NCBI GenBank assembly: GCA_021773015.1
Contig: JAJFKW010000001.1
Coordinates: 992,001 to 1,056,000 of the forward strand
Direction: 5' to 3'
Source: Woeseia sp.
Lineage (GTDB): Bacteria > Pseudomonadota > Gammaproteobacteria > Steroidobacterales > Woeseiaceae
Length of the DNA stretch: 64,000 nt
Below the pieces are notes generated by a model. The model was not told the DNA's origin. It saw nothing but the letters and a program-made list of their open reading frames with translations, and did no database searches. How positions within the stretch are numbered: the stretch's first letter is position 1; the number at the start of each line of letters is the position of its first letter. The translations under genes and the position numbers were made by a program. Positions 1 through 64,000 of the stretch are shown in pieces.

Positions 1-880
1 CAATGTACTGCAGGATTTTGGGGTGATGCTTCCAGCGTTGAAACTCGGCGAATGGCGACAGATGAGGATTTTTGTAGTTAAGTGCGACGATGAAGCCCAA
101 AAATACCTGATTGTTGGCAGCGTGATACAAAAATCCACCGCCCTCTGTTCGGTTGTTCATCGGCCAGCCCATGGTATGTACAACCAAGCCTTCCTGGTGC
201 ATTGACGGCTCGATTTCCCAAATTTCCTTGATCCCGATACCATAGTGCTGCGGATCCGCCGCAGCCCGCAAATCGAATTTTTGTATTAACTGTTCTCCGA
301 GACTGCCGCGGCACCCCTCGGCAAAAACAGTGTACTTACCGAGTAACTCGTAACCAGGTTGGTATGCATCTTTTTGCTGTCCATCCTTGCCAATGCCCAT
401 GTCCGAGGTCGCGACCCCCCTCACCCTGCCCTGATCATCGTAAAGTATTTCAGAAGCGGCAAACCCCGGGAATATATTTGCTCCCGCAGCTTCGGCCTGT
501 TCACCTAACCACTGACATAGTTTGCCTAGACTGATGATGTAGTTGCCCTTGTTGTGCATCGGCTTGGGAACAAACAGGCCCGGCACCTTGATTGATTTCT
601 TGTCACTTGTCAGATAATGAATATCGTCGCGGAGAACCTCGGACGTCACCGGAGCGCCGCGTTCTTTCCAGTCTGGGTACAATTCGGCCAGGCCGCGCGG
701 CTCGAATACGTTTCCGGAAAGAATATGCGCACCGATCTCGGCGCCTTTTTCAACAACGACAATGTTGAGTTCTGTGCCGTTTTTTTCCGCCTGTTGCATA
801 AGCTTACAGGCGGCGGCAAGACCTGCAGGGCCGCCGCCAACGATTACAACGTCAAATTCCATCGACTCGCGTTCTGTCAT
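1..880 (-). CDS. Electron transfer flavoprotein-ubiquinone oxidoreductase, C-terminal part missing
   Basis: Membrane-associated iron-sulfur flavoprotein that passes electrons from ETF, reduced by acyl-CoA dehydrogenases, to ubiquinone. The reading frame is open from an ATG at 880 to the left edge, giving about 293 of the roughly 550 residues usual for the family. An FAD-binding GGGPAG motif lies at residues 15-20, followed by EKGAEIGAHILSGNVFEPRG, a typical ETF-QO stretch. The 4Fe-4S region would lie outside the window. A second in-frame ATG (residue 7, base 862) is an alternative start. It diverges from zapE. Several acyl-CoA dehydrogenases in the window (23702, 24920, 53521) are likely clients, which is inference. 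Family assignment is secure. Confidence 0.93.
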   Translation of the reverse strand, partial: MTERESMEFDVVIVGGGPAGLAAACKLMQQAEKNGTELNIVVVEKGAEIGAHILSGNVFEPRGLAELYPDWKERGAPVTSEVLRDDIHYLTSDKKSIKVPGLFVPKPMHNKGNYIISLGKLCQWLGEQAEAAGANIFPGFAASEILYDDQGRVRGVATSDMGIGKDGQQKDAYQPGYELLGKYTVFAEGCRGSLGEQLIQKFDLRAAADPQHYGIGIKEIWEIEPSMHQEGLVVHTMGWPMNNRTEGGGFLYHAANNQVFLGFIVALNYKNPHLSPFAEFQRWKHHPKILQYI

Positions 881-1057
881 TTGCTCTATTCTTATCTTAG
901 TGGGCCGAAATTAGTTGGCTATCTTAGCGCGTTATCCCAATTTGCTGCAGTAGATGTCGTAAAATAACCGTGCGCAAGAGCGACGAATTAGTTAATTCAA
1001 GAATGGCAGTGATTCGCGGAGCAGACTATGCTGATTCCGCCGCCCAAGGATCTTCGT

Positions 1058-2146
1058 GTGACAATGAGAAGAAACTACAACAAGATTGTCGAACAAGACG
1101 GCTTGGTCGCAGACCCGCAGCAACTGGAAATCGTCAACGCATTGGCGGACCTACAGGTTGCTCTGGAGTACGCCCCGACAGGCATACATAAAGTGATGCA
1201 TAAATTTGGGCTGTCGGCCGCGCCGCCGGCGCCACGTGGACTATACATTTGGGGTGGCGTTGGTCGTGGTAAAACGTTTTTGATGGACCTCTTTTTCGAA
1301 TCGCTGGCCATTGAACGAAAAAAGCGCATACATTTTCATAGAATGATGAGCGAAATTCACGATCACCTAAACATGATTGGTGAAGCTGAAGACCCCTTGG
1401 CAAAAATCGCAACACTTATCAGCAAGGACGCGCGCGTTCTTTGCTTTGACGAGTTCTTTGTCAGCGATATTGCGGATGCGATGCTATTGGGGCGGCTACT
1501 CGAAGCGCTTTTTGACGAAGGTGTTACGCTGGTCGCTACCTCAAACAGCGCTCCGGAAAGTTTGTATTTAGACGGCCTGCAACGAGAGAGGTTCTTACCG
1601 GCAATTGATTCGTTATTAAGAAATACAACAGTATTGGAGCTTGACGGCGGCGCAGATTATCGATTGCGGCTGATGCAGCAAGCAGGCACTTATATTTTTC
1701 CAGCCGACGACAGCGCACAACAAAAATTGCGGAGGTTTTTTGCGCACGTTGCGCCAGGCAAAACAATCGAGAATCGTAATTTAGACATTCTCGGTCGAAA
1801 TATTCATACATTACGATGTGCAAAAGGCGTTGCTTGGTTCGACTTTTTGGAGATTTGCGACGGCCCGCGCAGTCAAAACGACTACATCGAGATTGCGCGC
1901 TGGTATCAGACGGTAATCATTTCTGACATTCCGGTCCTGGACGCCGAACTCGAAAACGCCGCGCGTCGATTTATTTCTCTGGTTGACGAATTTTACGACC
2001 GCCGCGTTAAGCTAATTGTGTCCGCTGCTATAGATATAGAGTCTCTTTATCAGGGGAGAAAGCTAAATTTCGAGTTTGAACGAACGGCCAGCCGGCTAAC
2101 TGAAATGCAGTCGGCCGTATACCTACACGAAGCACATATCGCGTGA
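1058..2146 (+). CDS. zapE: Cell division protein ZapE (AFG1-like ATPase)
   Basis: P-loop ATPase of the ZapE/AFG1 family; in E. coli it acts on the Z-ring during late division and under stress. Walker A is GGVGRGKT and Walker B is RVLCFDEF, in the usual spacing for the family, followed by TSN of sensor 1. Length is about 362 residues, normal for ZapE. I prefer the GTG at 1058 as start because AAGGA at 1046-1050 sits seven bases upstream. An ATG at 1064 and a longer ATG start at 1028 are possible; the longer one would put the ribosome-binding site inside the gene. It stands alone between ETF-QO (divergent) and the marR gene. Confidence 0.93.
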   Translation: MTMRRNYNKIVEQDGLVADPQQLEIVNALADLQVALEYAPTGIHKVMHKFGLSAAPPAPRGLYIWGGVGRGKTFLMDLFFESLAIERKKRIHFHRMMSEIHDHLNMIGEAEDPLAKIATLISKDARVLCFDEFFVSDIADAMLLGRLLEALFDEGVTLVATSNSAPESLYLDGLQRERFLPAIDSLLRNTTVLELDGGADYRLRLMQQAGTYIFPADDSAQQKLRRFFAHVAPGKTIENRNLDILGRNIHTLRCAKGVAWFDFLEICDGPRSQNDYIEIARWYQTVIISDIPVLDAELENAARRFISLVDEFYDRRVKLIVSAAIDIESLYQGRKLNFEFERTASRLTEMQSAVYLHEAHIA

Positions 2147-2235
2147 TATGGAAAAATTCCAGTTTTACTTAGCGAAACAGTCACTTATCATGGCAGAGTT
2201 CGTCCGCATGGGCGCCCGTTAATTGGACAACAAAG

Positions 2236-2691
2236 ATGACTAAAGAGCTGATTCTTGAGGATTTTTTACCCTATCGCCTGTCGATCTTGTCGAATACGGT
2301 GAGCAGCTCTATCGCGGCAGCTTATGAACGACGCTTCGGCCTCACCATCCCAGAGTGGCGGGTGGTTGCGGTTCTTGGCCGATTTCCGGGGATTTCTGCG
2401 GTCGAGGTTGCCGAAAGGACGATGATGGATAAAGTTGCCGTCAGCCGGGCGGTTACCAAGCTCATCAAGAGCAGCCGCATCGACCGTGAATTCGCGGACG
2501 CAGATCGCCGGCGCTCAATTCTCAATTTGTCAGCACAAGGTAGAAAGGTACACGACGACATTGCACCACTTGCATTGAAATTTGAAGCTGATCTACTTCA
2601 TGGTTTATCCGAGCATGATGTTGCTACGTTAAATAGTGTCATGGAACGTTTGATGGCGAGAGCCAGACTCGTTGGCTCACCGAACCCATAA
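2236..2691 (+). CDS. MarR-family transcriptional regulator
   Basis: A 151-residue winged-helix protein of the MarR family. The central part (about residues 35-100) carries the recognition region, with AEVAERTMMDKVAVSRAVTKL-like spacing, and a wing containing DADRRRSILNLSAQG, where the DxR motif is typical of MarR wings. It sits 91 bp upstream of the first 2-oxoacid dehydrogenase operon and points the same way, so it is a candidate regulator of those genes. That is inferred from position only. I could not find a convincing palindrome in the 2692-2782 gap. Ligand unknown. Confidence 0.88.
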   Translation: MTKELILEDFLPYRLSILSNTVSSSIAAAYERRFGLTIPEWRVVAVLGRFPGISAVEVAERTMMDKVAVSRAVTKLIKSSRIDREFADADRRRSILNLSAQGRKVHDDIAPLALKFEADLLHGLSEHDVATLNSVMERLMARARLVGSPNP

Positions 2692-2715
2692 CTTATTCGG
2701 GACGCCAAAAAGTAA

Positions 2716-2743
2716 TTGAGCCGGTCATGCACAAATCTACTAT
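2716..2743 (+). promoter_or_regulatory. Possible promoter of the first 2-oxoacid dehydrogenase operon
   Basis: TTGAGC at 2716-2721 and TACTAT at 2738-2743 are separated by 16 bp, each matching four of six sigma-70 consensus bases. The start codon at 2783 lies 40 bp downstream. The match is weak and would need transcript mapping. Confidence 0.28.
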
Positions 2744-2782
2744 GACAATTCTTCTTCACGATCAGTACCCGGGGCGCTGTCT

Positions 2783-3859
2783 ATGAGCGACTCGTCTGCA
2801 GATATACGCTACCTAAGGTTTCTAAAGCCTAACGGTGAATTAGACAAAGACGCACCAACAGGTAGCCACGATCCCAACGAAATTGCCGATTTGTTTCGCC
2901 GCATGCTAGAACTTCGGGTATTCGATTCGAAAGCAATTAATCTGCAACGAACTGGGAAGCTTGGGACCTACCCCTCTTGGTACGGCCACGAAGCGGCACA
3001 GGTTGGCGTCGCCGCAGCAATGAAAAAAGAAGACGTGCTCGCCCCCAGCTATCGCGAGGGCGGCGTCATGTTATGCCGTGGAGTCAGCATGGCCGAAATA
3101 CTATTGTATTGGGGTGGCGACGAGCGCGGCAGCGACTTTGCAGTGCCGCGCGACGATTTTCCCTACTGCGTACCGATCGCAACGCAATGCCTGCACGCGG
3201 CTGGAGCTGCAATGGCATTTCAGCACCGAGGCGAGAGTCGCTGCGCCGTCGCGGTCAACGGCGACGGCGGCACGTCTGAAGGGGCATTTTACGAAGCAAT
3301 GAATATCGCTGGCGTGCGTAAGCTGCCCGTTGTATTTGTTGTGATTAACAATCAGTGGGCTATATCGGTACCGGTTGCCGCGCAGACGTCAAGCTCTACA
3401 CTTGCACACAAAGCGATCGCTGCGGGAATCGAAGGTGTGCAGGCAGATGGCAACGACATCGTTGCAGTTCGCCATTGCATGCGTGAGGCACTGGAAAAAG
3501 CCCGCAAAGGTGGCGGGCCGACACTAGTTGAACTCATCACCTACCGGCTGGGCGATCACACAACAGTCGATGATGCCGGTCGCTACCGACAACAGGACGA
3601 AGTCGATACTGCAAGTGACCTGGAGCCATTCATTCGCACGAGAAAGTATCTAGCATCTAAGAATATCTGGGATACACAACTCGAAGAACAGTTCCTCGAA
3701 CAATGCACAAACAATATTGAAGCCGCCGTAAACAACTATCTGGCGACGCCAAAAGAAGCTGTCGAGCAGATGTTCAATCACATGTACGCCGAGATGCCGG
3801 AGTCGCTTCTCGCACAGCGCGCACATGCCATCCACTTCTGCGATACTGATAAAGACTGA
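2783..3859 (+). CDS. pdhA: 2-oxoacid (pyruvate-type) dehydrogenase E1 component, alpha subunit
   Basis: Thiamine-diphosphate-dependent decarboxylase subunit that, with the beta subunit, acylates the lipoyl group of E2. The TPP signature runs from GDGGTSEGAF to NNQWAIS, and a conserved phosphorylation-loop-like RLGDHTTVDDAGRYR follows. Its 358 residues match PdhA-type E1 alpha. The sequence around TGKLGTYPSWYGHEAAQVG resembles pyruvate rather than branched-chain enzymes, but substrate cannot be fixed from sequence alone. It opens a three-gene operon; the E1 beta ATG is one base after its stop. A separate branched-chain set lies at 50020-53464, which supports a different substrate here. Confidence 0.88.
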   Translation: MSDSSADIRYLRFLKPNGELDKDAPTGSHDPNEIADLFRRMLELRVFDSKAINLQRTGKLGTYPSWYGHEAAQVGVAAAMKKEDVLAPSYREGGVMLCRGVSMAEILLYWGGDERGSDFAVPRDDFPYCVPIATQCLHAAGAAMAFQHRGESRCAVAVNGDGGTSEGAFYEAMNIAGVRKLPVVFVVINNQWAISVPVAAQTSSSTLAHKAIAAGIEGVQADGNDIVAVRHCMREALEKARKGGGPTLVELITYRLGDHTTVDDAGRYRQQDEVDTASDLEPFIRTRKYLASKNIWDTQLEEQFLEQCTNNIEAAVNNYLATPKEAVEQMFNHMYAEMPESLLAQRAHAIHFCDTDKD

Positions 3860-3860
3860 A

Positions 3861-4838
3861 ATGGCAGACGTCACGCTTATCGATGCGCTCACGATGGCTA
3901 TGGCCTGGGAATTGGAACACGACGACGATGTTGTGATGCTCGGCGAAGACATAGGTCTAAATGGCGGTGTGTTTAGAACGACTGCCGGGCTACAAGAACG
4001 ATTCGGACCGCAACGCGTAATGGACACGCCGCTCGCCGAGGGCATGATTGCCGGTGTATCCATTGGCATGGCGGCGCAGGGGCTGAAACCCGTTGCGGAA
4101 ATTCAGTTCATGGGATTCATCTATCCAATCGTGGACCAGATGATTAATCATGCTGGCCGCATGCGAAACCGAACCCGCGGTCGACTCCATTGCCCCATGG
4201 TCATACGCGCACCATTCGGCGGCGGAATCCACGCGCCGGAGCATCACTCCGAAAGTACCGAAGCACTATTCGCTCATATGCCGGGAATTAGAGTCGTCAT
4301 ACCCTCATCGCCTGCGCGGGCATACGGCCTACTCTTGGCGGCTATCCGTGATCCCGACCCGGTCGTATTTCTTGAGCCAAAACGAATATATCGATCGAAC
4401 AAACAAGCCGTCGCGGACAATGGTGAAGCACTACCGCTCGATGTGTGTTACATACTGCGCGAAGGCAGCGATGTAACTGTGGTGACCTGGGGTGCAATGG
4501 TCTTCGAATCGCTGAAAAGCGCGGAGCAAATGTCGGCTCAGGGTATCAGCTGTGAAGTCATCGATTTAACGACGATTAGCCCGATTGACGAGCAGACAAT
4601 ATTGGAGTCAGTTGCCAAAACGGGTCGCCTGATCATTGTGCACGAGGCGGCAAAGAATTGTGGTGTTGGTGCAGAAATTGCCGCTATGGTGGCTGAAGAA
4701 GGTATGTACGATTTACGCTGTCCAATTCGACGTGTTACGGGTTACGACATCGTGATGCCTTTTTATCGCCGCGAAATGGACTACATGCCCAGTGTGGCAA
4801 AAATCGGTGACGCAATTCGGGACAGCATGGATGATTAA
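3861..4838 (+). CDS. pdhB: 2-oxoacid (pyruvate-type) dehydrogenase E1 component, beta subunit
   Basis: Partner of E1 alpha in an alpha2beta2 transketolase-like enzyme. A 325-residue protein containing LGEDIG near the N terminus, DTPLAEG, and the C-terminal transketolase domain with VTWGAMV and a typical VHEAAKNCGVGAEIAA stretch. I start it at the ATG at 3861, directly after the E1 alpha stop at 3857-3859. An upstream in-frame ATG at 3825 would overlap E1 alpha by 35 bases and adds a non-conserved extension. E2 follows after 24 bp. No E3 gene is present in this operon. Confidence 0.9.
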   Translation: MADVTLIDALTMAMAWELEHDDDVVMLGEDIGLNGGVFRTTAGLQERFGPQRVMDTPLAEGMIAGVSIGMAAQGLKPVAEIQFMGFIYPIVDQMINHAGRMRNRTRGRLHCPMVIRAPFGGGIHAPEHHSESTEALFAHMPGIRVVIPSSPARAYGLLLAAIRDPDPVVFLEPKRIYRSNKQAVADNGEALPLDVCYILREGSDVTVVTWGAMVFESLKSAEQMSAQGISCEVIDLTTISPIDEQTILESVAKTGRLIIVHEAAKNCGVGAEIAAMVAEEGMYDLRCPIRRVTGYDIVMPFYRREMDYMPSVAKIGDAIRDSMDD

Positions 4839-4862
4839 GCAACTTGGGCTGGGGCGTAATCA

Positions 4863-6050
4863 ATGACGACGTTTTGCTTACCGGATCTCGGCGAGGGATT
4901 GCCCGAAGCGGAGATAGTCCGCTGGCACATTGCGGAGGGTGACAAGGTCATTGCCGACCAACCGCTTGTTTCGGTAGAAACGGCGAAGGCAATCGTGGAA
5001 GTTCCAGCGCCGCAAAGCGGCACTGTTCACAAACTTCATGCAACAGAGGGAATGATGGTCGCAACCGGCGCACCGTTGGTGGACTTCGCAGCAAATGGCG
5101 GCAAAGCGGCCAGCAACTCCACAAAAAAACTTAAGGCGGCTGAACCTGCAGCGGCGACGGTAGTTGGCAATGTGCCAACAAGCAATGCGCTACTGGAGGA
5201 AAACGCAATCGCCGGTACCGCGCGACGACGAGGCACTGCGCGGATAAAGGCGACACCGTCTGTTCGCAGTGAAGCCCGCCGGCTGGGCATCGACCTCGCG
5301 ACAATCACGGCCACCGGCCGCAACGGACAAATCACGGCTGCCGATCTCGCCAATTTGGCAGACGGCGACAATGCGGCCGCCTCCGCGGATGTGAAAGCGA
5401 CGCGTACACCCGCCGGCGGAGGCGAAAAACTGCGCGGGCCGTGGCGATCCATGGCCAAGAGCATGAGTGAAAATCGTGACCAGGTGGCACTTTGTACAGT
5501 CTTTGATGATGCTGACATTCACGCCTGGATAAACAAACGAGACTTCACTGCACGTATTTTACGGGCACTCGCCTCCGGCTGCAGCGCGGAACCGAGACTC
5601 AACGCTTTCTACAACGCAGAATTGGAAACGTTACAAGTTCAGTCACGTATCGACATTGCAATGGCGGTTGATACGGATGACGGACTGATTGTGCCAGTAA
5701 TCCGGGCGGTGCAAAGCAAGGATCTCGCACAACTGCGTGCTGATGTTGCCGCACTGAAAACAGCAACCATGAAGCGCGCAATCGCTCCATCGGAAATGCT
5801 CGACTATACGATTACGCTGAGCAATTTCGGCATGTTAGCGGGGCGCTACGCTACACCATTGATGGTGCCGCCTACCGTCGCGATACTGGGTACCGGCAAA
5901 GTTCAACACGATGTTGTTGCGGTGATGGGAGGCATCGAAGTACATCAGCGAGTTCCGCTGAGTCTCAGCTTCGATCACCGTTGCGTAGCAGGCGGCAATG
6001 CATGCCGATTTCTCGCCGCTGTCGTTAAGAACCTGGAAAAACCCGAGTAA
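4863..6050 (+). CDS. 2-oxoacid dehydrogenase E2 (dihydrolipoamide acyltransferase) with altered active-site motif
   Basis: Acyl-transferring core of the first 2-oxoacid dehydrogenase complex. One lipoyl domain (about residues 1-80) carries the lipoylation site ETAK with Lys42. An Ala-rich linker leads to a peripheral subunit-binding domain near residues 130-170, and the catalytic domain fills the C terminus. The catalytic motif usually read as DHRxxDG is DHRCVAGG here: His372 is kept but the aspartate position (376) is alanine. The second E2 in this window has the standard DHRFVDG. Some short E2 homologues are, as I recall, variant at this position, so the enzyme need not be dead. Total length 395 residues. 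Confidence 0.88.
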   Translation: MTTFCLPDLGEGLPEAEIVRWHIAEGDKVIADQPLVSVETAKAIVEVPAPQSGTVHKLHATEGMMVATGAPLVDFAANGGKAASNSTKKLKAAEPAAATVVGNVPTSNALLEENAIAGTARRRGTARIKATPSVRSEARRLGIDLATITATGRNGQITAADLANLADGDNAAASADVKATRTPAGGGEKLRGPWRSMAKSMSENRDQVALCTVFDDADIHAWINKRDFTARILRALASGCSAEPRLNAFYNAELETLQVQSRIDIAMAVDTDDGLIVPVIRAVQSKDLAQLRADVAALKTATMKRAIAPSEMLDYTITLSNFGMLAGRYATPLMVPPTVAILGTGKVQHDVVAVMGGIEVHQRVPLSLSFDHRCVAGGNACRFLAAVVKNLEKPE

Positions 6051-6116
6051 TCCTTTAGAGTCTCAACTATGTGCCTTGGTCGAATCTGAATTCAGAATAC
6101 GCACGGAGTTAACGAA

Positions 6117-9100
6117 GTGCCAAGCAAAAAATTGCGCCGTTCTGGCGATATGTCCGATCAGCTGGTCGAGCAGATTATTGCCGCGAAGCCGAAATCCACC
6201 TTAATCAAGAGCCGCAAGCAGATTGGCGAATTCTTGCGCCATTATTTTAGGGACGTTCCGCACGAAGATATGGCGGGTCGTTCGCCTCGTATCATGGGAC
6301 AGGCAGCACTAGAACATCTTGAATTTGCACGAACGCGGAAACGCGGCCGACCCAAGTTGCGCATATTTAATCCCAACGAGAATGACCACGGCTATCAGTC
6401 CAATTTTACTATCGTCGAGATGGTAAACGACAACATGCCTTTTCTCGTCGATTCCGTTGCCGCCGCAATAGCACGGCATAATTTGACTGTACATATGACA
6501 GTCCATCCAATTGTTCGAGTCGAGCGAAACGGACGCGGTCAAATGACCAATGTCATGAGCAAAGAAAGCGATGGTGGCCAGATCGAATCGTACGTTCGAT
6601 TTGTAGTCGACCGAGAATCGGACCAACAACAGCTATCTATACTAAAACACGAAATAGCGAAAATACTTGCGGACGTTCGCGTTGCAGTTCGTGATTGGAG
6701 TCAAATGCGCCGCAACATGCTGCTCGCTGCAGACAAAATGGATGCGCTGCAGCAAGGCGATGACGAACTACGGCTGGAAAGTCAGGCACTGCTGAAATGG
6801 ATGGTGATGGACCATTTCACTTTCCTCGGCTATCGGGAGTATCGCTTACATACGCGAGGCAAACGCGTATTTTTGAAGCCGGTTGCGGAATCTGGACTTG
6901 GCGTACTTGAGAACGATGAACGTGGCGGCCGCTCCGTTGAACTCAGCAAAGATATGCAGAGACATGCAAGGTCGAAGGACTGGCTGATCATTACCAAGGC
7001 AAATTCACGTTCTACGGTCCATCGTCAAAGTTATCTAGACTATGTCGGCGTAAAAACTTTCGATAAAAAAGGCAATCCGAGCGGTGAGAAACGTTTTATA
7101 GGTTTGTTTACATCCGTTGCCTATAGTGAAAATCCGCGCAACATTCCATTGCTCCGCTTGAAAGTTCAGCGCGTTTTGCAAGAGTCTGGCCTGGATCCGC
7201 AAGGGCATCGTGGTAAAGCGCTCATGCATATTTTGGACTCCTTTCCGCGCGACGAATTATTACAGGGGACTGTTAGAGATTTGTCCCGTACCACTAGCGG
7301 CGTTCTAAACCTGCAGGACCGTCGCCGTGTGAAATTCTTTCTTCGCCGCGACACATTTCGTCGATTTTTCTCCTGCATTGTCTATGTACCGAGAGAAAAA
7401 TACTCGACTGCCATCCGAGGAAAAATCGAAGAGATTTTGTTACGCGCTTTCGACGGCAGTGGTACCGACATCAGCGTGCAAATTTCGGACTCCCCGCTAG
7501 CGAGAGTTCACATCATCGTTCGCACGAGCGGCGCCGACCGAGGTCGAATTAGCATTCGCGGAATTGAGGCCGAAATCGCCGATGCAGTCGTCAGCTGGCA
7601 AGATCGATTGCGTGAAGAGTTGGTCAACAAATTTGGCCAAGAACGCGGGCTTGGCCTGTTTCGCGAATACGGTGACTGCTTTCCCCTTGCCTTCGAAGAA
7701 GATGTTCTACCTTCGATTGCCTGTCTGGATATCAACCGAATCGATGCTTTACGCAACAACCTGCATGACGAGTGGTTATTGCTACACCAGCCGAAGAATG
7801 CACTTCCCAATCAGCTTCATTTTAGAACCTTCAGTAAAGATTGCCCGTTGCGCTTGTCAAATGTGCTGCCTGTGCTCGAAGACATGGGCACAATCGTGTT
7901 TGGAGAACGACCCTACAAAGTGACGTTGAAGGACGGTGACGAGTATTGGGTACAGGACTTCGAATTGCGCTATGAGGGAGCATCCGAGCTAAACATCGAC
8001 GATGCCGCAGAACGATTTCAGCAGGGATTCCGGCGCATTCATGCAGGTGAAGTCGAAAATGACGGGTTCAACAGACTGATTTTGGATGCCAAGTTGGACT
8101 GGCGGCAAACGGTGTTGATTAGAAGTTATGCGAAGTATCTGTTGCAACTTGGCATCGCGTTCAGTCAGGCGTCTATGGAAAATACACTCGTCGAGCATGC
8201 GGCTCTCGCCGGTCACTTCGTCAAGCAATTTGAATTGCAGTTCAAACCCGGTATCCCAAAAAAGCAGCGTGAGGAACGTCTTGAGCTCATTCGTGGTCGG
8301 GTGCGCCGAGGAATATCGCGCGCACGGAATCTTGATGAAGACCGAATTTTGTCCGCGTTTGCTGGTGCAATCAGTGCCTCGTTGCGGAGCAATTTCTACC
8401 AAACCAGCGCGGATGAGCAGCCAAAGTCGTACGTCTCAATAAAGCTCAACCCCGAAATTCTTCCCGAGGTCCCATTACCGCGACCGAAATACGAAATTTT
8501 TGTCTACTCACCACGCGTGGAAGGAGTACATCTGCGCGGTGGAAGCGTTGCCCGCGGCGGCTTGCGATGGTCAGACCGGCGAGAAGATTTTCGCACCGAA
8601 GTACTGGGCTTGATGAAAGCTCAGGTCGTTAAGAACACGGTCATCGTACCTACTGGCGCCAAGGGCGGCTTCGTTCCCAAACACTTGCCGTCAGGTGACC
8701 GTGATGCGATTTTGCAGGAGGGCATCGCGTGCTACAAAACTTTTATTCGTGGCCTCTTGGACATAACCGATAACGTCGTGGAAGGAAAAATTATTCATCC
8801 GCCGGCAGTTGTCTGCCGCGATCCAGATGACCCGTACCTAGTCGTCGCTGCCGACAAGGGTACGGCGACGTTTTCGGATATCGCGAACGGCATATCGGCA
8901 GACTACGGATTTTGGTTGGACGATGCATTTGCATCGGGCGGTTCTGCCGGTTATGACCATAAAAAAATGGGAATTACCGCGCGCGGCGCGTGGGAGGCAG
9001 TAAGACGTCATTTCCGCGAGCAAGATCTGAATGTTGACAAAGACCCGTTCACAGTTGCCGGTATCGGCGACATGAGCGGTGATGTGTTCGGTAATGGTAT

Positions 9101-10970
9101 GCTCCTTTCGCGAAAAATAGAACTCGTTGCAGCATTCAATCATCAACACATTTTTCTCGATCCTTCACCGAACGCCGCAACCAGCTTCAAAGAGCGCAAG
9201 AGACTCTTCGGATTACCGCGGTCGGGATGGTCGGACTACAACGAAACGTTGATCTCGAAAGGCGGCGGTATCTTCTCTCGGCAAGCTAAACAAATTCGGC
9301 TTAGCTCTGAAGTACGTGAAATGCTCCAGGTTAACGATTCCTCGTTACAACCACTGGACCTCATTCGCGCGATATTGAAAATGCCGGTGGGATTGTTGTG
9401 GAATGGCGGTATCGGCACCTATGTCAAGGCGAGCACCGAAAGTCACACGGACGTCGGTGATCGCAGCAACGACAGCGTACGAGTCAACGCAAACAAATTG
9501 CGTTGCAATGTTATTGGCGAAGGTGGCAATTTGGGACTGACGCAGCTCGCCCGCATCGAATACAGCCTAAACGGTGGCCGCATAAACACCGACTTTATCG
9601 ACAACTCTGCCGGCGTCGACAGCTCCGACCGTGAGGTAAATATCAAGATTCTGCTCGGCGCCGCCGAAGCTACAAAAAAACTCACGCGCAATGCCCGCAA
9701 CAAATTACTGGTCGAAATGACAGATGAGGTCGCCAATTTTGTTCTACGGAACAATTATCTACAAACGCAAGCGATCAGCATGATGGAGGCGCGAGCATCG
9801 GAGCGCCTAGACGAATCTGCAAGACTGATTTTAAACCTCGAGAAAACTGGACTGTTGAACCGCGATATCGAATTTTTGCCCGACGAAGCCGAGATTGACG
9901 AGCGACGGCAACGAAAGCTTGGTCTTACGCGTCCGGAAATTTCCGTGATTTTGAGCTACGCAAAAATCGATTTGTACAACGGCCTGACAGATTCCGGAAA
10001 TCCGCTGGAGGATTTTCTAAAGATCGATCCACAAAGATATTTTCCACCGGTACTGAGGCGACGCTACGCGGACTTGGTTCCCAAACATCGGTTGAGCCGC
10101 GAAATCCTAGCTACTCTGATAGCGAATAATATTATCAATCGTATGGGTCCAACGTTTGTGCAGCGGGTGCAAAGCGACACTGGAGCAGACACCGTGACCA
10201 TAGCGAGGTCTTATGTGGTGGCACGAGAACTGTGCCAAGCAAGCGATATTTGGAGCACCATCGAATCACTGGACTATCAAATTCCGGCCACAATTCAACA
10301 AACTATGATGTTTGAGGTCAGCCGGTTCCTGCGTCACGCCTGTTACTGGTTGATTGATCGCTACGGGCAAAACCTCGATATCGTTGACTCTGTCGATCAT
10401 TTGAAACAGGGCATGAATTCTATCTATTCTAGAATTTTTAGCATTGTTGCGGGTGGCACCAAAGATCGCCAAAAGCAAGTCATTGCGGACTATATCGAGC
10501 TTGGTTTGCCTGAAAAACTGGCGCGCCGCATGGCAGCATTATTGCTTACGAGAGGTGGATTGGATATCACCGATATCGCAGTTGGTTGCAAGCGCGACGT
10601 TTTCGAAACTGCACAGATGTACGCTCACATGAGTGATCACTTGGACATCGTGTGGGTCAATAGAGCCGTTGAAAGCCTGGAGGTGCTTGGGCGCTGGCAG
10701 GCCATCGCGCGCAGCAATCTGCGTGACGAGTTTTATCGAACCCGACGGGACCTGCTCTTGGCACTATTCCAGTCACGAAGCCGCAAGTCGCCAATGGAGT
10801 TATATGCTACCTGGGTTCAACAGAATGACGACGACGTTTCGAAATACATGTCGACCATCGAAGAAATGAAACTTCGAGGGCAACCGGACTTTGCAATGCT
10901 ATCTGTTGCAGCACAGGAATTTCGACGCTTGGTCGACGATTCAAAAAGCGGCCGTGCGGCCGCAAAATAA
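6117..10970 (+). CDS. gdhB: NAD-dependent glutamate dehydrogenase, large (180 kDa) type
   Basis: Oxidative deamination of glutamate to 2-oxoglutarate and ammonium, feeding the TCA cycle. The 1617 residues fit the large L-GDH180 class. The N-terminal half is regulatory. The catalytic core starts near residue 800 with GGLRWSDRREDFRTEVLGL, followed by PTGAKGGFVPK. The nucleotide-binding part contains AGIGDMSGDVFGNGMLLS near residues 980-1000. The start is GTG at 6117, with ACGGAG at 6103-6108 eight bases upstream. It follows the E2 gene by 66 bp and precedes gpmA by 15 bp, so all may be one transcript. It would recover nitrogen from the many transaminases in the window. Confidence 0.95.
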   Translation: MPSKKLRRSGDMSDQLVEQIIAAKPKSTLIKSRKQIGEFLRHYFRDVPHEDMAGRSPRIMGQAALEHLEFARTRKRGRPKLRIFNPNENDHGYQSNFTIVEMVNDNMPFLVDSVAAAIARHNLTVHMTVHPIVRVERNGRGQMTNVMSKESDGGQIESYVRFVVDRESDQQQLSILKHEIAKILADVRVAVRDWSQMRRNMLLAADKMDALQQGDDELRLESQALLKWMVMDHFTFLGYREYRLHTRGKRVFLKPVAESGLGVLENDERGGRSVELSKDMQRHARSKDWLIITKANSRSTVHRQSYLDYVGVKTFDKKGNPSGEKRFIGLFTSVAYSENPRNIPLLRLKVQRVLQESGLDPQGHRGKALMHILDSFPRDELLQGTVRDLSRTTSGVLNLQDRRRVKFFLRRDTFRRFFSCIVYVPREKYSTAIRGKIEEILLRAFDGSGTDISVQISDSPLARVHIIVRTSGADRGRISIRGIEAEIADAVVSWQDRLREELVNKFGQERGLGLFREYGDCFPLAFEEDVLPSIACLDINRIDALRNNLHDEWLLLHQPKNALPNQLHFRTFSKDCPLRLSNVLPVLEDMGTIVFGERPYKVTLKDGDEYWVQDFELRYEGASELNIDDAAERFQQGFRRIHAGEVENDGFNRLILDAKLDWRQTVLIRSYAKYLLQLGIAFSQASMENTLVEHAALAGHFVKQFELQFKPGIPKKQREERLELIRGRVRRGISRARNLDEDRILSAFAGAISASLRSNFYQTSADEQPKSYVSIKLNPEILPEVPLPRPKYEIFVYSPRVEGVHLRGGSVARGGLRWSDRREDFRTEVLGLMKAQVVKNTVIVPTGAKGGFVPKHLPSGDRDAILQEGIACYKTFIRGLLDITDNVVEGKIIHPPAVVCRDPDDPYLVVAADKGTATFSDIANGISADYGFWLDDAFASGGSAGYDHKKMGITARGAWEAVRRHFREQDLNVDKDPFTVAGIGDMSGDVFGNGMLLSRKIELVAAFNHQHIFLDPSPNAATSFKERKRLFGLPRSGWSDYNETLISKGGGIFSRQAKQIRLSSEVREMLQVNDSSLQPLDLIRAILKMPVGLLWNGGIGTYVKASTESHTDVGDRSNDSVRVNANKLRCNVIGEGGNLGLTQLARIEYSLNGGRINTDFIDNSAGVDSSDREVNIKILLGAAEATKKLTRNARNKLLVEMTDEVANFVLRNNYLQTQAISMMEARASERLDESARLILNLEKTGLLNRDIEFLPDEAEIDERRQRKLGLTRPEISVILSYAKIDLYNGLTDSGNPLEDFLKIDPQRYFPPVLRRRYADLVPKHRLSREILATLIANNIINRMGPTFVQRVQSDTGADTVTIARSYVVARELCQASDIWSTIESLDYQIPATIQQTMMFEVSRFLRHACYWLIDRYGQNLDIVDSVDHLKQGMNSIYSRIFSIVAGGTKDRQKQVIADYIELGLPEKLARRMAALLLTRGGLDITDIAVGCKRDVFETAQMYAHMSDHLDIVWVNRAVESLEVLGRWQAIARSNLRDEFYRTRRDLLLALFQSRSRKSPMELYATWVQQNDDDVSKYMSTIEEMKLRGQPDFAMLSVAAQEFRRLVDDSKSGRAAAK

Positions 10971-10985
10971 CGTGGAGAGTACAGG

Positions 10986-11729
10986 GTGTCAGGAAAACTG
11001 GTTTTATGCCGTCACGGGCAAAGCGAATGGAATTTACAAAACCTATTTACTGGATGGACCGACGTCGATCTGACAGAAAAGGGCATAGAAGAAGCGCGAG
11101 CCGCTGGGCGAACGCTAAAAGAACATGGCATTGATTTCGACATTGCGTTTACGTCAGTATTGAAGCGCGCTATTCAAACGCTATGGCTCACCCTGGAAGA
11201 ATTGGACCGTGTGTGGATTCCGGTCACCCGTGATTGGCGTTTGAATGAACGTCACTACGGTGCTCTGCAAGGATTGAACAAAGCTGAGACGGCGGCGAAA
11301 TATGGCGAGGAGCAAGTTCACATATGGCGCCGCAGTTATGACGTGCTGCCGCCAGAACTGGCACCCGATGACGAGCGCCATCCAAAGCACGATGCACGCT
11401 ATGCGGAAATCCAAAACCTCCCCGTCGCAGAATCTCTGGCAACAACGTTGGACCGGGTCATACCTTGCTGGAATGAATTAATTGCTCCACAGTTGCAAGC
11501 AAATCGTAACGTATTGGTGGCAGCCCACGGCAATAGCCTGCGGGCATTGGTTAAGATGCTGGATAACATTTCCGATGAAGAGATTACGGGCTTTAATATC
11601 CCAACAGGCATTCCAATCCTCTACGAGCTTGACGATGATCTAAAAGCCGTCTCAAGAAACTTTCTCGGCGATGCAGATACAGTAGCTGCTGCAGCTGCTG
11701 CAGTTGCCAATCAAGGCAAAGCCGGATGA
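10986..11729 (+). CDS. gpmA: 2,3-bisphosphoglycerate-dependent phosphoglycerate mutase
   Basis: Interconverts 2- and 3-phosphoglycerate in glycolysis and gluconeogenesis. The RHG phosphohistidine motif is at the N terminus ([10 protein letters not shown]), followed by [14 protein letters not shown], the catalytic [14 protein letters not shown], and [12 protein letters not shown] near the C terminus. It has 247 residues, usual for GpmA. Translation starts at GTG 10986, shortly after the glutamate dehydrogenase stop. The last 20 or so residues are alanine-rich, encoded by a short GCT/GCA triplet run near 11683-11706. Its stop codon overlaps the next start in an ATGA arrangement, suggesting coupled translation. 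Confidence 0.96.
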
Positions 11730-12247
11730 TGTACGCCCTTGGCGAGCGGCAGATTGAATTAATTGGCGATCATCATTTCATCGCACCCAATGCAACCGTC
11801 ATTGGCACAGTACGTCTGCATCCAAACGCTAGCATCTGGTTCAACTCTGTACTGCGTGGCGATCGAGATTGGATCGAAGTCGGCGAAAATAGCAACGTCC
11901 AAGACGGATCGGTGTTACACGCGGATCCGGGCGTCCCGTTGACGATCGGTCGCAATGTTACGATCGGTCATATGGCTATGCTGCACGGTTGTCAAATTGG
12001 CGACGGAACGCTAATCGGAATTGGCAGCAGCATTCTAAATCATGCTGTCGTCGGCCGGAACAGCATTGTCGGTGCTGGTTCATTGATTACCGAAGGTAAG
12101 CGCTTTCCTGACGGGGTTCTCATACTAGGTTCGCCAGCTAAAGCTGTTCGAGAACTAACAGCTGACGAAATCGCATCGAACAGTACTGCTGCACAGGTGT
12201 ACGTTGAAAATGGCCGTAGATTTGCGCTCGACCTGCATGCCGGCTAG
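11726..12247 (+). CDS. Gamma-carbonic anhydrase family hexapeptide-repeat protein (YrdA-like)
   Basis: Left-handed beta-helix protein of the gamma-carbonic anhydrase/YrdA family, 173 residues. Hexapeptide repeats are visible throughout, and the three zinc-ligand histidine regions are present in the stretches [19 protein letters not shown] and SILNHAVV. The arrangement [22 protein letters not shown] is typical of the family. Many bacterial members have no proven carbonic anhydrase activity, so the reaction is uncertain. It overlaps gpmA by four bases (ATGA), suggesting translational coupling. Confidence 0.9.
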
Positions 12248-12256
12248 CCCGAAAAT

Positions 12257-12276
12257 CAGGCGTTTCCCTAAGCCTG
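12257..12276. terminator. Possible weak bidirectional terminator
   Basis: CAGGC at 12257-12261 and GCCTG at 12272-12276 can form a five-base stem with a ten-base loop. TTTG follows on the plus strand and ATTTTC on the minus strand. It lies between convergent genes and overlaps the last codons of tesB. The stem is short and the T tracts are poor. Confidence 0.28.
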
Positions 12277-13170
12277 TTTGCCCGGCACCGACGGCTCAGC
12301 TGCGGCACCCTCACCATCGAGAACTCGCACTAGTCCTTCTTGTGCGGTAGACGCAACCAAAGTTCCGTCAGCTTTATAAAACTGCCCTCTGGCGAGTCCT
12401 CTTGCCCCTGAGGCGTTCGTACTGTCCATCGAATAGAGCAACCAGTCATCGACCCGGGCGTTTCTGTGGAACCACATGGCGTGATCCAAACTTGCCATCT
12501 GGATACGTCCGCGACCGAAGGCCAAACCATGCGGCAGCGTACTGGTCCCCAACAATTCATAATCAGACACGTAGGCCAGCAAATTCTTATGCAAATTCGG
12601 GTCATCCGGTAATTTGTCAACCGCCTTAATCCACACGTGCTTGATCGGTGGTAAGCACTCCGGCTGAAAAAAATCGACCGGACGAACAGGCCGAAACTCA
12701 AATGGCCTGCTTTCTGTCAAATACCTGCGCATCTTTAGCGGAATCTTCTCGAGCATTTCCGCCGCGAACTCAGATGCATCCTGCAAACCGTCGGGGCCGG
12801 GCACGCTTGGCATTTCAGATTGGTGATTCAGCCCTGCTTCGTATTTCTGAAACGATGCGGACAAATTAAGTATCGGTCGCCCATGCTGAATAGCTACGAC
12901 ACGCCGCATTGAGAAACTGCCGCCGTCACGCGCTCGATCGACGTCGTATAAAATTGGCGCACTCATGTCACCACGCCGCAAAAAGTATGCGTGTAAGGAA
13001 TGTGCGACGCGATCTTCAACAGTATTTTGTGCAGCCGACAGTGCCTGCCCTAACACCTGACCCCCAAATACTTGGGCGCTGCCTATGTCGCGGCTTTCAC
13101 CACGAAAAATATTGTCTTCAATCCTTTCGAGCTCCAGAAGATGGAGCAGATCTGCAAGAACGGGATGCAT
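12268..13170 (-). CDS. tesB: Acyl-CoA thioesterase II (TesB-like)
   Basis: Hydrolyses acyl-CoA to free acid and CoA with a double hot-dog fold. The N-terminal half holds LLELERIEDNIFRG, then SAQVFGGQVLGQAL, and the C-terminal half holds ASLDHAMWFHR with the catalytic Asp, followed by DWLLYSMDS, all TesB hallmarks. The length of 300 residues from the ATG at 13170 matches the family. A longer frame to 13236 would overlap the SDR gene. The start lies 13 bp downstream of the SDR stop, so the two are probably co-transcribed, perhaps with the acyl-CoA ligase upstream. Confidence 0.93.
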   Translation of the reverse strand: MHPVLADLLHLLELERIEDNIFRGESRDIGSAQVFGGQVLGQALSAAQNTVEDRVAHSLHAYFLRRGDMSAPILYDVDRARDGGSFSMRRVVAIQHGRPILNLSASFQKYEAGLNHQSEMPSVPGPDGLQDASEFAAEMLEKIPLKMRRYLTESRPFEFRPVRPVDFFQPECLPPIKHVWIKAVDKLPDDPNLHKNLLAYVSDYELLGTSTLPHGLAFGRGRIQMASLDHAMWFHRNARVDDWLLYSMDSTNASGARGLARGQFYKADGTLVASTAQEGLVRVLDGEGAAAEPSVPGKQA

Positions 13171-13183
13171 AAGAGGCTTTGTC

Positions 13184-13939
13184 TCAATTCGTATTGGCGC
13201 GACCGCCGTCGGCGACGACGCCCGTTCCATTAACAAATGACGCGTCGTCAGTCGTCAAAAAAAGCACAACTTTCGCTATGTCAACTGTTTCACCCAAGCG
13301 GCCAGCAGCAGATCGTTGGATGCAATAGTCGCGAAGATCCAAATCGGCAGCATACACACGACGACTCTCTGGCGTCATGATCGCGCCAGGTTGAATGTAA
13401 TTGGCGGAAATTCCGTACTCGCCGTTGGCGGCGGCAACTGACTGCGACAATTGGGCTAACGCAGCGTGGCTTTTTTCGTAGGCTTTCTCACCGTCTACCG
13501 CGAACACACTGCGCACAAAACCGATGTTGACTATTCTGCCAGCTGGACTTCTTTTCAAATACGGCAAACTAGCTGTTGTCATCGACTGAAAATGCGTTTC
13601 ACGTGCATGCAATAGTTTTTCCAGCGCTGACGCGTCATCGTTTGTAATCGGTGCGATCTGTGGTAGCTCAACATAATTGACCACGATATCAATCACCCCT
13701 AATGACTCAGTCGCAGCTGTAACTGCGGCGCCACCAATATCGTCAGCGGCACTATTAAATGACAGGCCTGTAGCGCCACGAACCGATTTATATACCGTCT
13801 CTACGCCGCTTGCCTCAGTGTCCAGTGCCACCACGATTGCACCGTGTTTGACAAGTGTGCGCGTTGTCGCCTCGCCGATGCCGCTGGCGCCAGCCATGAC
13901 CACGGCATTAAGCCCGTATAGACGCAATGCGTCAGCCAT
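13184..13939 (-). CDS. Degenerate short-chain dehydrogenase/reductase homologue
   Basis: A 251-residue protein with the overall shape of a classical SDR, but its signatures are eroded. The nucleotide motif TGxxxGIG reads MAGASGIG (residues 15-22), so the first Thr-Gly is Met-Ala. NNAG reads NYVE (88-91). The catalytic serine position after RIVNI is Gly140-Phe141. In YxxSK, Tyr154 is kept but lysine is His158. The C-terminal PG and FVNGTGVVADGG parts are intact, so the fold is probably preserved. It lies between an acyl-CoA ligase and tesB on the same strand. It may be a non-catalytic or repurposed SDR; its function is unknown. Confidence 0.82.
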   Translation of the reverse strand: MADALRLYGLNAVVMAGASGIGEATTRTLVKHGAIVVALDTEASGVETVYKSVRGATGLSFNSAADDIGGAAVTAATESLGVIDIVVNYVELPQIAPITNDDASALEKLLHARETHFQSMTTASLPYLKRSPAGRIVNIGFVRSVFAVDGEKAYEKSHAALAQLSQSVAAANGEYGISANYIQPGAIMTPESRRVYAADLDLRDYCIQRSAAGRLGETVDIAKVVLFLTTDDASFVNGTGVVADGGRANTN

Positions 13940-14062
13940 ATTGATTGCCCTTTTTTTCCTTAGAGTATTTCGAGTATTGGTCTGCAGACGTTTATTTTAC
14001 ATATTGTTGAGATCGATGCAGCTGATTTTGGATAGTGTGTGTTTGCGTGTGGTAAAGATAGC

Positions 14063-14089
14063 GACCCGATCAAATTAATCTGACCCGAT
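14063..14089. repeat. Short direct repeat of GACCCGAT in the ligase-SDR gap
   Basis: GACCCGAT occurs at 14063-14070 and again at 14082-14089, separated by 11 AT-rich bases (CAAATTAATCT). The surrounding 13940-14145 gap has no supported gene. The pattern resembles dispersed short repeats found beside REP-associated transposases in other Gammaproteobacteria, but no transposase is present here and the likeness is from memory. Confidence 0.3.
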
Positions 14090-14145
14090 TGTTAGCCCCC
14101 TACCCAATAAGCAGCCACCAAATTGTGCGGTATCGGTACATACGC

Positions 14146-15774
14146 TTAAGTAGGCAAACGATAGCCCACAAATTGTTTGCGCAGCTCAGTTTTCTTAATC
14201 TTCCCGGTCGCGGTATGCGGAATTTCGTCTACAAAAACGACGTCCTCCGGCATCCACCACTTAGCGAGCTTGCCCTGCAACCACGCCAAAAGCTCTTCCG
14301 TCGTAACTTGCTGGTCTTCTACACGAACGACGATGAGTAATGGCCGCTCCGTCCACTTCGGGTGGGCGATTCCAATTACAGCAGCTTCCGCAACGGACGG
14401 ATGACCCACGGCAGTATTTTCGATTTCGATGGAGCTTATCCATTCTCCACCTGATTTGATTACGTCCTTGGTTCGATCGGTGATCGTCATATAGCCCTGC
14501 TCATCGATGGTTGCGACATCCCCGGTGTCGAACCAGCCGTCATAGTGTGCGCCACCTGACCCTGCGAGCTTGTAATAGTCACTGCAAATCCACGGGCCAC
14601 GCACACGTAGCGCACCGAATGCTTTTCCATCCCATGGCAATTCATTGCCGTCGTCGTCGACGATTTTCATCTCAACACCAAAAATCGCCCTACCTTGTTT
14701 GACCTGAATTTTGAACTTCTCTTCTTGCGACAATTTTTCCATACCGGCTTTTGGAGAATTTGCAGTGCCAAGGGGACTCATTTCAGTCATACCCCAGCCC
14801 TGTCTGACGACGACATCGTGCTCCTCAAAAAACTCTCTAATCATGGTTTCCGGAACTGCCGCACCGCCAATAATCGTCCGATCTAGGCTCTCCAGTTTTT
14901 TGCCTACAGACTTGGCGTACTGAAGTAACGCCATCCAAATTGTCGGTACACCAAGTGCTAAGGTGACTGTTTCGTTTTCGAGCAAATGAAATAATGCTTC
15001 GCCGTCGCCCATTTTGGGTCCTGGAAAGACCAACTTGGAGCCTGCCAACAACGCCGCATAAGGCGTGCCCCAGGCGTTAACATGAAAAAGCGGTACAACC
15101 GGTAGCACGCAATCTTTGTTTGACAGATTAAGTACGTCCGGCGCAACCCCGGCGTAAGCATGCAACACGCTCGAACGATTGCTGTACAAAACACCCTTGG
15201 GATCGCCAGTCGTGCCAGATGTGTAACAAAGACCGACCGCAGCATTTTCATCGAGATTTGGCCATTCGAAATCGCTGCTCTCGTTTGCAATGAAAGACTC
15301 GTAAGAGATTGCGTTTGGCAGCGTCGTAGCTGGCATGTGTGCATCATCGGTCAACACCACATAACCTTCCACGTTGGGTGTTGCGTCGACGATACTTTCC
15401 AGCAGCGGGACGAACGCCGGGTCCGTGAGCACCCAGCGGTCTTCTGCATGATTGATCATAAAAGTAATTTGATCGGGAAATAGTCGCGGATTGATTGTGT
15501 GGCAGACGAATCCCGATCCGCCCAGCGCATAGTATGTTTCCAAATGACGGTAGTCGTTCCAGGCAATTGTGGCGACTCTATCGCCTTGCTTGAGACCCAA
15601 CTTCACGAATGCGTTGGCGAGTTGCCGGGTGCGCCTGAAGCAGTCCCTGTAGGTGTATCGATGATCTGGATTGTCGATCGTCACCGAAACAATTTCTCGT
15701 TCAGGAAAATTTCGGTCGGCGTGCCGCAAGATCGATGAGATCAATAGCGGTGTATCCATCATCAGGCCTTGCAT
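14146..15774 (-). CDS. Acyl-CoA synthetase (AMP-forming), DmdB-like medium/long-chain ligase
   Basis: Activates a carboxylic acid to its CoA thioester via an acyl-adenylate. The adenylation P-loop is YTSGTTGDPKG, the A8 region is GWFDTGDVATIDEQG, and the C-terminal lysine motif is PHTATGKIKK. Starting at ATG 15774, with GAAGGAG five bases upstream, the protein has 542 residues and begins with the MxGLMMDxPLLISS pattern of the DmdB-like ligase group. A longer frame to 15819 lacks comparable support. True substrates of this group range from methylmercaptopropionate to medium-chain fatty acids and cannot be chosen from sequence. TesB and the SDR lie downstream on the same strand. Confidence 0.9.
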   Translation of the reverse strand: MQGLMMDTPLLISSILRHADRNFPEREIVSVTIDNPDHRYTYRDCFRRTRQLANAFVKLGLKQGDRVATIAWNDYRHLETYYALGGSGFVCHTINPRLFPDQITFMINHAEDRWVLTDPAFVPLLESIVDATPNVEGYVVLTDDAHMPATTLPNAISYESFIANESSDFEWPNLDENAAVGLCYTSGTTGDPKGVLYSNRSSVLHAYAGVAPDVLNLSNKDCVLPVVPLFHVNAWGTPYAALLAGSKLVFPGPKMGDGEALFHLLENETVTLALGVPTIWMALLQYAKSVGKKLESLDRTIIGGAAVPETMIREFFEEHDVVVRQGWGMTEMSPLGTANSPKAGMEKLSQEEKFKIQVKQGRAIFGVEMKIVDDDGNELPWDGKAFGALRVRGPWICSDYYKLAGSGGAHYDGWFDTGDVATIDEQGYMTITDRTKDVIKSGGEWISSIEIENTAVGHPSVAEAAVIGIAHPKWTERPLLIVVRVEDQQVTTEELLAWLQGKLAKWWMPEDVVFVDEIPHTATGKIKKTELRKQFVGYRLPT

Positions 15775-15922
15775 GAGAACTCCTTCGATTGTTGCTCGCA
15801 ATTCATTGAACTTGGCCATTAGACAGAAATTGTTATTGCTTCCGCAAGCTTTTACCCGCCGACAGTCAACAAACTTCGCTAATATGCGATGTTTGTGATG
15901 CTAATGATGGCGGTGTCGATAC

Positions 15923-16888
15923 ATGTCAGACGATAACAATGAAATGCTAACGGTAGGTCTGGCACAAATCTCGCCTGTGTGGCTGAATCGCGAAGCAACC
16001 CTTCACAAAGTCGCGGCGTGGATCGAAGATGCAGCCAGTCAGGGCTGTGAACTCGTCGTCTTCGGTGAATCATTAGTGCCTGGCTACCCGTTCTGGCTGG
16101 ACCTTACCGATGGTGCGAAGTTTGATTCGCCGCTTCAAAAGGAGATATTCAGCCGATACTTGGCACAAGGCGTGAATATTCAAGGCGGAGACTTAGATGC
16201 TACTTGCAAACTTGCGGCTGAACGCAACATAGCTATATATCTAGGCGTCGCCGAACGTGCGGCCGATCGAAGCGGCCATAGCCTCTATTGCTCGATGGTC
16301 TACATTTCATCGCAAGGCGTTATTGAGTCCGTGCATAGAAAGTTAATGCCAACTTACGAAGAACGGTTGGTTTGGGCAATCGGAGATGGCCACGGACTAC
16401 GAACCCATCGCATCGGCGCGTTTACAGCCGGCGGCTTAAATTGCTGGGAAAACTGGCTGCCGCTGGCAAGATCTGCTCTGTATGCGCAAGGAGAAGATTT
16501 GCATGTCGCAATCTGGCCGGGGGACTCTCGCAACACGTCGGAGATCACCCGTTTTGTTGCGCTAGAAAGCCGCTCGTTTGTCGTATCAGTGAGCGGCCTG
16601 ATGCGTCATTACGACATACCGGACGATGTTCCGGGCTCTGAGGCGATCAAGGACGCCGCTGGCAAAATCCTGGCGAATGGCGGTTCCTGCCTCGCCGATC
16701 CAAAAGGCGACTGGGTGTTGGCACCTGACACCGATCGCGAATGTCTGCGAGTAGCCACGATCGACCATCGCTTGGTACGGCAGGAGCGGCAAAATCTAGA
16801 CGTCGCCGGACATTACTCGCGTCCAGACGTCACCAGACTCACGGTAAATCGCAAACGGCAGATAACCGCAGAATTCTTGGACGACTAG
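15923..16888 (+). CDS. Nitrilase-family carbon-nitrogen hydrolase
   Basis: A 321-residue member of the nitrilase superfamily with the full catalytic triad: Glu49 in VFGESLVPGYPFW, Lys140 in VHRKLMPTYEERLVW and Cys174 in GGLNCWENW. The Cys-Trp-Glu context and the YEERLVWAIGDG stretch point to true nitrilases (branch 1, nitrile to acid and ammonia) rather than amidases. The substrate is unknown. It diverges from the acyl-CoA ligase at 15774 across a gap of about 150 bp and converges on a haem-c lipoprotein gene 17 bp away. Confidence 0.93.
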   Translation: MSDDNNEMLTVGLAQISPVWLNREATLHKVAAWIEDAASQGCELVVFGESLVPGYPFWLDLTDGAKFDSPLQKEIFSRYLAQGVNIQGGDLDATCKLAAERNIAIYLGVAERAADRSGHSLYCSMVYISSQGVIESVHRKLMPTYEERLVWAIGDGHGLRTHRIGAFTAGGLNCWENWLPLARSALYAQGEDLHVAIWPGDSRNTSEITRFVALESRSFVVSVSGLMRHYDIPDDVPGSEAIKDAAGKILANGGSCLADPKGDWVLAPDTDRECLRVATIDHRLVRQERQNLDVAGHYSRPDVTRLTVNRKRQITAEFLDD

Positions 16889-16905
16889 CCAATTGGTGCT
16901 TTCGA

Positions 16906-17505
16906 TCAGGTGGCGCAACGCGGATCGGCAGCTTGAATACCCGCAATAACCTCGCGGCTAATGGGAATCGGGTCGCATCCATGGTCAAGCTCGCAGATAA
17001 GGTCAAATTGCGGCTTTGCTTTGACATGGCAATCGAGACAGTTGCCGCCGAAGCGATTTACAACATCGGTAAAACCACGATTGCGAATACTGCTGCCCTC
17101 ATTAGTTACGTCGAGCTCAAAAAACTCCCAGTCTTTGGTCGCGGCGTTCCAACCTTCATGGTGCTTAACCATGACTTCGGTCGGCACCAATTGCACTACA
17201 GAGCCCGGCGGGTAGACGCCGCCGGTCGTTGATTGTGCAACAGCAAGCGTTGCGTCAACGGGGGCCAACAAGTTATCGACGAAAAAATGCCTGACTTTGG
17301 TCATCTTATCGAGACACTTGAAGTCGTCGGCAGCAATAACTAACTCAGCCTCCCGAGCATCGACGCTCGCCGCATCATCCGCCGTGGAAACGTCCTTGGC
17401 CATTTCTTCGGTCGGAGATTCATCTGTTGCATTTTGCCTATCGGAGCAGCCGTGCAATGCGTACGCGCTAATTATTATCAACGCGGTTAGATAGCTTTTT
17501 TTCAT
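16906..17505 (-). CDS. Lipoprotein with a single haem-c motif (cytochrome P460-like)
   Basis: Predicted outer- or inner-membrane-anchored periplasmic lipoprotein of 199 residues. The signal peptide starts MKKSYLTALIIISAYALHGC, with a lipobox ending LHGC. An acidic Ala/Ser/Asp linker follows. The C-terminal domain contains WEFFEL and one CLDCH (CxxCH) haem attachment motif. The order PPGSVVQLVPTEVM, WEFFEL, CxxCH resembles cytochrome P460 family proteins, but this is recognition by eye. ATG 17505 is preceded by AGGAGCG eight bases upstream; the 13 residues before it are not needed. Its redox partner is unknown. Confidence 0.8.
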   Translation of the reverse strand: MKKSYLTALIIISAYALHGCSDRQNATDESPTEEMAKDVSTADDAASVDAREAELVIAADDFKCLDKMTKVRHFFVDNLLAPVDATLAVAQSTTGGVYPPGSVVQLVPTEVMVKHHEGWNAATKDWEFFELDVTNEGSSIRNRGFTDVVNRFGGNCLDCHVKAKPQFDLICELDHGCDPIPISREVIAGIQAADPRCAT

Positions 17506-17662
17506 CGACGATTCGCTCCTGAAACGATCCAAAATATGCCACAAAAGTTGCAGCTGGAAAACAGCCTAATGCGCCACAGTTTTGCGCTGCCGCCGGCACG
17601 AATATACACTCTATTTCCACGAACTGAACGCTCTAATAATAATTCAAGGAGGCCTGGCGACA

Positions 17663-19156
17663 ATGGTCCGCGTTTTCAACAACATCTTGCAGACGATCGG
17701 CAATACACCGATCATAAAACTCAACAAACTTGCGCCGGAAGGCAGTAACGTATTCGTCAAAGTCGAGTCCTTTAATCCGATGGGATCTGTCAAAGATCGT
17801 CTGGCGCTCGGCGTGATCGAACAGGCAGAGAAATCGGGGTCGCTAAAGCCAGGGCAAACGGTGATTGAAGCTACCAGTGGCAACACCGGTATCGGCCTTG
17901 CCATGGTTTGCGCGCAAAAGGGCTATCCGCTCGTCATTACAATGTCAGAGAGTTTCTCGATTGAACGACGTAGGCTGATGCGTTTTCTAGGCGCCAAGGT
18001 CGTCATTACACCAGCGTCATTGAAGGGCACGGGAATGCTAGCCAAGGCAACCGAACTTGCGGAAAAAAATGGCTGGTTCCTGTGTCGGCAATTTGAAAAC
18101 GAGGCGAATGCGAACGCGCATTCAACGACGACAGCGCCTGAAATATTGGCAGCCTTTGCCGACGACGAATTGGATTATTGGGTCACCGGCTTCGGCACCG
18201 GCGGCACCTTAAAGGGTGTAGCGCGGGTTTTGGCCAAAGAAAGTCCGGCAACCAAAATAGTCGTCTGCGAACCCGATAACTCGCAGATTCTAGGCAGCGG
18301 AATTCCGCAACTGCGCGCCGCGGACGGCACACCCAGTGAAAGCCATCCATTGTTTAGACCCCATCCCGTTCAGGGGTGGGGTCCAGATTTTATACCAAAG
18401 CTGACCGAAGACGCCGTCACAATGGATGTCATTGATCGGGTGGTGCCAATATCCGGCAATGACGCGTTACGACTGAGCAAGGCATTGGCTCGCGAGGAAG
18501 GTATTTTTGTCGGTATATCGGGGGGCGCGACCCTGGCAGGCGCACTGCAAGTTAGCGAGACAGCGAAACCCGGCAGCAACATTTTGTGCATGCTTCCCGA
18601 TACGGGCGAACGCTACATGTCGACGCCACTGTTCGACGATATTCCCGCGGACATGACGGCCGATGAAATTGAAATATCGCAATCTACACCTAGTGCAAGA
18701 TTCGATGCGCCAAGTACAGCCGCGTCGAAACCCGCGAATGAGGAAGCGCCGATTGCGGCCCCGCGACATGCTCTAACCTTTTTAGATGAAGTCACAAGTG
18801 ACGCCACTTGCCCGGTTACGCTATTTTCTCTCGAATGGTGTGAGTTTTGTTGGTCCGTTCGAAAGATGTTTGCGAAGTATGAAATCGACTATCAATCGTT
18901 TGATCTGGACAGTGTCAAATACCAGGAAAACAATCAGGGCGGCAATATCCGGGCTGCACTGTTACAACGCACCGGCCAAAAGACTATTCCGCAGGTATAT
19001 ATCGGTGGCAATCATATCGGTGGCGCAACGGAATTGTTCGACGCGTGCCGCGATGGCAAAATGCAAGAATTACTGAGTGCAAATTCGGTGAGCTTCAATG
19101 CAAATGTTAGCGACGATCCATACACTTTTTTGCCTGGATGGCTACACGCTCGCTAG
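17663..19156 (+). CDS. Cysteine synthase fused to a C-terminal glutaredoxin domain
   Basis: A 497-residue fusion. Residues 1 to about 335 are an O-acetylserine sulfhydrylase: PLP lysine Lys44 in NPMGSVKDRLA, the substrate loop TSGNTG, the GTGGT phosphate loop, and PDTGERYMSTPLF near the end. An Ala/Ser/Pro-rich linker follows. From about residue 380 there is a monothiol/dithiol glutaredoxin-type domain with CEFC (Cys393, Cys396), then TIPQVYIGGNHIGGATEL, the usual TVP and GG glutathione-binding features. The start ATG 17663 has AAGGAGG at 17646-17652; a longer frame to 17582 is less likely. The fusion suggests redox control of cysteine synthesis or coupled handling of thiols, which is inference. 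Confidence 0.9.
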   Translation: MVRVFNNILQTIGNTPIIKLNKLAPEGSNVFVKVESFNPMGSVKDRLALGVIEQAEKSGSLKPGQTVIEATSGNTGIGLAMVCAQKGYPLVITMSESFSIERRRLMRFLGAKVVITPASLKGTGMLAKATELAEKNGWFLCRQFENEANANAHSTTTAPEILAAFADDELDYWVTGFGTGGTLKGVARVLAKESPATKIVVCEPDNSQILGSGIPQLRAADGTPSESHPLFRPHPVQGWGPDFIPKLTEDAVTMDVIDRVVPISGNDALRLSKALAREEGIFVGISGGATLAGALQVSETAKPGSNILCMLPDTGERYMSTPLFDDIPADMTADEIEISQSTPSARFDAPSTAASKPANEEAPIAAPRHALTFLDEVTSDATCPVTLFSLEWCEFCWSVRKMFAKYEIDYQSFDLDSVKYQENNQGGNIRAALLQRTGQKTIPQVYIGGNHIGGATELFDACRDGKMQELLSANSVSFNANVSDDPYTFLPGWLHAR

Positions 19157-19647
19157 CTGCTAGCACACGCCGCTTGTTCGCTAACCTGTTCCGCAAAAAA
19201 GTAGATACCGATGGTTTCGGCAACACAGGCCGGCTTGCGTTCGCCCTCAACGTCGACAGTAATTTCGGAAAGTAAATGCAACGCACCGCCACGCTTACGT
19301 GCTTCCTTAACGACAACTCGGGTTCGCACACGGGCGTCAACCTGGACCGCAGCATAAAAACGCACTTTATTTGAGCCAAAATTAATCGCCCTTGTCAAAT
19401 TCTCGACGTGGATAAAATCTGCCGTCATTGACGGTATTAGCGATAAAGTCAAATAGCCGTGCGATATCGTCTTGCCGCCTGGCAATTCGTTGGACGCCCG
19501 ATCCTCATCCACGTGGATCCATTGGAAGTCGTTGGTGGCTTCGGCGAAGCGATTAATTCTATCCTGGTCGATTACCAGCCAGTCCGAAACACCGACTTCT
19601 ATCCCTTCCAGTGCTTTGGCATCGGCGATTGATTTGATGATGTGCAA
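19153..19647 (-). CDS. MaoC-like (R)-specific enoyl-CoA hydratase family protein
   Basis: A 164-residue hot-dog protein with the hydratase-2 signature: FAEATNDFQWIHVDEDRA supplies the catalytic Asp and His. Downstream SHGYLTLSLIPSM and INFGSNKVRF are typical of the NodN/MaoC group. The likely reaction is reversible hydration of an enoyl-CoA. The frame starts with TTG at 19647, which has AGGAA about seven bases upstream. Its stop codon shares the four bases CTAG with the stop of the convergent cysteine synthase fusion. Confidence 0.9.
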   Translation of the reverse strand: MHIIKSIADAKALEGIEVGVSDWLVIDQDRINRFAEATNDFQWIHVDEDRASNELPGGKTISHGYLTLSLIPSMTADFIHVENLTRAINFGSNKVRFYAAVQVDARVRTRVVVKEARKRGGALHLLSEITVDVEGERKPACVAETIGIYFFAEQVSEQAACASS

Positions 19648-19875
19648 TGCAATTTCCTGTTGCTGCTACTATGTGCGAACGCAGCATAAGAAATACACAA
19701 CCGATCGATTTCTAGCAAGTTTTCTTTTCAATTATGCTGCAAAAATCGTCAAAGTTACGGCAAGATACTGAATTTAGAGGCCTGACAGCACTGTAAATTG
19801 TTGCGCCAAAAACCATCGTCTATGAACAATCACGTAATCTCATCGATTCAGTGCGCAAAGCGAGCGTATCCAATA

Positions 19876-19992
19876 ATGAAAAACCACGATAACAATTACA
19901 AATTTGCGATGTGCGCTATGTGCGCTTGTCTCATCTTTTCGCAGATTTCGGGCCCACATCACAATGTAGCGACCCTGAATCAGGTCAAGTGA
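19876..19992 (+). CDS. Possible small ORF ahead of mocA (38 residues)
   Basis: An ATG-started frame encoding a 38-residue peptide with a short hydrophobic, cysteine-containing stretch (FAMCAMCACLIF). Its TGA stop at 19990-19992 overlaps the proposed GTG start of the MocA-like gene at 19989, a classic coupling geometry. There is no good ribosome-binding site and the composition is AT-rich, so it may be chance. It lies in the 341-bp stretch 19648-19988, which holds no other gene I can support. Confidence 0.2.
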   Translation: MKNHDNNYKFAMCAMCACLIFSQISGPHHNVATLNQVK

Positions 19993-20567
19993 ATAGCAAC
20001 TTATACTGCATTGTATTGGCCGCAGGCGAAGCAAAACGCTTCGGCTCACCGAAGCAATTAGCAGAATATGGCGGAAAAACCTTGGTTGCGCGGGCAGTGC
20101 GCCTCGCCGAGTCAGTCTGCGGCGAAAAATACGTCTTGGTTGTTGGCGCTTACTGGCAGCAAACCGTCGCCAGCAGCTTGCCGATTAAAGGCTTTTTTGT
20201 AACCAACCCTAAATTCAAGAGTGGCTTGTCCGGATCCATCAGACGCGGCGTTCAAAGTGTCGAGCATATAGCTGACGGCGTCTTGGTCATTCTCGCTGAT
20301 CAACCGCTGATTACCACGGAACATCTAAAATCGATGCATCAGGCATGGCTCGATGAGCCGTCTGGAATTGTTGCGACCCGTTACAACGGTACCATTGGCG
20401 TACCGGCTATACTTCCGGCGCACTTCTTCACGGACCTGAAACAACTACATGGCGACCGCGGCGCGCGGCACATATTGCAGGCGCACTCAGAGTGCGTGAC
20501 CTGCATAGATCTGCCAGCTGCCGCCTCCGATATCGATCTGGTGTCGGACTTGCAACGATTACCTTAA
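19989..20567 (+). CDS. mocA: Nucleotidyltransferase of the MocA type (molybdenum cofactor cytidylyltransferase-like)
   Basis: NTP-transferase-fold protein that in the MocA family attaches CMP to molybdopterin. The GTP/CTP-binding signature IVLAAGEAKRFGSPKQL lies at the N terminus. The middle contains SGLSGSIRRGVQ and LADQPLI, which are typical of MocA, and GVPAILPAHFF and GDRGAR follow. I start it at GTG 19989, giving 192 residues. An ATG at 19911 would add 26 residues that are not family-like. It converges on moaE, sharing four bases (TTAA) of stop codons. It suggests the cell makes the cytosine dinucleotide form of the cofactor for xanthine dehydrogenase-type enzymes. Confidence 0.85.
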   Translation: MNSNLYCIVLAAGEAKRFGSPKQLAEYGGKTLVARAVRLAESVCGEKYVLVVGAYWQQTVASSLPIKGFFVTNPKFKSGLSGSIRRGVQSVEHIADGVLVILADQPLITTEHLKSMHQAWLDEPSGIVATRYNGTIGVPAILPAHFFTDLKQLHGDRGARHILQAHSECVTCIDLPAAASDIDLVSDLQRLP

Positions 20568-21028
20568 ACGCTGGCGAAATCGCCACGGGCGTGCGTTGCA
20601 CACCTCTCACAATTCACCCACCCAGAATCACCATTGACGTAAAATTCCTTTTTCCATATTGGCAAGCGATGCTTCACCTCGTCGATGATGTACCGGCAGG
20701 CGCGAAACGCCTCATCGCGATGACCGGACGTCACGCCCACCCACACCGCGCACTCGCCAATCTCCAACAGGCCGATTCGATGCACGCAGCGAGCATGTAA
20801 CAGTGAGTACTTTTGAATCGCGCCCTCGATTATGCGTTCACCTTCGCTAATTGCCAGCGGCGCGTAAACTTCATATTCAAGCCGTTGTACTTGGTGACCA
20901 TCATTGTTGTCGCGAATCCAACCCTCGAATGAAGCGTAGGCGCCCGCCGCGCGATCAACCAGCGTCGCACGCATTTCCTCTGGATTTATGGCCTGATCCG
21001 CAACCGACATTCGATTCAACATCGCCAT
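20564..21028 (-). CDS. moaE: Molybdopterin synthase catalytic subunit MoaE
   Basis: Large subunit of molybdopterin synthase, which inserts two sulfurs from thiocarboxylated MoaD into precursor Z. Visible features are GAYASFEGWIRDNNDG, YEVYAPLA, HRIGLLEIGE and the active-site lysine region VKHRLPIWKKEF. The proposed ATG at 21028 gives 154 residues and lies eight bases after the MoaD stop. Alternative ATGs at 21022 and 21010 are close. It is the last gene of the moaA-moaC-mobA-moaD-moaE operon. Confidence 0.94.
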   Translation of the reverse strand: MAMLNRMSVADQAINPEEMRATLVDRAAGAYASFEGWIRDNNDGHQVQRLEYEVYAPLAISEGERIIEGAIQKYSLLHARCVHRIGLLEIGECAVWVGVTSGHRDEAFRACRYIIDEVKHRLPIWKKEFYVNGDSGWVNCERCATHARGDFASV

Positions 21029-21035
21029 TGAATGT

Positions 21036-21281
21036 CTAGCCGCCGGCCACTGGTGGGAACAGCAAAACGGTATCACCATCGCGTACCGGTGATTGCCAAT
21101 CCGCCAACTGATCATTTATTGCGACTTTGCACTGCCCCTGAGCCTCTCGGGCGCCGTGGCGGGCATGCAATAATTCGAATACGTCGCCAGCTGTTTCTAC
21201 CTCCAACGAAACAGTCTCCTCGCTAAGCCCCGCATGTTCTCGAAAAATTGCAAAATAACGAATCGTTAATGTTTTGCTCAC
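21036..21281 (-). CDS. moaD: Molybdopterin synthase sulfur carrier subunit MoaD
   Basis: Ubiquitin-like 81-residue sulfur carrier ending in the required Gly-Gly (FPPVAGG), whose C terminus is thiocarboxylated. Typical features include TIRYFAIFREHAG near the N terminus and VRDGDTVLLFPPVAGG at the end. It overlaps mobA by four bases (ATGA), so translation is probably coupled. Confidence 0.94.
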   Translation of the reverse strand: MSKTLTIRYFAIFREHAGLSEETVSLEVETAGDVFELLHARHGAREAQGQCKVAINDQLADWQSPVRDGDTVLLFPPVAGG

Positions 21282-21871
21282 GACGCCAACTCCAGATCGG
21301 AACCCTTAAGATCGTCCGGTGTATTCATGTTGTCGAGCGCACTTGGGTCGTTCGGCTCAAGTAAGTGCGTCGCCGAGCGAATGAGCATTTTGCGTGGGCA
21401 GACGATCTGCTGGCTAACAAACTTATCTATTATTTTTCGGCTATTCGCTGCGTATATTGCGCACAGTGGCTCAGGTAAACCATCGCGACTACTCTTGTAG
21501 GCGACAAAAGGATCCGTGGAGGAACGCGCGTCCAATAATGTCGCTATCGTTCGGTCCGTAATGTTTGGAAGATCGCAGGCTATGACCAGCCAATCGGTAT
21601 CTGGATACTCTTCCATAGCCGATAAAATCCCAGCGATCGGACCCATGTCGCTATAGCGATCGACGACCAACGGATATTGACTCCGCTCTGGGTCACCTGC
21701 CTGGCCGGAGCGTGCTGAAACAAATACCTTATTGAGACTGCGTTGCAAAAGTTCAACAGCGTAACTTAGCTGCGTTTGTGTTCCGTGCCGGAGTAACGCC
21801 TTATCCGTACCCATACGACGGCTCTCACCTCCGGCGAGCACCAGACCGTGCAGTCTATTTTGCTTCGTCAC
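21278..21871 (-). CDS. mobA: Molybdenum cofactor guanylyltransferase MobA
   Basis: Adds GMP to Mo-molybdopterin to form the guanine dinucleotide cofactor. The 197-residue protein starts HGLVLAGGESRRMGTDKALL, the GTP-binding signature, followed by ACDLPNI for metal binding and GLPEPLCAIY. It overlaps moaC by 17 bases at its start and moaD by four bases at its end. With MocA nearby, the cell appears able to make both dinucleotide variants. Confidence 0.93.
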   Translation of the reverse strand: MTKQNRLHGLVLAGGESRRMGTDKALLRHGTQTQLSYAVELLQRSLNKVFVSARSGQAGDPERSQYPLVVDRYSDMGPIAGILSAMEEYPDTDWLVIACDLPNITDRTIATLLDARSSTDPFVAYKSSRDGLPEPLCAIYAANSRKIIDKFVSQQIVCPRKMLIRSATHLLEPNDPSALDNMNTPDDLKGSDLELAS

Positions 21872-22340
21872 GAAGAAAATCCTGCTTGCCGCCGGTCTTG
21901 GACATCAATTGAGTATCGCTGATAGAAATATCATGCGACAACGCCTTACACATATCATAGACCGTCAACGCCGCCACGCTCGCGCCAGTCAGCGCTTCCA
22001 TTTCAACGCCAGTGCGGTGATGTACCTTACAGCAACAATCTATTTGCGCATTTTGATCCGCGTTCAACTCGATCTGAATCTTACAACTTGTGATTCCGAG
22101 CGAATGACAAAAAGGAATGAGTTCATGTGTACGCTTTGCGGCCATCACTCCGGCGACTATGGCAGTAGCAAAAACAGGTCCTTTGGCAGTCTGTATTTCT
22201 CCGTCGACAAACTGTGCTGCCACTTCCGGCGGAAACACGACGATAGCGCGTGCCATGGCCTCCCTGTCAGTCGCGTTCTTGTGACTCACATCGACCATCG
22301 ACGGTCGATTTTGAGCGTCTACATGCGTTAATTTGCCCAT
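21855..22340 (-). CDS. moaC: Cyclic pyranopterin monophosphate synthase MoaC
   Basis: Converts the MoaA product to cyclic pyranopterin monophosphate. Signature stretches are SMVDVSHKNATDREA, KRTHELIPFCHSL and GVEMEALTGASVAALTVYD, covering the active-site His, Lys and Asp regions. From ATG 22340 it has 161 residues, the usual length; a longer frame to 22418 overlaps moaA and is not conserved. The start lies four bases after the moaA stop. Confidence 0.95.
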   Translation of the reverse strand: MGKLTHVDAQNRPSMVDVSHKNATDREAMARAIVVFPPEVAAQFVDGEIQTAKGPVFATAIVAGVMAAKRTHELIPFCHSLGITSCKIQIELNADQNAQIDCCCKVHHRTGVEMEALTGASVAALTVYDMCKALSHDISISDTQLMSKTGGKQDFLRDEAK

Positions 22341-22344
22341 ACGA

Positions 22345-23415
22345 TTACCCGCCAACCCGGTACATTTCCACTTTGTTTTGCAACGGTGACTCCTCGCTGC
22401 TTTGTTCGCGGAGCTCACTATAGCGATCGCTTCTTGCGCCCCAAACCCGGCGCAATAGTGCAGCTAATTCAGCATCGCTTGCGCCGGCTCTAATAGGCTC
22501 CTTCAAACTGATTCCTCGATTGGCAAATAAGCATGTATACAGCATGCCATCAGCTGATAATCGTGCCCGACTGCAAGCACCGCAAAACGGTTCTGTCACC
22601 GATGAGATAAACCCAAGCTCGCCCTCGCCGTCCAGGTACCGGTAGCGCCGGGCCACCTCACCTGGATAATTCTCATCCAGGGGTTCCACCGGCCACCGAC
22701 TTTGGATCATCTTGAGCAACTCAATAGAAGGAACCACATGATGCATTTTCCATCCGTTCCGATTGCCGACATCCATGAATTCGATCAGGCGCACGATATG
22801 TGGGGTGCCGCGGAAATAATCGAGCAATTCGAGCACGGTATGATCATTGATTCCGCGTTGTACGACAGTATTAATCTTGATAGGTCCAAGGCCCGCACGT
22901 TCGGCTGCTTCCAATCCCTGTATGACTTTGTCAATCTCGCCACGCCCGCCGCTCATGTCACGAAAGATCTGCGGGTCCAAACTATCTAAGCTGATCGTAA
23001 CGCGCTGTAGTCCGGCATCGGCCAATGCTTGCGCTTGCGGCGCCAGCAAAACGCCGTTGGTCGTCAGCGCCAAATCGTCAACACCGGCAAATTTGCTGAG
23101 CCTCGCTACAAGACTTTCAACATTTTTGTCCAGGAGCGGCTCGCCGCCGGTCAGGCGCAACTTTGATACGCCAAGCGACACCGCGATGGAGGCGATGCGA
23201 ACTATCTCGTCGTGACTAAGCAATTGTTGCCGGCGCAAGAACTGATAGTCGGCATGGAATTTTGCTTCCGGCATACAATAAGGACAGCGAAAATTGCAGC
23301 GATCCAACAACGAAATTCGCAAATCGTGTAGCGGCCGGTGCAACGAATCTAGCAGCCGCCGCGCGGTTAGTCCGTTTTTGTCGGGCGGATGTGAATTTTG
23401 CGTGTCGCTGGCCAT
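22345..23415 (-). CDS. moaA: GTP 3',8-cyclase MoaA (radical SAM)
   Basis: Radical SAM enzyme that carries out the first step of molybdenum cofactor synthesis from GTP. The N-terminal cluster motif is CNFRCPYC. The SAM-binding LRLTGGEPLL follows, and the C-terminal cluster is CGACSRARLSADGMLYTC. The protein ends in VGG, the family's conserved C-terminal Gly-Gly. ATG 23415 gives 356 residues; the frame runs up to 23589 but the added part is not family-like. It heads the moa operon; 286 bp separate it from the divergent acyl-CoA dehydrogenase, and I could not recognise a Moco riboswitch there. Confidence 0.95.
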   Translation of the reverse strand: MASDTQNSHPPDKNGLTARRLLDSLHRPLHDLRISLLDRCNFRCPYCMPEAKFHADYQFLRRQQLLSHDEIVRIASIAVSLGVSKLRLTGGEPLLDKNVESLVARLSKFAGVDDLALTTNGVLLAPQAQALADAGLQRVTISLDSLDPQIFRDMSGGRGEIDKVIQGLEAAERAGLGPIKINTVVQRGINDHTVLELLDYFRGTPHIVRLIEFMDVGNRNGWKMHHVVPSIELLKMIQSRWPVEPLDENYPGEVARRYRYLDGEGELGFISSVTEPFCGACSRARLSADGMLYTCLFANRGISLKEPIRAGASDAELAALLRRVWGARSDRYSELREQSSEESPLQNKVEMYRVGG

Positions 23416-23701
23416 GGCGGCATTCTGCCTGAAACCAACGTTGCTGGTAAGCATGATCGAACATCCATCTCGCATGCGTCTACTACGGACTATGAGAATC
23501 GACCTTCGCGCTACACTCGTGACCCAGGCATCGGCCGATTTCCTATTCGTGAACGCGATCCGGAACGAGCCTCTGCTCGACATTCTCACATAACCTTTTA
23601 ATTCATATAGCTTTATTATCCAACGCTGACTTTCTTGTGCAGCGCAACATAGATGGCTATACTGCGACGGGCCAGATCCACAATCCCTAAAAGGCGATTC
23701 A

Positions 23702-24904
23702 ATGAATGTAGATTTCTCCGCCGAGGAACTCCAGTTTCAAGAACAAGTGCGGGCGTTTTTTGCGGCCAAATTTCCGCAGGACATAAAACAAAAATGTGAT
23801 GGCGGAATCGCATTAACGCGCGAAGATTATGTCCGTTGGCAGAAAATCTTGTTCAAGCAGGGGTGGGCCGCAATAAACTGGCCGACCGAGTACGGCGGGA
23901 CTGGCTGGACGGTCATTCAGAAATACATTTTCGCCAACGAAATGGCACAGGCAAATGCGCCAGACATCATTCCGTTCGGTATGAAAATGGTGGCACCGGT
24001 CATATACACCTATGGTACTGCGGCGCAGCGCGACCGGTTCTTGCCTGACATCCTCGCGAGCAACGCCTGGTGGTGCCAAGGCTACTCCGAGCCCGGGTCC
24101 GGATCGGATCTCGCATCATTGAAAATGAAGGCTACCCGCACAGTCGATCACTACGTAGTGAGTGGAACGAAGACCTGGACCACGCTCGCCCACATGGCGG
24201 ATTGGATATTCTGCTTAGTCCGCACCAGCAGCGATGTTGCCAGACGTCAGCAAGGGATCAGTTTTTTACTCGTCGACATGAATACGCCCGGGGTGACGGT
24301 AAAACCGATCATCACAATCGAGGGTGAACGTGAGGTCAATGAGGTTCATTTCGAGGACGTCAAAGTACCGTTAGAGAATCTCGTCGGAGAAGAAGGTAAG
24401 GGTTGGACGTACGGCAAAGTATTGTTGCAGCACGAGCGGACCAATATCGCTGGCGTTGCCCGCTCGAAGTACCGCCTGCAGCAGATTGGCAAGCGCGCGG
24501 CGACAAGTGTAAATGATGCACAACCGCTCATAAATGACCAAAATTTTGCACGCCGACTATCCGCGCTCGAAATCGAACTGAGAGCGCTCGAATACACCGA
24601 ATTGAGAACGTTGGCCGCCGTTGCGGTAGGCAAGGCTCCTGGACCGGAATCGTCGATACTCAAGGTGCGCGGAACTGAATTGCAGCAGGCAATTGACGAA
24701 TTCGAAGTAACGCTCGCCGGCTACTTCGCACTGCCCTATGTACCGAAACAATACGCCCTCGAGTTTCCGGAGAGCGAACGTATCGGGCATTTGGCTGATA
24801 CGCGGTCTTCGCTGATCTACTTCAACAACCGCAAAGCTTCAATCTATGGCGGGTCCAATGAGATTCAGAAAAATATCGTATCGAAACACGTACTCGGACT
24901 CTAG
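23702..24904 (+). CDS. Acyl-CoA dehydrogenase, large subunit of a likely heteromeric pair
   Basis: FAD enzyme of 400 residues that oxidises an acyl-CoA to enoyl-CoA. Visible are WPTEYGGTGWT, the flavin-binding YSEPGSGSDLASL, the region WTTLAHMADWIF, and a C-terminal YGGSNEIQKNIVSKHVLGL. The catalytic glutamate that MCAD-type enzymes carry in YEG is glycine (YGG), so the base must be elsewhere or supplied by the partner. The size and arrangement match pimeloyl-CoA dehydrogenase large subunits (PimC-type). The next gene, 15 bp downstream, matches the small subunit. Substrate unknown. Confidence 0.9.
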   Translation: MNVDFSAEELQFQEQVRAFFAAKFPQDIKQKCDGGIALTREDYVRWQKILFKQGWAAINWPTEYGGTGWTVIQKYIFANEMAQANAPDIIPFGMKMVAPVIYTYGTAAQRDRFLPDILASNAWWCQGYSEPGSGSDLASLKMKATRTVDHYVVSGTKTWTTLAHMADWIFCLVRTSSDVARRQQGISFLLVDMNTPGVTVKPIITIEGEREVNEVHFEDVKVPLENLVGEEGKGWTYGKVLLQHERTNIAGVARSKYRLQQIGKRAATSVNDAQPLINDQNFARRLSALEIELRALEYTELRTLAAVAVGKAPGPESSILKVRGTELQQAIDEFEVTLAGYFALPYVPKQYALEFPESERIGHLADTRSSLIYFNNRKASIYGGSNEIQKNIVSKHVLGL

Positions 24905-24919
24905 GTCAGGACACAATTA

Positions 24920-26065
24920 ATGGATTTTTCAATTAGTGAAGAGCAATCGATGTTATCGGACAGCATCGCAAAATTTATCGAGAACGACTACGACTTCGAA
25001 ACCCGTCAAAAAATTGCGGCAGGTGACCTTGGCTATAGTGCAGACTTGTGGGCCACCTACGCCGAACTAGGCTGGACCGCAGTTTTGTTCGAAGAGAAAG
25101 ATGGCGGACTTGACGGTGGGCCGATCGAACTCATGTTGATGATGCAACAATTTGGCAAAGGTCTGCTGGTCGAACCTTTCCTGGCCAACATCGTACTTGC
25201 GGGTGGTGCCTTACGGCGTTCGCCAGATTCAGAGCTGCGCTCGAAATGGTTAGCGAAAATAATCGACGGCAGCCTGCAGGCCTCTCTCGCTTTCACAGAA
25301 CCGCAAGCCCGATTCGCTGTTAACGACATAACCACCACTGCCGAAAGCGCTGGAGACTCGTATAAATTGGATGGTGTGAAGTCCTTTGTACTGAACGGCG
25401 GCATTGCAGATCTGTTGGTAATTCCCGCACGTACCGCTGGCGGACAAAGCGACGAAGACGGCATTACGCTATTTGCGGTTCCAGCCGATAGCGTCGGTGT
25501 ATCGCGTCGGAGTTACAAAACCGTGGACGCACAACAAGCGGCCGAGATCTCGCTCAAAGGCGTCGTCGTGAATCAAGAAAACGTATTGGGGAAGGTTGGC
25601 GATGGCCTGGCAATACTTCAAGCGACTATCGACGAGGCAACCTTCGCGGTATGCGCAGAAGCGGTCGGCATCATCCGTACAATGCATGACAAAACGGTCG
25701 AATACACCAAGAATCGGCTGCAGTTCGGTGTACCGATAGGTAGTTTTCAGGCGTTACAGCACCGCATGGTTGAGACGCTAATTGCTTGTGAGCAAAGCCA
25801 GTCGCTACTCTACTGGAGCGCAATGATAAACGCAGGCAATGACAGTGCAGCGCGCAAATCCGTCAGTGCCCTCAAATACCAGATCGGGACGGCGGGCGTG
25901 CATGTGGCCAAGGAAGCGGTGCAATTGCATGGCGGAATGGGCGTGACCTGGGAACTCGATATCGCGCACTACTTTAAGCGTCTGACCGCGATAAGCATAT
26001 TGTTCGGCGACGCGGATTTTCACCTGGATCGACACGTGCAATTTTCCAAGCAAAGCGTCGCATAA
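24920..26065 (+). CDS. Acyl-CoA dehydrogenase, small subunit of a likely heteromeric pair
   Basis: A 381-residue acyl-CoA dehydrogenase homologue resembling the PimD-type small subunit. It begins DFSISEEQSMLSDSIAKF, contains AFTEPQARF in place of the usual flavin Thr/Ser stretch, and ends with QLHGGMGVTWELDIAHYFKR, the FAD-contacting glycine pair. The FAD motifs are split unevenly between this protein and its neighbour, as in alpha2beta2 acyl-CoA dehydrogenases of actinobacterial steroid catabolism. Co-transcription with the 23702 gene is very likely. Confidence 0.9.
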   Translation: MDFSISEEQSMLSDSIAKFIENDYDFETRQKIAAGDLGYSADLWATYAELGWTAVLFEEKDGGLDGGPIELMLMMQQFGKGLLVEPFLANIVLAGGALRRSPDSELRSKWLAKIIDGSLQASLAFTEPQARFAVNDITTTAESAGDSYKLDGVKSFVLNGGIADLLVIPARTAGGQSDEDGITLFAVPADSVGVSRRSYKTVDAQQAAEISLKGVVVNQENVLGKVGDGLAILQATIDEATFAVCAEAVGIIRTMHDKTVEYTKNRLQFGVPIGSFQALQHRMVETLIACEQSQSLLYWSAMINAGNDSAARKSVSALKYQIGTAGVHVAKEAVQLHGGMGVTWELDIAHYFKRLTAISILFGDADFHLDRHVQFSKQSVA

Positions 26066-26117
26066 GCCGATAGTATTCTGCTGCTAGACCCGTTGGCGGT
26101 CGTCGACAAGAACGGTA

Positions 26118-26876
26118 ATGTTTCCACCACCTATCGCAGAGTTTTTTGCCAGCAACCAAGAGCTGTTGTGGTTGATGACGCTGGTTGTAGATCTCGGCTG
26201 CACCGTATTGTTGTATCGAATATTCGGCAAGGCGGGTCTGCAAGTTGCTATCGCAACATCCATAATCTTGGCGAATCTGCAGGGCCCGAAATTAACCGAA
26301 ATATTCGGCCTACAAACAAGTCTGGGTGTAATCTTTTATTCTAGTATTTTCTTTGCGACCGATGTGCTCAGCGAGAACTATGGCCGTAAGGAAGCAAATA
26401 GAGCGGTACAGATGGGTTTTGCGGTGAGCATCGTCGTGCTGTTGATGATGAGCACCGCATTGTTGTACCAACCATCGACTCGTCCCGAAACTGCGGAGTT
26501 TTCAGCGAATGTTCACTCAGCATTCTCAACGCTGGTCGATTTTACGCCGCGATTTATTTTCGGCTCGCTACTTGCCTACTATATTAGTCAATCGTTCGAT
26601 GTGTGGGCTTTTCATAAAATAAAAGAAATGACAAATGGGCGTTGGTTATGGCTTAGAAATAACCTTTCGACGATGTCGTCGCAACTAGTCGATACAACGA
26701 TTTACGCATTGATCGTTTGGTGGGGTGTTGTCAGTTTGGGTGAGGCGCTGATGCTCGGTGTAGCAAAATACATATTCAAACTCGGTATCGCCGCAATCGA
26801 TACTGTTTTCGTCTACTGGGCACGGGCGAGCTTCAACGCGCGACAGTCCGAAGCAACACTCCAAAGTAACGTATAA
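26118..26876 (+). CDS. Queuosine precursor transporter (YhhQ/VUT family)
   Basis: Integral membrane protein of 252 residues with about six hydrophobic segments. Family hallmarks are VVDLGCTVLLYRIFG, ATSIILANLQGPKLTEIFG and ATDVLSENYGRKEA. YhhQ proteins import queuosine precursors such as preQ0/preQ1 for tRNA modification; this function is carried over from the family. It lies 52 bp after the acyl-CoA dehydrogenase pair and 30 bp before the SAM hydrolase gene. Confidence 0.9.
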   Translation: MFPPPIAEFFASNQELLWLMTLVVDLGCTVLLYRIFGKAGLQVAIATSIILANLQGPKLTEIFGLQTSLGVIFYSSIFFATDVLSENYGRKEANRAVQMGFAVSIVVLLMMSTALLYQPSTRPETAEFSANVHSAFSTLVDFTPRFIFGSLLAYYISQSFDVWAFHKIKEMTNGRWLWLRNNLSTMSSQLVDTTIYALIVWWGVVSLGEALMLGVAKYIFKLGIAAIDTVFVYWARASFNARQSEATLQSNV

Positions 26877-26906
26877 TTTACGAATCTCAATCGCCAGGAA
26901 TTCGCG

Positions 26907-27716
26907 ATGACTACAATTGTCCCGTCTGGAATCGTCACCGTTACCACAGATTTTGGCCACAAGGGACCATTCGCAGCGGTCATGAAAGGCGTCATACTCA
27001 GCCGCTTTCGCGGGGCGGAAATAATCGATCTAGCGCACGATATTCCCGCGCACTGGCCAGCCGAAGCCGGTTTTTGGATTCATCACGCCTACACATATTT
27101 TCCGGACGGCACAGTCCACATCGCAATCGTCGACCCCGGCGTTGGCACGGAACGCGAGATAATTCTGGTCGAATACGATAAGCATATTTTTATTGCACCC
27201 GACAATGGATTATTGGACTCAATTATCAACCTAAGCGACTCTCCGCAAGTCAATAGACTAGATCTCAACAAATTGGCGTCGATAGGAATTACCAATCCAA
27301 GCGCGACATTTCACGGACGGGATATTTTTGCGCCGGTCGCCGCAGAGCTTGCCGCAGGCCGAATTGTACCTTCTGCGGTCGGCAGTCGAACAACACAATG
27401 GACCCCGGGATTACTGTCCGAACCTGATCATGGCGAGCAGAGCATAAGTGGCGTGGTCGTTACCGTCGACGCGTTTGGTAACCTGATTACCAATATCGGC
27501 GGCGATATGCTCGAACGATTTGCACTCGTCCGCGTAAGAGTTGCCGGACATGAGCTTGAGTTGAAGACGACTTATGGCCGCGCGCTGCCTGGTGAATACC
27601 TTGCGCTAATTAACTCGTTTAACGTCGTGGAAATTGCCCGGGCCGAAGGCAGTGCAGCGGACGGGCTGGGCACCGAGCGTGGCGCCCCCGTGCAAGTGTT
27701 TGAATATGATGGTTAG
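26907..27716 (+). CDS. SAM hydroxide adenosyltransferase (DUF62 family SAM hydrolase)
   Basis: Member of the family related to fluorinase and chlorinase, whose common members hydrolyse S-adenosylmethionine to adenosine and methionine. The 269-residue protein has TVTTDFGHKGPFAAVMKGV with the catalytic Asp, IIDLAHDIPAH, VDPGVGTERE and IAPDNGLL, and the C-terminal DAFGNLITNI. Nothing suggests a halogenase: no biosynthetic neighbours are present. Its stop shares TTAG with the stop of convergent glnS. Confidence 0.92.
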   Translation: MTTIVPSGIVTVTTDFGHKGPFAAVMKGVILSRFRGAEIIDLAHDIPAHWPAEAGFWIHHAYTYFPDGTVHIAIVDPGVGTEREIILVEYDKHIFIAPDNGLLDSIINLSDSPQVNRLDLNKLASIGITNPSATFHGRDIFAPVAAELAAGRIVPSAVGSRTTQWTPGLLSEPDHGEQSISGVVVTVDAFGNLITNIGGDMLERFALVRVRVAGHELELKTTYGRALPGEYLALINSFNVVEIARAEGSAADGLGTERGAPVQVFEYDG

Positions 27717-29395
27717 TCCGCTGACAATGCCGCTTTTTCGAGCTTTGCCCAGCTATCTCGCAGAGTAACAATTCGGTTAAAAACGAGGCGCTCATCCGAG
27801 TGATCTACCGCGTCAGCGCAAAAGTAGCCGAGGCGCTCGAATTGCCAACGTTGTTCGGGTACCGAATCGGCCAACGAAGCTTCTAGGCGCGCATTGACAG
27901 TTTCCAGCGATTGCGGATTGATTATGTCGTGAATATCTTCCGCCGCCGCCGGTTTCGCGTCTAGAAACATTCGGTCATACAGGCGTACTTCCGCCGAAAC
28001 AGCGTGGGCTGCTGACACCCAATGAATAGTCCCCTTCACTTTTTTGTCGCTAGTCCCCGTACCACTACGGGTATCCGGGTCATAGCTGCAACGCAATTCA
28101 ATAACATTTCCTTGCTGATCTTTTACGACTTCATCACAACGAATGATGTAGCCGAACCGTAACCGCACTTCACCACCAGGTTTTAGCCTGAAAAACTTGC
28201 GCGGCGCCTCTTCCATAAAATCGTCTTGTTCAATGTACAGGTCCCTGGAAAAAGCAATTTCACGTCCACCCAATTCCGGCCGGTTAGGATGATTGACAGC
28301 TATCATTCGTTCGACTTTATCTTCTGGATAATTTGTCAGCACGACTTTTAGCGGCCGCATCACCGCCATGCGACGCGGCGCTTCGTGACCGAGTATTTCG
28401 CGAATACTGTTTTCAAGCAGCGCCATTTCGATGGTGTTTTCTTTCTTGGTTACCCCGACTCGGCGGCAAAAGTCGCGAATCGCCGCCGCTGGATAACCGC
28501 GTCTTCGCATGCCCGCCAACGTTGCAAGACGCGGATCGTCCCAGCCACTGACGATGTCTTCTTCGACGAGTTGATTCAACTGCCGTTTGCTAGTCATCGC
28601 ATATGCGAGATTCAGCCGAGAGAATTCGTATTGCTTTGGCTCATGCTTGCTGGGAACACGTTCAAGAAACCACTCGTAAAGCGGTCGGTGATCTTCGAAC
28701 TCCAGCGTACACAGTGAGTGAGTGACTCCCTCGAATGCATCCGAAAGCCCATGGGTGAAATCATACATCGGGTAAATACACCATTGATCACCAGTGCGCT
28801 GGTGTGGTACATGGCGTATTCGATAAATCGTTGGATCGCGTAAGTTCATGTTTGGAGACGCCATTTCGATACGCGCTCGTAATACATGCTCGCCATCGGC
28901 AAACTCTCCAGCGCGCATACGGCGAAATAGATCCAGGCTTTCCTCGGCAGAACGACTTCGGTATGGGCTGTCTTTACCTACGGTCGTAAGCGTTCCGCGA
29001 TATTCTCTGATCTCTTCGGCGCTCAGACTATCGACATAGGCATTGCCACTTTCGATCAATGCTTCCGCCGCTGCGTATAGCTGCTCGAAATAATCCGAAG
29101 CGTGAGTCAGGCGATCGCCCCAGTCGTAGCCCAACCATTTCACGTCGCGCTTGATCGCTTCGACATATTCTTCGCTTTCCCGGGCAGGGTTTGTATCATC
29201 GAAGCGCAGAAAAGTGCTGCCACCGTTTTCGGTCGCAACACCGAAGTTGATACAAATCGATTTCGCGTGGCCAATGTGCAGGTAGCCATTTGGCTCGGGC
29301 GGAAACCGCGTCACCACTTCACCGCCATTGCGCTTACTGGCAACGTCATCGGCGACGATTTGACGGATAAAATCAGTAGCTTGGTTGTCGTTCAT
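27713..29395 (-). CDS. glnS: Glutaminyl-tRNA synthetase
   Basis: Class I aminoacyl-tRNA synthetase charging tRNA-Gln. The HIGH motif appears as HIGHAKSI near residue 41, and the KMSKS counterpart as MTSKRQL. The 560 residues match bacterial GlnS, including the C-terminal anticodon-binding beta barrels. Presence of GlnS fits a gammaproteobacterium. The zur-like gene lies 70 bp upstream on the same strand. Confidence 0.97.
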   Translation of the reverse strand: MNDNQATDFIRQIVADDVASKRNGGEVVTRFPPEPNGYLHIGHAKSICINFGVATENGGSTFLRFDDTNPARESEEYVEAIKRDVKWLGYDWGDRLTHASDYFEQLYAAAEALIESGNAYVDSLSAEEIREYRGTLTTVGKDSPYRSRSAEESLDLFRRMRAGEFADGEHVLRARIEMASPNMNLRDPTIYRIRHVPHQRTGDQWCIYPMYDFTHGLSDAFEGVTHSLCTLEFEDHRPLYEWFLERVPSKHEPKQYEFSRLNLAYAMTSKRQLNQLVEEDIVSGWDDPRLATLAGMRRRGYPAAAIRDFCRRVGVTKKENTIEMALLENSIREILGHEAPRRMAVMRPLKVVLTNYPEDKVERMIAVNHPNRPELGGREIAFSRDLYIEQDDFMEEAPRKFFRLKPGGEVRLRFGYIIRCDEVVKDQQGNVIELRCSYDPDTRSGTGTSDKKVKGTIHWVSAAHAVSAEVRLYDRMFLDAKPAAAEDIHDIINPQSLETVNARLEASLADSVPEQRWQFERLGYFCADAVDHSDERLVFNRIVTLRDSWAKLEKAALSAD

Positions 29396-29465
29396 AAAGA
29401 TGGTGCCGGCCTGAAATGGTGGGCAATTGTACGCCGAGATTGCGCCGCGACGAAAGTCGTTGAAT

Positions 29466-29963
29466 CTAGTTCAGCGGCGATGCGCTGTGACAGTCAGGGC
29501 ACTGCCCTTGAATCTCAAGCGTCTGCCGTATCGCTGAAAATCCGAGCGCTGCCGCTTTGCTGTCGACCACGTCCGATATATCACTGTCCTCAAGTTCAAC
29601 CACCGAACGGCAATCTCGGCAAATTAGAAATTGACCCACATGCGATGAATGAGGATCGGGACAGCCGATAAATGCATTCAGTGAGTCTAGGCGATGCACC
29701 AAATCCGCCTCAATTAGAAAGCCCAACGCCCGATAAACCGTGGGCGGCGCCACCCGCTGGCCATCCGCGCTTAGCAATTCCAACAACTCGTAGGCACCCA
29801 CCGGCTTGTGGCTATTCCATACTAGCTGCAAGACTCTACGCCTGATCTTGGTCAGCCGCAGGCCGCGCTGCCTACAGATATTTTCAGCCATAGCCAGTGC
29901 TTTCTGAATACAGCTGGCGTGGTCATGGGAGGAATTGGGCAGTGATTTTGAGATCGCGTTCAT
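29466..29963 (-). CDS. zur: Fur-family regulator, Zur-like
   Basis: Metal-responsive repressor of 165 residues with a winged helix followed by a metal-binding dimerisation domain. RQRGLRLTKIRRRVLQLVW and PPTVYRALGFLIEADLVHRL form the DNA-binding region. Cysteine pairs for a structural zinc are ICRDC and CPDC, and CPDPHSSH supplies regulatory-site histidines. This pattern fits Zur better than Fur, although no zinc transporter genes are nearby to confirm it. It may be co-transcribed with glnS. Confidence 0.87.
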   Translation of the reverse strand: MNAISKSLPNSSHDHASCIQKALAMAENICRQRGLRLTKIRRRVLQLVWNSHKPVGAYELLELLSADGQRVAPPTVYRALGFLIEADLVHRLDSLNAFIGCPDPHSSHVGQFLICRDCRSVVELEDSDISDVVDSKAAALGFSAIRQTLEIQGQCPDCHSASPLN

Positions 29964-30108
29964 TGATTTTGTCTGGTCGCTTCACAGATGCCATTGCATT
30001 GTACACCATTCACTGCACATCACCGCGTAGCAGTCGGCGGCGATTCGGGTACAATAGCGCGCCAGCCCTTGGCTGACTAACCGTAACCACACCAAGTTCT
30101 TAACAGAC

Positions 30109-32031
30109 ATGCCAAATATCCAATTACCAGACGGCTCCGTCCGCCAATTTCCAGATCCCGTAACCGGCAGCGAAATCGCCACCGATATTTCGAAAAGCCT
30201 CGCGCGAGATGCGGTTGCTTTGAGAGTCAACGGAGATCTGTGGGACCTGACGCGCAAGATCGATAACGATGCTGCGATAGAGATCGTCACTAGAGAGAGC
30301 GAGGATGGACTAGAACTGTTGCGTCATGACGCAGCCCACGTTCTGGCGGAAGCTGTGAAAGAACTTTGGCCGGATACGCAGGTAACGATCGGACCCGCAA
30401 TTGAAAACGGATTTTACTACGATTTTGCAAGAGAAGAGCCGTTTACGACCGACGATCTTGAACGTATCGAGTCTCGCATGAAGGAGATTGTTGATCGCGA
30501 TGAAACGATCACACGAGAGTTGTGGAAGCGTGACGATGCTGTAGCGTTCTTCCGCGACCTTGGCGAAGAATACAAAGCGCAAATAATTGAGGATATTCCA
30601 GCGGACGAGCCTCTGACGTTGTATCGCCAAGGCGCATTCGTTGATTTGTGTCGCGGCCCTCACCTGCCGACGACCGGCAAACTCGGCAAGGCGTTTCGTT
30701 TAACTCGTGTCTCTGGCGCGTACTGGCGCGGCGATGCTAATAACGCGATGTTGCAACGAATTTATGGCACCGCTTGGGCTAATGACAAGCAGCTTAGAAA
30801 GTATCTGCATCAGTTAGAGGAAGCAGAAAAGCGAGATCATCGCAGACTTGGTCGCATCATGGATCTGTTTCACTTTCAGGAGGAAGCGCCCGGTGCAATC
30901 TTCTGGCACCCGCGTGGCTGGTCGCTGTTTCAAAAATTAATTGACTATATGCGCGAACGGCAGACTGCGGCAGGTTACATGGAAGTCAACACGCCTGAGA
31001 TAATGGATCGCAGTCTATGGGAGGCGTCGGGTCATTGGGAGTCCTTCGGCGAGCACATGTATACGACGCAAACCGAAGACGGCAGAAACTATGCAATCAG
31101 ACCAATGAACTGCCCTGGCCACGTACAAGTGTTTAAACAAGGTATTACAAGCTACCGAGACTTGCCTTACCGGCTATGCGAATTTGGCAAGGTTCATCGT
31201 TATGAACCTTCCGGTGCACTACACGGTATGCTACGTGTACGCGCGTTTACACAAGACGACGCGCATATATTTTGTACTGTGGAACAAATCACCGAAGAAA
31301 CGATTGCCGTTTGTGATCTGATATTGGGAATTTATCGTGATTTTGGATTTGCAGACGTTAAGATTAAATTTGCGGACCGCCCAAATATTCGGGTTGGCGA
31401 GGACGACGTATGGGACAAAGCTGAGGCCGCACTCACACAAGCTTTAGAATCTTCCGGTTTGGAATACACACATAACCCGGGAGAAGGCGCATTTTATGGA
31501 CCCAAACTCGAATTCGTTTTGCGTGACGCGATCGGCAGAGATTGGCAGTGTGGCACCCATCAGGTTGATCTGAATTTACCGGGCCGCCTCGCGGCAACTT
31601 ATATCGGTGAAGACGGCCAAAAGCACACGCCGGTCCTGTTGCATCGGGCAATATTTGGATCGTTGGAGAGATTCACTGGAATTTTGATTGAACACCATGC
31701 CGGCAATTTGCCATTGTGGCTTGCACCACTGCAAGCGAAGGTCGTGACGATCACATCCGACGCCGACGACTACGCGATGCAAGTAGTCGACGAATTGCGG
31801 GCGGCTGGGATTTCAGCTGAAGCTGACCTGCGTAATGAAAAGATTTCTTACAAGGTTCGTGAGCATAGCGTTGCAAAAGTTCCAGTAATTTTGGCTGTCG
31901 GCCAACGCGAAATTGAAGACCGCAACGTGGCCGTGAGACGACTCGGCTCAAAGCACCAGAAAGTGTTGCCACTGGACGCGGCAATCCAATCGCTACGCGA
32001 CGAAATTGACCAGCGAGTCTCTTCGGACTGA
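30109..32031 (+). CDS. thrS: Threonyl-tRNA synthetase
   Basis: Class II aminoacyl-tRNA synthetase of 640 residues. Domains in order: N-terminal TGS domain (about 1-62), the editing SAD domain with [16 protein letters not shown] and the zinc-type CRGPHLP, the catalytic core with [12 protein letters not shown], motif 2 ([15 protein letters not shown]) and motif 3 ([14 protein letters not shown]), and a C-terminal anticodon-binding domain. It is not followed by infC-rpmI-rplT, the arrangement common in Gammaproteobacteria. Instead a 289-bp gap leads to a TonB-domain protein. Confidence 0.97.
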
Positions 32032-32320
32032 GCAGTAGATAGTCATGCAACCGTTCGCACGGCGATTTTCTAGATTGCTGCTGCATTGCTCGAATCTTAA
32101 ATTTTTGCGCGCGTAAATCTGTCGGTGCTATTGTCATGTTGAGGCGGCCGCGCGCGAGCCTGCACAAACGTGACCGTACAGGCATTTCAACTGTGCACCC
32201 CGTCACAAATTCCGAATCTTGTCGTGGTTGAGAGGCATATCGACACGGGTGGCAGCATATACTTGACTACGGCGATGCTCAGCGTAGGAAATTAAACATA
32301 AGCCGCACAAGGAGGATGAA

Positions 32321-35239
32321 GTGGCGTTGGACCAGTACAAGACACAAATACTGTTATTACACAGTCAGCAAAGTACCTTGGATAATTTGAGCACTGGATT
32401 CAACGATCAGTATTCGGTTCACTTGGCTACCAGCGGAACTGAAGCGCTGAACATCTTTAGCGAAACGCCGGTGCACGTTATCGTCTCGGCACAAGACTTG
32501 CCAGGAATGAGCGGCTTGGACGCGCTTCGAGAAGCGAAAAAGCGTTCGCCGGATACGATCGGCATTTTGCTCGCCGGGACCGCACAAGATGATGGTCTCG
32601 AGGCATTGGTTGGCGAGCAAGAAGTTTTTCAAATAGTACGTGGTGAAATTGCGCCCGACGCGCTACGTTCCCTTATAGATTCCGCGACCAAAAGCGCACG
32701 AATGTTGGCGCTCGCGAAATCCGCGAACGACACCTCCGCAGACCCAGATCAATTGACTGGCGAACACATCGTGATGGAGACGTCCGAAAACGGCGCATCC
32801 ATCGTCAGCGACGGTACTGGTCGCATGCCCGCTCTGAGACCGGAGAAAATTTCGGTCATTCCGGACGCTGGTGGCCAAAGCGTTGATGTTTTGGTGTTGA
32901 CCAAAGACGAAGAATTCCTGGTTACGATTCGAGAGTCGTCGCGAGGACTTCACAACGTTTATCACGCTGTTACGCCAACCCAAGCAAACGAAATTGTTCG
33001 AAAAAACAAGATCGGCGTTTTGGTTACGGACGCTGCAATGGTCGGCTCGAACATCGAAGTTCTAAATCAAAAGCTACGGGAATCGTCGCCGCGTCTGGTT
33101 GCTGTAGTCGCGGGTCGTCGAGATGACGGCGAGCTCCTAATGGATCTAATCAATCGCGGTCAGGTATATCGATTCCTATTGAAGCCGGTATCGCCAGGAC
33201 GCGCGCGCCTCGCGATTGAAGCCTCAGTTAAGCATCACTTGGAAGCTGCTGACAAAGCATTCAAACCTAGAAATGACGAAGGCAGCACGAGCAATAACCC
33301 GCCTGCGAAATCGCCACCGCAGAGTAAACCCGTCGCTAAAGCCGCACCGGAGCCGAGTCCCGCGAGAAAACCGGATCGGCCAGCCGCTCCACCGCCGGTG
33401 ACAGAGAGTCCGGTCGTCGAGCAACCCGCAATGACGGCCTCTCGTGACGACTCGTTAGTTAGCGAAGGCTTAGAGGAAGCGTTTAGCGAGGGCGGCGGCT
33501 TCGCAGAAACTGTAACCGGTCTCGCTGCAAACGTCGGCAAGAAATTTAGCAGGTCAGCAAAGCCGGAAAACTCAGCGGAGACAGAAGCCGCAACTCTTTC
33601 AGAGTCATCTTCGGATGGTGGCGCATTTGCTAGCCCCAAAATTATCGGCATAGCAGCGGGCGTTTTGCTTTCGCTCGGTGCCGCAGGTTGGTATTTTTAC
33701 TCGGGCGACAGCGAGACAACGGCAGAGACCGTGCAGGATCAACAAAACTTGCCGACGGTGGTCGAATCCGACGTCCTGTTGCCTCCGAGCAACTCTCCAA
33801 TTGTAGACCCTGCACCATCGTCAACAGATGTTTTGGAAGCTGCCAGAGCCAGGAGCGATGGAGGTCAACTGGTCGCTCCGGAAGGTGACAACGCAGTCGA
33901 GCTGTACTTGAGCGCGCTAGCATCGTCACCGAACGATCTTGAAATTCAAAGCGAACTGAATGATGTGGTCGAACGCGTTGTTGGAATTGCGGAAACCGCA
34001 ATCTTGGAGCAAAGACTCGACGATGCAGCAACGGCATTGCACATGATTGAATTGGCCAGCCCAGAAAACCCCAGACTATCGTTTCTCAGCGCCCAGTTAA
34101 CGCAGATCCAACTGCGAACTACCATCGATGATGCCCGTGCAGCCATACGTGAAAATCGATTCGAAGATGCCGGCGCGTTAATTTTGCAGGCGGACGGCCT
34201 TGCCGGGGCGGGATCCAGCGAAGTCGATTTGCTCGCTCAGGAACTTGCGGCTGCCCGCAGCGAACAACAAGTTGGTCAAGTACTCGAACTTGCAACGGCA
34301 CGTGTGGAACAGAATCGACTAATAACGCCGGCAAATGATAACGCTCGATACTATTATGAATTAGCGCTAAGCAATGACCCCGAAAATACACAAGCGCGGC
34401 AGGGCCTAAGCGTAGTAGCCGGAAAATTGGTACTGCAAGCCCGTACGGCGATTGACAACGGGCAGTTGAACGATGCTGAAATCTTATTGAGTAGCGCAAG
34501 AGCGCTGGACAGCGGAAGCGATGAAATCGCCGCCGCCAGCACTGTGCTCGCAGATGCGCGGGCGAAAATTGTAGCGGACCAACGTCGCCGTGAAGCGCAG
34601 CGACTACAAAGAATTGAACAGGAGCGCCTGGCAGCTGAAGCTGAAGCAGAGGCTCAAAGATTGCAACAGCAGGCTGCCGCGGCCGATTCGACAACCAGTC
34701 AGACAGACGAAGTCACAGCAAAATTCGGGCCAGCCACTGGCGGGTCGTCGTCCGCAATTGATCGCAGTGCAGACAACACATCACCGCCGCCTAACGAAAG
34801 TCGCTCCAACGTCAGCGCAGTCAATACGAACGCGTTGCCAGAAGACGGACCTGTCCAGCTCAGTGCAAATAATGCCAGCGGCGGCGCCGAACAAGCACCA
34901 CTTGCTACGGATAATTCACAGAGCTTGGCTGTGCAGGTTGCGGCGCCGAGGCAACCGGAGGTTGTTGCTGTAAGCACCTTGACGCGTATCAATTATGTGT
35001 CGCCAAAATATCCGCGCTCGGCGCAACGTCGCAATGTGACCGGCAGTGTAGATGTTATGTTCACGGTTAGCCGAAACGGCACGGTCACCGACATTGAGGT
35101 ACTGGACTCGGCGCCAGGCACGGTTTTCGATCAAGCGGCAATGGATGCCGTCGCGAAATGGCGTTTTGAGCCGTCGCTCGACAACGGCCAGGCAGTGGAG
35201 AAACGCACCGCAGTGCGACTCTCGTTTGACCTGCAGTAA
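32321..35239 (+). CDS. Receiver-like domains, membrane segment, helical repeats and TonB C-terminal domain in one protein
   Basis: A 972-residue protein starting at GTG 32321, with AAGGAGG at 32309-32315. Residues 1-127 look like a CheY-type receiver, but the phosphoacceptor position is Ala57 (VIVSAQDLPGMSG) and the lysine region is eroded. Residues about 187-312 are a second receiver with Asp237 (VTDAAMVG) and Lys288-Pro (FLLKPV) kept. A Pro/Ala-rich linker leads to one membrane helix (about 441-462, IIGIAAGVLLSLGAAGWYFYS). The part after it, presumably periplasmic, holds TPR-like helical repeats (about 515-755), a charged coiled coil (756-790), a low-complexity stretch and a TonB C-terminal domain (about 884-972, with YVSPKYPRSAQ and VAKWRFEPSLDNGQ). 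No ExbB, ExbD or sensor kinase gene is nearby. Function is unknown. Confidence 0.85.
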   Translation: MALDQYKTQILLLHSQQSTLDNLSTGFNDQYSVHLATSGTEALNIFSETPVHVIVSAQDLPGMSGLDALREAKKRSPDTIGILLAGTAQDDGLEALVGEQEVFQIVRGEIAPDALRSLIDSATKSARMLALAKSANDTSADPDQLTGEHIVMETSENGASIVSDGTGRMPALRPEKISVIPDAGGQSVDVLVLTKDEEFLVTIRESSRGLHNVYHAVTPTQANEIVRKNKIGVLVTDAAMVGSNIEVLNQKLRESSPRLVAVVAGRRDDGELLMDLINRGQVYRFLLKPVSPGRARLAIEASVKHHLEAADKAFKPRNDEGSTSNNPPAKSPPQSKPVAKAAPEPSPARKPDRPAAPPPVTESPVVEQPAMTASRDDSLVSEGLEEAFSEGGGFAETVTGLAANVGKKFSRSAKPENSAETEAATLSESSSDGGAFASPKIIGIAAGVLLSLGAAGWYFYSGDSETTAETVQDQQNLPTVVESDVLLPPSNSPIVDPAPSSTDVLEAARARSDGGQLVAPEGDNAVELYLSALASSPNDLEIQSELNDVVERVVGIAETAILEQRLDDAATALHMIELASPENPRLSFLSAQLTQIQLRTTIDDARAAIRENRFEDAGALILQADGLAGAGSSEVDLLAQELAAARSEQQVGQVLELATARVEQNRLITPANDNARYYYELALSNDPENTQARQGLSVVAGKLVLQARTAIDNGQLNDAEILLSSARALDSGSDEIAAASTVLADARAKIVADQRRREAQRLQRIEQERLAAEAEAEAQRLQQQAAAADSTTSQTDEVTAKFGPATGGSSSAIDRSADNTSPPPNESRSNVSAVNTNALPEDGPVQLSANNASGGAEQAPLATDNSQSLAVQVAAPRQPEVVAVSTLTRINYVSPKYPRSAQRRNVTGSVDVMFTVSRNGTVTDIEVLDSAPGTVFDQAAMDAVAKWRFEPSLDNGQAVEKRTAVRLSFDLQ

Positions 35240-35355
35240 CCATCGTTCAAAAAATTTGTCGACTGGTCTATATTTTCGCAAAAAGAACCAGATTGGACCA
35301 AATGCCACGTAGCCGTTAGTCTTAGACTCAGTCTTAACGATACGGGGACCGAATA

Positions 35356-36045
35356 TTGGGCGACGATGCCAACGAGCAGGCGAATAGACCGGCGCGCAAA
35401 CAACAAAAGCGCAGTCTCCGCACCCAGGAAAAGCTGTTAGACGCTGCACTTTTAGCGTTTTCCGAGAGTGGCTTCAAGGGCACGTCCACGCGCGATATAG
35501 CGGAGCGTGCCGGCGTTCACCACCCGCTAATAACTTATCATTTCCGCAACAAAGAGGAGCTGTGGCGCGCAGCAGTAGACCGGGTATTTCGTCGATTTAA
35601 TGCAGTCCTTGGCCAAGCCTATTCTGCCGGGGAAAACGAAACGCCGCGTTCACGAACAGCATCCGTTATTCGCGCATACGTCCGAAGTGCAGCCGCGCAG
35701 CCGGAATTACATAAAGTCATCATTCAAGAATCGAGTTATCCGAGCGCACGCCTGGAATGGATGACCGAAACACACTTGAAACCACTTTTTGAGGCGTCCG
35801 TCAAAGACCTAAGCCACCTTCAGCAACAAGGAATCGCACCGAATGGCGATCCGGCCATGCTGTTCAATATGATTCGAGTGACCGCAGGCGGACTTTTTGC
35901 GTTAAGCAATGAAATTCGCGGCACCAGCAATCTCGACATGACAGATGATGCAAGCATCGACGCGCTAGCCGAGATGATTGTCAAAATATTTTTGCCTGAC
36001 AATCAACCCGAGCAAATTTCAAATTTGCAGACGAAGATCGCGTAG
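35356..36045 (+). CDS. TetR/AcrR-family transcriptional regulator
   Basis: A 229-residue regulator with an N-terminal helix-turn-helix: EKLLDAALLAFSESGFKGTSTRDIAERAGVHHPLITYHFRNKEELW is split across residues about 25-75 and is standard for the family. The C-terminal ligand domain is of the type seen in YbiH/CecR-like regulators. The frame begins with TTG at 35356; no in-frame ATG precedes the HTH. It lies 116 bp after the TonB-domain gene and converges on the MTHFR-family gene with a 37-bp gap. Target unknown. Confidence 0.87.
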   Translation: MGDDANEQANRPARKQQKRSLRTQEKLLDAALLAFSESGFKGTSTRDIAERAGVHHPLITYHFRNKEELWRAAVDRVFRRFNAVLGQAYSAGENETPRSRTASVIRAYVRSAAAQPELHKVIIQESSYPSARLEWMTETHLKPLFEASVKDLSHLQQQGIAPNGDPAMLFNMIRVTAGGLFALSNEIRGTSNLDMTDDASIDALAEMIVKIFLPDNQPEQISNLQTKIA

Positions 36046-36082
36046 GACCACCGATACGACGGATCGAGGCCCATATCGCTCG

Positions 36083-36979
36083 TTAGCTAACGCCTGCTCT
36101 ATCTACTGCCTCAACCATTTCCTGATGCAGTCCGGGCGCCATAAGATGAGCACCAGACACGCCATTGATTTCGCGTGCTTGCTGTATTAACTCCGCGCAG
36201 ATACCAATACCCTCCGCTCGCGGATCTCGTGCTGCCTCCATTCGTCTGATTATTCCTTCCGGAATAATGGTGCCGAACAAATTGTCGCGCATCCAGCGCG
36301 CACCCTTTGCGGAACGCAGTGGCCCTAGACCTACGAGAAAATGAAGATGCTCTGTCAGGCCTTGATCGGCAAGCCGTCGCATATAACGCGACAGAACCTC
36401 CATGTCAAAACAATACTGTGTTTGCACAAAGCGCGCGCCTGCATCCTGTTTGGATTGTAGTCCGTCCGGTCGCCAATCCAGTGATGCGTCATGTGGTGCA
36501 TCCGCAGCGCCGATGAAAAAGTTAGGCGCCGTCGTTAACTCGCTGCCAGACAATGTTGTGCCATTTTTGCTCATTGCGCTCAGCGCCGACATTAATGACC
36601 TTGAATCGAAATCGAAAACTGCTTTCGCGGCGGGATCATCTCCGGCATCGACGCTGTCACCGGTCAAGACCAATATATTCTCAATACCAAATGCCGCGGC
36701 GCCGAGCAGGTCGCTTTGAATAGCGATTCGATTCCGGTCTCGACAGGTGACCTGCATGATGGGTTCAACACCCAATTGCTTCAAGTGAATCGCTGCAGGT
36801 AGACTAGACATGCGAACTCTTGCGCCCGCCCCATCAGTTAAGTTTATTGCCGATACTGCTGGTTGCAGGATTTTTGCCGCCACAGTAAGTGTATCGAAGT
36901 CGGCGCCGCGCGGCGGGGTGAGCTCAGCGGTGATAGCAAAATGGCCTGACTCCAGGCTTTTTCTCAATGGGTTGGACAT
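36083..36979 (-). CDS. Methylenetetrahydrofolate reductase family protein
   Basis: FAD-dependent TIM-barrel protein of the MetF family, 298 residues from ATG 36979 (a start at 37009 is also possible). ITAELTPPRGAD, NLTDGAGARVRMSS, EPIMQVTCRDRNR and NILVLTGDSVDAGDDP are typical, and QTQYCFDMEVLSRYM matches the folate/flavin region. Members interconvert methylene- and methyl-tetrahydrofolate. Its place next to mmsA and a beta-alanine transaminase, away from methionine genes, suggests a role in catabolic one-carbon flow. This would fit the GcvT-like gene at 60125, but that is inference. Confidence 0.87.
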   Translation of the reverse strand: MSNPLRKSLESGHFAITAELTPPRGADFDTLTVAAKILQPAVSAINLTDGAGARVRMSSLPAAIHLKQLGVEPIMQVTCRDRNRIAIQSDLLGAAAFGIENILVLTGDSVDAGDDPAAKAVFDFDSRSLMSALSAMSKNGTTLSGSELTTAPNFFIGAADAPHDASLDWRPDGLQSKQDAGARFVQTQYCFDMEVLSRYMRRLADQGLTEHLHFLVGLGPLRSAKGARWMRDNLFGTIIPEGIIRRMEAARDPRAEGIGICAELIQQAREINGVSGAHLMAPGLHQEMVEAVDRAGVS

Positions 36980-37088
36980 GAGGCTCTCGTGATCGATGCG
37001 TGCCAGCATACGATCCTTGATACTTGTTATTTATGCAAGCGCCCAGGTCATTTACGCCGGCCAAATTACTCGGCCGACGTCAACACGG

Positions 37089-38609
37089 CTAACGCATTAT
37101 CGGCATTGAGAATTCGGCACCTGCTCGAATGCCAGTCGGCCAACGAGAAGTAACGGTCTTAAGGCGAGTATAGAAGCGTACACCTTCCATGCCGTAAATC
37201 GACATATCGCCAAATAGCGATCGCTTCCAGCCGCCGAAGCTGTGAAACGCCAACGGTACGGGGATTGGCACATTGATGCCAACCATTCCAACCTGAATTT
37301 CTGCAGCAAATGCACGCGCTGTATCACCATCGCGCGTAAATATCGCCGTTCCATTGCCGTACTCGTGGTCGTTGATCAGGCGTACAGCTTGCTCAAAATT
37401 TTCGGTGCGCGTCATCGTGAGAACAGGACCGAATATCTCTTCCTGGTAAACTCGCATCTGTGCATTCGCATTGTCAAACAGCGTTGGCCCCAGAAAATAG
37501 CCGGCAGACTCCGCGCACGCATGTTTGCGGCCATCAACCAATATGGAGGCACCCTCTTCTTCTCCTAGATCAATATACGAACGCACTTTGTCGCGATGCT
37601 CGGCGGTGATCAATGGGCCCATATCGTTGTTATTATCTGTCCCTGGCCCGACCTTCAAAGCATCGATTTTCGGAAGTAATTTATCCAATAATGCGTCGCC
37701 GGCATTTCCCACCGTGACGATTGCGGAAATCGCCATGCAGCGTTCGCCTGCCGATCCATAGCCAGCGCCGACCAGCGCATCCGCTGCCTGTTCCATGTCA
37801 GCGTCGGGCATGACAACTAAATGGTTTTTCGCCCCGCCCAGCGCCTGGACTCGTTTGCCATTGGCAGATGAGGTCTTATAGACGTGTTCCGCAACAGGCG
37901 TAGAGCCAACAAAACTGACCGCCGCGATCCGTTCGTCGCTCAAGATTGAATTGACGGCGACGTGATCGCCTTGGACAACGTTAAATACGCCGTCGGGCAA
38001 CCCGGCTTCCTTGAGCAACTCTGCCCATTTGAGGGAGATGCTCGGATCTTTTTCCGACGGCTTCAGTACAAACGTGTTGCCGCACGCGATCGCGATTGGA
38101 AACATCCACAACGGTACCATCGCCGGAAAGTTAAACGGCGTGATGCCAGCGCAAACTCCGACCGCTTGCCGCATCGAATACGTATCGACCCCGGTCCCAA
38201 CCTGATCGTTGAACTCACCCTTAATCAAGTGCGGTATGCCGCAGGCGAATTCTACAACTTCGATGCCTCGCTGAATCGAACCATCTGCATCGTGCAGCAC
38301 CTTGCCATGTTCTTGCGTAATTAATGCGGCTAATTCACCGCGATCACGCTCGATAAGTTCCTTGAGCTTGAACATCACTCTTGCGCGTTTTAGCACCGGC
38401 GTTCTCGACCAGGCCGGGAAAGCGCCTTTTGCCGCAGCCACAGCTGCGTCGACATCTGCCTCGTTTGACATCGCGACCTGTGCGCAAACTTCGCCGGTAG
38501 CAGATTCATATACATCCATTGTCCGCTCGGATGTCATATCGACAATTCCGCCGTTGACCCAATTACCGACATTTCGGACCGCTGAAATTGCTGCTGCTTT
38601 TTCCGCCAT
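37089..38609 (-). CDS. mmsA: CoA-acylating methylmalonate-semialdehyde dehydrogenase
   Basis: NAD- and CoA-dependent aldehyde dehydrogenase of 506 residues that converts malonate or methylmalonate semialdehyde to acetyl-CoA or propionyl-CoA. Diagnostic stretches are GVCAGITPFNFPAMVPLWMFP, VLKPSEKDPS, the catalytic cysteine in AGERCMAIS, and VGINVPIPVPLAFHSFGGWK. The gene lies 28 bp downstream of the beta-alanine transaminase on the same strand, so the pair forms a route from beta-alanine through malonate semialdehyde to acetyl-CoA. It also serves valine catabolism, whose genes are at 48858-53464. Confidence 0.95.
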   Translation of the reverse strand: MAEKAAAISAVRNVGNWVNGGIVDMTSERTMDVYESATGEVCAQVAMSNEADVDAAVAAAKGAFPAWSRTPVLKRARVMFKLKELIERDRGELAALITQEHGKVLHDADGSIQRGIEVVEFACGIPHLIKGEFNDQVGTGVDTYSMRQAVGVCAGITPFNFPAMVPLWMFPIAIACGNTFVLKPSEKDPSISLKWAELLKEAGLPDGVFNVVQGDHVAVNSILSDERIAAVSFVGSTPVAEHVYKTSSANGKRVQALGGAKNHLVVMPDADMEQAADALVGAGYGSAGERCMAISAIVTVGNAGDALLDKLLPKIDALKVGPGTDNNNDMGPLITAEHRDKVRSYIDLGEEEGASILVDGRKHACAESAGYFLGPTLFDNANAQMRVYQEEIFGPVLTMTRTENFEQAVRLINDHEYGNGTAIFTRDGDTARAFAAEIQVGMVGINVPIPVPLAFHSFGGWKRSLFGDMSIYGMEGVRFYTRLKTVTSRWPTGIRAGAEFSMPIMR

Positions 38610-38637
38610 AACTATTTACCTGTGTGTTCGGTTGGTG

Positions 38638-39975
38638 TTAAAGCGCTCTGATTGCCGCTCTAACCGTTTCAAATATTTTATCTATATGCGTTCGCTCGAT
38701 TATCAACGGCGGCGAGAATGCAACGGTATCTCCGGTTGTCCGCACAATGACACCATTATCATAGCAATCTCGGAATACCTGCATCGCGCGCGCTGTCGGT
38801 TGTCCTTCGATACCTTGTAATTCCACGGCACCAATTAGGCCGAAATTTCGCACGTCGATAACATTTGGCTCGCCCTTCAGACTGTGAAGCGCGTCGGCAA
38901 AGTATTCTTCGTTACTCTTAGCGCGCTCGAATAGCCCTTCCTCCAAGTACACATCCATTGCCGCAATTCCCGCTGCTGCAGCGAGCGGATGGCCGGAATA
39001 CGTGTAGCCATGAAAAAACTCAATCGCGGCATCAGGGCCAGTCATGAAAGTATCGTAAATTTCGCCTCTGGCAAGAACGGCGCCCATTGGCACCATACCG
39101 CTGGTTAATCCCTTAGCCGTCGTTATCAGATCGGGCGTGACTCCATAGCGAGTTGCGGCAAAGCTGTCACCGGTCCGACCAAAGGCACAAATGACCTCGT
39201 CAAAAATCAGCAAGATGCCATACTTATCACATATTTCACGCAGTCGTTGCAGATAGCCTTTTGGTGGGATAATGACGCCGCCAGACCCAGCAATTGGTTC
39301 GACAATCACTGCGGCTATTGTCGATGCATCATGCAAAGCCACGATATTTTCCAATTCGTCGGCCAAGTGCGCACCCCACTCCGGCAAGCCGCGCGAAAAT
39401 GCGTTTTCCTCGATGTTGTGCGTATGCGGCAAATGGTCAACGCCGGGCAGCATCGCACCGAACATTTTTCGGTTGGGTGAAATACCGCCGACTGAGATAC
39501 CGCCGAAACCCACACCGTGATAACCTTTTTCGCGGCCAATAAATCGTGTTCGCTCCCCTTGGCCGCGAATTCGGTGATAGCCCAGAGCCATCTTTAGGGC
39601 GGTATCGACAGACTCAGAACCAGAACCAACGAAAAACGCGTAGTCAATTCCATCAGGCGCCATCGCTGTGAGTTTATTGGCCAGCTCAAAAACGCCGGGG
39701 TGGCCCAATTGAAACGCCATTGCGTAGTCGAGTGTTTCTGCTTGTTTTTGGACGGCCTCTACAATTTTTGGGTGACAATGGCCAGCGTTACAGCACCACA
39801 ATCCAGCAACCCCATCGATCAGCTGCTTGCCTTCGGTTGTGTAACAGTACATTCCTTCCGCACGATTTATCAGGCGAGGATTTTCCTTAAAAAATCTATT
39901 GCCAGTAAACGGCATCCAATATGATTCCAGATCCGGCATCTCCGACTGCAGATTGACCACGGTATTGTTACTCAT
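38638..39975 (-). CDS. Class III aminotransferase, beta-alanine-pyruvate type
   Basis: PLP-dependent omega-amino acid transaminase of 445 residues. Conserved features include SYWMPFTGNRFFK, VAGLWCCNAGHCHPKI, the PLP lysine in TTAKGLTSG, the DEVICAFGRTG stretch and FFHGYTYSGHPLA. These match BauA-type enzymes that convert beta-alanine to malonate semialdehyde, and mmsA directly downstream supports this. I start at ATG 39975, with GGGCGGGAG upstream; the frame extends by TTG to 40101 but the extra part is not conserved. A good promoter lies at 40243-40271. Confidence 0.9.
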   Translation of the reverse strand: MSNNTVVNLQSEMPDLESYWMPFTGNRFFKENPRLINRAEGMYCYTTEGKQLIDGVAGLWCCNAGHCHPKIVEAVQKQAETLDYAMAFQLGHPGVFELANKLTAMAPDGIDYAFFVGSGSESVDTALKMALGYHRIRGQGERTRFIGREKGYHGVGFGGISVGGISPNRKMFGAMLPGVDHLPHTHNIEENAFSRGLPEWGAHLADELENIVALHDASTIAAVIVEPIAGSGGVIIPPKGYLQRLREICDKYGILLIFDEVICAFGRTGDSFAATRYGVTPDLITTAKGLTSGMVPMGAVLARGEIYDTFMTGPDAAIEFFHGYTYSGHPLAAAAGIAAMDVYLEEGLFERAKSNEEYFADALHSLKGEPNVIDVRNFGLIGAVELQGIEGQPTARAMQVFRDCYDNGVIVRTTGDTVAFSPPLIIERTHIDKIFETVRAAIRAL

Positions 39976-40242
39976 GTTTTGACTCCCGCCCTTTTCGTAA
40001 TCAAATTGACCTTGCTCATCGCTGAGCCGCAATCGATACGCCAGTACAGCCGCATCCAACAATAGCGACGTAAACAAATTGCGTACCCGAAAATCGCACA
40101 AACATCACACGAACCTCGAAGTGCGATATACCCATGCAACGTTGCGCGCCAAGGTGCCTGCAAAGCCCCTACTTGTGTCCAAGAGGTTACTCCTGACGCA
40201 AAAAGTTAACAATATTTAAATAGAAAAACATAACTGATTGTT

Positions 40243-40271
40243 TTTATAGTAGTCCTTTTGTGTTTTGTTAA
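40243..40271 (-). promoter_or_regulatory. Promoter reading toward the beta-alanine transaminase
   Basis: On the minus strand TTAACA (40271-40266) and TATAAA (40248-40243) are separated by 17 bp, each matching five of six sigma-70 consensus bases. It reads toward the transaminase-mmsA pair with a leader of about 260 bases. The -35 hexamer lies inside the palindrome at 40265-40284, so a repressor there would block it. The rest of the 39976-40343 gap is AT-rich with no supported gene. Confidence 0.6.
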
Positions 40272-40284
40272 TTATAATTAACAA
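40265..40284. promoter_or_regulatory. Perfect 20-bp palindrome, probable PuuR operator
   Basis: The sequence TTGTTAATTATAATTAACAA is identical to its reverse complement. It sits 60 bp upstream of puuR and covers the -35 of the divergent promoter. It also contains TATAAT on both strands. Bases 40269-40283 match 12 of 15 positions of the E. coli PuuR box AAAATATAATGAACA as I remember it. PuuR binding here would control both transcripts; this is inference. Confidence 0.62.
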
Positions 40285-40343
40285 TTCAACACCCGATTCT
40301 ACACTCGACTAGCGTTGGCGTTATCCGCCACGTTGAGGAAGCA

Positions 40344-40895
40344 ATGAAAATGGAAAATATTGGCCATCGACTCAAAACGCTACGCGCCCATCAAGGTTTA
40401 TCGCAACGCAAACTTGCAGCAGCCGCGGGCGTCTCGAATGCAACCATTTCGCTCATTGAACACGGCCGCACCGATCCATCGATGGGCCTGCTTAAACGTA
40501 TCCTGGATGCCATGGGCGTGTCCTTCGCAGAATTTTTTTCGGCTGACGAGAGAAAACTAGAAAAACACTTTTTCATGCACGATGATTTGTCGAAAATAAG
40601 TACCGGTCCAATATCGTTCATGCAAGTTGGCAACGATCTTAGCGACAAGCAATTGCAAATCCTGCACGAGCGATATCAGCCAGGTGCCGATACCGGACAA
40701 TCAATGCTTAGTCACAATGCGGAAGAAGGCGGTATTGTTTTGAGTGGCCGGTTGGAGGTAACCGTAGCCGATCGAGTTCAGATTCTTGGGAAGGGCGACG
40801 CCTATTTGTTCAACAGCCGACTACCGCATCGCTTTCGCAACACAGGCAGCGAAGATTGCGTCTTGGTATCCGCATGCACACCGCCTTCATTCTAA
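40344..40895 (+). CDS. puuR: PuuR-like regulator: HTH XRE domain plus cupin
   Basis: A 183-residue repressor with an N-terminal Cro/C1-type helix-turn-helix (RLKTLRAHQGLSQRKLA through SLIEHGRTDPS) and a C-terminal cupin domain. The cupin includes ERYQPGADTG, EEGGIVLSGRLEV and the end SACTPPSF, which matches the PuuR C terminus closely. PuuR in E. coli represses putrescine utilisation genes and is released by putrescine. The ATG at 40344 has GAGGA upstream; a second ATG two codons later is possible. It sits in the middle of polyamine genes, which supports the role. Confidence 0.92.
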   Translation: MKMENIGHRLKTLRAHQGLSQRKLAAAAGVSNATISLIEHGRTDPSMGLLKRILDAMGVSFAEFFSADERKLEKHFFMHDDLSKISTGPISFMQVGNDLSDKQLQILHERYQPGADTGQSMLSHNAEEGGIVLSGRLEVTVADRVQILGKGDAYLFNSRLPHRFRNTGSEDCVLVSACTPPSF

Positions 40896-40961
40896 ATTGC
40901 TATTCAGCATGACGATGCCATTTCGGGCGAAATTCGCATTGAGCAGCGCGGCAATGCCTCA

Positions 40962-41906
40962 CTATGGACGAGCGGCAAACAAGCAAATAAACTCCATCGC
41001 AATGTGCGCGCCTGCCAATGCGGTTATTTCGCCCACGTCGTAAGCTGGGGCGACTTCCACAATGTCAGCGCCAATTACATTGATACCTTGCAGACCTCGA
41101 AGAATTGCGAGTGCTTGGTGTGACGTCAAGCCACCACAAACCGGGGTGCCGGTTCCCGGTGCGTAGCTCGGGTCTAAACAGTCAATATCAAAACTTAGAT
41201 ATACCGGATTACTGCCTAATATTTCGCGTGTTCTTGCGATAACAGCTTCAATGCCGTTGTCGTGCACCCATGGTCCGTCCAGAACATTGAATCCCAGCGT
41301 GTCAGGATTATGCGTACGCAAACCAATTTGTACCGATGATAGCGGGTCAACGTAATTCTGCTTCGCGGCATGGTAAAACATTGTGCCGTGGTCAATTCGA
41401 CCATCGTCATCTTCCCAGGTATCGCTGTGCGCATCAAAATGTAGCAGCGATACTGGGCCGCCGTGCTTTCGTGTATGCGCCTTTATTAATGGGTACGCAA
41501 TAAAATGATCGCCACCCATAGTCAATAACGTCGGACCCTGATCAATAATATCAAATGCTTGTGCTTCGATTTCGTTAGGCACATTTTCGGGATGCCCAAA
41601 ATCAAAATGACAGTCGCCAAAATCAACGACCGCCAATTTGTCCAGAGGGTCGAAGGGCATGCCATAGGGTCGCTCCCACGCCATATTCGCCGACGCCGCA
41701 CGAATCGCTCGCGGCCCAAAACGGGTACCGGGCCGATTTGTTGTCGCTGTATCGAAAGGTACGCCCATAACAGCAACATCAACGCCGTTGAGATCGCGGG
41801 AATACTTGCGACGCAGAAATGACAACGCACCACCGTAAGTAGGTTCAGGCTTTGTGCCATAAAGACTGTCGCGCGTAAATGCACCGTCCGTCGAGTATTT
41901 ATCCAT
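40962..41906 (-). CDS. speB: Agmatinase
   Basis: Binuclear manganese ureohydrolase that splits agmatine into putrescine and urea. The three metal-binding motifs are GGDHF, HFDAHSDT and SFDIDCLDPSYAPGTGTP, which favour agmatinase over arginase. From ATG 41906 it has 314 residues. The longer frame to 41966 would overlap the end of the SpuC-type transaminase. The start lies 14 bases after that transaminase's stop, so the two genes are co-transcribed. Related guanidino hydrolases cannot be fully excluded. Confidence 0.9.
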   Translation of the reverse strand: MDKYSTDGAFTRDSLYGTKPEPTYGGALSFLRRKYSRDLNGVDVAVMGVPFDTATTNRPGTRFGPRAIRAASANMAWERPYGMPFDPLDKLAVVDFGDCHFDFGHPENVPNEIEAQAFDIIDQGPTLLTMGGDHFIAYPLIKAHTRKHGGPVSLLHFDAHSDTWEDDDGRIDHGTMFYHAAKQNYVDPLSSVQIGLRTHNPDTLGFNVLDGPWVHDNGIEAVIARTREILGSNPVYLSFDIDCLDPSYAPGTGTPVCGGLTSHQALAILRGLQGINVIGADIVEVAPAYDVGEITALAGAHIAMEFICLFAARP

Positions 41907-41920
41907 TAGCGGGTCCCTCG

Positions 41921-43297
41921 TTAATTGTTGTCGACTGCAGCTTGCGTCAAGTCCAAACTTTTCCACGCTTTGTTAACCAACTCATCCGCCTCCTCGTACG
42001 ACAACGTAAATGGCGGCGCAACGACAATGGTGTCTCCTACCGCGCGCATAACCAGTCCGTTGTTCACGAGAAAATCTCGACAAATCGTGCCGACGCCTTG
42101 TTGTGAGTCGAATTTTTGCAACGGCTTTTTTGAGGCGACTAGCTCTAGGGCGCCCATCATACCGGTCATACGTGTCTCTCCGACTAGCGGATGCTCGATC
42201 AATTTGTGCCATTTTTTCTGTAAATATGGGCCAATATCTGATTTGACTCGATCGACCAATTTTTCGTCTTGCAATATTCGAATATTTTCGATCGCGACTG
42301 CGCAGGTCGCGGGGTGTCCAGAATAGGTATAGCCATGAAAGAATTCACCTCCCTTATCGATGAGAGCGTCACCCACACGATCACCGACCATGACACCGCC
42401 CAATGGCAAATATCCGGACGTAACGCCTTTGGCAAATGTCATGAGATCTGGCTTGACCGCATAATGGTCGGCGCCAAACCACTCGCCCAAGCGCCCGAAT
42501 CCGCAGATCACTTCGTCCGTAACCAACAGAATTCCATACTCGTCGCAAATTCTCTGAATCTCCGGCCAATAAGTGTCCGGTGGAATAATGACGCCGCCTG
42601 CCCCTTGGATGGGCTCGGCGACAAAGGCGGCAACACGATTCGCACCCAATTCGTCAATCTTTCGCGCCAGCGTTCGCGCTGTTTGCAAACCGAATTCCTC
42701 AGGCGATAACGTCTGATCGCTGCCGAACCAGTAGGGTTGGTCAACATGTTCGATTCCCGGCAAAGTTGGGCCGCCCTGTGCACGCTGCGCCTTCATTCCA
42801 CCTAGGCTGGTGCCAGCAACCGTAGAACCGTGATATGCATTTTTTCGCGCGATGATAATTTGACGTTCCGGCTGATCCATCAACTCCCAGTACCGGCGAA
42901 CCATTCGAATCATTGTGTCTATCGATTCTGATCCTGAGCCCGCAAAAAAGGCTCTGTTGAATTGCGCTTGAGTAATCTCTCGAAGTACGCGTGAAAGTTC
43001 AATCGATGGTGGATTCGCGCATTGAAAAAAACTGTTGTAGTAGGGCAATTCTGTTAATTGGTTTGCCGCCGCAGCGACCAAGCTATCGCGACCGTAGCCG
43101 GCATTCACACACCATAGGCCGGACATACCATCCAAAATCTTATTGCCATCAGAATCGAATATGTAAACGCCTTCAGCTCGCGTGATAATGCGACTACGCC
43201 GTTCACTAAGATCCTTATGGTCCGTAAACGGATGCATATAATGATTACGATCAAGATCTTTCCACTCGCTGGTCGAGCGGTTTTCCACCATCGACAT
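41921..43297 (-). CDS. spuC: Class III aminotransferase, putrescine/polyamine-pyruvate type (SpuC-like)
   Basis: PLP transaminase of about 458 residues close to Pseudomonas SpuC, which transfers the amino group of putrescine or related diamines to pyruvate. It contains HYMHPFTDHKDL, GMSGLWCVNAGYGR, AGSGSESIDTMIRM, the PLP lysine in TFAKGVTSGYLPLG and FFHGYTYSGHPATCAV. I prefer ATG 43297, which has AGGTGG just upstream; the frame can start three codons earlier with GTG. Agmatinase follows directly. The 120-bp gap upstream holds inverted TTATCAT/ATGATAA arms at 43361-43367 and 43400-43406 of uncertain meaning. Confidence 0.91.
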   Translation of the reverse strand: MSMVENRSTSEWKDLDRNHYMHPFTDHKDLSERRSRIITRAEGVYIFDSDGNKILDGMSGLWCVNAGYGRDSLVAAAANQLTELPYYNSFFQCANPPSIELSRVLREITQAQFNRAFFAGSGSESIDTMIRMVRRYWELMDQPERQIIIARKNAYHGSTVAGTSLGGMKAQRAQGGPTLPGIEHVDQPYWFGSDQTLSPEEFGLQTARTLARKIDELGANRVAAFVAEPIQGAGGVIIPPDTYWPEIQRICDEYGILLVTDEVICGFGRLGEWFGADHYAVKPDLMTFAKGVTSGYLPLGGVMVGDRVGDALIDKGGEFFHGYTYSGHPATCAVAIENIRILQDEKLVDRVKSDIGPYLQKKWHKLIEHPLVGETRMTGMMGALELVASKKPLQKFDSQQGVGTICRDFLVNNGLVMRAVGDTIVVAPPFTLSYEEADELVNKAWKSLDLTQAAVDNN

Positions 43298-43426
43298 GAT
43301 TGCCACCTAAGTTTTCGACTACGATCTATGCCCACAGAATATAGACACGCCATCGGTGTTTTATCATTTCAGGCGTAGGAATTACATGCTGCGTTTCAGA
43401 TGATAAGAACGCGGTTCACTAGTTGA

Positions 43427-44758
43427 TCACACATTGAACATTAGGACCTCACGCTCCCAAGGCGTCACCAATTCCTGATATTCGCGATATTCGTGATTCT
43501 TGAGCACGCAATATAACGTTACAAAATCATCACCCAATATCTTGCGCAGCGCCGTGCTTCCCTCGAGTGCGTCGATTGCAGAATACATGTGACGGTGCAG
43601 ATTGAATGGCAGATCGTAAGCAGAACCTTCAATAGGCTCTCTAGGTTCGCACTTCTCTATCATTCCAAGATAGCCACACGCCAATGTGCCCGCGAGCGCA
43701 AGATAGGGGTTTACGTCTGAGCCCGCTAGTCTATTCTCAACCCGCCGTGCCGCGGGCTCTGAGTCGGGAACACGCAAGCCGACAGTTCTATTGTCGACCG
43801 CCCATTCCAGATTTACCGGTGAAGCCCAATAACTGAGAAACCGCCGATATGAGTTTGCGTAAGGCGCGAACAATAATAAAGCCTCTGGCATGTAACGTTG
43901 TAGCCCGCCTATATAATGTAGGAATTGTTCGCTTTCACTGCCGTCTGGACTTGAAAAGATGTTATCGCCGTTTGCATCAATGACGCTTTGGTGAATATGC
44001 AGCGCACTGCCCGCCTCTTCTGACATCGGCCGGGCAAGAAAAGTGGCATGCATCTCGTGCTTGATCGCGGCTTCTTTGACGGTGCGCTTGAACAACAACA
44101 CTTGATCGGCAAGCTGCACTGCATCACCGTGTAAAAAGTTTATTTCAAACTGTGCTGGACCCATTTCCTGCGACAACGTGTCAATGTGAATATCTTGGGC
44201 TTCGCAATATTCGTAAACCTGATTGATAAACGGATCAAAATCGTTCATGCCGTCGATACTGTAAGGTTGGTTTGCAGCTTCCGTGCGACCTAGTCGGCCT
44301 TCCGGTGGCTCTACCTCCTCATTCGCGTCGGTTTGTGGGTTCGTTAAGTAAAACTCAACTTCCGGAGCAACGACCGGCGTCCAGCCCCTGTCGGCAAATA
44401 ATTCAAGCACCTGACGTAACACGCGTCGCGGTGAGGTCCCAACAGGCTCGCCGTCTTTCTTATAGCAATCGAGGAACACAGACGCTGCAGGGTCAGTTGC
44501 CCAGGGTACAACGCGCAATGTCGAAGGATCAGGTTCGAGCAACATGTCACGATCTACAACATTGTCTTTGTTGTCAACGTAGCCACCGGATATCGTCTGC
44601 GCAAATATACCTTCGGGTAATTTGAGTTCGCCAGATCCGAATTTTTCGGCAGGCAGTAATTTTCCGCGTGCAACGCCGGCCATGTCTGGAACGAAGGCTT
44701 CGACGTCCTCTATCGCCCGCGAATCGAGCCAAGTTTTTAGATCTACTTCATCGCTCAC
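43427..44758 (-). CDS. puuA: Glutamine synthetase family protein, gamma-glutamylputrescine synthetase type
   Basis: ATP-dependent ligase of 443 residues that in the PuuA/SpuI group joins glutamate to putrescine or other polyamines. GS features include VEAFVPDMAGVARGK, the glutamate and metal site APEVEFYL, GPAQFEINFLHGDA, SALHIHQS and AVDNRTVGLRVPDSEPAARRVENRLAG in part. The GTG at 44758, directly after the puuD stop at 44760, is the likely start with CAGGTG upstream; an ATG at 44797 would overlap puuD. PuuD upstream and PuuR nearby support the polyamine role over nitrogen assimilation. Confidence 0.9.
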   Translation of the reverse strand: MSDEVDLKTWLDSRAIEDVEAFVPDMAGVARGKLLPAEKFGSGELKLPEGIFAQTISGGYVDNKDNVVDRDMLLEPDPSTLRVVPWATDPAASVFLDCYKKDGEPVGTSPRRVLRQVLELFADRGWTPVVAPEVEFYLTNPQTDANEEVEPPEGRLGRTEAANQPYSIDGMNDFDPFINQVYEYCEAQDIHIDTLSQEMGPAQFEINFLHGDAVQLADQVLLFKRTVKEAAIKHEMHATFLARPMSEEAGSALHIHQSVIDANGDNIFSSPDGSESEQFLHYIGGLQRYMPEALLLFAPYANSYRRFLSYWASPVNLEWAVDNRTVGLRVPDSEPAARRVENRLAGSDVNPYLALAGTLACGYLGMIEKCEPREPIEGSAYDLPFNLHRHMYSAIDALEGSTALRKILGDDFVTLYCVLKNHEYREYQELVTPWEREVLMFNV

Positions 44759-44759
44759 G

Positions 44760-45518
44760 TTACACCTGTTTGTTAGCTGCGCGTTCTCGGCATGCATTGC
44801 CGAACGCTCTAAAAATGTTCATAGAAAACGCGTTGTCGCGAACTCTCCACTCTGGATGCCACTGCACGGCCAACGCAAAGGTCCTTGCGTCGTCTACACG
44901 AAAACCCTCTATGAGCCCATCGTCAGCGACGGCCTCTACCGTAACTCCGTCTGCTAATTTTGCGACAGCTTGAGAATGCAGCGAGTTGACGGTAACCGTG
45001 TCGGAATTGGATAAACCACGCAGGATTCCACCTTCCATCAGAGTAACTTTGTGCGAAGGCCCATATTGGACGTCCAGTGGATCCTCCGAATTTTCCTTAT
45101 GGCAATGATAGCCTGGTACCTCATGTACCAACTGATGCAAGGTGCCGCCCAATACCACGTTTAGTTCTTGGAATCCGCGGCACACGGCAAACAAAGGCAC
45201 ACCACGCTGAAGCGCCAGTTCGATCAACGGTAGCGTTGTTTGATCACGCTCGGGATCGTGCCACGTACCCACGGTACTGGGACTGCCGGCGTAGTGGCGT
45301 GGCTCGACATTCGATGGACTGCCGGTCAGAAACAGGCCGTCTATGCGCGCCAAAATCGCATCAAGGTCAAGCGATTCACCAAGCGCAGGAATAAGCAATG
45401 GCAACGCGTCGGCGCCATCGTGGATTGCGGTAATGTATTTCTCCCCTACCATATGGAATGGGTGGGGGTCGACCATTCGACGGTCTGCGGAAATGCCTAC
45501 AACCGGCTGCGCAGTCAT
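44760..45518 (-). CDS. puuD: Gamma-glutamyl-gamma-aminobutyrate hydrolase PuuD
   Basis: Class I glutamine amidotransferase-like hydrolase, 252 residues, releasing GABA from gamma-glutamyl-GABA. The nucleophile elbow is LFAVCRGFQELNV and the catalytic His-Glu pair is in VQWHPEW. GLFLTGSPSNVEPRHY and VNSLHSQAV are family-typical. The start at ATG 45518 gives the usual N terminus (TAQPVVGISADRR). It is the first gene of a puuD-puuA transcript. Confidence 0.92.
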   Translation of the reverse strand: MTAQPVVGISADRRMVDPHPFHMVGEKYITAIHDGADALPLLIPALGESLDLDAILARIDGLFLTGSPSNVEPRHYAGSPSTVGTWHDPERDQTTLPLIELALQRGVPLFAVCRGFQELNVVLGGTLHQLVHEVPGYHCHKENSEDPLDVQYGPSHKVTLMEGGILRGLSNSDTVTVNSLHSQAVAKLADGVTVEAVADDGLIEGFRVDDARTFALAVQWHPEWRVRDNAFSMNIFRAFGNACRERAANKQV

Positions 45519-45692
45519 ATACGACCTATGCCCCAAATCGCGAGCTGCCTACCAAGCAAAAAATCTAATGGCAAATTTTCAGTACCTAGCGTACTGGGCA
45601 GTGCGTGGTTTTCGGATTTTCGGTCTGGACCTCCTGGTGCCCTTTGTCACCTCGGCGCGATGGCTAGAAGCATACTGGATGCTCACCAGATG

Positions 45693-45722
45693 TATATATT
45701 TTATTTTGCCATGCGCTAGCAA
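45693..45722 (-). promoter_or_regulatory. Possible promoter of puuD-puuA
   Basis: On the minus strand TTGCTA (45722-45717) and TATATA (45698-45693) are spaced 18 bp apart, each with four of six consensus matches. It would give a leader of roughly 170 bases before puuD. The 45519-45758 gap contains no supported gene. Confidence 0.35.
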
Positions 45723-45758
45723 CCGCTGCACGCCATGTCAGATCAGCTGATCTGCTTC

Positions 45759-46514
45759 TCAGAGTCGCTCAAATAACAAGGTGAATCGGTCCGTGTTGCC
45801 GGTTACAGAAGCGTCACCAACCTCCAATATCAATGCATCGGACGGCCGATAATGCAGATCGCTCAGATCGACCAAGCGAAATCCGGCCAGCTGTACCTCG
45901 TGAATGATCTGTGCAACATCAACCCGCCGCCGACTCGCATCATTTATGGGTTCCATGTGACGGCGAGTGTGGTCGATGACTCCGTAGAGTCCACCCGGTT
46001 TCAACGATTCGAAAACCGCCTGATTGATGCTCGCCCGGCCCGCCGCAGTAAAATTATGCATATTGCGAAAAGTTAACACCATATCTAGGTCGTTAACGCC
46101 GAGCGAGAACCCGCTCATTTCTCTGGTTCGAAACGGCCCTGTTCGCTCCATTTCCGCTTCTACGGCAATGACCTTCACCTGCTCAAAGCCATCTTCCTGC
46201 AACACGGTCTCCACTACCCTGTCGGTCGCTATTGCGACAGAAAACTCACCGTTGTCCCTCAGCACCGGTGCGAGGATTCGCGTATACCAACCACCACCAG
46301 GAATGAGCTCCAAGACGCGCATATCGTCTCGCAGGCGAAAAAATGACAGCGTTTCTAAAGGCTTGCGGTTGGCATCTCGAGATACATCGGCCGCGGGGCG
46401 AGATTCCGACGCGATCGCGGTGAGAATTTTCTCCTGCACGTTAGCCGCAGTAGCGACACTGCCCAACAGATTTGTCAGTATTATCGACAACAATAAGAAT
46501 AGACGGTTCGACAT
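45759..46514 (-). CDS. Exported SAM-dependent methyltransferase-like protein
   Basis: A 251-residue protein with an N-terminal signal peptide (RLFLLLSIILTNLLGSVATA, likely cut after ATA) followed by a class I methyltransferase-like fold. Motif I is VLELIPGGGWYTRILAP and a later LDMVLTFRNMHNF resembles motif IV. This matches the COG4798 group of predicted exported methyltransferases. How a periplasmic enzyme would obtain SAM is unclear, so the fold may have another use. AGGAG lies six bases before the ATG. Neighbouring genes give no functional hint. Confidence 0.8.
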   Translation of the reverse strand: MSNRLFLLLSIILTNLLGSVATAANVQEKILTAIASESRPAADVSRDANRKPLETLSFFRLRDDMRVLELIPGGGWYTRILAPVLRDNGEFSVAIATDRVVETVLQEDGFEQVKVIAVEAEMERTGPFRTREMSGFSLGVNDLDMVLTFRNMHNFTAAGRASINQAVFESLKPGGLYGVIDHTRRHMEPINDASRRRVDVAQIIHEVQLAGFRLVDLSDLHYRPSDALILEVGDASVTGNTDRFTLLFERL

Positions 46515-46628
46515 TCATATCTCCTGGCAATTAACGCGCTAGAAACTGAAGTCTATCGCGTTACAAAGGTCTGGTCAGCAACACCGCTTAGCAGCTATTC
46601 TTAAGTTATACCGTTGATGACGGAATTC

Positions 46629-47288
46629 ATGTCAGTGAAATTAATTGGTTACTACCGAAGCAGTGCGTCCTATCGAATTCGTATCGTGCTTAACGTCAAA
46701 GGCATTGAGTGGGAATATGTCACGGTGAGGCTTGATAAGGGTGAGCAGTTGGAGTCCGCTCACAGCAGACTAAATCCGATGAAATTGGTTCCCGTACTGG
46801 ATACTGGCAATTTGCAATTGGCCCAGTCAGTCGCAATTGCGGAGTATCTCGAAAGCACCTACCCTGAGCCCCCACTAATACCAACTGGAGCCATCGCACA
46901 GGCACAATTTCGAGACATGGTGCAGATCATATCAAGCGATATACAGCCGCTCACCAATCTTCGTGTGTTGAAACATTTACGAGCCAACTACGCGTTGGAT
47001 GGCGAAGGTGTCGATCGTTGGTGCCAAACGTGGATTGGGCGCGGATTCGAAGCGTTTGAGCAGCGGGCAGTGCAACATTCGGCGGATGGTCAATATTCAT
47101 TCGGCAACTCGTTGACTCTAGCCGATGCGTGGCTGGTTCCGCAGGTATACAACGCTGATCGATTCGGACTGGATATGCAACCGTATCCGACCATAAACTC
47201 GGTATTTCGACACCTGCAAACGATCGAAGCGGTCGCATCCGCACATCCGGCACTACAACCCGATGCGCCTGTACCGAGCCGCGACTAA
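46629..47288 (+). CDS. maiA: Maleylacetoacetate isomerase (zeta-class glutathione transferase)
   Basis: Glutathione-dependent cis-trans isomerase of the tyrosine catabolic pathway. The zeta-class signature SSASYRIRIVLNVKGIEWEY is at the N terminus, with QSVAIAEYLESTYPEPPLIP and the C-terminal SLTLADAWLVPQVYNADRFG. From ATG 46629 the protein has 219 residues; upstream in-frame starts at 46614 (TTG) and 46617 (ATG) exist. The other tyrosine degradation genes are not in the window, so the physiological substrate is not certain. Confidence 0.88.
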   Translation: MSVKLIGYYRSSASYRIRIVLNVKGIEWEYVTVRLDKGEQLESAHSRLNPMKLVPVLDTGNLQLAQSVAIAEYLESTYPEPPLIPTGAIAQAQFRDMVQIISSDIQPLTNLRVLKHLRANYALDGEGVDRWCQTWIGRGFEAFEQRAVQHSADGQYSFGNSLTLADAWLVPQVYNADRFGLDMQPYPTINSVFRHLQTIEAVASAHPALQPDAPVPSRD

Positions 47289-47432
47289 TCAACGCATCCC
47301 GACCGTGTCACGCTGCAAATCGTGCGTTCAAATTTGCAATAAAACGTCTGACTTTGGGGGCAAGCGCCATCAGTAACAGCAGGTCAGGCTGTGTTATTCT
47401 GCGCTGCACCTGAATCCAGTTAGAGACAACCT

Positions 47433-48221
47433 ATGGCGTTGAAACTTTACAACTTTCCGCAATCTACCTGCAGCCAAAAAGTCCGCATGACGTTGTGGGA
47501 AAAGGGCATTGATTTTGTAGATCGGCCGGTCGACTCCACCAAACGCGAGCACCTGTCCGAATGGTATTTAAAAATGAATCCGAATGGGGTTGTTCCAACG
47601 TTGTTGCATGATGACGCGATCATTATCGACTCGTCAGTAATAATTGAATACTTGGATGAGGTGTTCCCCGACCATTCTCTGACACCATCCGACCCAGTCA
47701 AACGGGCCCATATGCGAAAGTGGCTGCGTTACTTTGAAGAAGTACCGACGCCTGCCGTACGCGTCCCCTCATTTAATCAATATCTGAGCAAACGTTTCGA
47801 CAAACTATCCCAGGATGAATTTGACAAGTTCGTCAACAGTCATCCTATTCGGCGCCAGTTTTATAAAAAAATGCAAAAGGAAAACGGCTTCGATGAGCGC
47901 GAAACAGACAGCGCACTCGATCGCCTACGGCAAACCGTTGAAAGGATGGAGAAAGGATTGGCAGAAAGTGGCGGCCCCTGGTTGATGGGCCATGACCTCA
48001 CGCTTGCCGATTACTGTATCGCACCGACAATGGATCGCATGAATGACCTCGGACTTGCAGAAGTCTGGAGCGACTTGTCAATTGTCGTCCAGTGGTTCGA
48101 TCACGTGAGATCACAGCCAGCATACAAAAAAACTTTTTATAAGGGCACGCGGTTGTCAGAGATATATGACGGCGCCGACCTAAACAGCAAAGAAAATAGC
48201 GCTGCAATTTCTCGCGACTAA
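47433..48221 (+). CDS. Glutathione S-transferase family protein
   Basis: A 262-residue GST-fold protein with an N-terminal thioredoxin-like domain (LYNFPQSTCSQKVRMTLWEKGI, then NPNGVVPTLLHDD and DSSVIIEYLDEVFPD) and a helical C-terminal domain including MGHDLTLADYCIAPTMDRM. It is longer than ordinary GSTs and resembles the beta-etherase-like subgroup. The substrate is unknown. It follows maiA by 144 bp, and it converges on the Lrp-type regulator with a 32-bp gap. Confidence 0.87.
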   Translation: MALKLYNFPQSTCSQKVRMTLWEKGIDFVDRPVDSTKREHLSEWYLKMNPNGVVPTLLHDDAIIIDSSVIIEYLDEVFPDHSLTPSDPVKRAHMRKWLRYFEEVPTPAVRVPSFNQYLSKRFDKLSQDEFDKFVNSHPIRRQFYKKMQKENGFDERETDSALDRLRQTVERMEKGLAESGGPWLMGHDLTLADYCIAPTMDRMNDLGLAEVWSDLSIVVQWFDHVRSQPAYKKTFYKGTRLSEIYDGADLNSKENSAAISRD

Positions 48222-48253
48222 CATTACAACGTCAATTCGGTGCATAAATCGCC

Positions 48254-48724
48254 TTAGCGAATTGGCAGCGCCGTAGAGTGCTTAAAGTCGGTCATTACCA
48301 TACTCGAATTAACTTCCTGAATGCCCGGCAATTGCGACAGTGATTCGAAGAAAAACTGCTCGTACGATTTGATATCTTCCGTCACGATTCGCAGAAGAAA
48401 ATCCACCGTGCCCAACAATACATAACAATCCAATACCTCCGGATACTGGCTCACAGTTTCGGCGAATTTCGCGACGTTACTGCGTCCGTGCGATGTTAGC
48501 TTTACGTGCGCAAATACCATCGTGTTCAAGCCAACTTTCTCGCGATCAAGGATTACTGGCTGATCTTTGATGATGCCTTCATCGCGCATGCTTTGTATTC
48601 GGCGCCAACAGGCCGACTGCGACAAGCCAATCTTCTCACCAATTGCGGAGGCCGTTATGCCGGTTTCAGTTTGCAGGAGATCCAATATTTTGCGGTCAAT
48701 TTGATCAATGTGAATGTCTTGCAT
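48254..48724 (-). CDS. Lrp/AsnC-family regulator (BkdR-like)
   Basis: A 156-residue feast/famine regulator. The N-terminal helix-turn-helix spans IDRKILDLLQTETGITASAIGEKIGLSQSACWRRIQSM. The RAM ligand-binding domain follows, with LDCYVLLGTVDFLLRIV. It diverges from leucine dehydrogenase and the branched-chain dehydrogenase genes, the same arrangement as Pseudomonas bkdR. It is therefore a strong candidate activator of those genes in response to branched-chain amino acids. Its start codon lies inside a 13-bp palindrome. Confidence 0.92.
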   Translation of the reverse strand: MQDIHIDQIDRKILDLLQTETGITASAIGEKIGLSQSACWRRIQSMRDEGIIKDQPVILDREKVGLNTMVFAHVKLTSHGRSNVAKFAETVSQYPEVLDCYVLLGTVDFLLRIVTEDIKSYEQFFFESLSQLPGIQEVNSSMVMTDFKHSTALPIR

Positions 48725-48733
48725 AGTCTATGC
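48721..48733. promoter_or_regulatory. 13-bp palindrome over the Lrp-type regulator start codon
   Basis: GCATAGTCTATGC is a perfect palindrome around a central T and includes the regulator's ATG (48724-48722 on the minus strand). Its centre is 31 bp, about three helical turns, from the centre of the larger dyad at 48740-48776. It is probably a second binding site used in autoregulation. Confidence 0.45.
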
Positions 48734-48739
48734 TCTCAA

Positions 48740-48776
48740 TGCCTATTTATCGCATTGATTATGCGCTAAATAGGCA
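48740..48776. promoter_or_regulatory. 37-bp near-perfect dyad between Lrp-type regulator and leucine dehydrogenase
   Basis: TGCCTATTTA (48740-48749) is mirrored by TAAATAGGCA (48767-48776), and CGCAT (48751-48755) by ATGCG (48761-48765), around TGATT. Fifteen of 16 arm pairs match. The centre lies about 69 bp upstream of the predicted leucine dehydrogenase transcription start and over a possible CATAAT -10 of the regulator. It is a likely Lrp-type operator that activates one gene and represses the other. Confidence 0.65.
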
Positions 48777-48790
48777 CTTAGCAAAAGAAT

Positions 48791-48820
48791 TTGCAATAAA
48801 AAACCCACGTAGGCGATATA
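48791..48820 (+). promoter_or_regulatory. Possible leucine dehydrogenase promoter
   Basis: TTGCAA (48791-48796) and GATATA (48815-48820) are spaced 18 bp apart, and the start codon is at 48858. The -10 is ambiguous in the run GATATATATT. The position just downstream of the dyad at 48740-48776 suits activation by the adjacent regulator. Confidence 0.4.
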
Positions 48821-48857
48821 TATTGTGTTCTTCTGAGCGTCAGTCCAGGCCGGCAAT

Positions 48858-49955
48858 ATGAGCGTATTTGACCATCCCGAATTTGATCAGCACGAATCGG
48901 TACATTACTTCCAGGACCCGCAGACAGAGCTAAAAGCCATTATCGCCATCCACTCCACCGCGCTTGGACCTGCTGCCGGCGGTTGTCGACGATGGAGCTA
49001 TGTAAGCGACGCCGAGGCCCTCACCGACGTTCTACGCCTGTCACGAGGCATGACCTACAAAAATGCAGTTGCCGGCCTTCCATTCGGTGGCGGAAAATCC
49101 GTCATACTCGCCGATCCATCGACCAGTAAAACACCAGGCCTGTTTAGGGCATTTGGACGCGCCGTCGCATCGTTGGACGGAAAATACATCACGGCAGAAG
49201 ACGTTGGCATAAGCGTCGAAGACATGCTGCAAGTACGCGGTGAAACGCGTTTTGTTTCCGGCCTGCCACAAAGCGGCCAGGCCGCGGGCGGCGACCCGTC
49301 GCCATGGACTGCACTTGGCGTGTTTTTGGGCATTCAAGCTGCAGTTGAAATTCGCTTGGATACCGGCTCGCTTCGCGGCATAAAGGTAGGCATACAGGGC
49401 GTCGGTCATGTCGGTCATCACTTGTGCAGATTGCTACACGATGCCGGTGCAGAACTGACGATCGCCGACGTCAAACGAGAACATTGGCAGCAAGTCGACG
49501 CTGACATGCCAGTTACCGTTGTCGCACCTAGCGAACTGCTATCTGCGGACGTCGATGTTCTAGCACCCTGCGCGCTTGGTAATGTCATCAACATGGACTC
49601 AATTTCGCGCATGCGAGCAAAGATAGTTGCTGGGGCAGCGAACAACCAACTTTCGAATTCTCACGACGGTGCGCGTTTGGTTGAGCAAAACATTCTCTAC
49701 GCGCCAGACTATGTCATCAATGCGGGCGGCATAATTAGCGTCGCACGTGAATATCTCGAGCAAGGATCCGAAGATGAGGTTCGCAATGAAGTCGGTTTAA
49801 TTCCCGATCGGCTGCGGCGGATCTTTACCGAAGCCCAGACAACGTCAAAGGCTACCAATCGGATTGCCGATGAACTCGCTCGTCGCATCGTAGCGGACGC
49901 AAGCTCTGACGCAGATGACGATCTCGCCGAAGAATTTTCGCAACCTGCTTCGTAG
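48858..49955 (+). CDS. Leucine dehydrogenase (Glu/Leu/Phe/Val dehydrogenase family)
   Basis: NAD-dependent oxidative deamination of leucine, valine and isoleucine to 2-oxoacids. The 365-residue protein has the catalytic lysine in MTYKNAVAGLPFGGGKSVI, the AEDVGISVEDM stretch, and the Rossmann GxGxxG in VGIQGVGHVGHHLC, followed by APCALGNVIN and GAANNQL. It heads the BKD operon, supplying its substrates directly. It diverges from the Lrp-type regulator. This replaces the usual transaminase entry point. Confidence 0.93.
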   Translation: MSVFDHPEFDQHESVHYFQDPQTELKAIIAIHSTALGPAAGGCRRWSYVSDAEALTDVLRLSRGMTYKNAVAGLPFGGGKSVILADPSTSKTPGLFRAFGRAVASLDGKYITAEDVGISVEDMLQVRGETRFVSGLPQSGQAAGGDPSPWTALGVFLGIQAAVEIRLDTGSLRGIKVGIQGVGHVGHHLCRLLHDAGAELTIADVKREHWQQVDADMPVTVVAPSELLSADVDVLAPCALGNVINMDSISRMRAKIVAGAANNQLSNSHDGARLVEQNILYAPDYVINAGGIISVAREYLEQGSEDEVRNEVGLIPDRLRRIFTEAQTTSKATNRIADELARRIVADASSDADDDLAEEFSQPAS

Positions 49956-50019
49956 GTCAACGAGTGTCGACCAATAGATTCACGTATTGCCGACTTCGGC
50001 AACAACTATAAGACTTATC

Positions 50020-51255
50020 ATGACCAATAGATCTCGCTTACATATTCCACAACCGTCTGCGCGACCCGGCGACGAACCGGATTTTAGCTATCTCAATCTC
50101 AGTCCAGCAGGCAGCGTTGAGCGACCTGCTGCGGATGCGCGCACAAGGGAGATTGAGCACCTTAGTGTGGAATTAATACGCGTATTAGACGACGATCATC
50201 GTGCGCAGGGCTCCTGGAACCCAGCTCTGGAGCCCGCAGCTCTGCAAGTGGCACTGCGCTGGCTGCTGTTGACCCGCGCATATGACGAGCGGATGTGGCA
50301 GATACAGCGACAGGGTCGCATCTCCTTCTACATGCAATCGACTGGTGAAGAAGCTGTATCGATTGGCCAGGCAATGGCGCTGCGGCCTGGTGATATGTGC
50401 TTTCCGTCATATCGAAACCAGGGTCTGTATCTGTATCGCGGCAGCAAGCTTGTTGACATGATGTGCCAATGTTTGTCGAACACCGGCGACATGTGTAAAG
50501 GGCGCCAAATGCCGATCATGTATCACAATCGTGACGCCAATATTTTTTCGATATCTGGAAACCTGGCCACGCAATATCCGCACGCAGTTGGCTGGGCCAT
50601 GGCGTCTGCAATCAAGGGTGAAGATCACATCTCAGCATCTTGGGTTGGCGACGGCAGTACCGCGGAAGCCGATTTTCACCATGCGTTAACGTTCGCCGCC
50701 ATCTATCAGGCGCCGGTCATATTAAATGTAGTCAACAATCAATGGGCAATTTCTACTTTCCAAGGCTTCGCCGGCGGTGAGCGGCGGCCATTCGCAGCAC
50801 GCGGCCTAGGGTTAGGCATTCCGGGCATTCGAGTAGACGGTAACGACTTACTCGCGGTATATGCGGCAACCACTTGGGCTGCTGAAAGGGCGCGCCGCGG
50901 AGGCGGTCCGACCCTCATCGAGCATGTCACGTACCGCGGCGGCGCGCACTCGACCAGCGATGATCCAACCAAGTATCGTCCGAAAGACGAGTGGCTTGAA
51001 TTCCCACTTGGAGACCCGCTGGAGCGACTAAAAAATCACTTGATCGGCGAAGGCCATTGGTCAGAAGAAGAACATGAAAGCGTGCAAGCGGAAATGCGCG
51101 ACAAGGTTCAGGTTGCTTGGAAAGAGGCGCAAAAACAAGGCACGATGACTGAAGGGCCTTACCTCGACCCGGCAACAATGTTCGACGATGTATTCGTGGA
51201 AACGCCACAACATCTGGAAATGCAACGACAACAAATGCTCGATTTGGAATCCTAG
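50020..51255 (+). CDS. bkdA1: Branched-chain 2-oxoacid dehydrogenase E1 alpha
   Basis: TPP-dependent decarboxylating subunit for the oxoacids of leucine, isoleucine and valine. Its 411 residues and QRQGRISFYMQSTGEEA, KGRQMPIMYHNRD and VGDGSTAEADFHHAL...NNQWAIST pattern match Pseudomonas BkdA1. The ATG at 50020 is preferred over a TTG at 49987. E1 beta begins two bases after its stop, so translation is tightly linked. The leucine dehydrogenase directly upstream supports the substrate. Confidence 0.94.
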   Translation: MTNRSRLHIPQPSARPGDEPDFSYLNLSPAGSVERPAADARTREIEHLSVELIRVLDDDHRAQGSWNPALEPAALQVALRWLLLTRAYDERMWQIQRQGRISFYMQSTGEEAVSIGQAMALRPGDMCFPSYRNQGLYLYRGSKLVDMMCQCLSNTGDMCKGRQMPIMYHNRDANIFSISGNLATQYPHAVGWAMASAIKGEDHISASWVGDGSTAEADFHHALTFAAIYQAPVILNVVNNQWAISTFQGFAGGERRPFAARGLGLGIPGIRVDGNDLLAVYAATTWAAERARRGGGPTLIEHVTYRGGAHSTSDDPTKYRPKDEWLEFPLGDPLERLKNHLIGEGHWSEEEHESVQAEMRDKVQVAWKEAQKQGTMTEGPYLDPATMFDDVFVETPQHLEMQRQQMLDLES

Positions 51256-51257
51256 CG

Positions 51258-52274
51258 ATGGCACAAATGAATATGATCGATGCCATCAGATCGGCGCATG
51301 ACGTCGTGATGGCCAAAGACCCGAACGTTGTTGTCCTTGGCGAGGATGTTGGCTACTTCGGTGGCGTTTTTCGTTGCACCGATGGGTTGCAACGAAAATA
51401 TGGAGAGCACCGAGTGCTGGACGCGCCGATTGCTGAAGGTGGCATCATCGCCGCGGCGATTGGCATGGGCGTAAATGGCCTGCGCCCTGTAGCAGAAATT
51501 CAATTTGCCGATTACATCTATCCTGGCTTTGACCAGGTTGCGAGTGAACTTGCACGACTCCGTTACCGCACTTGCGGAGACTATTTCTCACCAGTAACCA
51601 TCCGCACCCCTTGCGGCGGTGGAATTCGTGGCGGACAAACCCACTCGCAAAGTCCCGAAGGAATATTTACACACGTCAGCGGTATTACGACCGTCATGCC
51701 TTCAAACCCGTATGACGCGAAGGGTTTGTTGATCAGCGCAATAGAGTCGGACGATCCCGTCGTATTTTTTGAGCCAAAACGCATTTACAATGGACCATTT
51801 GATGGCGATCCTAACAAACCTGCCGTCCCCTGGACCACACACCCGAAAGGCGAGGTTCCAGAGGACTATTTCACGGTGCCGCTGGGCATTGCCGACATCG
51901 TTAAGCCCGGCAGCGAATTAACCATTATTACGTACGGCACGTTGGTACACGTCGCGCAGGCTGCAGCGAGGCTCACTGGCGTCGATGCGGAAATTATTGA
52001 TGTACGGACACTGGCGCCGTTGGACGTAAGTACGCTGGCCGATTCCGTGTGCAAAACCGGCCGCTGCCTTATCGCCCACGAAGCGACTCGATTTAGTGGA
52101 TTCGGAGCCGAATTAGCCGCCACTGTACAGGAGAATTGTTTTTACAGTTTAGAGGCACCCATAGAGCGCGTGGCAGGTTGGGATACGCCGTATCCACATG
52201 CATTTGAGTGGCAATATTTTCCCGGGCAAAAGCGTATCGCCGCCGGAATTCGTAAAGTTATGGAGGCGCAATGA
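51258..52274 (+). CDS. bkdA2: Branched-chain 2-oxoacid dehydrogenase E1 beta
   Basis: Transketolase-like partner of E1 alpha, 338 residues. It has VVLGEDVGYFGGVFR, DAPIAEGGIIAAAIG, TPCGGGIRGGQTHSQSPEG and IAHEATRFSGFGAEL, all close to BkdA2 proteins. An insertion near FDGDPNKPAVPW is typical of the branched-chain type and absent from the E1 beta at 3861. Its last four bases overlap the E2 start (ATGA). Confidence 0.95.
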   Translation: MAQMNMIDAIRSAHDVVMAKDPNVVVLGEDVGYFGGVFRCTDGLQRKYGEHRVLDAPIAEGGIIAAAIGMGVNGLRPVAEIQFADYIYPGFDQVASELARLRYRTCGDYFSPVTIRTPCGGGIRGGQTHSQSPEGIFTHVSGITTVMPSNPYDAKGLLISAIESDDPVVFFEPKRIYNGPFDGDPNKPAVPWTTHPKGEVPEDYFTVPLGIADIVKPGSELTIITYGTLVHVAQAAARLTGVDAEIIDVRTLAPLDVSTLADSVCKTGRCLIAHEATRFSGFGAELAATVQENCFYSLEAPIERVAGWDTPYPHAFEWQYFPGQKRIAAGIRKVMEAQ

Positions 52275-53464
52275 GCGAACATATATTCAAACTTCCGGAC
52301 CTCGGCGAAGGGACGGTGGAGTCTGAGATTGGCGAATGGTTTATCAAAGTTGGTGACGAAGTTGCCGAGGAGCACGTCGTTGCTACGATGATGACCGACA
52401 AAGCTGCAGTCGAAATTTCATCGCCAGTATCCGGCAAAGTCATTTCTCTCGCGGGCCAGCCAGGTGACATGGTAGCTGTCGGTGCACCGCTTGTTGTCTT
52501 CGCGACTAACGGAAACTCTGTAGACTCCGAGGTAGAAATTGCGCAGTCGAAACCTGCAGCACAGTCTAGGCAAGGCGTTGAACAAAAAAGCGCGAACTCA
52601 CCGAACACTAAGGTGGCGACGTCGCCAGCAATTCGTAGACAAGCTAAAGAAGCTGGTATCGATCTGGCAACGATCAAGGGCAGCGGTACTGGCGGAAGAA
52701 TATTGCGTAGCGATATGGAAGCGCTCATCCAAGATCGTTCGGTAAAACCGGCGACTTCCCTGCCTGGCACGAAAACCATCGAGAAAAAAATCATCGGCTT
52801 GCGCCGAATTATTGCCGACCGTATGAGCGCGGCCAACCGTGAAATTCCGCATTTTTCCTACGTTGAAGAAACTGACATCACAGAATTGGAAGCGCTGCGC
52901 AAACATTTGAACGAAAAAAACGATAGCCCGCAAAGTCGTCTAACATTGCTTCCGTTCATTGCTCTTGCTCTGGTGCGTGCGCTGCACGAATTTCCGCAAT
53001 GTAACGCAACCCATGACCAAGCGCGAAACTTGTTATTGCAGCATGCTCACGTAAATTTGGGTATAGCGACGCAAACATCCGACGGACTGAAGGTTCCCGT
53101 CGTACGCAACGCCGAACAAAAGTCTGTCCTCGAGTTGGCTGCGGAAATTCGCAGAGTCTCTGATTCGGCGCGCAGCAATAGCGCCAGGAAAGACGAACTC
53201 AGTGGGTCAACCATTACCATTACGAGCCTTGGTAAGTTGGGCGGCATCGCGACGACGCCGGTGATCAATATGCCAGAAGTCGCGATCGTTGGCATAAATC
53301 GGGCCGTCAGTCGACCCGTTGTTGTAGACGATCAAATTGCGATTAGACTTATGATGAACATATCGTCATCTTTCGATCATCGATTTGTTGATGGCTATGA
53401 CGCGGCTGCGATGATTCAGCGAGTCAAAGAACTCCTCGAACACCCCGCGACAATATTTGTTTAA
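52271..53464 (+). CDS. bkdB: Branched-chain 2-oxoacid dehydrogenase E2 (lipoamide acyltransferase)
   Basis: Acyltransferase core of the BKD complex, 397 residues. The lipoyl domain has Lys44 in MMTDKAAVEI; a peripheral subunit-binding domain is visible at about residues 118-150 (ATSPAIRRQAKEAGIDLATIKGSG is split there), and the catalytic domain ends with DHRFVDG, keeping His370 and Asp374. No dihydrolipoamide dehydrogenase (lpdV) follows, unlike in Pseudomonas, so E3 must come from another locus. Confidence 0.94.
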   Translation: MSEHIFKLPDLGEGTVESEIGEWFIKVGDEVAEEHVVATMMTDKAAVEISSPVSGKVISLAGQPGDMVAVGAPLVVFATNGNSVDSEVEIAQSKPAAQSRQGVEQKSANSPNTKVATSPAIRRQAKEAGIDLATIKGSGTGGRILRSDMEALIQDRSVKPATSLPGTKTIEKKIIGLRRIIADRMSAANREIPHFSYVEETDITELEALRKHLNEKNDSPQSRLTLLPFIALALVRALHEFPQCNATHDQARNLLLQHAHVNLGIATQTSDGLKVPVVRNAEQKSVLELAAEIRRVSDSARSNSARKDELSGSTITITSLGKLGGIATTPVINMPEVAIVGINRAVSRPVVVDDQIAIRLMMNISSSFDHRFVDGYDAAAMIQRVKELLEHPATIFV

Positions 53465-53520
53465 CATCAGTAGACGTCTGGTTGGCTTAAGACTTGATTA
53501 TAGTCGCCCCGCGAAATGTG

Positions 53521-54681
53521 CTACAAATTATCCAATCCACGCTTGAGTAAACCGCGCGCGATAATCAAACGCTGGATTTCGCTGGTTCCCTCCCAAATAC
53601 GATCAACTCGTAATTCGCGATAGAACCGTTCAGCCACGTTTTCCCGCATGTAACCTCTACCGCCGAAAATTTGTACAACGCGATCGGCCACTCGGTTTGC
53701 CATCTCCGAAACATAGAGTTTGACCATCGAACATCGATTGTGCTGCGCCTTTAGATCGTCACCTCGATCTATTGCCGCTGCAGCCTCGTAGGTCATCAAC
53801 CTCGCTGCCCACAATTCCGTTGCACTATCCGCTAGCATAAATTGAATGGCTTGACGTTCGCACAATGCTTGCCCGCCCACTACGCGGTCACTCGCAAACT
53901 GCATACCATCCTCGATCAACCGTGCAGCTGCACCACAACTGCGAGCACCAATCATTAGTCGTTCATGTCTAAACCAACTCTTCGTGTACGCCATACGTTC
54001 ATCGGCCGCGCCGACTCGATTGGCCTCTGGCACAATCACGTTTTCAAAACGATAGGTTGGATGATGCGATGCATAAGTGTGACTAAATAGTGGATTGGCA
54101 ATCATCTCGATGCCATCGGTGTTCATATCAACTAAAAATAGTGCATCGCCACCTTCCTCAGGAAGCTTCGCTTGAAACCAAAAAAAGTCAGCGAAATTTG
54201 CGCTGGTTACGTACCATTTCTCACCATTCAGAATGTAGGAGTGGCCGCTTCGCACCGCTGTCGCTTCAATACCGGCAACGTCCGATCCGGAACCTGCTTC
54301 CGTGATGGCATAACAATCCTTGCGCTCACCACGCATCATCGGCAAAACGTAATGCTCGAGCTGAGTGTTCGAGCATGCTTCAAACATCCACGCTTGCGCC
54401 TCTGGAAAACACCACGACAATGCATTGGTAATTCGCCCAAGCTGCTCCCAGACTGCTACCTGTTCAACCATTGGCAGTTGCAGCCCACCATGTAATTCCG
54501 GTACATCCATGCGCGGCAGCCCGAGCTCGAATGCGCGCGCCTTCTGTTTCTCCAAGACGTCCGCTGGTACTTTTCCACTGTTTAATTCAGCTTGCACCTC
54601 ATACGGCAACAAGTACTCGTCGGCGAATTCTCGAGCTGAGTTTTGCCAATGCTGAGCACTGGCGGTTAACTGGATTTTCAC
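53521..54681 (-). CDS. Acyl-CoA dehydrogenase
   Basis: FAD enzyme of 386 residues. It has the flavin-binding AITEAGSGSDVAGIEA, WYVTSANFADFFW, and the C-terminal QIFGGRGYMRENVAERFYRELRVDR in part, followed by WEGTSEIQRLI, where the glutamate of WEG is the usual MCAD-type catalytic base. The substrate is unknown. It converges on the BKD operon with a 56-bp gap, and a BetI-like regulator lies upstream on the same strand, so these two may be co-transcribed. Confidence 0.92.
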   Translation of the reverse strand: MKIQLTASAQHWQNSAREFADEYLLPYEVQAELNSGKVPADVLEKQKARAFELGLPRMDVPELHGGLQLPMVEQVAVWEQLGRITNALSWCFPEAQAWMFEACSNTQLEHYVLPMMRGERKDCYAITEAGSGSDVAGIEATAVRSGHSYILNGEKWYVTSANFADFFWFQAKLPEEGGDALFLVDMNTDGIEMIANPLFSHTYASHHPTYRFENVIVPEANRVGAADERMAYTKSWFRHERLMIGARSCGAAARLIEDGMQFASDRVVGGQALCERQAIQFMLADSATELWAARLMTYEAAAAIDRGDDLKAQHNRCSMVKLYVSEMANRVADRVVQIFGGRGYMRENVAERFYRELRVDRIWEGTSEIQRLIIARGLLKRGLDNL

Positions 54682-54708
54682 GTTTGAGTTTTCCTCGTCT
54701 GTCTCTTC

Positions 54709-55350
54709 CTAGGGCGTCGTAGATTGGTAGTGCTGTGGAAATACTGCTTTTAGATAGCTATATACGCTAGCGAGCGCCGCGTGACGGTCCCAACTTTTGG
54801 GATGCAATAGACAGGATAGCCATAGCCCATCCGTCATCGACGATAACGCATCGGTCACTTGTGCCGCAGTCACTCCTGCGTAGCCACCGTCTTCAATAAT
54901 TTGTTGGCAAAGATCCAACATTGCCTCGTCGTAACCGTTGTCATACTGCGCACAAATTTTTCGATAAGTCGGCATTGCCTTTGCCTCGCCCCAGTATGCA
55001 AACCAAACTGCGAGTTTTTTGCGGTCGCAAACCGATGGCCGTAGATCGAGACGCATGAGACCTAACAATATTTGGGCCGGCTCAAGACTGGGCGCATCGA
55101 GTTCACGCCGAAATAATTCGTCGTACTCATCCGCCAAATATTGCAGGGTTTGATAAAGCAGGTTCTCCTTTGTTTGAAAATGCAAATTCACAATACCCTG
55201 CGAAAGCCCGGCTTCTCTGGCCACATCGGCCATTGTCGTGCCACCCAAGCCACGCTTGGAAATACACTTGATTGTTGCATCTATCAATTGTTCACGCCGC
55301 CTCTCCCGAGACGCGGTGCGGCTATCCTTTTTTTTCGCAGTGCTCGGCAT
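54709..55350 (-). CDS. TetR-family regulator, BetI-like
   Basis: A 213-residue repressor. The N-terminal HTH covers RREQLIDATIKCISKRGLGG and TMADVAREAGLSQGIVNLHF, a pattern typical of BetI, the choline-responsive regulator. The C-terminal domain includes KKLAVWFAYWGEAKA, another BetI feature. I start at ATG 55350; the frame continues to a TTG at 55446 with a basic, non-conserved extension. It diverges from the aminotransferase operon at 55548, and a 20-bp dyad lies between them. The ligand is unknown but may be a quaternary or methylated amine. Confidence 0.86.
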   Translation of the reverse strand: MPSTAKKKDSRTASRERRREQLIDATIKCISKRGLGGTTMADVAREAGLSQGIVNLHFQTKENLLYQTLQYLADEYDELFRRELDAPSLEPAQILLGLMRLDLRPSVCDRKKLAVWFAYWGEAKAMPTYRKICAQYDNGYDEAMLDLCQQIIEDGGYAGVTAAQVTDALSSMTDGLWLSCLLHPKSWDRHAALASVYSYLKAVFPQHYQSTTP

Positions 55351-55464
55351 CTTTTTGCTCGACAGTTTCCCTGGTGCTTGGCACACGACATTCTCCCGTG
55401 TACTGGCTAAACTCTTTAGCAACAATGATTTAGTAGTGGTGTGCAACCCGCATCATGTCATATT

Positions 55465-55484
55465 ATGAATGTATAGTCATTCAT
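55465..55484. promoter_or_regulatory. Dyad between BetI-like regulator and the six-gene operon
   Basis: ATGAATG (55465-55471) and CATTCAT (55478-55484) form a perfect seven-base inverted repeat with a six-base spacer. It lies in the divergent gap, 63 bp before the aminotransferase start codon. Its size and place suit a TetR-family operator. Confidence 0.55.
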
Positions 55485-55547
55485 TAATCTAGACAAAGTA
55501 ACCCATACCGTGAGACCCTCAGTGCTTATCATCCAGATGGAGTCAGC

Positions 55548-56882
55548 ATGCGCTCGCTTACAAAATCGAACCAGCAGTTTCGCAAAGCGGTTAGCAGATT
55601 ACCGCTCGGCGTTGCATCAAACTTTCGTTACTGGGGAGATGACAAGACACTCTACGTAAAGCGCGGCAAAGGTGGACGAATTTGGGATATCGATGATAAC
55701 GAATACATTGACTACCGATTGGGCTACGGTCCCGCTATTCTCGGCTACGCGGATGAACGCGTCGATGAAGCGGCACGTGAGGGAATGGCGATTGGCGGCG
55801 TATTCGCACTTGCCACAGAACTAGAATACGACGTCGCCGAGCGTATCGGCAAAATGGTTCCGTCTGCGGAACTCGTGCGTTTTTCCAATTCAGGCACTGA
55901 GGCGGTCATGGCGGCCTTGCGACTGGCCCGGGCCTACACTGGCAAGGACGCTTACGTCGTCATGGAAGGCGGCTACCATGGGCTGTTTAATGAGGTTATG
56001 TGGTATTCGGAAATCGAAGATTGGAATCCCAGCGACGGAGAACCGCGAATCTTGCCTTACAGCGAAGGCATACCAGAAATAATCAAACCGCTGTTTCACA
56101 CAGTACCAATGAATGATGCGAACGCTGTGGAGGACTTGTTTCGAAAACATGCCAATGACATCGGCGCATTCTTGATTGAACCCATTATGGGCAATTGCTG
56201 CGGCATCACCGCTTCCAAGGAATATGTTGGCAATGTGCGGGCACTGTGTGATCGCTACAACGTTATGATGATCATTGACGAGGTTAAGACCGGCTTTCGC
56301 GTGGCTAAAGGTGGCGTTCAGGAATTAATGGGTGTGAATGCCGACCTCTGCACCTTCGCGAAATCTATCGCCAACGGCTATCCGATTTCCGTACTTGCGG
56401 GGCGCGAAGACATCATGCGCAAAATCGGTGACGGCGTAGCACATGGAGGCACGTACACCGCCCACTCCGTATCGCTCGCCGCCGCAAAAAAGACGCTGCA
56501 AATCCTCGACGAAACAGATGCACTGGCGAATATAGAGAAATACGGCCTTGAACTGCGTGTTGGCATTGCGAAAATCCTTAGCACAAGAAACATTCCGCAT
56601 AGCTTCGTAGGTCACCCTGCTCTGTCAGGACTGTTTTTTAGCGACACCGCTCCGTCTGACTATCGCGACTGGCTTGCAACGGACTATGACTTTTATGACA
56701 ACATGGCGCCAGAACTTCACGATCTCGGTATTCTCGTCGAACCGGACTCGCGCGAACCTTGGTTTTTATGTGAGGCTCACGATGTGAAATGTCTCAGTGA
56801 AACGCTGGACAAATTTGAGCAGGCAGTGGACATTACTTTGCGCAAATTACCTTCAGAGATGACCGCAATATCGACGGCATGA
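55548..56882 (+). CDS. Class III aminotransferase, glutamate-1-semialdehyde aminomutase-like
   Basis: PLP enzyme of 444 residues in the class III fold. It has SRLPLGVASNFRYW at the N terminus as in aminomutase-like proteins, FSNSGTEAVMAALRLARAYTG, EGGYHGLFNEVMW, the metal-free DEVKTGFRVAKGG and the PLP lysine in TFAKSIANGYPISVLAG. The context excludes haem synthesis: it opens an operon with FAD oxidoreductases and a GcvT-like gene. It probably transaminates an amine or amino acid of unknown identity. The ATG has GGAG five bases upstream. Confidence 0.88.
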   Translation: MRSLTKSNQQFRKAVSRLPLGVASNFRYWGDDKTLYVKRGKGGRIWDIDDNEYIDYRLGYGPAILGYADERVDEAAREGMAIGGVFALATELEYDVAERIGKMVPSAELVRFSNSGTEAVMAALRLARAYTGKDAYVVMEGGYHGLFNEVMWYSEIEDWNPSDGEPRILPYSEGIPEIIKPLFHTVPMNDANAVEDLFRKHANDIGAFLIEPIMGNCCGITASKEYVGNVRALCDRYNVMMIIDEVKTGFRVAKGGVQELMGVNADLCTFAKSIANGYPISVLAGREDIMRKIGDGVAHGGTYTAHSVSLAAAKKTLQILDETDALANIEKYGLELRVGIAKILSTRNIPHSFVGHPALSGLFFSDTAPSDYRDWLATDYDFYDNMAPELHDLGILVEPDSREPWFLCEAHDVKCLSETLDKFEQAVDITLRKLPSEMTAISTA

Positions 56883-56927
56883 TGCCAGCCGAAATCCAGC
56901 GGGAAAAAATTTACAAGCGGATGAAAC

Positions 56928-58544
56928 ATGAAAACATATGACGTTATCGTCGTCGGCGCTGGTCACAACGGATTGACCAATGCAGCATTTCTGGCCAAGG
57001 CCGGATTAAACGTTTTGTGCGTAGAAAAGAATGACTATATCGGCGGGGCCGCAGTCAGCCGAAACCTCTATAAAGACTGGGTCTACTCAAACTGCTCGTA
57101 TGTTTGCAGTCTTTTACGGCCAGAGATCTTTCGCTCACTGGAGTTACATCGGCATGGATTACAGGTAACGCCCTACGCCGGTGGTGCGACTTTTTTGCAA
57201 AACGGCGATTACTACGCGTCCTATGACGATCACGACCTGCAACATCGCGAAATGGCGCGCTTCTCCAAACACGATGCCGATGCCTATGATCGCTACGGAG
57301 CCGATGTAATGCGGCAGTGCCGTTTTATTCGCGATACGCTGCTACGCACGCCGCCAGATCCGACGTCGTTTAAACTCCGAGATCTCAAGGAATTGTTGTA
57401 CCTAGGAGGTCGATTTGCCGAGCTCGGCGAAGACCGTATGTATGAGACGATTCGTTTTTGGACGATGAGCGTTGCCGAGTATCTTGACGAGTACTTCGAG
57501 ACCGACATCATCAAAACTTCATTATCCGGAAGCGGCATTATTGGCACAGCACTCGGTATTCATTCCCCCGGAACAGCTTACGTTCTTTTGCATCATTACA
57601 TGGGTGATGTCGACGGAAACATCGGGTCCTGGGGATATGCGCGCGGCGGTATGGGCGCAGTTTCCAACGCCATTGCTGGAGCATTTCAAGCCTACGGCGG
57701 TGAATTGCGAACCGACGCCGGCGTCGAACAGATTCTCGTTAAGAATGGCCAAGTGACCGGGGTTGCGTTGACCAACGGTGATGAGATCAAAGCGAAGCAA
57801 GTTGTTTCATCGATGGACGTCAAACGCACCTTCTTAAAGTGCATGGACAAATCTGACTTGGAACCGGACTTTTACAACCGCGTCAAAAATTTCAAAATTC
57901 GTGGCTCGTCAGGAAAGCTGAATATAGCGCTGGACGGCCTGCCCACTTTTAGCGCGCTTCCCAAAGATAGCCCACTCATGGATGGCGACATGCACTTTAT
58001 TGATTCGATGGAGCGCATGGAACGTGCCTACGATGACTGGAAGGAAGGCACTTGGTCCAAGGACCCCTACATTGACATGGTTATTCCGACGGTGACAGAT
58101 CCAACAATGGCACCACCCGGAAAACACTTTATGAGTTGCTTTATTCAGTATTGCCCGCCGCAAATCAATGGACGCGAATGGACCGATGAGGAACGCGATC
58201 AATTTGGCCAGACGTGTATCGATCAAATCGCCAACTACAGCCCCGACTTCAAAGATCTCATCTTGCATGTTGAGGTTAGAACGCCGAAGGAAATTGAAAA
58301 CGAAGCCGGTCTTACGGAAGGCAACATATTTCATGGCGAACTAACTATGGATCAGCTGCTGTTCAATCGGCCAATACCGGGCTATGCCGACTATCGCGGA
58401 CCCGTTTCTGGACTTTACATGTGTGGTTCCAGCACCCATCCGGGCGGCGGTGTAATGGCGGCGCCAGGCGCAAACGCGGCGAGGGAAATTTTGCATGATC
58501 TGAAACGCCGCAACACGGTACCGGAGAATTTTGGAGATGACTAA
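56928..58544 (+). CDS. FAD-dependent oxidoreductase, phytoene dehydrogenase/PYROXD2-like (copy 1)
   Basis: A 538-residue flavoprotein with an N-terminal Rossmann motif VVGAGHNGL, followed by EKNDYIGGAAVSRN, and a C-terminal FAD clamp MCGSSTHPGGGVMAAPGANA. It belongs to the amine oxidase/phytoene desaturase superfamily. The carotenoid role is unlikely because no carotenoid genes are present. The substrate is unknown; oxidation of a C-N bond is a reasonable guess from the neighbouring GcvT-like gene. It is paralogous to the next gene. Confidence 0.87.
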   Translation: MKTYDVIVVGAGHNGLTNAAFLAKAGLNVLCVEKNDYIGGAAVSRNLYKDWVYSNCSYVCSLLRPEIFRSLELHRHGLQVTPYAGGATFLQNGDYYASYDDHDLQHREMARFSKHDADAYDRYGADVMRQCRFIRDTLLRTPPDPTSFKLRDLKELLYLGGRFAELGEDRMYETIRFWTMSVAEYLDEYFETDIIKTSLSGSGIIGTALGIHSPGTAYVLLHHYMGDVDGNIGSWGYARGGMGAVSNAIAGAFQAYGGELRTDAGVEQILVKNGQVTGVALTNGDEIKAKQVVSSMDVKRTFLKCMDKSDLEPDFYNRVKNFKIRGSSGKLNIALDGLPTFSALPKDSPLMDGDMHFIDSMERMERAYDDWKEGTWSKDPYIDMVIPTVTDPTMAPPGKHFMSCFIQYCPPQINGREWTDEERDQFGQTCIDQIANYSPDFKDLILHVEVRTPKEIENEAGLTEGNIFHGELTMDQLLFNRPIPGYADYRGPVSGLYMCGSSTHPGGGVMAAPGANAAREILHDLKRRNTVPENFGDD

Positions 58545-58583
58545 GCTAACAGTTACGGCCGGCGTCATTAAGGAATCAATTTC

Positions 58584-60128
58584 ATGAGCGATCGATATGA
58601 CGCCATCATCGTCGGCGCTGGACATAACGGCATGATCTGCGGCGCGTTACTGGCAAAAGCCGGTAAGCAAGTCTTAATTTTGGAAGCCGCAATGCAAGTT
58701 GGCGGCGCCGCCGTTACACGCGAATTTGCCGCGGGCTACTCTGTCTCTGCGTGTGCGCATCTGCTGTATCAGCTACAACCGCAAGTTCTCAAGGACCTAA
58801 ACTTAAACCTCGACTATGCGGCAGATGACATTGCCGCCATCGCACTTTCCACCACTGGAGATCACCTGCGCATCCGCGGTAACCATACCGAGGGCCTTAG
58901 CGAAGATGACGCTGTTGAGCTCCGGTCATTCCATGCTCGAATGACGCGATACGCAAATCTTCTCAATAAATATCTCAATAAAGCGCCGCCAAGACTTGGC
59001 GTCAGAAATCGCAGAGACCTGACGACGCTTGCACAGCTTGGATTTGACGTTCGAAAATTGGGACGCAAAGATATGCGGGAGTTCTTGCGGCTTATTGGGA
59101 TGAATATTTTTGACGAGCTCGAAGAACGTTTCGATAACCCATTACTGAAAGGCGCGCTTGCGGTCGACGCAGTCATGGGTACACATTTGGGGCCGCGCTC
59201 ACCTACAACGATTCTTACTTATCTTTATCGCTTGGCCGGTAATCAAGGACGGGTTGCCCAAATGGCCGGCGGCATGAGTACGTTAAGCGAATCCCTAGCG
59301 AAAGTTGCACGTGACAATGGCGCAACCATTCGAACGAACATGGCCGTCAAACGGGTTGTGGTGGAGAACGGTAGAGCAACTGGCGTCGAAACCGAGAAAG
59401 GCGAAGTATTTTCGAGTCGCGTCGTTGTTTCCAATGCCGATCCGAAATCGACGATTATGGACCTCGTCAATCCACGGCACGTTGAAACTGGATTTACGCG
59501 CCGCGTACACAATATTCGTATGCGCGGAAATGCTGCGAAGCTGCACCTAGCCCTTGACGGCCTGCCAACGATCAAAGGGCTCGATAAGAAGTCATTCGCA
59601 GATCGCATGATCATTGCACCCGACATCAATTATGTGGAAAGAGCCTTCAACCCGGCGAAGTACGGCGCTACCTCACCGCATCCGGTTATGGAAGTTACGT
59701 TTCCTAGCTTGCGCGATGCGACGCTCGCGCCAACGGGAAAGCACGTGCTATCCGCGATCGTGCAATACGCACCTTACAATCTGAAAGAGGGCTGGGACGA
59801 TGCGGCACGCGATGCGTTCAAGCAGACCGCCATCGATACTATTACGACATACGCACCAGACTTGCCAGAACGCATCAACGACTCCGAACTGCTCACACCC
59901 GCAGATATCGAAAGCGAATTCAGAATTACCGGTGGACATTGGCATCATGGCGAGTTGACGCTCGATCAATTCATGTTTGTCAGACCCGTTGCCGGCGCAG
60001 CACAGTATGAAATGCCGCTTGAAGGTCTATTTTTGTGTGGTGCCGGAAGTCATCCAGGAGGCGGTCTCAACGGTGCCGCCGGACGTAATGCGGCGATAGC
60101 AATATTGAGACGGGAGAAAGCAGCATGA
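58584..60128 (+). CDS. FAD-dependent oxidoreductase, phytoene dehydrogenase/PYROXD2-like (copy 2)
   Basis: A 514-residue homologue of the preceding gene, sharing the same landmarks: IIVGAGHNGMICGALLAKAG at the N terminus, SNADPKSTIMDLV in the middle, and LCGAGSHPGGGLNGAAGRNA at the C terminus. Both also share a GHWHHGELTLDQFMF-type stretch (HGELTMDQLLF in copy 1). Tandem copies with matching landmarks suggest two subunits of one enzyme or two consecutive oxidations. Its stop overlaps the GcvT-like start by four bases. Confidence 0.87.
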   Translation: MSDRYDAIIVGAGHNGMICGALLAKAGKQVLILEAAMQVGGAAVTREFAAGYSVSACAHLLYQLQPQVLKDLNLNLDYAADDIAAIALSTTGDHLRIRGNHTEGLSEDDAVELRSFHARMTRYANLLNKYLNKAPPRLGVRNRRDLTTLAQLGFDVRKLGRKDMREFLRLIGMNIFDELEERFDNPLLKGALAVDAVMGTHLGPRSPTTILTYLYRLAGNQGRVAQMAGGMSTLSESLAKVARDNGATIRTNMAVKRVVVENGRATGVETEKGEVFSSRVVVSNADPKSTIMDLVNPRHVETGFTRRVHNIRMRGNAAKLHLALDGLPTIKGLDKKSFADRMIIAPDINYVERAFNPAKYGATSPHPVMEVTFPSLRDATLAPTGKHVLSAIVQYAPYNLKEGWDDAARDAFKQTAIDTITTYAPDLPERINDSELLTPADIESEFRITGGHWHHGELTLDQFMFVRPVAGAAQYEMPLEGLFLCGAGSHPGGGLNGAAGRNAAIAILRREKAA

Positions 60129-61321
60129 CCACTGCCGCTGTCGATTTAACCAGACTTAAAACACCTTTCTATCCGCGATTGGAGGCTCTTGATCGCCTGC
60201 ATACATGGCATAGCTGGAAGGGCTATCGCAGTGCGGACGCATTCACAAATGGAGAAATCGAGTATTTTGCCATCCGCAATAGCGCCGCGGTATTCGATCT
60301 CTCACCGATGACGAAATATCGCATCACCGGCAATGACGCCCGTATTTATGTTGATAGGCTGGTTACCCGTGACATGCTCAACAAGGTTGGCGCAGGTCGT
60401 GTGGCATATGCCGTTTGGTGCGACGATCAAGGCCAAGTAATCGACGATGGAACTATTTTTCACCTACGTGACGATGAATACCGCCTGTGTTCGCAAGAGT
60501 TTCATTTGCCATGGCTGCGCGCCGCCGCCATCGGTATGAATGTCGACATTCGAGAGGAAACGGCCGACTACGCAGCACTCGCGCTGCAAGGCCCGAACTC
60601 CTACAGCATCCTCAAAAACTTGGGTCTAAGTGGCATCGAAAATCTAAAACTTTTCGGCTTGCGGCACTTTGACTTCGCAGGTACCGAATTGATGGTTTCA
60701 AGAACTGGCTTTACCGGCGACCTGGGTTACGAACTGTGGATCGATGCAGACAAAGCACTACCGTTGTGGGATGCGCTATTCGAGGCGGGCAAATTGCACG
60801 GTATTCGGGCAATCGGCACACATGCACTAGAACAATCGAGAATTGAAGCCGGCTATCTTGCCGCGTATGTGGAATTTTTGCCCGCCAACGAAACCGTTCG
60901 CACTGGTAGAACTCGATCTCCCTTCGAACTAGGACTCGACTGGCTCGTTGATTTCAAAAAACCGAATTTCAATGGTCGCCGAGCGCTGGCGGCCGAAAAA
61001 CGCGAAGGATCAACCTGGCGTTTCGTGAAGTTGGATATTGAAGGCAACAAAACGGCAAGCAGCGCATACATCTATGCGGACAAGCGCGCGAAGAAGAACA
61101 TCGGTTTTGTCACATCCGCGACTTGGTCACCCGTATGCAAAAAGAACATTGCACTCGGTACCGTGCGCATGCCTCACGGTAAGGTCGGCGAAACAGTTTA
61201 CGTCGAAGTTTACTATCAAAGAGAGATGCACTGGTCACGCATGATGGCCAAAGCGGAAGTCGTCAGTAAACCGTTTTGGGACCCGCCGAGACGGCGCGCA
61301 ACTCCTCCAGGCCTTTTTTGA
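60125..61321 (+). CDS. Aminomethyltransferase (GcvT) family protein
   Basis: A 398-residue folate-binding protein of the GcvT/dimethylglycine dehydrogenase C-terminal family. It has FDLSPMTKYRITGNDA, VIDDGTIFHL with the conserved Asp pair near the folate site, SRTGFTGDLGYELW and IGTHALEQSRIEAGY. Such proteins accept a one-carbon unit onto tetrahydrofolate from a methylated substrate or glycine-cleavage intermediate. No gcvP or gcvH is present, so a glycine cleavage role is unlikely. The adjacent FAD enzymes suggest oxidative demethylation with folate capture. DmdA is a relative but identity with it is not supported. Confidence 0.87.
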   Translation: MTTAAVDLTRLKTPFYPRLEALDRLHTWHSWKGYRSADAFTNGEIEYFAIRNSAAVFDLSPMTKYRITGNDARIYVDRLVTRDMLNKVGAGRVAYAVWCDDQGQVIDDGTIFHLRDDEYRLCSQEFHLPWLRAAAIGMNVDIREETADYAALALQGPNSYSILKNLGLSGIENLKLFGLRHFDFAGTELMVSRTGFTGDLGYELWIDADKALPLWDALFEAGKLHGIRAIGTHALEQSRIEAGYLAAYVEFLPANETVRTGRTRSPFELGLDWLVDFKKPNFNGRRALAAEKREGSTWRFVKLDIEGNKTASSAYIYADKRAKKNIGFVTSATWSPVCKKNIALGTVRMPHGKVGETVYVEVYYQREMHWSRMMAKAEVVSKPFWDPPRRRATPPGLF

Positions 61322-61336
61322 AATCGGACCAACGTT

Positions 61337-63421
61337 TTGGCCCACAAACTTGATTCGCTGCTGCAACCACGTTCGATCGCAGTCGTGGGAGCATCTGCAA
61401 AAAAACTGACTGTAGGAAATCACACGCTTGCTAACCTCATCGCGGGAGACTTTCCAGGCGACATATACCCGGTAAACCCGCATTACGACAATCTGCTGGA
61501 GCTAAAGTGTTACGCCGCAGTTTCCGCATTGCCGAAAATCCCTGACCTTGTAATATTTTGTGTTAGTGACCGTCGAATTGAGGCAGCGATCGACGATGCG
61601 TTGCAGTTCGGCGTTCGTGCATTCTCGATCATGTCGTCATTGGTCATCGACGATGATCAAAAACCGTTACTTAAAGATCGTATATCGGCGAAATTGCAAG
61701 CTGCGAATGCGATTACGTGTGGCGCGAATGGCATGGGCTTCTACAACATTGATCATGCTGTTTGGGCATGCGGTTTTGATACCCGCAAACACGCAAAAAA
61801 TGGCAATGTCTGCTTAATCAGTCATTCCGGGGCCGGAATGTGCGGCATTGTCGATTGCGATCATCGCTTACGTTTCAATCTTGTTGTCTCCACAGGAAAC
61901 GAACTAAGTGTGACGATGGACGAGTACTTGGACTACGCACTGGAATTACCTGGCACTAAGGTGATTGGCCTATTTATCGAAACCGCGCGAAATCCGCGCA
62001 GTTTCGAAAAAGCTCTGGCAAAAGCCAATCGCAAAAAGATTCCGATTATTGCGATCAAGGTTGGACGCAGCGCCGAATCCGCGGCACTTGCCGTTTCCCA
62101 CTCGGGTGCCATCGCTGGCGATGATGCGGCCTATGAGGCGCTATTTGATCGTTATGGTGTACAACGCGTGCGCGACATGGACGAACTTGCGACGGCACTG
62201 ATTCTACATTCTGAGTGGCCAGTTATTGGACCTGGTGGTTTGGTTTCTTTGCACGATTCCGGCGGCGAACGACAACTGATGATGGACCTTGCCGACGAAC
62301 ATGGCATTCCAATGCCACAAATATCCGCACAAACCGTCAAAACGCTGGAGAGCATACTGGATCCCGAACTACCTGCGGTCAATCCGCTCGATGGGTGGAG
62401 TCGTGGCGGCGCCAATGCAGATCTGCAGATGACGAGTTGCCTGACGGCACTAATGCAAGATACAAATGCAGCAGTCGCTGTGTTGATGCACGACAGAGCA
62501 CCGGATGGGAAAATATATGCTGAGTATTTGCAGTATATGCGGCACGCGAGTCAAGTGTCGGGCAAACCTGTAGCCCTAGTCGCTGCACGTCAGGGTACCG
62601 GGGACGACGCTTTAGTGGTGGAAGCTACACGCGATGGCCTACCCGTATTGGACGGCGTCAGTAACTTCTTGGCAGCGTTGCGCACAGCTTTCGGGTGGCG
62701 CGATTTTCTTGACAGAAAAAAAGAATCCGAGATTCGCTTGGACGCTGATGTGGTAAGCAGCTGGAGATCCGCATTGCGCCATGGCGGAACGCTTTCCGAG
62801 TCAATTTCGCTGCAGCTATTGGGTGACTTTGATATCGCCGCAAATACCGGTCATGACTGTGCATCTTTGGAGCAAACATTAGCTGCAGCGGAAAAAATTG
62901 CTTATCCGGTTGCATTGAAGACTGCAGCTGAGGGTATAGCGCATAAATCCGACGTCGGTGGTGTCATTCTCAATATCGAAAACGCTACAGCGCTAACGAG
63001 TGGCTATGATGAAATCAGCAGGGAAATTGGGCCGAATGTCACCGTATATCCAATGCTCGCCAATGGCGTCGAAATGATATTGGGCGCGAAACAAGACCCG
63101 CAATTTGGACCCGTTATCGTATTGGGCTTTGGCGGCATTCACGCAGAGATATTGGGTGACGTCGTGTTCGCACTACCGCCTTTCGGGCCCACAACGGCAC
63201 GCCAGTTACTCGATCGTCTGCGCATGCGGCCGCTTCTCGATGGTGTGCGCGGCAAAAAGGCTGCAGCAATTGATGCATTCTGTGCAATGGCCGCACAATT
63301 TTCGGCTATGGTAGATGCGTTGCGACTCGAAATTCAGGAAATCGATATCAATCCGGTCATCGTTGACGAGCGCAGTGCCACTGCTGCGGATGCGCTGATC
63401 GTCTGTCAACTAAAGCGATGA
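61337..63421 (+). CDS. ADP-forming acyl-CoA synthetase (acetate-CoA ligase family)
   Basis: A 694-residue fusion of the alpha (CoA-binding and ligase) and beta (ATP-grasp) parts of ADP-forming acyl-CoA synthetases. The N terminus LDSLLQPRSIAVVGASAKK is the CoA-binding start. The likely phosphohistidine lies in AVSHSGAIAGDDAAYEALF, and the ATP-grasp domain contains YPVALKTAAEGIAHKSDVGG and INPVIVDERSA. The frame starts with TTG 61337, supported by the family's conserved first residues. It would conserve energy by interconverting an acyl-CoA and acid with ATP formation. Substrate unknown. Confidence 0.88.
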   Translation: MAHKLDSLLQPRSIAVVGASAKKLTVGNHTLANLIAGDFPGDIYPVNPHYDNLLELKCYAAVSALPKIPDLVIFCVSDRRIEAAIDDALQFGVRAFSIMSSLVIDDDQKPLLKDRISAKLQAANAITCGANGMGFYNIDHAVWACGFDTRKHAKNGNVCLISHSGAGMCGIVDCDHRLRFNLVVSTGNELSVTMDEYLDYALELPGTKVIGLFIETARNPRSFEKALAKANRKKIPIIAIKVGRSAESAALAVSHSGAIAGDDAAYEALFDRYGVQRVRDMDELATALILHSEWPVIGPGGLVSLHDSGGERQLMMDLADEHGIPMPQISAQTVKTLESILDPELPAVNPLDGWSRGGANADLQMTSCLTALMQDTNAAVAVLMHDRAPDGKIYAEYLQYMRHASQVSGKPVALVAARQGTGDDALVVEATRDGLPVLDGVSNFLAALRTAFGWRDFLDRKKESEIRLDADVVSSWRSALRHGGTLSESISLQLLGDFDIAANTGHDCASLEQTLAAAEKIAYPVALKTAAEGIAHKSDVGGVILNIENATALTSGYDEISREIGPNVTVYPMLANGVEMILGAKQDPQFGPVIVLGFGGIHAEILGDVVFALPPFGPTTARQLLDRLRMRPLLDGVRGKKAAAIDAFCAMAAQFSAMVDALRLEIQEIDINPVIVDERSATAADALIVCQLKR

Positions 63422-63430
63422 GGCAAGAAC

Positions 63431-64000
63431 ATGAGTAAGCAAAAATCAGCCGAAAGTACTCTGGCATTCTGGCAGCAAACCGCCGAACAAACGTTGTCGA
63501 ATGCTGCTACGCAACTATTTATCGACGGCGATTATGTCGACTCAGTCGATGGCGGCCGCTTCGACAGCGCGAACCCGGCCAATCGCGAGACCATTGCCGC
63601 AATGTCCGCCGCCAACGAAAAAGATGTCGACCGTGCAGTAGCAGCGGCGAAAGCGGCATTCCGCTCCGGGGCATGGTCCAATATGGCGCCGCGAGATCGC
63701 ATGCAGATTTTGTATCGTTTCGCTTCGTTAATTGAAGAAAACACACACCAACTGGCTGTGCTCGATACGCTGGATATGGGGAAACCTATATCAGATATGC
63801 TTAATGTTGACATTCCGGCGTGCGTTGAAACCATACAGTTCATGGCGGAATACATCGACAAGATGGAAGGCTCCGTCACTAATACCAGCGCAGACGTAAT
63901 GCATTACGTTCTCAGAGAACCTATTGGTGTCGTCGGTGCCATATCTCCATGGAATTACCCACTGCTCATGGCGGTTTGGAAAATCGCGCCGGCACTCGCA
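63431..64000 (+). CDS. Aldehyde dehydrogenase, PuuC-like, truncated by the window edge
   Basis: The first 190 residues of an NAD(P)-dependent aldehyde dehydrogenase. The N terminus includes LAFWQQTAEQTL, LFIDGDYVDSVDGG and LDTLDMGKPISDM, and it runs into REPIGVVGAISPWNYPLLM, the cofactor-binding region. The opening resembles PuuC (gamma-glutamyl-gamma-aminobutyraldehyde dehydrogenase) of E. coli rather than betaine aldehyde dehydrogenase. The catalytic cysteine lies outside the window. It is the last visible gene of the operon; a role in the polyamine pathway at 40962-45518 or in the operon's own pathway is equally possible. Confidence 0.85.
   Translation, partial: MSKQKSAESTLAFWQQTAEQTLSNAATQLFIDGDYVDSVDGGRFDSANPANRETIAAMSAANEKDVDRAVAAAKAAFRSGAWSNMAPRDRMQILYRFASLIEENTHQLAVLDTLDMGKPISDMLNVDIPACVETIQFMAEYIDKMEGSVTNTSADVMHYVLREPIGVVGAISPWNYPLLMAVWKIAPALA

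Follow-up and report, generated by a model that had tools for sequence, protein, structure and literature searches.

PleD of Caulobacter (REC-pseudoREC-GGDEF) carries two receiver domains in tandem, the second of which is degenerate. Phosphorylation occurs on REC1, and a diguanylate cyclase is the output. TonB energy transducers, such as those of E. coli and Pseudomonas, are built from one membrane helix, a periplasmic linker, and a TonB C-terminal domain. We know of no mechanism that lets a phosphorelay in bacteria act on a TonB-type protein directly, and we found none in the open-access literature, in which a search for the combination of receiver and TonB domains likewise returned nothing relevant.

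Receivers that keep the (beta-alpha)5 fold and lack at least one active-site residue are defined as pseudo-receivers, and in several characterized examples regulation comes from the binding of a partner or ligand (PMC12632262). On the TonB side, a histidine in the membrane helix is essential for Ton/Tol activity, and TonB and TolA need it for contact with ExbB and TolQ (PMC12215075).

Here, we analyze a gene of Woeseia sp. that encodes both kinds of module in a single chain. It lies in a 64-kb stretch of DNA, called the window below, whose positions are used throughout unless another locus is named. Like PleD, the product has tandem receivers with a degenerate second domain; unlike PleD, it is degenerate in both, and its output is a membrane-TPR-TonB arm. 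Its single membrane helix, periplasmic linker, and C-terminal domain are those of a TonB transducer. It differs from one, however, in its large cytoplasmic receiver module, in having a TPR solenoid instead of a simple Pro-rich spacer in the periplasm, and in lacking both a Ser-xxx-His motif and an ExbBD neighbor. Judged from its sequence and predicted structure, the fusion protein would most likely be a scaffold that works without phosphorylation and connects the outer membrane with a conserved partner in the cytoplasm.

Domain organization and predicted structure

The reading frame at positions 32321 to 35239 (+ strand) is open throughout and encodes 972 amino acids. It starts with GTG, 5 nt downstream of a Shine-Dalgarno sequence, AGGAGG, read at 32310 to 32315 (+). 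Pfam recognizes Response_reg twice (E = 4e-13) and TonB_C at residues 894 to 971 (E = 7e-21); a TPR_19 match to the repeats is weak, and Pfam TPR falls below the cutoff. Together with matches across the family, these hits give the order REC1-REC2-TM-TPR-TonB_C. The preliminary description had proposed two receivers, a membrane helix, helical repeats, and a TonB C-terminal domain, an order on which Pfam, hydropathy, and two AlphaFold models built from alignments of the protein's own family all agree.

The model of residues 1 to 321 contains receiver folds at about 8 to 130 and 189 to 308, as expected from that description, with a disordered linker between them. Its best PDB matches are PleD (2v0n; E = 1e-10), which ranks as the best fold match, HupR, and 3kcn. 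The closest single receivers, by sequence and by fold, are of the HupR or HD-GYP type (2jk1, 3kcn, 2rjn, and 3hv2), from which the fusion differs in having no enzymatic or DNA-binding output and in the loss of its catalytic residues. Receiver 1 spans residues 8 to 130 (32342 to 32710, +) and receiver 2 residues 188 to 312 (32882 to 33256, +). The linker between them (residues 131 to 187; 32711 to 32881, +) has no predicted structure, since its pLDDT is below 50; yet its mean identity in the family is 67%, with near-invariant SANDT and HIVMETSENG motifs.

A variable Pro/Ala-rich linker, predicted to be cytoplasmic (residues 318 to 430; 33272 to 33610, +; 32% mean identity), leads to the membrane helix at residues 438 to 460 (33632 to 33700, +). 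By hydropathy, exactly one helix occurs at this place in 48/48 family members, and its N-terminal side is the more positively charged in 41 of the 48. The membrane helix and the cytoplasmic location of the receivers that were initially proposed are thus both predicted. Beyond the membrane, residues 503 to 793 (33827 to 34699, +) are modeled with a pLDDT of about 97 as a TPR-like solenoid of repeated helix pairs ending in a long helix. Foldseek matches of the solenoid to BamD and to consensus TPR proteins are weak but significant. What had been called a coiled coil is, in the model, this one long helix (about 734 to 793), followed by a disordered periplasmic linker (residues 796 to 874; 34706 to 34942, +; pLDDT below 50); residues 741 to 880 have a mean identity of 30%. 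The TonB C-terminal domain (residues 885 to 972; 34973 to 35236, +) can be overlaid on the TonB domain of Pseudomonas in its complex with FoxA (6i97_D) with an rmsd of 1.1 Å and a TMt of 0.90. Both the Pfam match and the fold therefore place it in the TonB family, and the preliminary assignment of this end of the protein stands.

Distribution and conservation in the Woeseiaceae

A search for the protein across genomes identified a family-wide gene: matches were found in 91 of 107 Woeseiaceae genomes, some of the matches being fragments cut off where a contig ends, and there was no match in one small-genome genus. Flanks were read in five relatives; the gene adjoins thrS in each of them, and glnS is close by. 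It is followed by a TetR gene in four of these, and in the fifth the contig ends.

Conservation among 48 relatives is uneven along the chain. Mean identity is 77% for the whole of receiver 2, 72% for receiver 1, 65% for TonB_C, 55% for the repeats, and 40% for the membrane helix, and it drops to about 30% in the Pro/Ala-rich and periplasmic linkers. The best-conserved stretch of the protein is the beta4-alpha4-beta5-alpha5 block of receiver 2 (residues 256 to 310; 33086 to 33250, +), at 92%, which is probably a docking surface.

Another family of the order has proteins of 653 to 655 amino acids (L097 8531 to 10498 and L098 8648 to 10609) that likewise join an REC2-like domain, a membrane helix, repeats, and TonB_C in one chain. 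Unlike the fusion, they have a single pseudo-receiver, which also lacks the Lys, and no thrS in the flanks read.

Receiver active sites

The five catalytic positions (DD, D, T/S, and K) were placed by alignment to the solved receivers HupR, 2rjn, and 3hv2. Receiver 1 has none of these residues: His14, Ser15, Ala57, Ala85, and Gly108 occupy the five positions, and the same holds in nearly all of the 48 relatives. Ala57 (32489 to 32491, +), at the phospho-acceptor position, is Ala in 46/47 relatives. Receiver 2 retains Asp237 and Lys288, each in 48/48, and Asp196 is also invariant. Its acid pair is replaced in every relative by Thr or Ser plus a basic residue or Gln (here, Thr194 and Lys195), and the Thr/Ser position is Ala (Ala264 here) in all 48. 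Ala57, Asp237, and Lys288 are therefore as first described; beyond that description, all five catalytic residues are missing from receiver 1 and three of the five from receiver 2. Neither is catalytically competent by its residues, and both are pseudo-receivers in the sense defined above.

Phosphorylation of Asp237 is unlikely, since no copy of receiver 2 has the Mg2+-binding acid pair or the Thr/Ser. We go no further than unlikely because some receivers can still be phosphorylated after substitution or loss of DD or T (PMC12632262). The invariant Asp237, Asp196, and Lys288 may have a structural or ligand-related role.

Membrane helix and ExbBD coupling

No histidine is present in the membrane helix of any of the 48 fusion proteins, which thus lack the Ser-xxx-His motif of TonB and TolA. 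Among the proteins of the unfused operon described below, the helix has a histidine in 1/21, at the periplasmic edge. In the 64-kb window there are no ExbB, ExbD, or TonB-dependent receptor genes, and no kinase occurs among the neighbors of the fusion gene examined at 22 to 45 kb, in agreement with what had been reported for this region. Several ExbB/ExbD genes are found elsewhere in the same genome, where exbB and exbD have another TonB gene as a neighbor (C1:348-350 kb). The genome encodes 53 TonB-dependent receptor barrels as against 8 TonB_C matches.

Proton-driven energizing by ExbBD is unlikely, since the membrane helix lacks the TonB/TolA histidine, and the fusion is probably not an ordinary energy transducer. 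Its TonB domain looks fully functional, and contact with ExbBD may be made by another route.

An unfused operon in the same genome and order

Via the other TonB_C proteins of the same genome, we reached a locus at which genes for a histidine kinase, a 440-amino-acid two-receiver regulator, and a 449-amino-acid TM-TPR-TonB_C protein stand directly in series (L119 4330 to 9063, equivalent to G000:C1 ~735329-740062). It lies outside the window, about 285 kb from the fusion gene. The kinase has a weak DAHL-like sensor match, and the best NCBIfam match of its core is T2SS_HK (NF038348), below the cutoff. We found no description of this operon in the open-access literature.

A regulator search combined with reading of the flanks, in which reading frames were picked by a simple script, found the three genes adjacent at 23 loci, spread over five families of the order. 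For two loci, the search itself supplied the position of the regulator, and at one locus a contig end truncates the kinase. REC1 of the regulators has an intact set of Asp, Asp, Asp, Thr, and Lys in 22/22 read, including Asp at the position of Ala57, and the REC2 acid pair is missing at 22 loci, as in the fusion. The kinase H-box is conserved in 21/21. By sequence, these regulators thus have the phosphorylatable REC1 and degenerate REC2 of a PleD-like module, which the fusion does not. At four loci, all in one other family of the order, the three genes are followed by a gene for an additional protein with TonB_C, about 365 to 380 amino acids long and with a signal-peptide-like start (L168 4460 to 5551, L172 3390 to 4499, L174 8733 to 9872, and L175 2179 to 3288).

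The operon has the domain order of the fusion, spread over two genes. In profile comparisons, the fusion receivers align with the operon regulator over 302 columns (E = 9e-44), and the fusion repeats align with the operon TonB-like protein over 237 columns (E = 1e-14). Since both operon proteins align along their length with the fusion, the window gene is, on these comparisons, the fused counterpart of the response regulator and the TonB-like protein. The two arrangements differ in that the operon has separate regulator and TonB-like genes, a kinase gene ahead of them, and a fully catalytic REC1.

Evolution of the fusion and the operon

Pairs of a kinase and an REC-pseudoREC regulator with no TonB gene are common across the class Gammaproteobacteria, and REC1 is intact in all 13 that were read. 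The second receiver has Glu at the Asp position in 8/13. At L212, L214 to L218, L220 to L222, L224, and L225, the pairs have no recognized output domain. Outside the order, a TonB gene stands beside such a pair at one inspected locus only: in a different family of the class, L218 encodes a kinase, a regulator, and a shorter TonB_C protein, possibly an independent link between a kinase-regulator pair and TonB.

In receiver trees, the fusions form one clade and the operon regulators another; these are sister clades, and the class-wide pairs fall outside them. The fusion clade had low support in the first tree (bootstrap 52) and an SH-aLRT value of 99 in the second. thrS, which adjoins the fusion in the Woeseiaceae, lies close to the operon as well at four loci in another family, which suggests that fusion and operon come from one ancestral locus. 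An unconstrained tree places the fusion as a sister group instead of as a positional ortholog inside the thrS-linked operon clade, and the latter placement is not rejected (p-AU 0.43).

Taken at the level of sequence, both halves of the fusion share descent with the operon proteins. A fusion event is favored over a splitting event, because unfused genes and receivers with an intact active site occur outside the fusion clade. As read from the alignments, the catalytic residues of REC1 are lost in the fusion only, and the REC2 acid pair is missing in both forms.

Possible functions of the fusion protein

The preliminary description proposed that a cytoplasmic phosphorylation signal might control energy transfer or partner choice at the outer membrane. 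Part of this is supported. The chain connects receivers on the cytoplasmic side, by way of the membrane helix, with a domain of the TonB type, and the unfused operon, which occurs in this genome and in five families, is independent evidence that the combination has meaning and is tied to phospho-signaling. Control through Asp237 is not supported, since active-site residues are missing. The invariance of this residue and Lys288 and the intact kinase and REC1 of the operon speak for a kinase that would phosphorylate Asp237 and so control the TonB half; yet three catalytic residues are replaced in receiver 2 and all five in receiver 1, no kinase lies beside the gene, and in the operon, whose REC2 lacks the acid pair too, phosphorylation would go to REC1. 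We regard such control as quite improbable. Control of energy transfer is also weak, given the absence of the histidine. That the protein is a true energy-transducing TonB, driven by an ExbBD pair encoded elsewhere in the genome, with the receivers choosing the receptors served, would agree with the intact C-terminal domain, the numerous receptor barrels, and the several ExbB/ExbD genes. It is nonetheless unlikely: the residue essential for Ton/Tol activity (PMC12215075) is absent from a helix that is only 40% conserved, whereas it is present in three of the genome's four short proteins of the TonB type, and no ExbBD gene is nearby.

Signaling might instead run inward, with the TonB domain sensing the state of a receptor or of the envelope and the pseudo-receivers relaying it to a kinase or another partner, for example, by sequestering the kinase or regulator of the operon. 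Regulation of known pseudo-receivers by partners or ligands (PMC12632262), the docking face of REC2 as the best-conserved part of the protein, and the related operon in the same genome all speak for this possibility, which we consider doubtful but worth keeping in view. Against it, most genomes of the family have the fusion and lack the operon at the thresholds used, and hence the operon kinase is not a general partner of the fusion. A decaying, functionless relic would account for the lost catalytic residues but is highly improbable for a gene that is kept in 91 of 107 genomes, has a fixed place beside thrS, and retains mean identities of 92% (REC2 block) and 65% (TonB_C).

We therefore prefer, at about an even chance of being right, a fused REC-pseudoREC regulator and trans-envelope TPR-TonB_C protein whose phospho-switch has decayed and which would serve as a fixed docking platform with no proton-driven energizing. 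In the operon, the kinase would phosphorylate REC1 of the regulator, and the phosphorylated regulator, as gene order and the existence of the fusion suggest, would act on the short-tailed TM-TPR-TonB protein and not on DNA. Fusion would have made the contact between regulator and TonB-like protein permanent, after which the phospho-switch could decay. The fused receivers would then form a fixed, PleD-stem-like platform for dimerization and docking: the conserved alpha4-beta5-alpha5 face of REC2 would hold a cytoplasmic partner, and the periplasmic arm and TonB domain would hold a partner in the outer membrane or periplasm. The invariance of Asp237 and Lys288 counts against a scaffold of this kind, as it would be odd if their chemistry were irrelevant.

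More tentatively, and with rather less confidence, a trans-envelope TonB-type arm may itself be the output of a two-component system, in which a signal passes from the kinase through the REC-pseudoREC regulator to the TM-TPR-TonB protein and changes the outer membrane from inside. The Woeseiaceae would have hard-wired this system by fusion and discarded its phospho-switch.

How pseudo-receivers work has been named as an open question (PMC12632262), and the presence of the same module with and without an active site in one genome offers a natural experiment on it. The operon and its fused counterpart provide a testable case of inside-out signaling to the outer membrane in a marine-sediment group. 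Overall, they point to an undescribed linkage of intracellular signals to the outer surface.

Follow-up and report, generated by a model that had tools for sequence, protein, structure and literature searches.

In the Woeseia sp. DNA analyzed here (a stretch of 64 kb, hereafter the window), a gene for a regulator of the Lrp/AsnC family and a gene for leucine dehydrogenase (ldh) diverge from a shared gap of 133 bp, and ldh is followed by genes for a branched-chain 2-oxoacid dehydrogenase. The features of the locus are as follows:

48254-48724, minus strand: Lrp/AsnC-family regulator gene (156 aa; HTH and RAM ligand-binding domain), from its open reading frame and Pfam
48721-48733, unstranded: site 1, GCATAGTCTATGC, a perfect 13-bp palindrome centered on 48727 that overlaps the regulator start codon, from the sequence
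48740-48776, unstranded: 37-bp dyad, TGCCTATTTATCGCAT-TGATT-ATGCGCTAAATAGGCA, 15 of 16 arm pairs, centered on 48758, from the sequence
48752-48764, unstranded: site 2, GCATTGATTATGC, the 13-bp center of the dyad, conserved and built like site 1
48758-48763, minus strand: CATAAT within site 2, which may be a -10 for the regulator gene itself, suggested by its sequence only
48781-48794, unstranded: site 3, GCAAAAGAATTTGC, a third phased palindrome centered on 48787.5, about three turns beyond site 2
48819-48824, plus strand: -10-like hexamer TATATT of the ldh-bkd promoter, present as TATATT in 34 of 43 aligned regions
48858-49955, plus strand: leucine dehydrogenase gene (ldh), from its open reading frame; the solved structures nearest to it belong to leucine (Glu/Leu/Phe/Val) dehydrogenases
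50023-51255, plus strand: branched-chain 2-oxoacid dehydrogenase E1 alpha (bkdA1-like); closest to the 2-oxoisovalerate dehydrogenase structures 2bp7 and 1qs0 (E about 1e-159)
51258-52274, plus strand: E1 beta (bkdA2-like), from its open reading frame and profile matches
52271-53464, plus strand: E2 acyltransferase (bkdB-like), from its open reading frame and profile matches

The regulator scored above the cut-offs of PF13404 and PF13412 (HTH) and of PF01037 (AsnC_trans_reg), and thus has both the AsnC-type HTH and the RAM domain that mark the Lrp/AsnC family; its solved relatives are 3i4p, 2p5v and E. coli Lrp (2gqq). E. coli Lrp and AsnC belong to the same family, but the regulator is the equivalog of neither, reaching 85.6 bits against the NCBIfam cut-off of 233 for Lrp (NF008370) and 50.6 bits against that of 227 for AsnC. 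The solved structures nearest to the E1 alpha protein are 2-oxoisovalerate dehydrogenases, not pyruvate dehydrogenases. An earlier note on this DNA, made from the sequence alone, had placed an Lrp-type regulator back to back with leucine dehydrogenase, and this reading is supported.

The same note had described two palindromes in the gap, a perfect one of 13 bp over the regulator start codon (48722-48724, minus strand) and a 37-bp dyad with 15 of 16 paired arm bases, with 31 bp between their centers. Both are present, and the distance holds (48727 and 48758). The dyad was placed about 69 bp upstream of ldh, which is wrong, its edge being 81 bp and its center 100 bp from the ATG at 48858. Moreover, a third palindrome, site 3, had been overlooked, and it is the one closest to the ldh promoter. 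Taken alone, the 13-bp palindrome means little, because odd palindromes of this length are common: the window contains 31, compared with 18.4 +/- 4.2 in 20 windows simulated as first-order Markov sequences, and 163 of 3000 intergenic regions simulated in the same way contain at least one. The 37-bp dyad is the sole member of its class in the window, and such dyads occurred in none of the 20 simulated windows and in one of the 3000 simulated intergenic regions.

Besides the window, 53 loci with a regulator of at least 50% identity were collected. After removal of L001, which is the window itself, and of loci with identical upstream sequence, 47 remained including the window; L016-L019 (51-55% identity) were also dropped, leaving 43 distinct intergenic regions, that is, the window and 42 relatives. 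The named relatives are Woeseiaceae or unclassified gammaproteobacterial or proteobacterial MAGs. Site positions were sought within limited ranges in the spacing survey, and the 43 regions are related sequences, so that the counts given below are not independent.

Across these regions the spacing of the three sites proved nearly invariable. The centers of sites 1 and 2 are 31 bp apart in 31 regions, 32 bp in 10 and 30 bp in two; those of sites 2 and 3 are 29.5 bp apart in 42 of 43, and the start of the -10 hexamer lies 31.5 bp from the center of site 3 in 41 of 43. A combined three-site score peaked at the expected place in every region, ranging from 17 to 26, compared with 13.6 +/- 1.3 in first-order Markov controls (99th percentile 17, maximum 20); two of the 43 real scores do no better than this 99th percentile. 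Regions upstream of 13 other Lrp-family genes scored 11-17. A review of archaeal regulators (PMC2995911, partial text) describes Lrp-family sites as imperfect palindromes of 13-17 bp with AT-rich centers, two or three turns apart; the sites here are 13-14 bp long and follow at steps of 31 and 29.5 bp. The phasing of about three turns suggested by the earlier note is thus kept in relatives and agrees with published Lrp-type operators, such as those of Ss-LrpB and BarR as presented in the partial texts compared. L017 and L019 come from a different family of the order and carry regulators of 51% identity next to ldh; they too have sites 1 and 2 at a distance of 31 bp, but no site 3 was found at the same spacing.

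The sites differ in how well each is kept. Site 2 (consensus GCATAaATTATGC over the 43 aligned regions) retains the GCAT half together with the ATGC half in 28 of 43. With position unrestricted, the best match to GCATN5ATGC falls on it in 38. For site 3 (consensus TTaGCAAAngAAaTnGCAA), the best match to GCAAAN4TTTGC was uniquely at the site in 30 of 43, again with position unrestricted. Site 1 (consensus tTGCATnAtTnATgc) is the weakest-supported of the three: its left half, GCAT in 42 of 43, is fixed by the start codon, so that half of its conservation has another cause, and its right half reads ATGC in 13 regions and AT in 29.

The -10 hexamer belongs to a conserved block with the consensus gATATATTg. 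No good -35 was found for the ldh-bkd promoter, the best match with a spacer of 16-18 bp having at most three of six positions in all 43 regions. Judged from the -10 hexamer, transcription of ldh would start near 48831, which would put the sites near -43 (site 3), -73 and -104. The candidate -10 of the regulator inside site 2 was not reported by a promoter consensus scan.

The array is followed by ldh in 37 of the 43 regions. The other six (L010-L014 and L031) lack ldh at this place; there bkdA1 comes directly after the array, all three sites and the -10 being preserved. Its persistence there ties the array to the operon and not to ldh in particular. In its own genome the perfect tandem pattern is found a single time, apart from one match with two mismatches, which makes the regulator look local. 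Single sites with up to two mismatches numbered 25 in that genome against 20 in a reversed control, and a genome-wide regulon was rejected on both counts. At the level of the order, the perfect pattern was found in seven of 196 genomes, six of these at the regulator-ldh junction; the match in L084 has no regulator, ldh or bkd match around it and was taken as chance. At the level of the class, it was found in four of 274 genomes, namely the own genome and three others in which the DNA around the match yielded no hit for the regulator or for the ldh and bkd proteins; these were likewise taken as chance, and a class-wide spread was discarded.

Given the three sites, their phasing and conservation and the genes beside them, we consider it highly probable that one operator-promoter here serves both a local Lrp-family regulator resembling BkdR and a divergent (ldh-)bkd operon, an arrangement in which an oligomer on three phased sites would activate the operon and repress its own gene. 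Dimers of one Lrp oligomer would bind the three palindromes along the same side of the helix (centers 48727, 48758 and 48787.5), and the oligomer may bend or wrap about 90-100 bp; wrapping by an octamer is what we infer from the arrangement of the sites. Site 3, near -43, may stand in for the absent -35, activating ldh-bkd in a class II-like manner with the aid of the dimers at sites 2 and 1. The same binding would also repress the regulator, since site 2 overlaps its likely -10 and site 1 covers its start codon. The effector is likely to be a branched-chain amino acid.

Comparable schemes are known from published Lrp-family systems. In Pseudomonas, BkdR activates a divergent bkd operon (PMC8707732, partial text), and the same arrangement, an Lrp-family gene divergent from branched-chain ketoacid dehydrogenase genes, is found here; the likeness is one of gene arrangement, and unlike in the BkdR system the operon is usually led by leucine dehydrogenase. 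AsnC is described in part of the same source as activating its target and repressing itself. A further parallel is BarR of Acidianus and Sulfolobus, also of the Lrp family, whose gene diverges from an amino acid catabolic gene across an intergenic region with three semi-palindromic sites at regular intervals; according to the part of the report available, an Ah-BarR octamer on the three sites, with wrapped DNA, represses its own gene and activates the divergent target (PMC10201364). BarR differs in being archaeal and, in that partial account, in its effector (beta-alanine), its spacers of 17 and 27-29 bp and its site sequence. Ss-LrpB of Sulfolobus solfataricus likewise has three sites in a control region, with about 100 bp wrapped around three dimers (PMC2995911, partial text), but it is archaeal, with another site sequence and other targets.

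Sites 2 and 3 might instead be bound by a different regulator, for example of the TyrR or LiuR type, with the Lrp protein acting elsewhere. For Shewanella, TyrR and LiuR have been predicted to control ldh and bkd (PMC3223726, partial text), and site 3, a 14-mer with GCAAA arms, has a geometry unlike that of sites 1 and 2, which are 13-mers with GCAT arms, so that site 3 could belong to another protein. Nevertheless, all six perfect tandem matches in the family adjoin the regulator gene, one site covers its start codon, and phasing by three turns is a habit of the Lrp family, which makes this alternative unlikely.

The 37-bp dyad invites a reading at the RNA level, namely as a hairpin in the regulator leader that controls translation or transcript stability, DNA binding being secondary. 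The minus-strand RNA of 48725-48800 does fold well (-26.6 kcal/mol, z -4.45 against 200 shuffles). The relatives, however, do not keep the paired arms that such a leader calls for: the core pairs around site 2 (3 to 6 bases from the center) are complete in 28 of 43 regions and three of four in 12, whereas the outer pairs (7 to 18 bases from the center) number 11 of 12 in the window and 0-6 of 12 in the 42 relatives, in which the core and the phasing persist. No terminator-like site was found at the locus either, and with a -10 inside site 2 most of the dyad would be untranscribed. An RNA hairpin or terminator as the main function was rejected on the lost outer arms and the missing terminator-like site, and we regard the leader hairpin as very improbable. 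Judged by the outer pairs, no relative shares the full extent of the dyad with this genome, and the pairing of the small palindrome with the whole dyad, as the earlier note had it, is not supported; the conserved unit is the 13-bp site within the dyad, one of three such sites. As to whether the right arm was copied to the left by template switching, the right arm matched the profile of the relatives somewhat better than the left (5.6 against 2.4 bits), but the left too exceeds nearly all relatives.

It is also hardly credible that the conserved blocks are merely promoter and translation-start elements with palindromes as by-products. In favor of this are the start codon in the left half of site 1, the possible regulator -10 within site 2 and the promoter-like look of the AT-rich centers, but a -10 or a start codon would leave both halves of site 2, site 3 and the fixed step of 29.5 bp unexplained.

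Returning to the operator of three phased sites, the growth of site 2 into a 37-bp dyad in this genome alone might be a second, lineage-specific layer, a doubtful proposal in which additional half-sites, flanking the core on both sides at a distance of one turn, would tighten the wrapped complex or the regulator leader would gain an RNA hairpin, perhaps through template switching on a selected core palindrome.

In the open-licence literature we found no description of this operator. The switch is of a known type, well conserved but not new in kind, BarR and Ss-LrpB already showing the design, and the three-site array leaves knowledge of the Lrp family itself unchanged. What it adds is a comparison across Woeseiaceae-type bacteria that maps an Lrp-type operator cleanly, with three sites, a fixed phase and a fixed distance to the -10, kept even when the first target gene is lost. 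In the literature compared here, the phased-dimer design has so far been best shown in archaea, and the array offers an inexpensive way to examine how, at a bacterial promoter, Lrp dimers in phase do the work of a -35 and at the same time shut off the gene that encodes them.

A minor observation concerns the regulator protein itself. In 37 of the 43 regions, the window included (48714-48724), codon 2 encodes Gln (CAA or CAG), so that the N-terminus of the regulator may be under constraint from the operator that overlaps its start codon.
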